14,871 bases of DNA from Bacilli bacterium. Its GTDB lineage: Bacteria > Bacillota_I > Bacilli_A > RF39 > UBA660. Below are positions 1 to 14,871 of this stretch, piece after piece. Location: positions 1 through 14,871 of the forward strand of contig JAQUDY010000009.1 in the NCBI GenBank assembly GCA_028685445.1, written 5' to 3'. The position numbers were made by a program, and so were the translations under genes. Positions within the stretch are counted from its first letter, which is position 1; each line of letters begins with the position of its first letter. A model generated the notes under the pieces. It ran no database searches and had not been told where the DNA came from. It saw only the letters and a list, made by a program, of their open reading frames with translations.

Positions 1-320
1 GTAAAAACCTTTCTTGAAGCAGCTCTTTTTTGTCTATATTGACTGAAAGCTTCATAAACTAACATTTGCTTTTCTTTCTTCAAAATTTCTTCGATAATGT
101 CTTGAATATCTTCTACATTTATCGTTTTTCGTTTAAAATAATTTATTTCAATATATTTTAGAACATCTTCATAGATTTTATTAACTAATTTTTCATCATA
201 TGTTTTATAGACATAATCAAAGGCTTGTTTAATAGCTACTGCAATTTTATAATTATTAAAATTTACTCTTTGACCACTTCTTTTAACAACAATTAATTCT
301 TCGAATACTTCTTTCTTCAT
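1..320 (-). CDS. ATP-cone domain protein, probably ribonucleotide reductase large subunit (3' part outside window)
   Basis: The ATG is at 318-320 and 106 codons run to the window edge without a stop. The translation has the ATP-cone pattern: VVKRSGQRVNF near residues 11-21, then KIAVAIKQAFD, a VEDIQDIIEEIL helix and AFSQYRQKRAASR at about 91-103. ATP-cones are the nucleotide-sensing N-terminal domains of ribonucleotide reductases (NrdA/E, NrdJ, NrdD) and of the repressor NrdR. NrdR has a zinc ribbon before the cone; here the cone starts almost at residue 1, so a reductase is more likely. The class cannot be told without the catalytic part, and a stand-alone ATP-cone protein is also possible. 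The Shine-Dalgarno is weak (TAGGT, about 6 nt from the ATG), but the promoter upstream is near consensus. Confidence 0.75.
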   Translation of the reverse strand, partial: MKKEVFEELIVVKRSGQRVNFNNYKIAVAIKQAFDYVYKTYDEKLVNKIYEDVLKYIEINYFKRKTINVEDIQDIIEEILKKEKQMLVYEAFSQYRQKRAASRKVF

Positions 321-360
321 TTTTTTACCTACCCAAACATATTTTCTATATTCTAAGAAA

Positions 361-389
361 ATCATAACAGAATCAGAAATATTAGTCAA
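361..389 (-). promoter_or_regulatory. Promoter of the ATP-cone/ribonucleotide reductase gene
   Basis: On the minus strand TTGACT (384-389) is followed by a 17-nt spacer and TATGAT (361-366). This is 5/6 at each hexamer with ideal spacing, and lies about 40 nt upstream of the ATG at 320. The -35 hexamer overlaps the right-hand end of the 15-bp inverted repeat reported at 385-469. Confidence 0.7.
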
Positions 390-469
390 TGTTTTTTTTA
401 ATCTTTTTTCGCTTTTTGTTTTTTTGAAATAGAAATGTTTTTTATTTTTTTGATAAAAAAAACATTGAC
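385..469. repeat. 15-bp perfect inverted repeat with 55-bp spacer
   Basis: GTCAATG followed by eight T (385-399) is repeated as its exact reverse complement, eight A followed by CATTGAC (455-469). The arm nearer the gene contains most of the -35 of the reductase promoter. The spacer is T-rich with no recognisable gene. It may be an operator pair or a DNA loop site. The sequence does not look like a NrdR box, and no regulator can be named. Confidence 0.6.
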
Positions 470-490
470 GCTTTATAAGTTCAATCATAC

Positions 491-527
491 AAACAAAAAA
501 GAGAAAATAGAGTTTTTCTCTTTTTTT
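491..527 (-). terminator. Rho-independent-type hairpin after the first HD-domain gene
   Basis: A perfect 13-bp stem (495-507 with 514-526) and a 6-nt loop lie just downstream of the TAA at 550 of the minus-strand HD gene. The stem is made of A-runs and T-runs around GAG/CTC, so either strand gives a hairpin ending in T. On the minus strand the T-run is followed by GTTTG. It isolates the HD gene from the reductase promoter further down. Confidence 0.6.
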
Positions 528-549
528 ATAATTCTACAATTAGTTTACA

Positions 550-1047
550 TTAATTATTATTTAAAGTTAAAAAATTAAATATAAATAAAATCCAGATACT
601 AAAAGCAAGCGTTAATTTAAATCGACCGTATTCATATAGCGCTGTTCCTTTATCAGTTAATGATAATACTGCTCCTTCTAAGGATAATGGCGGAACTAAA
701 GTTAAAGGAAACATATGACTTAAAATAGCTTCTTCTTCTTTTTTATTTAAATTAAAATGTTTTTTTGAATTTTCTAGTGCTATTTTAGGATGCGTTGTTC
801 CTTTTTTTATTCCTTTAATTTCTCCAAAATCATCATTTAAAAAGAAGTCATGTAAAAGCGCTGCTCTTGTAGCAGATATATAATCTATATTTAATTTTTT
901 AGATAAAATATATGTTTGTTTTGCAACTCTAATTGAATGTTCATATCTAGTTAAACCATGGTGGTTTTCTTTTTTTAGTTTCTTGTAATAATCATTATTG
1001 ATTATTTCATTTGCTATAGAATCAAAAGAAACAATTCCATAATTCAT
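550..1047 (-). CDS. HD-domain protein, probable metal-dependent phosphohydrolase (paralogue 1, hydrophobic tail)
   Basis: A 165-aa HD-superfamily protein of unknown substrate. The putative metal ligands are visible: H37 (in RYEHS), H66-D67 (LLHDFF), H86 (THPK), H111 (ILSHM) and D132 (LTDKG). These sit in the layout of small stand-alone Clostridia/Bacilli HD hydrolases. The reading frame is open 20 codons further upstream, but I place the start at the ATG at 1045-1047. It has a GGAG Shine-Dalgarno 8 nt upstream, and the candidate promoter -10 (1071-1076) lies inside the longer version. It is a diverged duplicate of the neighbouring HD gene. The last 20 residues or so differ: this copy ends in an apolar stretch (about 145-161) rich in F, I and L that could be a membrane anchor, where the paralogue has a basic tail. 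It is probably transcribed alone. The hydrolase fold is well supported; the reaction is unknown. Confidence 0.8.
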   Translation of the reverse strand: MNYGIVSFDSIANEIINNDYYKKLKKENHHGLTRYEHSIRVAKQTYILSKKLNIDYISATRAALLHDFFLNDDFGEIKGIKKGTTHPKIALENSKKHFNLNKKEEEAILSHMFPLTLVPPLSLEGAVLSLTDKGTALYEYGRFKLTLAFSIWILFIFNFLTLNNN

Positions 1048-1070
1048 TTTCATCACTCCAAGACTTAATA

Positions 1071-1079
1071 AGTATAACA
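1071..1079 (-). promoter_or_regulatory. Extended -10 promoter of HD paralogue 1
   Basis: TGT followed by TATACT on the minus strand, with -10 at 1071-1076, about 24 nt before the chosen ATG. No convincing -35 is seen 16-18 nt upstream, so it would depend on the TGn element. The stretch 1048-1153 contains nothing else I can identify; it is AT-rich and has no clear terminator for the upstream HD gene. Confidence 0.45.
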
Positions 1080-1153
1080 TAAATTGGATTAAAAATGTAT
1101 TTTCCACTATTTATATTATATGCTTATTATATTATTTAAGTTAATTATTAATA

Positions 1154-1696
1154 TTAACGAGATTTTATTAATTTTTTGTTTAATTGATTTATTGTATTTT
1201 TTGTTTTTCTAGTGCCTAAAGACAATATATACTCTTGAATCGCTACTCCCTTATCAACTAAGCTAAGAGTTGTTCCTTCTAAAGTTTTTGGTCTTGTAGG
1301 AGTAAGTGGGTACATATGATTTAAGATTGCATCTGCTTCTTTTTCATTTATATTAAAATATTTTTGAGAATTTAATAACGCTTGTTTTGGATGCTCTTTT
1401 GATCTTTTAATAGATTTTATATCTTCGGGAAAGTTATCATTAAAGAAAAAATCATGCAAGAATGCCGCTCTAGTTGCACTTTTATAGTCAAGTCCAAGAG
1501 ACTTAGCTATAATATATGTTCCTTTTGCCACTTTAAAAGAATGTTTTAATCTTTGCGTACCATGGTGAGATTCTAACGATAAGTTCATATATTCTTCACA
1601 ATTAATAAATTCTGCTGCTATATCTTCAAATTCATATTCATCAACAACGAGTAAATCTTTACTTATTGATTCTTCTATTACTATATTTTTTATCAT
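1154..1696 (-). CDS. HD-domain protein, probable metal-dependent phosphohydrolase (paralogue 2)
   Basis: A 180-aa HD-superfamily protein, clearly paralogous to the 165-aa gene next to it. Shared blocks include HHG near residue 44, SATRAA followed by LHDFF, and HP followed by a spaced AL-NS. Putative ligands are H52, H81-D82, H102, H127 and D148. The tail after residue 158 is basic (KTKNTINQLNKKLIKSR) and not hydrophobic. The start is the ATG at 1694-1696, 31 nt after the stop of the upstream ligase. The only purine-rich candidate ribosome site (AAAGGA) is about 20 nt upstream, unusually far, and no better start codon lies between. It is probably cotranscribed with the ligase gene. The substrate cannot be inferred. 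Confidence 0.8.
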   Translation of the reverse strand: MIKNIVIEESISKDLLVVDEYEFEDIAAEFINCEEYMNLSLESHHGTQRLKHSFKVAKGTYIIAKSLGLDYKSATRAAFLHDFFFNDNFPEDIKSIKRSKEHPKQALLNSQKYFNINEKEADAILNHMYPLTPTRPKTLEGTTLSLVDKGVAIQEYILSLGTRKTKNTINQLNKKLIKSR

Positions 1697-1727
1697 GTTT
1701 ATTTTTTAAGTTTGTTTCCTTTCGTAT

Positions 1728-3476
1728 TTACTTTACATTACGGTAATCAGCTTTTCCTACTTTTGTTACTGGCAATGTTTCTCTGTACTCATAAGCTACA
1801 GGCCATGAATACTTTGCTAAATTATTTTCTGAATGTTTCTTAATCTCTTCTTTTATTTCATCAGTTAATTTATATTCTGATTTTAATACTATAAAAGCTT
1901 TTGCAACCTCTCCTTTATAAGGGTGCGGCGTTCCTACTACAATTGAAGTTAAAACTTTAGGATGATTATTTATAATATTTTCTACATGATTAGGATAAAT
2001 ATTATATCCAGAAGAAATGATCATTCTTTTAATCCTAGATTTAAAGAAAATCACTCCATTTTTATTCATTGCTCCCATATCTCCAGTATGAAGCCAAATT
2101 TTACCATCTTGATGAGTTTTTAAAGTTAACTTTGTTTCTTCTTTTTCGTCTAAATAACCAAGCATAACTGCAGGACTACTTAAACAAATCTCGCCATCTG
2201 TATCATAATATAGGTTCTCATCTGTACCAGGCTTTACTATTTTTACAAAACTATCAGGCCCAGGTATTCCGATTGAGCCAGGAATAAAATCATTTAAAGG
2301 AGTCATTATTGTAGATGCAACACATTCTGTCATTCCCCAGCCAACTCTAATTTCTGCATTACATCCATGTTTTTTCACAAAGTCATTAACTCTTTTTTGT
2401 AATTCTGGGGTTAACATATCTCCACCGCATAAAATAGTTGTTAGAAATTCTAATTCGTTATCTCTTAGCTCAGTATTAAGCAGTGCTTCATATAAAGTTG
2501 GAACTCCAGCAATAAAATTCGGTTTATAAGTTCTTATTAGTTTTCCAAAATCTCTTGCAGTAAATTTAGGGATTATTATACACTTCATGCCTGCTGTTAA
2601 AACTGTATGAAAACAAATACCTAGACCAAAACCATGAAATATTGGCATAATAGATAACATACTTTCTCCTGCTTTAACTGTAGGTGTAACTGATTTATTC
2701 TGTTCAGCAATAGCGTTAAAATTACGGCTAGATAGCATTATTCCTTTAGGAGTTCCAGTTGTTCCGCCACTATATAATATAATAGCTAATTCATCATCTT
2801 TTTTATCTGATTTATTAACATCCATAATAGATTTACCTTCATAGATAAAATCTTTCCACATAATAACGTTGTCTTTTTTCTTTTTTATTTTTATTTTACG
2901 ACCATTAGTTATCCAGTATGCCATAGACGTTATAGAGTTCATACTATCACTAGCTTTAGTAAGAATTATTTTTTTTATTTCAATATTCTTTTGGACTTCT
3001 TCTAATTTTTCATGAACAAAATCCATTGTTAATAAATATTGACTTTTCGCTTTAGTTAAACAAAACTCTATTTCCGTAGAAGATGATAAAGGATGTACCA
3101 TATTTGCTACAGCACCTAACAAATTAAGCGCATAAACTGAAATAATACCCTCTGGAGTATTTGGCATGCAAATTGTTACTACATCATTTTCTTTAACGCC
3201 TATTTTTTGAAAAGATTTTGCGCATCTATTTATTTTTTCTATAAATTCTGCAAAAGTACATTTTTTTCCAAAATATTCATATGCGTAATAACTAGGATAA
3301 AGATTCGCAGCATCTTCTAAATGCTGATAAATTGTTTTTTCAGGATATATTAAACTCTTTGGTATTTTTAGCTCTTCATAGTATTTATACCAAGGCGCCG
3401 AGTCTAAATATTCATAATGAATAGCTTGTGCACTTTGTTTAATACTATCTTTTATTTTACCAAATTTTATTTTCAT
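1728..3476 (-). CDS. AMP-forming acyl-CoA synthetase-like ligase (paralogue A)
   Basis: A 582-aa class I adenylate-forming enzyme of full family length. It would activate a carboxylic acid, probably a fatty acid, with ATP to an acyl-adenylate and then a thioester. Motifs in order: the AMP-binding P-loop YSGGTTGTPKG (235-245), GWGMTE (379-384), HTGD (463-466, ribose-binding Asp), KSRIKRMIISSGYNIYP (479-495, hinge and C-domain), and PVTKVGKADYR with the adenylation lysine K575. No transmembrane segment or signal peptide is evident. A GAGG Shine-Dalgarno lies 5 nt before the ATG. It shares most of its length with the second ligase at 3973-5712, from which ytxH separates it. No carrier-protein gene is nearby, so CoA is the likelier acceptor. 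The acyl substrate is not readable from the sequence. Confidence 0.88.
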   Translation of the reverse strand: MKIKFGKIKDSIKQSAQAIHYEYLDSAPWYKYYEELKIPKSLIYPEKTIYQHLEDAANLYPSYYAYEYFGKKCTFAEFIEKINRCAKSFQKIGVKENDVVTICMPNTPEGIISVYALNLLGAVANMVHPLSSSTEIEFCLTKAKSQYLLTMDFVHEKLEEVQKNIEIKKIILTKASDSMNSITSMAYWITNGRKIKIKKKKDNVIMWKDFIYEGKSIMDVNKSDKKDDELAIILYSGGTTGTPKGIMLSSRNFNAIAEQNKSVTPTVKAGESMLSIMPIFHGFGLGICFHTVLTAGMKCIIIPKFTARDFGKLIRTYKPNFIAGVPTLYEALLNTELRDNELEFLTTILCGGDMLTPELQKRVNDFVKKHGCNAEIRVGWGMTECVASTIMTPLNDFIPGSIGIPGPDSFVKIVKPGTDENLYYDTDGEICLSSPAVMLGYLDEKEETKLTLKTHQDGKIWLHTGDMGAMNKNGVIFFKSRIKRMIISSGYNIYPNHVENIINNHPKVLTSIVVGTPHPYKGEVAKAFIVLKSEYKLTDEIKEEIKKHSENNLAKYSWPVAYEYRETLPVTKVGKADYRNVK

Positions 3477-3500
3477 TTTAACCTCACTATACTAATTTTA

Positions 3501-3529
3501 ATTTTAACATGATATTTTTTAGATTGCAA
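3501..3529 (-). promoter_or_regulatory. Candidate internal promoter for ligase A and HD paralogue 2
   Basis: TTGCAA (3524-3529), a 17-nt spacer and TAAAAT (3501-3506) on the minus strand, with TGT directly before the -10. It lies in the 65-nt gap between ytxH and ligase A, 24 nt before the ATG. The -35 matches 4/6 and the -10 matches 5/6. Confidence 0.4.
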
Positions 3530-3541
3530 ATAAGAAAAGTC

Positions 3542-3961
3542 TTACTTTTTTTTATTAGTCTTCTCTAAATTATCAGCTAAATCATATAATAATTCTGCTG
3601 ATTTTAATCTAATGTTATTTGCTATTTTTTCCATAATTGGCGTTCCTTTTGTTCTAACAGTTTGGTAAATAGATTCTGATTTTTCTTTTATTTTTTCTGC
3701 TTGTTTAACAGCGATTCTTTTAATTTTAATTTTATCTAATTCTGTTAAATCATTCTTTATTTCAATTATTTTGTCTTCTAAATTAAAATCAATTTCATCA
3801 AAATCATCTATCTTTGTCATCTCTTCTTTTAAGCTATCCAATAGGACTTTAATATTCTTAGCTAACTCTGCTCGCGTTTCTGCTCCTTTTTTTGGTGCAA
3901 AAAGCACTCCTGCAGCTCCACCTACAATAAGTCCGGTTAAAAACCTTTTTTTATTACTCAT
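3542..3961 (-). CDS. YtxH-like small membrane-associated stress protein
   Basis: A 139-aa protein with the YtxH/GvpP-like N terminus: a short basic start, a glycine/alanine-rich hydrophobic segment (about 8-22) and then FAPKKGAETR. The remainder is a long charged helix with coiled-coil character. B. subtilis YtxH belongs to the general stress regulon; the molecular role is not established. An AGGAG ribosome site lies 6 nt from the ATG, just after the stop of ligase B (11-nt gap), so it is cotranscribed with that gene. Its place between two ligase paralogues suggests a linked envelope or lipid role, which is inference. Confidence 0.82.
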   Translation of the reverse strand: MSNKKRFLTGLIVGGAAGVLFAPKKGAETRAELAKNIKVLLDSLKEEMTKIDDFDEIDFNLEDKIIEIKNDLTELDKIKIKRIAVKQAEKIKEKSESIYQTVRTKGTPIMEKIANNIRLKSAELLYDLADNLEKTNKKK

Positions 3962-3972
3962 TTTCGTCTCCT

Positions 3973-5712
3973 TTACTTTACATTCCGATAATCTGCTTTA
4001 CCTATCTTTGTTTGAGGAAGTGAATCTCTATATTCAATTGATGCTGGAAGCATATATTTAGATAAATTCTTTTTACAATGCTCTTTTAATTCATTATCAA
4101 GTTTACTACTCTTCTTTATGCCTTCTTTTAATACAACAAAAGCTTTAACTACTTCTCCTTTATAAGGATGAGCCTCACCTACAACAATAGAAGTTAATAT
4201 ACTAGGATGAGAATTTAAAACATTTTCAATATAATTTGGATAAACATTATATCCTGATGAAATAATCATTCTTTTAATTCTAGATTTAAAGAAAATCATC
4301 CCATTTTTATCCATGGATCCCATATCCCCGGTATGAAGCCATATATAGCCATCTTCATGTTTTCGTAAAGTGTTAGCTGTTTCTTCCTTATCATCTAAAT
4401 AACCCATCATTACAATTGGACCTCTAATGCATATTTCTCCATCTGTATCAAAATAAACATTTTCTTCTGTTCCAGGTTTTACAATTTTTACATAATTATC
4501 TGGAGATGGAATACCTATACTTCCTGGTAAGAAGTTACCTACCGGAGTAGCAGTTCCAGCGGCTACACATTCTGTCATTCCCCAACCAACTCTTATTTCT
4601 GTTTTACTACCATGACCTTCTAAATATTTATTAACTCTTTTTTGTAATTCTGGAGTTAGCATGTCTCCTCCACTTATAACGTTAGTTACAAATGATAAGC
4701 CATCATCATTTAATTTAGTTTGGATTAAAGCCTCAAATAAAGTTGGTACTCCTACTAAAAAGTTTGGTCTATAAGTTTTAATTAGTTTTCCAAATTCTTC
4801 TGGAGCAAACTTAGGTATAATAATTGCTTTTCCTCCAGCTATTAATAAAGTATGAAAACAAACTGCTAAACCAAAGCCATGAAATATCGGCATAATACTT
4901 AAAATACTACTTCCAGCTGGAACATCCGCAATTGATAAGTTTTGCAAAGCAGAGATATTAATATTGCGGCTACTATGCATAATTCCTTTAGGATTACCTG
5001 TAGTCCCTCCGCTATATAAAATAACAGCAAGTTCAGTATCTTTTTTATCACTTCTTTTTAAAGAGGTTTTCTTTCCTTCATAAATAAAATCTTTCCATAA
5101 AGTAACATTTGATTTATATTTTTCTTCTTTTTTAATTTTTCTTCCTTTGGTCACCCAAAATAATGATGAGATAACCAAAGGCATGCTCTCATTAACCTTT
5201 GTTAAAATAATCTTTTTTAAATTAACATCTTTTTCTATCTTGGTAATTTTATCATAAAGTGCATCTAAAGTTAAAATATAACTACTCTTTGCTTTATTTA
5301 AGCAAAAAGTTATTTCTCCTTCACTTGATAAAGGATGAACCATATTTGCTACTGCTCCAACTAAATTACACGCATAAAACATCGTTATTGCTTCTGGAGT
5401 ATTTGGCATTAAAATCGTAACAATATCATTTTTAGTAACTCCTATATTTATTAAGCTTTGTGCACATCTTATAATCTTTTCATCGAATTCTTGAAAAGTT
5501 GCTTTTTTTCCGAAATATTCATATGCAATATAATCAGGATATTTTATAGCCGTTCTTTCTAATAATTCATATATTGTACACTCAGGATAAACTCCTTTTT
5601 TTGGATAACCTAATTTTGGATAAAATTTTAGCCAAGGGGCTGATGAACTTTGTTCATAACGGACTTTATCTATATTCTTTTTTACTTTAGTTTTAATCTC
5701 TTCTATCTTCAC
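3973..5712 (-). CDS. AMP-forming acyl-CoA synthetase-like ligase (paralogue B)
   Basis: A 579-aa class I adenylate-forming ligase. It has the P-loop YSGGTTGNPKG (233-243), GWGMTE (376-381), HTGD (460-463) and the hinge KSRIKRMIISSGYNVYP. The C-terminal PQTKIGKADYRNVK carries adenylation lysine K572. All key residues are intact, so both copies should be active. The start codon is GTG (5710-5712) with GAGG 7 nt upstream; no in-frame ATG is suitably placed. The gene follows the 76-aa membrane protein by 10 nt and precedes ytxH by 11 nt, so it sits in the sigma-factor operon. The two ligases share even the final KADYRNVK, so they are a recent or conserved duplication. The probable reaction is ATP-dependent fatty-acid activation to acyl-CoA; the substrate is unknown. 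Confidence 0.88.
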   Translation of the reverse strand: MKIEEIKTKVKKNIDKVRYEQSSSAPWLKFYPKLGYPKKGVYPECTIYELLERTAIKYPDYIAYEYFGKKATFQEFDEKIIRCAQSLINIGVTKNDIVTILMPNTPEAITMFYACNLVGAVANMVHPLSSEGEITFCLNKAKSSYILTLDALYDKITKIEKDVNLKKIILTKVNESMPLVISSLFWVTKGRKIKKEEKYKSNVTLWKDFIYEGKKTSLKRSDKKDTELAVILYSGGTTGNPKGIMHSSRNINISALQNLSIADVPAGSSILSIMPIFHGFGLAVCFHTLLIAGGKAIIIPKFAPEEFGKLIKTYRPNFLVGVPTLFEALIQTKLNDDGLSFVTNVISGGDMLTPELQKRVNKYLEGHGSKTEIRVGWGMTECVAAGTATPVGNFLPGSIGIPSPDNYVKIVKPGTEENVYFDTDGEICIRGPIVMMGYLDDKEETANTLRKHEDGYIWLHTGDMGSMDKNGMIFFKSRIKRMIISSGYNVYPNYIENVLNSHPSILTSIVVGEAHPYKGEVVKAFVVLKEGIKKSSKLDNELKEHCKKNLSKYMLPASIEYRDSLPQTKIGKADYRNVK

Positions 5713-5722
5713 ATTTACACCT

Positions 5723-5953
5723 CTAATTTAAATCTAATTTAAGAGATTTATTTTCAAATATTTTTTTACCTATTAAATAAGTTAAAGTAAGCGCACCTGC
5801 TGTTGCAACTGCTCCTATAGTATATTGTGGTAATTTGTTTTTTATTATCTCTCTTCTATTTAAATTATTCATATTAATTATATTTAGTATCTCTTTATAA
5901 TTTTCATCTTTATTAAAAGCTTTTGTAAATATCTTTTTCATAGTTTTATTCAT
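5723..5953 (-). CDS. Small single-pass membrane protein next to the sigma factor, anti-sigma candidate
   Basis: 76 aa with no family I recognise. The N-terminal 40 residues are polar and basic and could be cytoplasmic. They are followed by one hydrophobic segment (about 44-62, YTIGAVATAGALTLTYL) and a 14-residue tail. The ATG has an AAGGAAG ribosome site 6 nt upstream. The gene begins 3 nt after the sigma factor stop, so translation is probably coupled. Genes in this position behind ECF sigma factors often encode membrane anti-sigma factors, usually with a cytoplasmic N-terminal domain and one TM. This one is very short and shows no zinc-binding HxxxCxxC motif, so the role is a hypothesis from context. 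Confidence 0.7.
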   Translation of the reverse strand: MNKTMKKIFTKAFNKDENYKEILNIINMNNLNRREIIKNKLPQYTIGAVATAGALTLTYLIGKKIFENKSLKLDLN

Positions 5954-5956
5954 AAT

Positions 5957-6496
5957 CTACTTCCTTCCAAATACATCATTGATTTCTTTTAATGTTCTAT
6001 ATAATTTTGTTTTAACAGTTGATTCTTTTATTTTTAATTCTTTTCCAACTTCCTTTAAAGTCATATCTAAATAATAATGTAGATAAAATATCTTAGCTAT
6101 TAAAATATCTTTCTTTTTTAAATAAGCCCATATATCTTTAATATTCTCATCATTTATTACTATATTTTCTATATCAACATCTGATTTAAAGAAATTTAAG
6201 AAATCAGAATCTCCTGAGAATAATACCATATTATTTAATTTATATTTAAAACTGTAATACTTTTTTAACTTGTTTTTTGCAATTCCTATTATAAAAGCAC
6301 TGGGGTTTTCAATATTAGTAATTTTTTTCTTAATAATAATTTTATATAATTCTATATACACATCCTGAATGATATCATTAACATCTTCCATATTTTGACA
6401 ATTTAAAACTACATACTTAAGTGTTCTATCGTATGTTTTGTTATATAATAACTCAAAATAACTCAAGTATTTTTGTTTAAACATATTACCACTCAC
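5957..6496 (-). CDS. ECF-type RNA polymerase sigma factor
   Basis: A 179-aa sigma-70 family protein with only regions 2 and 4, as in group IV (ECF) sigmas. Region 2 covers about 10-80 with the DIIQDVYIELY core-binding helix (41-51). Region 4 covers about 118-175, with a helix-turn-helix around MTLKEVGKELKIKESTVKTKLYR. The frame is open further upstream, including an ATG at 6515-6517. I choose the GTG at 6494-6496 because AAGGA lies 8 nt before it; the ATG at 6482-6484, four codons in, is the other choice. It heads a tight minus-strand run with the 76-aa membrane protein, ligase B and ytxH. It may regulate that run, but I found no second copy of a matching ECF-type promoter to prove it. Confidence 0.85.
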   Translation of the reverse strand: MSGNMFKQKYLSYFELLYNKTYDRTLKYVVLNCQNMEDVNDIIQDVYIELYKIIIKKKITNIENPSAFIIGIAKNKLKKYYSFKYKLNNMVLFSGDSDFLNFFKSDVDIENIVINDENIKDIWAYLKKKDILIAKIFYLHYYLDMTLKEVGKELKIKESTVKTKLYRTLKEINDVFGRK

Positions 6497-6535
6497 TATC
6501 TTAGTCCTTAGAAACATCAAAATAGTTTCAAATTT

Positions 6536-6544
6536 ATTATAACA
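6536..6544 (-). promoter_or_regulatory. Extended -10 promoter of the sigma factor operon
   Basis: TGT plus a perfect TATAAT (6536-6541) on the minus strand, about 40 nt before the GTG start. Only a T-run lies at the -35 position. The context AATTTGTTATAAT is shared with the promoter of the 306-aa gene. It looks like a housekeeping promoter, not an ECF one. Confidence 0.55.
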
Positions 6545-6557
6545 AATTTAAAAAATT

Positions 6558-6611
6558 AAAAAAAACTCATTTCTGATTTCATTTTTATTTTATTAATTAA
6601 TCAGCATAGAG
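6558..6611 (-). terminator. Probable terminator after tRNA-Leu
   Basis: Read on the minus strand: CTC, a 4-nt internal loop, CTGATT, an AT-rich loop, AATCAG, a 4-nt internal loop and GAG, followed by eight T (6558-6565). The imperfect stem makes it weaker than a textbook terminator, but the position 14 nt after the tRNA CCA and the T8 tract fit. Confidence 0.5.
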
Positions 6612-6624
6612 CTAGATATTTTAT

Positions 6625-6711
6625 TGGTGCAGGAGATGGGACTTGAACCCACACAGTATTTCTACCAAAGGTGTTTGAGACCTTCGTGTCTACCACTTCC
6701 ACCACTCCTGC
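6625..6711 (-). tRNA. tRNA-Leu(CAA)
   Basis: An 87-nt cloverleaf on the minus strand. Acceptor stem GCAGGAG/CTCCTGC, discriminator A and a genomically encoded CCA (6625-6627). Anticodon stem AAGGT/ACCTT encloses the loop CTCAAAC, giving anticodon CAA, which reads UUG. The long variable arm marks it as a class II tRNA, as expected for leucine. The T-loop is TTCAAGT. It starts only 9 nt after the scpB stop, so it is probably cut from the scpAB transcript. Confidence 0.95.
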
Positions 6712-6718
6712 GTATATG

Positions 6719-6743
6719 CTTCAATCTTCTTTATAGATTGAAG
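6719..6743 (-). other. 9-bp perfect hairpin at the scpB 3' end, ahead of tRNA-Leu
   Basis: CTTCAATCT (6719-6727) and AGATTGAAG (6735-6743) pair perfectly around a 7-nt loop. The structure spans the scpB stop codon and ends 7 nt before the mature 5' end of the tRNA. No T-run follows, so it is unlikely to be an intrinsic terminator. It may protect the scpB mRNA or position processing of the tRNA precursor. Confidence 0.55.
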
Positions 6744-7278
6744 TAAATAAATCTATTTCATCAGTAGCTTTATTTATTTCAGGTGATTTAGGCAAGTCAT
6801 TAATAGTTGCTAACCCAAAATAATCTAGAAATTCACTAGTGACTTTATATAGATTTGGTCTACCTGGCATAGGACTTTTTCCATCTTCTTTAATTAATCC
6901 TTTTGCTACTAATTTTCTAATTAAATTAGAGCTATTGACTCCTCTTAACTCTTCTACTTCCATTCTAGTTAAAGGTCCATTATATGCAATGATAGCTAGT
7001 GTTTCAAGCGAAGCATTACTTAAATTATTTGTTTCTGGATTTTCTACTAATTTTTGATAGTATTCTTTATGTTCTTTTTTTGTTGTTAATTTAAAAGCAT
7101 CTCCTAAAAATGTTACTCTTAAACCACGATCATTTTCTTCATAGCTTTCTCTTAAAATTTTTAGTAAACTTTTTGCTTCTGTTTCGTTGATCTCCATAAT
7201 TTTACATAATGTTTTTAAAGTTATTCCTTCATCTCCAACTACAAATAATATTCCTTCTAAAACTCCTTGTAAATTCAT
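6721..7278 (-). CDS. scpB: Segregation and condensation protein B
   Basis: A 185-aa ScpB, the dimeric winged-helix (kite) subunit of the SMC-ScpA-ScpB condensin that organises and segregates the chromosome. The ScpB N terminus LQGVLEGILFVVGDEGIT is present. The characteristic block LSNASLETLAIIAYNGPLTRMEVEELRGVNSS follows in the second winged helix, then PMPGRPNLYKVTSEFLDYFGL. Length is typical. The ATG overlaps the scpA stop by 4 nt, the usual coupled arrangement. The stop is TGA. Confidence 0.96.
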   Translation of the reverse strand: MNLQGVLEGILFVVGDEGITLKTLCKIMEINETEAKSLLKILRESYEENDRGLRVTFLGDAFKLTTKKEHKEYYQKLVENPETNNLSNASLETLAIIAYNGPLTRMEVEELRGVNSSNLIRKLVAKGLIKEDGKSPMPGRPNLYKVTSEFLDYFGLATINDLPKSPEINKATDEIDLFTSIYKED

Positions 7279-8003
7279 TTTATTTCACTGCTCTCTATAA
7301 AAATGTCACTAAAATTGTTTTCTTGAGTTATTTTAATTTCTCCATGTTTAGACATATCTAAAATAGATAAAAATGTTACTATTACATAAGGTTTAGATAT
7401 GTTTTCAAATAACTCTAAGAATTTAACTTTCCCTTTATGTTCTTTTAATTTATTTCTAATCAAACTTATTCTTTCTTCTACGCTTAACTCTTTTTTTGTT
7501 ACTCTTGTATCAACAGGTTCTTTTAATTTTTGTCTTTTTAAAAATAACTCAAAAGCATTAAGCAAATCTTCTAATCCTATATCACTGTTTGCTATAGTTT
7601 TATTTTCTTTAAATTCATCTAATTTACTAGGGATTTTAGTAAATATCTCACTTCTTTTTTCTTCTAATACTTTAAAGTTTGAAGCTAGTTCTTTTATTTT
7701 TTGATACTCTAAAAGTCTAGCTGTGAGTTCTTCGGGGTTATTAAATTCATAAAAATCAGCTTCTTCATCGTCATTTTGATTTAAAAGTAATTTACTTTTT
7801 AAGTGAACTAGTTCACTTGCCATTACTAAATACTCACTATGAGCATCTATTGATAGATCATTATTTTTGTTAATAAAATCAATATATTCTTTAGTTACAC
7901 TAGCGATATCAATATTATAAATATCCATTTTCTTTGCTTTAACTAAATGAAGTAATAAATCTAGCGGACCTTCAAATTCATTTATATTAAGCGTCATTTG
8001 CAT
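7275..8003 (-). CDS. scpA: Segregation and condensation protein A (kleisin)
   Basis: A 242-aa ScpA, the kleisin subunit that bridges SMC heads and binds ScpB. The N-terminal block FEGPLDLLLHLVKAKKMDIYNIDIASVT (about 9-36) is diagnostic, as is the SEYLVMASELVHLKSKLLL helix. The C-terminal winged helix that contacts the SMC head is around residues 185-240. An AAGGA site lies 5 nt before the ATG at 8001-8003. A second ATG two codons later (7995-7997) forms an ATGA overlap with the preceding gene and is also possible. The overlaps on both sides indicate strict cotranscription. Confidence 0.96.
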   Translation of the reverse strand: MQMTLNINEFEGPLDLLLHLVKAKKMDIYNIDIASVTKEYIDFINKNNDLSIDAHSEYLVMASELVHLKSKLLLNQNDDEEADFYEFNNPEELTARLLEYQKIKELASNFKVLEEKRSEIFTKIPSKLDEFKENKTIANSDIGLEDLLNAFELFLKRQKLKEPVDTRVTKKELSVEERISLIRNKLKEHKGKVKFLELFENISKPYVIVTFLSILDMSKHGEIKITQENNFSDIFIESSEIK

Positions 8004-8914
8004 AAATATCCTTGAGTCTTTAAATTATAATCAATTATCTTAGCTAATGTGTTTAATTCGTAGTAATTCGAGTTCCATGCGGATAATAAGTTTTCTTTAT
8101 TAAAGACTTTAAGATCTAAATTAACATTATAAACAAAGCCACTATTTGTTTCCTCAGTAATTGATTCTCCGTTTTTAATATTATTTATAATAGATGTTTT
8201 TTTATTATATTTTTGAAATTCACTTAAATATAAATCTATATTGCTAGTATCGTTATATAAATATTTATGTTGGATACTTTTTAATTGGTTGTTTTCAAAT
8301 ATATACTTATAGTTATTATTACTATTATTACAAACTATTGATGCTATTCCAGATTCATCTGAATTTAGTATTAACTCTGGATATTCTTCAGCATTTAACT
8401 TTTGAATTCTGCCATAATAATTAGATCCTGAGTTAAAACTTAAATCTGTAAAAGTAAAAGTGTTTTTTGTTTCATTATTGCTTAAGTCTCCAGTTAATTT
8501 AATTCTCTTAAGCATATCAGTGCTGCCATATATTTCAAGAAAGTAATTATTTGAATCTATTTCTAGTTTATCAGAATTTGTTTGAAGATAATAAGTAATT
8601 TGTTTTCCACTTAAGGTGACATTAGTTAAGATAATGTTCTCATACACAATATTTGTTTTATCACTTAATAAGTGTTTAGAATCTTTATCTACAATTATAT
8701 CGTTTAAGTCTTCTTCTTGAGGAGATTTAAATTTATCATAAAATTTCCCTATAAATGTAGTGGGATTTTTTATATAATCTTCAAGATAAGGCAAAGCAAA
8801 AGTTACACCTATTACTAAAGATAAAACAAAGAAAACGAATATTGGCTTACTAGATTTTTCACGCTTTAATGTTCCTAAAATTTTTGGTTCTTCATTATCT
8901 TTTCTATTTTCCAT
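7994..8914 (-). CDS. Uncharacterised single-pass membrane protein upstream of scpAB
   Basis: 306 aa with no recognised family. Residues 1-22 are charged and cytoplasmic-like. One transmembrane helix covers about 23-42 (KPIFVFFVLSLVIGVTFALP). Roughly 260 residues follow that are rich in Asn, Ser, Tyr and Lys with a beta-like pattern and would lie outside the membrane. The helix is not followed by a signal-peptidase motif, so it should stay anchored. The ATG has AGAGG 7 nt upstream. The TGA stop overlaps scpA, so the protein is made with the condensin subunits. Whether this is functional or only packing cannot be read from the sequence. Two cysteines, one in the middle and one at the penultimate position, are noted without interpretation. 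Confidence 0.75.
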   Translation of the reverse strand: MENRKDNEEPKILGTLKREKSSKPIFVFFVLSLVIGVTFALPYLEDYIKNPTTFIGKFYDKFKSPQEEDLNDIIVDKDSKHLLSDKTNIVYENIILTNVTLSGKQITYYLQTNSDKLEIDSNNYFLEIYGSTDMLKRIKLTGDLSNNETKNTFTFTDLSFNSGSNYYGRIQKLNAEEYPELILNSDESGIASIVCNNSNNNYKYIFENNQLKSIQHKYLYNDTSNIDLYLSEFQKYNKKTSIINNIKNGESITEETNSGFVYNVNLDLKVFNKENLLSAWNSNYYELNTLAKIIDYNLKTQGYLCK

Positions 8915-8939
8915 CTTTTAGCCTCTACTTTCTTAATTA

Positions 8940-8948
8940 ATTATAACA
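8940..8948 (-). promoter_or_regulatory. Extended -10 promoter of the 306-aa gene/scpA/scpB/tRNA-Leu operon
   Basis: TGT plus a perfect TATAAT (8940-8945) on the minus strand, about 26 nt before the ATG at 8914. The -35 region is only T-rich. It shares AATTTGTTATAAT with the sigma-operon promoter. Confidence 0.55.
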
Positions 8949-8957
8949 AATTATTAG

Positions 8958-8981
8958 AAAAAACAAAAGATTTAATCTTTT
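8958..8981 (-). terminator. Weak hairpin with T-run at the miaB stop
   Basis: AAAAGA/TCTTTT stem with a 5-nt loop, then G and six T on the minus strand. It overlaps the miaB stop codon. The stem is short and AT-only apart from one G-C pair, so read-through into the 306-aa gene is likely. Confidence 0.35.
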
Positions 8982-10378
8982 ATTTCTCCATCTAAGCTAA
9001 AGCTTTTAGCGTCTGTTATTTTTACATCGATTATCTTACCTATTACGTCTTTTTTTGCTTCTATATTAACTAATTTCATGTTTTCAGTATAGCCATAAAC
9101 TTTTGACTTGTTTTTTTCACTTGTTCCAAGCACTAAAACTTTTTCTACTGTATTAATTAATTTTAAATTACTTTCCTTAGAATATTTATTTACTTCTTTA
9201 TTTAATCTATGTAATCGATTAGTTGCTTCTTCTTTAGTTATTGTGTTTTTCATTTTAAAAGCTGGTGTCCCGGCTCTTGGTGAGAATATAAATGTAAATG
9301 CTCCATCAAATTTACAATATTTAACTACTTCTAATGTTTCTAAAAAATCTTCCTCTTCTTCTTCTGGAAATCCTACTATTATGTCTGTTGTTATACTAAC
9401 ATTTTTAATTTTTTCTTTTATTTTATTAAATAATATTAAATACTCTTCTTTAGAATAATTTCGATTCATCTTCTTTAATATCTTATTAGATCCAGACTGA
9501 ACTGGTAAATGAATATATGGCATTATGTTTGGATTATTTGCAATAACATCTATCATTTCATCTGTAAAATCCCATGGATGGCTTGTTACAAATCTAATTC
9601 TAGGAATTTTAGTTTGACTAACCTTTTCTAAAAGATGACTAAAACTTATTTTTTCTTTTAAATCTTTTCCATAAGCATTTACATTTTGACCAAGTAGAGT
9701 TATTTCATTATATCCTTTATGCACTAGTTCTTCTATTTCTTTGATAATGTCTTCCATTTTTCGACTTCGTTGTTTTCCTCTAGTATAAGGGACAATGCAG
9801 TAAGTACAAAACTTATCACAGCCATACATAATATTTACCCACGCTGTGATATTAGAATCTCTTTTATAGTGATTATTAAATTCAATAACGTTTCCTTCAA
9901 TACTATAAACTTTAATTTTTTGTTTACCGTAATAATTCTCTAACATATTTGGTAATTCATTTATATTATGAGTTCCAAAGACAATATCTATGAAAGGATA
10001 CTTTTCTTTTATTTCTTTGACAACGACTTCTTCTTGAGCCATGCATCCACAAATAGCTAATAAAAGATTGGGATTTTTCTTTTTTAAATGTTTACATCTT
10101 CCTAAAAATCCGAAGACTTTATCATGAACATTTTCTCTAATCGCACATGTATTTAATATAATAAAATCACTTTCTTCATAGTTTTCAGTCTTAGTATAAC
10201 CTAAAGATTCTAATATTCCACTGATTTCTTCTGAATCATGAACATTCATCTGACAACCATATGTTCTTATAAAGTATTTTCTATCACTACTATTATTTTT
10301 GTAGTCTCTATTTTCATATATATATTTTACTTCTGTTTTTCCTCTTTTTGCTGCATCAAGCATATTTGGCACTAACAT
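8972..10378 (-). CDS. miaB: tRNA-2-methylthio-N6-dimethylallyladenosine synthase
   Basis: A 468-aa methylthiotransferase, a radical-SAM enzyme that adds a methylthio group at C2 of i6A37 in tRNAs reading UNN codons. The N-terminal UPF0004 domain holds the three auxiliary-cluster cysteines C42 (TYGCQMN), C78 (NTCAIRE) and C112 (CGCMAQEE). The radical-SAM cluster is C187, C191 and C194 in YGCDKFCTYC, followed by IVPYTRGKQRSR. A C-terminal TRAM domain covers about 400-465. TYGCQMNVHDSE and RENVHDK are typical of MiaB and not of MtaB or RimO. The first 30 residues precede the conserved core and are variable in the family; the second ATG (codon 6) is a possible start. The CAA tRNA-Leu in this window reads UUG and could be a substrate if it carries i6A37. 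Confidence 0.95.
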   Translation of the reverse strand: MLVPNMLDAAKRGKTEVKYIYENRDYKNNSSDRKYFIRTYGCQMNVHDSEEISGILESLGYTKTENYEESDFIILNTCAIRENVHDKVFGFLGRCKHLKKKNPNLLLAICGCMAQEEVVVKEIKEKYPFIDIVFGTHNINELPNMLENYYGKQKIKVYSIEGNVIEFNNHYKRDSNITAWVNIMYGCDKFCTYCIVPYTRGKQRSRKMEDIIKEIEELVHKGYNEITLLGQNVNAYGKDLKEKISFSHLLEKVSQTKIPRIRFVTSHPWDFTDEMIDVIANNPNIMPYIHLPVQSGSNKILKKMNRNYSKEEYLILFNKIKEKIKNVSITTDIIVGFPEEEEEDFLETLEVVKYCKFDGAFTFIFSPRAGTPAFKMKNTITKEEATNRLHRLNKEVNKYSKESNLKLINTVEKVLVLGTSEKNKSKVYGYTENMKLVNIEAKKDVIGKIIDVKITDAKSFSLDGEIKD

Positions 10379-10403
10379 GTAATCACTTCATTTCTAATTC
10401 AAA

Positions 10404-10412
10404 ATTATATCA
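10404..10412 (-). promoter_or_regulatory. Extended -10 promoter of miaB
   Basis: TGA followed by a perfect TATAAT (10404-10409) on the minus strand, about 26 nt before the ATG. No good -35 is found. The direct repeats at 10435-10455 lie just upstream. Confidence 0.5.
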
Positions 10413-10434
10413 TAGATTTAATATTTCTGGTTTA

Positions 10435-10455
10435 AAATATACTTTAAATATACTT
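10435..10455. repeat. Tandem direct repeat AAATATACTT, 11-bp period
   Basis: Two exact copies (10435-10444 and 10446-10455) are separated by one T, so they face the same side of the helix. They lie between the divergent promoters of miaB and the ABC exporter. This may be an operator, but short AT-rich repeats also arise by chance. Confidence 0.4.
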
Positions 10456-10472
10456 CAAATCTATAATGTTAG

Positions 10473-10500
10473 TTGTCATATAATAATTATATGATAATAT
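10473..10500 (+). promoter_or_regulatory. Promoter of the ABC exporter with a 19-bp palindrome in the spacer
   Basis: TTGTCA (10473-10478), a 16-nt spacer and TGA-TAATAT (-10 at 10495-10500). A perfect palindrome, TCATATAATAATTATATGA (10476-10494, 9-bp arms and one central base), fills almost the whole spacer. That is the usual place for a repressor operator. The -10 is only 4/6, so the promoter assignment is moderate. No regulator gene is adjacent. Confidence 0.45.
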
Positions 10501-10563
10501 ATTACTTAAGAAAAGAAGGACTAATACAAGACATATGAAAAACTGTTATTAAGTAGAAAAAAT

Positions 10564-11454
10564 ATGCTGTTAAAATTTGAAAATGTTAGTAAAACATACT
10601 CTAATAAAAAAGTTGTCGATAATATTTCTTTTAAGTTAGATAAACCAAGTATATTTGGTTTTTTAGGAACTAATGGAGCAGGTAAAACAACTTCTATTAG
10701 AATGCTCCTAGGAATCATAAAAAAAGACTCTGGAGAAATTACTTTAGATAATAAACCTATTAATAGAAGAAATATTAATTTTGGTTACATGCCTGAAGAA
10801 AGAGGTTTATATCCTAAAATAACAATATATAATCAATTAATGTATTTTTCTCGTCTTAAAGGAATTCATAAAAAAGATGCAGATAAAGAGATTAAATACT
10901 GGCTTAATAAATTAAATATGGACGAGTATATAAATATAGATGCCGAAAAATTATCTAAAGGAAACCAACAAAAGATACAGTTTATTTTAGCAGTTATGAA
11001 TAATCCCGACTTAATTGTTTTAGATGAACCATTTAGTGGATTAGATCCAGTAAATACTGAAGTTTTAAAAAATGTTATTTTAGATTTAGTTAAAAAAGGG
11101 AAATATATTATTATGTCAAGCCATCAAATGATGCAAATTGAAGAGTTTTGTAGTGATATCTTAATTTTAGATAAAGGAAAATGTGTTTTACAAGGTAACC
11201 TTAATGAAATAAAAAATAACTACGAAATTCATAAAGTTGAAATTATAACAGAAGAAAATATAGAAAAACATCTAAATAAATTAAAATTGACAAATTACAC
11301 TAATGTTAATAATAATTACTTTATTAACATTAAATCTAAAGAAGAAGGTATGAATTTATTTGATATATTAATAAAAAATAAAGTTGAAATATTAAAATTC
11401 GAATTAAAAAAACCTAATCTTCATGATATTTTTATAGAAAGAGTTGGAAAATAA
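10564..11454 (+). CDS. ABC exporter ATP-binding protein, NatA/YhaQ-like
   Basis: A 296-aa nucleotide-binding subunit. Walker A is GTNGAGKT (35-42, K41) and the Q-loop region reads YMPEERGLYPK (75-85), with Glu in place of Gln as in NatA/YhaQ relatives. The signature is LSKGNQQK (130-137), Walker B is LIVLDE (150-155), then the D-loop SGLD and switch histidine H187. About 80 C-terminal residues form the regulatory tail common in this group. B. subtilis NatA drives sodium export; other relatives export peptides or drugs, so the substrate is open. The Shine-Dalgarno directly before the ATG is poor; a good AAGGA (10516-10520) lies too far upstream. It is followed by its permease after one base. 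Confidence 0.9.
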   Translation: MLLKFENVSKTYSNKKVVDNISFKLDKPSIFGFLGTNGAGKTTSIRMLLGIIKKDSGEITLDNKPINRRNINFGYMPEERGLYPKITIYNQLMYFSRLKGIHKKDADKEIKYWLNKLNMDEYINIDAEKLSKGNQQKIQFILAVMNNPDLIVLDEPFSGLDPVNTEVLKNVILDLVKKGKYIIMSSHQMMQIEEFCSDILILDKGKCVLQGNLNEIKNNYEIHKVEIITEENIEKHLNKLKLTNYTNVNNNYFINIKSKEEGMNLFDILIKNKVEILKFELKKPNLHDIFIERVGK

Positions 11455-11455
11455 T

Positions 11456-12709
11456 ATGATAGATTTATTTACTGTCGCAAAATTTACCGCTACTGAAATG
11501 TTTAAAAAGAAATCTTTTCAAATCACTTTAATTATCTTATTATTAATAGTAATTATTGGCTTTAATATACCAAATATTATGAATTTTATAAATAAAGATT
11601 CTAGTAATAATAATGACAATGAAAATAATAAAAATATTGTCCTTGTTATTGATCATGAAAATATTTATCAAGATCATTTGAATTATTTAAATGACATGGA
11701 TTTAATGGTTTCTTTTAAAGTTTCCGAAAATTTAAAAACAAATGAAGAATTAAATGAATTAATACTAAAAAACGAGATAAAAGCTGCTATTAGAATAACA
11801 GAAGAAGATGAGAATATAAATTTAGAATATATTACTGAAAGTATTGGTTTAACAGGTAATATTTTAGTTGATAGTACAACATTCTCAGAATTATATAAAG
11901 TAGTTAAATTAAAAGAGCTTGGTTTAAAAGAAGAAGATATATTTATGATTAACACTCCATTATCTTTTGAAATAACAGAGCTTACTAGTGGTGAATCTGG
12001 GGGAATTTTAGCCGTAGCTATGTTTATTTGTGTCATTTTGTTTTTTGCTATTTACTACTGTGCGTATCAAGTATCATCTTCTATAACTGTTGAGAAAACA
12101 TCAAAAATTATGGATACATTAATAACATCAACTTCTCCTAAATCTATTGTAGTTGGAAAAACTTTAGGAATTGGTTTTGTTGGATTAGTAGAAATCATAA
12201 TATTAATATTAACAGGTTATATTTCTTATAAATTGTTTTTTCCAGCTGGCTTGTTAGAAAATAATATTAATATAACTAATATAACTTCAATCTTCTTTTT
12301 AATAGCAATTATTTACTTTCTATTAGGATATACTTTTTATGCGTTTATTTACGCTTTAACTGGCTCTTTAGTAAGTAAACCAGAAGATGTTCAGCAAAGC
12401 GGTGGCTTAGTAGCCTTCGTTGTATTAATAGGTTTTTATTTATCATATTTTTCAATGATAAATCCAGCTAATAGTTTAAATAAGTTGGCGACATTTCTTC
12501 CTATTTCTTCTCCTTTTAGCGTTCCAGCAAGATATATTACCGGCGCAATTAGTCTCTCAGAATTGATTTTATCTATTATAATATTGATTTTGAGCATAGG
12601 ATTAATTGCCCATGTTGCTATTAAGATATACTCTTCAGCAATTCTTAATTATGGAACAAAGTTTAGCTTTAAAACTATGATTGAAATGTTTAAACAAGAT
12701 AATAATTAA
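11456..12709 (+). CDS. ABC-2 type permease, NatB/YhaP-like
   Basis: A 417-aa permease partner of the preceding ATPase. A first helix (about 22-38) is followed by a roughly 130-residue extracytoplasmic loop, then five or so C-terminal helices starting near 183. This is the NatB/YhaP (ABC2_membrane_3) layout. The conserved block YQVSSSITVEKTSKIMDTLITS follows the second helix. I choose the ATG at 11456-11458, one base after the ATPase stop, with GGAAAA upstream. A TTG twelve bases earlier is in frame but overlaps the ATPase end. The pair should form an exporter of two ATPases and two permeases. The substrate (ion, peptide or drug) cannot be decided. Confidence 0.9.
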   Translation: MIDLFTVAKFTATEMFKKKSFQITLIILLLIVIIGFNIPNIMNFINKDSSNNNDNENNKNIVLVIDHENIYQDHLNYLNDMDLMVSFKVSENLKTNEELNELILKNEIKAAIRITEEDENINLEYITESIGLTGNILVDSTTFSELYKVVKLKELGLKEEDIFMINTPLSFEITELTSGESGGILAVAMFICVILFFAIYYCAYQVSSSITVEKTSKIMDTLITSTSPKSIVVGKTLGIGFVGLVEIIILILTGYISYKLFFPAGLLENNINITNITSIFFLIAIIYFLLGYTFYAFIYALTGSLVSKPEDVQQSGGLVAFVVLIGFYLSYFSMINPANSLNKLATFLPISSPFSVPARYITGAISLSELILSIIILILSIGLIAHVAIKIYSSAILNYGTKFSFKTMIEMFKQDNN

Positions 12710-12730
12710 GTATTATTATCTAAAATATTG

Positions 12731-12736
12731 TATAAT
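12731..12736 (+). promoter_or_regulatory. Candidate -10 of murC
   Basis: A perfect TATAAT sits 22 nt before the murC ATG in the 49-nt gap after the permease, with TTG directly before it. No -35 matches at 16-18 nt. With no terminator visible after the permease, murC may also be read from the exporter promoter. Confidence 0.4.
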
Positions 12737-12758
12737 TAAATAGAAAAGAGGAATTATT

Positions 12759-14051
12759 ATGTATCATTTTATAGGAATAAAAGGAGCTGGGATGAGTGCC
12801 TTAGCTCAAATAATGAAAACTTTAGGTTATGTGGTGCAAGGAAGTGATGTTGAAAAATCATTTTTCACGGAAATAGGTTTAATTGAAAAAAACATTCCAT
12901 TTTTTATTTATAATAAAGATAACATAAAAAAAGATATGTTAATTGTAGTTGGAAACTCAATTAAAGAAGATAATGAAGAATTAATAAAATCTAAAAATTT
13001 AAATTTAAAGATTTTTACATATCAAGAAATGATTGGAAGTTTAATTAAAGATTATAAATCAATCGCCGTTTCTGGTTGTCACGGGAAAACTACTACAACT
13101 GGAATGCTTGCACATGTATTAAATAATACAGTTGGAGCTAACTACTTAATTGGTGATGGAACAGGTAATGCTAACATAAAAAACAATTTATTTGTACTAG
13201 AAGCTTGTGAATATCAAAGACATTTTTTAAGTTATTATCCTTATTATATAATAATAACTAATATAGATTTAGATCATGTTGATTATTTTAAAGATATTGA
13301 AGATGTAAAATCTGCATATCAAGAATTTTCGAACCAAGGACAAAAATTAATAGTCTGGGGAGATGATCAAAACATCCGAGATTTAAATTTGAGCAACGTA
13401 TTATATTATGGTTTTAAAGAAAGTAATGATATTATAGCTAAAAATATTCATTATACTAATTCAGGAACTAAATTTGATGTTTATATTAAAGGAGAATTTT
13501 ATGATCATTTTATTCTTCCTTTTTTTGGAGAACATTTAATACTAAATAGTTTAGCCGTAATAACTGTTTGTTATTTAGAAAATATTGAAAAAGATCAAAT
13601 ACAAAAACAATTACAAACTTATCCTGGTGTAAAAAGAAGATTCTCAGAAGAAATAGTAAAAAACAGTATAATAATTGATGACTATGCCCATCACCCTACC
13701 GAGATAAAAGTAACCTTAGCGGCTGCAAAACAAAAGTATCCAGATAAAAAAATCATAACTATTTTTCAACCTCATACTTTTTCTAGAACTGCTAATTTTT
13801 TAAACGATTTTGCTAACGAATTAAAAATAGCTGATAAAGCTTATATTCTAGATATTCATCAAGCTAGAGAAAAGCAAGAAGATTACCCAGATGTTACTTC
13901 TAATAATTTAATTAAATTAATACCAAATGCCGAGATTATGAATGAGGAAAAATTAAAAGATTTAAAGAAATATGAAAATGGAGTTTTCTTATTTATTGGT
14001 GCTAACGATTTAAGACCGCTAGAAAATAAATTAAAAATATTATTACAATAA
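12759..14051 (+). CDS. murC: UDP-N-acetylmuramate--L-alanine ligase
   Basis: A 430-aa cytoplasmic Mur ligase that adds L-alanine to UDP-MurNAc with ATP, the first step of peptide-stem synthesis. The N-terminal Rossmann block is YHFIGIKGAGMSALAQIM (2-19). The ATP P-loop is GCHGKTTTTGML (106-117). FVLEACEYQRHFL (about 145-157) and TNIDLDHVDYF are typical of Gram-positive MurC, followed by DDYAHHPTEIK in the C-terminal domain. Length matches B. subtilis MurC. AGAGGA lies 7 nt before the ATG. Its presence shows the organism makes peptidoglycan. Confidence 0.97.
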   Translation: MYHFIGIKGAGMSALAQIMKTLGYVVQGSDVEKSFFTEIGLIEKNIPFFIYNKDNIKKDMLIVVGNSIKEDNEELIKSKNLNLKIFTYQEMIGSLIKDYKSIAVSGCHGKTTTTGMLAHVLNNTVGANYLIGDGTGNANIKNNLFVLEACEYQRHFLSYYPYYIIITNIDLDHVDYFKDIEDVKSAYQEFSNQGQKLIVWGDDQNIRDLNLSNVLYYGFKESNDIIAKNIHYTNSGTKFDVYIKGEFYDHFILPFFGEHLILNSLAVITVCYLENIEKDQIQKQLQTYPGVKRRFSEEIVKNSIIIDDYAHHPTEIKVTLAAAKQKYPDKKIITIFQPHTFSRTANFLNDFANELKIADKAYILDIHQAREKQEDYPDVTSNNLIKLIPNAEIMNEEKLKDLKKYENGVFLFIGANDLRPLENKLKILLQ

Positions 14052-14085
14052 AAATAGATAGAGTTACCTATCTATTTTTATATTT
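14051..14085 (+). terminator. Bidirectional terminator shared by murC and the 46-aa gene
   Basis: Perfect 11-bp stem AAAATAGATAG/CTATCTATTTT (14051-14061 with 14068-14078) with the 6-nt loop AGTTAC, ending in a T-rich tail. It begins at the last base of the murC stop. On the minus strand the same stem encodes the last codons and stop-proximal bases of the 46-aa gene and is followed by T-rich sequence, so it can end both convergent transcripts. Confidence 0.8.
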
Positions 14086-14204
14086 GGAATATAATGTATT
14101 TGAGAATCGATTAATTGACTACGATAACTCATTAACATTAAAAGTAAGATGAGGAGGAAATAAAACACAATAACTCCATAATAATCTTTAATCTTTGATA
14201 TCAT
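14064..14204 (-). CDS. 46-aa single-helix membrane peptide under an SOS promoter, divergent from lexA
   Basis: ATG at 14202-14204, TAA at 14064-14066. AGAAGGAG ends 7 nt before the ATG, one of the best ribosome sites in the window. The peptide has a short basic N terminus (MISKIKDYY), one strongly hydrophobic helix (about 9-26, VIVFYFLLILLLMLM) and a 20-residue polar tail beginning SYRSQLIDSQ. The likely topology is N-in with the tail outside. Its promoter carries a LexA box in the spacer, so it should be induced by DNA damage. Position and regulation match yneA (Bacillus) and sosA (Staphylococcus), which encode SOS-induced division inhibitors with an N-terminal TM. This one is shorter and lacks a LysM domain. 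A TisB-like membrane-active toxin is the other reading. I recognise no family. Confidence 0.8.
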   Translation of the reverse strand: MISKIKDYYGVIVFYFLLILLLMLMSYRSQLIDSQIHYIPNIKIDR

Positions 14205-14232
14205 ATTTTCACTCCTTCTTTCTTACGATTAA

Positions 14233-14261
14233 AGCATATCACGAACAATTGTCCGTGTCAA
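14233..14261 (-). promoter_or_regulatory. SOS-controlled promoter of the 46-aa gene
   Basis: Minus strand: perfect -35 TTGACA (14256-14261), a 17-nt spacer and -10 TATGCT (14233-14238) with a TGA extended -10. The LexA box at 14242-14255 lies wholly in the spacer, so bound LexA would block polymerase. The predicted transcript starts about 22 nt before the ATG. Confidence 0.8.
14242..14255. promoter_or_regulatory. LexA (SOS) box 1
   Basis: CGAACAATTGTCCG matches the Gram-positive SOS consensus CGAAC-N4-GTTCG with a single mismatch (GTCCG). It lies between the 46-aa gene and lexA. Confidence 0.85.
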
Positions 14262-14270
14262 TACTAAAAC

Positions 14271-14284
14271 AAAACATTTGTTTG
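14271..14284. promoter_or_regulatory. LexA-like box 2 overlapping the lexA -35
   Basis: AAAACATTTGTTTG keeps the AAC-N4-GTT core with three mismatches to CGAAC-N4-GTTCG. It overlaps the lexA -35 by three bases and starts 29 bp from box 1, close to three helical turns. It would serve lexA autoregulation. Confidence 0.5.
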
Positions 14285-14310
14285 ACATTTTACACTTGCT
14301 ATGTTAATAT
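14282..14310 (+). promoter_or_regulatory. lexA promoter
   Basis: Perfect -35 TTGACA (14282-14287), a 17-nt spacer and TAATAT (14305-14310, 4/6), 18 nt before the lexA ATG. Confidence 0.6.
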
Positions 14311-14327
14311 TATTTTAGGATGTGATG

Positions 14328-14871
14328 ATGTTGAATAGTGATTTAACTAAAAAGCAAGAAGAAGTATTAGTATTCGTTAAAAAATATATTGTTCAAAATG
14401 GATACCCTCCTTCTGTTAGAGAAATTTGTACCGGTTTAAATTTAAGTAGCCCAGCTACTGTACATACTCATTTAAAACAGTTAGAAATAAAAGGTGCTAT
14501 TAAAAAAACGGCTTCTAAATTTAGAACTATTGAAGTTGTTGGAGAAAATGAATTTGTTCCTAAAGATGAAGACGTTGTCAAAGTTCCTCTTTTAGGAAAA
14601 ATAACTGCCGGTTCACCTATAGAAGCAATAGAAAATCCAGATGATTTTTTTGCTCTACCTGCTAGTCTAATTCCTAAAAGAGAGACTATATTTACTTTAA
14701 AAGTTGAAGGTGATAGTATGATTAATGTGGGGATACATGATAGCGATGTAGTTATTGTTCAAAAACAAAAAGTTGCTCGTAATGGTGATATTGTAGTAGC
14801 GATGAATGAAGAAAACGAAGTTACTTTAAAAACTTTTTATAAAGAAAAGGATCATATTAGATTGCAACCTG
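14328..14871 (+). CDS. lexA: SOS repressor LexA (3' end outside window)
   Basis: 181 codons are present and no stop is reached. The N-terminal winged helix covers about 1-65, with GYPPSVREICTGLNLSSPATVHTHL as the recognition region. The self-cleavage site is Ala94-Gly95 (GKITAGSP). The catalytic dyad of the S24 peptidase domain is S130 (EGDSM) and K168 (VTLKTF). All residues for RecA-stimulated autocleavage are intact. I choose the ATG at 14328-14330 because AGGA lies 7 nt upstream; the ATG just before it and a GTG are also in frame. It represses SOS genes, here at least itself and the divergent 46-aa gene. Confidence 0.97.
   Translation, partial: MLNSDLTKKQEEVLVFVKKYIVQNGYPPSVREICTGLNLSSPATVHTHLKQLEIKGAIKKTASKFRTIEVVGENEFVPKDEDVVKVPLLGKITAGSPIEAIENPDDFFALPASLIPKRETIFTLKVEGDSMINVGIHDSDVVIVQKQKVARNGDIVVAMNEENEVTLKTFYKEKDHIRLQP

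What the first reader, a model, noticed from the sequence alone, without database searches (positions are those of the whole stretch)
14064..14261. Minimal SOS-induced membrane peptide divergent from lexA
Seen: a 46-codon ORF with a strong ribosome site, one hydrophobic helix and a promoter (TTGACA-17-TATGCT) whose spacer contains CGAACAATTGTCCG. Known: in Bacillus and Staphylococcus the lexA-divergent SOS genes yneA and sosA encode TM-anchored division inhibitors, and in E. coli tisB encodes a small SOS-induced membrane toxin. Inference: this peptide is a very small analogue, a division checkpoint or depolarising persistence peptide, without LysM. It is short enough to be missed by ordinary gene callers.
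Basis: partly seen in the sequence, partly recalled or inferred. Interest (0 to 1): 0.82.

Follow-up and report, generated by a model that had tools for sequence, protein, structure and literature searches.

The report
SOS-induced membrane micropeptide beside lexA
Next to the gene for the DNA-damage switch LexA, this uncultured bacterium has a tiny conserved membrane protein that is probably switched on by DNA damage to pause cell division, and it belongs to an apparently unnamed family found in its bacterial relatives and in some phage-like DNA.

Summary
Window 14064-14204 (-) encodes a 46-aa single-helix membrane peptide. Its promoter (TTGACA-17-TATGCT) carries a LexA box in the spacer and diverges from lexA. 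The frame is a real, conserved gene. Of 169 distinct lexA upstream regions, 145 hold a divergent 32-60 aa one-helix ORF (median 47 aa), against 18 of 845 shuffles and 5 of 169 on the opposite strand. A second, distal LexA box follows the gene: 131 of 145 loci with it, 1 of 19 without. The lexA-proximal box stays regardless: 139 of 145 and 18 of 19. Close pairs show purifying selection. There is no LysM, and no more than single weak hits to known families. In 83 of 169 loci tkt, sirA or yneF lies nearby, as at the Bacillus yneA locus. Homologues also sit in prophage-like operons and IMG/VR contigs. Best explanation: an SOS-induced division inhibitor working like SosA/YneA, probably on the FtsW-PBP2B septal synthase. 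Expression, topology and target are inferred. It is not a YneA by definition (no LysM). New variant of a known kind.

The parts
14064..14204 (-). 46-aa SOS micropeptide gene: N-terminal basic segment, one hydrophobic helix, polar C-terminal tail
   Evidence: homologues; AlphaFold2 helix 3-36, mean pLDDT 95 and 92 for residues 11-20 and 21-30
14212..14217 (-). ribosome binding site AAGGAG
   Evidence: read
14233..14238 (-). -10 TATGCT of the peptide promoter
14242..14255 (.). distal LexA (SOS) box CGAACAATTGTCCG in the promoter spacer, 1 mismatch
   Evidence: family promoter consensus TTGACA-CGAACAAaTGTTCGTga-TAtaAT; box tally
14256..14261 (-). -35 TTGACA of the peptide promoter
14271..14284 (.). 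lexA's own degenerate LexA box AAAACATTTGTTTG, overlapping the lexA -35 (3 mismatches)
   Evidence: read; proximal box (up to 3 mismatches) in 139 of 145 loci with the peptide and 18 of 19 without
14282..14310 (+). lexA promoter TTGACA-17-TAATAT
14322..14871 (+). lexA, cut by the contig end (start probably ATG 14328, by reading)
   Evidence: TIGR00498 194 bits; PF01726 and PF00717; contig length 14871
14050..14079 (.). 12-bp inverted repeat AAAAATAGATAG-agttac-CTATCTATTTTT between the convergent Mur ligase gene and the peptide gene, probably a shared terminator; it overlaps the last codons of the peptide
   Evidence: read; not flagged by the terminator scan, which asks for 3 G-C pairs

Best explanation
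The gene is an SOS-regulated checkpoint peptide. LexA binds the box inside the promoter spacer and blocks RNA polymerase (inferred). After DNA damage LexA is cleaved and the peptide is made from a short leader with a strong ribosome site. It inserts as one helix, N-terminus inside and a roughly 20-residue tail outside (predicted). There it is proposed to bind the septal wall synthase (FtsW-PBP2B) through the helix and the conserved R-x-x-x-L-[NDE] stretch just outside the membrane, delaying septation until repair is done, as SosA and YneA do. Shown here: gene, promoter and box sequences, conservation, selection, link of box to gene, absence of LysM, and a yneA-like gene neighbourhood in about half the relatives. 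Inferred: induction, topology, target, division arrest, removal by proteolysis.
For: Frame conserved in 145 of 169 lexA loci, most often 47 aa long; nulls 18 of 845 and 5 of 169. In 93 loci, 54 frames match a first profile at E <= 0.001, all on the - strand some 210-320 nt upstream of lexA (the 20 seeds came from these loci, but L051, L055, L036, L054, L041, L044, L040 and L071, at E 1e-16 to 2e-11, were not seeds). Of 78 pairs at 60% or more identity, dN/dS is below 0.5 in 71, 0.51-0.91 in 3 and not computable in 4. Distal box in 131 of 145 with the gene, 1 of 19 without; proximal box in both. recA in 8 of 8 genomes of the genus has a box of the same type (1-2 mismatches) upstream of its -35. 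N-side charge exceeds C-side in 112 of 145, 18 ties. Tkt, SirA or YneF on the same strand in 83 of 169 loci, 73 of them with the peptide; Bacillus order lexA-yneA-yneB-ynzC from locus tags. FtsW/RodA-family genes in 8 of 8 genus genomes. In print: the YneA helix binds FtsW TM7; SosA without LysM inhibits division through its membrane-proximal outer segment.
Against: No functional data. In B. subtilis the YneA helix without LysM localises but does not inhibit, so a short tail must do the work as in SosA, and four loci have 24-28 aa helix-only forms with no tail. The spacing of YneA's critical residues K5, E6, F10, V11, F14 fits the conserved columns best at one anchor, but 11 of 56 spacings (that one included) score as high. 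Conservation shows no significant helical face (p 0.18). Over the whole genus pN/pS is only moderately below a column-shuffle null (0.62 against 0.86; 11 of 500 as low). 19 of 169 loci lack the gene beside lexA, and 20 of 89 genomes gave no profile match at E <= 0.01. No CtpA above cut-off in the window's own draft genome or in two others of the genus. Strict boxes are rarer than the reversed-pattern control in all 8 genus genomes (2 against 8 in G000), so few other SOS genes with strict boxes are seen.
Confidence: 0.72

Rival explanations
1. A TisB-like SOS peptide that depolarises the membrane and promotes dormancy.
For: SOS-type promoter, one short hydrophobic helix, helix-only 24-28 aa forms in four loci.
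Against: Only 5 of 145 peptides have a charged residue in the most hydrophobic 17-mer; inferred leader about 22 nt, with no room for the structured leader known for tisB (recalled); no Rfam match there; the preferred F-Y pair and the R/L/[NDE] juxtamembrane stretch suggest a partner protein.
Confidence: 0.12
2. An SOS-induced adaptor for another membrane process (a protease, a lipid or wall enzyme, or a repair-linked transporter), not the divisome.
For: Neighbours vary (MGDG-synthase-like gene beside 23 of 169 loci); no target is shown.
Against: The place divergent from lexA, with tkt, sirA or yneF nearby in 83 of 169 loci, is that of the division inhibitor yneA.
Confidence: 0.13
3. A chance ORF in a lexA upstream region.
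For: At up to 2 mismatches a LexA-like box is expected by chance somewhere in the window.
Against: Conservation, selection, box-gene linkage and profile hits.
Confidence: 0.02

Closest known systems
SosA (Staphylococcus)
   Same: Beside lexA, SOS-induced, one N-terminal helix, no LysM, outer tail with conserved membrane-proximal part.
   Different: 77 aa against about 47; no sequence comparison could be run because no SosA sequence was fetched.
YneA (Bacillus, Listeria)
   Same: Place divergent from lexA, LexA box, single helix, tkt, sirA or yneF in the neighbourhood of 83 of 169 relatives.
   Different: No LysM, which is essential for YneA's activity; about half its length (recalled); a ynzC query hit none of the 169 upstream regions; yneB was not searched for.
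ChiZ, SidA, DidA: small damage-linked membrane division inhibitors
   Same: Small membrane-bound inhibitors induced by DNA damage (passages; DidA listing).
   Different: Other phyla; ChiZ has LysM; no sequence relation tested.
TisB and DinQ (E. coli)
   Same: Small SOS-regulated membrane peptides (listings; TisB details recalled).
   Different: Those are toxins with antisense RNAs; no structured leader or charged helix seen here, and antisense RNA cannot be judged from DNA.

Membership tests
YneA | Gene divergent from lexA with a LexA box in its promoter | tested here: met
YneA | Single N-terminal transmembrane helix | tested here: met
   hydropathy in 145 relatives; AlphaFold2 helix 3-36; topology by charge only
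YneA | C-terminal extracellular LysM domain | tested here: not met
   46 aa; no LysM match in Pfam or NCBIfam for the window peptide (E up to 1) or for 46 members (E up to 0.01)
YneA | Conserved neighbourhood yneB-ynzC-tkt-sirA-yneF | tested here: inconclusive
   tkt, sirA or yneF in 83 of 169 relatives, not in the window itself; ynzC in none; lexA-yneA-yneB-ynzC order seen, the rest recalled
YneA | Helix residues K5, E6, F10, V11, F14 needed for septal localisation and toxicity | tested here: inconclusive
   best anchor fits, but 11 of 56 spacings, that one included, score as high
YneA | Blocks septal wall synthesis through FtsW | not testable with these tools
   needs expression; FtsW/RodA-family genes present in 8 of 8 genus genomes
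SosA | lexA-adjacent, one helix, outer tail without LysM | tested here: met
   comparison text
SosA | Sequence homology to staphylococcal SosA | not tested
   no SosA sequence was fetched
SosA | Turnover by CtpA through the extreme C-terminus | not testable with these tools
   CtpA-family gene over cut-off in 5 of 8 genus genomes, not in the window's own draft
TisB-type type I toxin | Antisense RNA or structured leader controlling translation | tested here: inconclusive
   inferred leader about 22 nt; no Rfam match there; antisense transcription cannot be seen in DNA
TisB-type type I toxin | Amphipathic helix with charged residues in the membrane part (recalled) | tested here: not met
   charge in the hydrophobic 17-mer in 5 of 145

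The most novel reading that the evidence does not exclude
These are minimal SOS division inhibitors: a bare helix of 24-28 aa in some lineages, a helix plus 20-residue tail in most, that stop the septal wall synthase with no wall-binding domain. Phages and prophages have captured the peptide and express it from early operons to hold host division during their own replication.
Probability: 0.3. Interest if true: 0.8.

Novelty: new variant of a known kind. Interest (0 to 1): 0.62.

Why it matters
It gives a large group of uncultured, small-genome Bacilli a candidate DNA-damage checkpoint. It suggests that the lexA-divergent division-inhibitor slot can be filled by a micropeptide of about 47 aa without a wall-binding domain, and it supplies 145 distinct natural variants, four helix-only forms and several mobile-element homologues. 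Published work finds that the YneA helix binds FtsW but cannot inhibit without LysM, so natural peptides with only a short tail, or none, make it directly testable what a helix alone can do to FtsW.

Tried and rejected
Box as stand-alone evidence: set aside. At 1 mismatch it is unusual in the window (8 of 200 shuffles), but at 2 mismatches such boxes are expected, and strict boxes are not enriched genome-wide.

YneA residue-spacing match: best at one anchor but not significant. Helical face of conservation: not significant.

Homology to the 57-aa lexA-divergent peptides of another family in the class (3 of 5 f11 loci): same place and SOS-like boxes, but profile scores no better than controls, so not claimed.

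The related-loci hit L318 was rejected: it lies inside a 473-aa ORF of a G+C-rich contig. Weak profile matches inside long ORFs are taken as chance.

First filter misses: L188 has a complete 46-aa peptide with hydropathy 1.56, just under the cut of 1.6, and L048, L147, L155, L187 have 24-28 aa forms; none of these five is among the 145. Of 203 loci read, 6 had under 330 nt upstream and 28 were duplicates; 169 were counted. The 203 are the loci fetched, not all lexA-bearing genomes listed.

Searches of phages and plasmids with mobile copies found nothing credible; two viral-contig scans with other members found none.

Full report
What is there. The - strand ORF 14064-14204 encodes 46 aa with an AAGGAG site and a TTGACA-17-TATGCT promoter whose spacer holds CGAACAATTGTCCG. 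lexA begins about 60 bp beyond that -35, on the other strand (TIGR00498 194 bits), and has its own promoter and its own degenerate box over the -35. The - strand gene ends in an inverted repeat shared with a convergent Mur ligase gene. The window is the whole of a contig from a 0.92-Mb draft, 88% complete. Its relatives in the named collection are mostly 'uncultured Bacilli', one of them Candidatus Coprovivens. That the group is RF39 is recalled.

Is it more than chance? One box at 1 mismatch appears in 8 of 200 shuffles of the window, at up to 2 mismatches in 113 of 200. The relatives decide it. lexA was found in 8 of 8 genus genomes, 353 of 386 family genomes and 141 of 146 order genomes, and the best 80 loci came from a named collection. 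I read the 203 loci fetched from these. Six had under 330 nt upstream and 28 were duplicates, which left 169. Controls: 18 of 845 dinucleotide-shuffled regions and 5 of 169 on the opposite strand. Median length is 47 aa and 144 of 145 start with ATG. These loci are related by descent, so the counts are not independent events.

Box and gene travel together. Within 62 nt before the ATG, 130 of 145 have a box with at most 2 mismatches, against 10 of 2900 shuffled. The promoter consensus over 134 loci is TTGACA-CGAACAAaTGTTCGTga-TAtaAT (28 of those box picks lie 54-61 nt from the ATG and may be the lexA-proximal box). A box further than 65 nt from lexA is in 131 of 145 loci with the gene and in 1 of 19 without it, while the lexA-proximal box (up to 3 mismatches) is in 139 of 145 and 18 of 19. 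Five further loci have the box and either a complete peptide that my filter missed (L188) or a helix-only form of 24-28 aa (L048, L147, L155, L187). recA of 8 of 8 genus genomes has the same kind of box, with 1 or 2 mismatches, so the consensus is plausible for this LexA. In G006 the peptide gene, with its own box, lies on another draft contig from lexA, so not at the usual spacing.

Selection. Close pairs have many silent and few replacement differences (for example L166-L167: 13 silent, 1 replacement; L005-L006: 7 and 2). Of 78 pairs, dN/dS is below 0.5 in 71, 0.51 to 0.91 in 3 and not computable in 4. Those pairs were chosen by peptide identity, which favours low replacement rates. Taking 8 genus sequences without such choice, pN/pS is 0.62, against 0.86 (sd 0.16) when alignment columns are shuffled; 11 of 500 shuffles are as low. 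This is weaker, partly because silent sites are near saturation.

Anatomy. The family has a basic start, a helix with a preferred G (90 of 143), F (93 of 145) and Y (93 of 145), then R/K (84 of 145), L/I/M (108 of 145) and N/D/E (116 of 143) just after the helix, and a variable tail, median 21 residues after the most hydrophobic 17-mer. Charge places the N-terminus inside in 112 of 145, with 18 ties. AlphaFold2 gives one helix, residues 3-36, and a disordered end (mean pLDDT 79.6). Of 46 members, no more than one matches any Pfam, NCBIfam or PHROG family at E <= 0.01, and those hits are weak.

Neighbourhood. Upstream of lexA on the peptide's strand, relatives carry transketolase (65 of 169), YneF (17), SirA (12) or an MGDG-synthase-like gene (23); 83 of 169 have at least one of tkt, sirA or yneF. 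A ynzC query hit none. B. pumilus locus tags give lexA, yneA, yneB, ynzC in a row (passages of PMC3896406); that tkt, sirA and yneF follow in B. subtilis is recalled. So in many relatives the peptide occupies the yneA place.

Mobile copies. A profile of the family found matches in 69 of 89 genomes, some strong ones away from lexA. G042, which lacks the gene beside lexA, has one (L288) overlapping the end of a small gene, next to an ORF that looks by eye like a repressor and to a primosomal-type phage protein. G029 and G169 have copies (L289, L306) behind small genes that resemble each other by eye; L289 lies by a DUF6291/PHROG protein. Three IMG/VR contigs carry relatives (L315; L316 and L317), L317 beside an Erf/Rad52-type annealing gene; their hosts are unknown. 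Profile scores are 49.7 (L288), 48.6 (L289), 42.4 (L315), 27.3 (L317) and 22.2 bits (L306); the best of 290 reversed or shuffled peptides reaches 9.2. None was found in the phage or plasmid record collections. That these copies act on the host's division is a guess.

Function. The nearest precedents are SosA and YneA. YneA's helix binds TM7 of FtsW and places a LysM domain over it; without LysM it localises but does not inhibit (PMC13396833: abstract, passages and one section). SosA lacks LysM; residues just outside the membrane are essential, and its extreme C-terminus is proposed as a CtpA signal (PMC6851548, passages). YneA is degraded by CtpA and YlbL (PMC6051672, passages). The new peptides have the SosA layout at about 60% of its length. 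I therefore propose SosA-like inhibition of the septal synthase. FtsW/RodA-family genes are present in 8 of 8 genus genomes, and a CtpA over cut-off in 5 of 8, not in the window's own draft. Direct support for the FtsW target is absent: the YneA residue spacing is not significantly matched and no conserved helical face is significant.

Novelty. Six searches of the held open-access library, for YneA/SosA, small SOS membrane proteins, the yneA operon, RF39 with SOS, prophage division inhibitors and reduced Bacilli genomes (listings only, except the papers named above), showed no description of this family. Subscription papers are mostly not held. I rate it a new variant of a known kind.

Noticed in passing
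L288:573-725 (-), L289, L306, L315, L317: Homologues of the SOS micropeptide in prophage-like operons and IMG/VR contigs; L288, L315 and L317 share the stretch NARFEYLN, which is in none of the 145 lexA-adjacent peptides (8 have NARF).
   Followed up: partly
L048, L147, L155, L187 upstream of lexA: Helix-only versions of 24-28 aa that keep the SOS-type box; the outer tail is missing.
   Followed up: partly
L204, L206, L210 (family f11 of the class): A different 57-aa membrane peptide between lexA and ynzC with SOS-like boxes; not detectably homologous to the window family.
   Followed up: partly
G006:C42:312-502: Same-genus genome in which the peptide gene with its own SOS box lies on a different contig from lexA.
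   Followed up: partly
window 1728-3476 and 3973-5712 (-): Two neighbouring AMP-binding (acyl-CoA synthetase type) paralogues, about 580 aa each.
   Followed up: no
window 550-1107 and 1154-1696 (-): Two adjacent HD-domain paralogues.
   Followed up: no
window 6628-6711 (-): A tRNA gene (Rfam).
   Followed up: no
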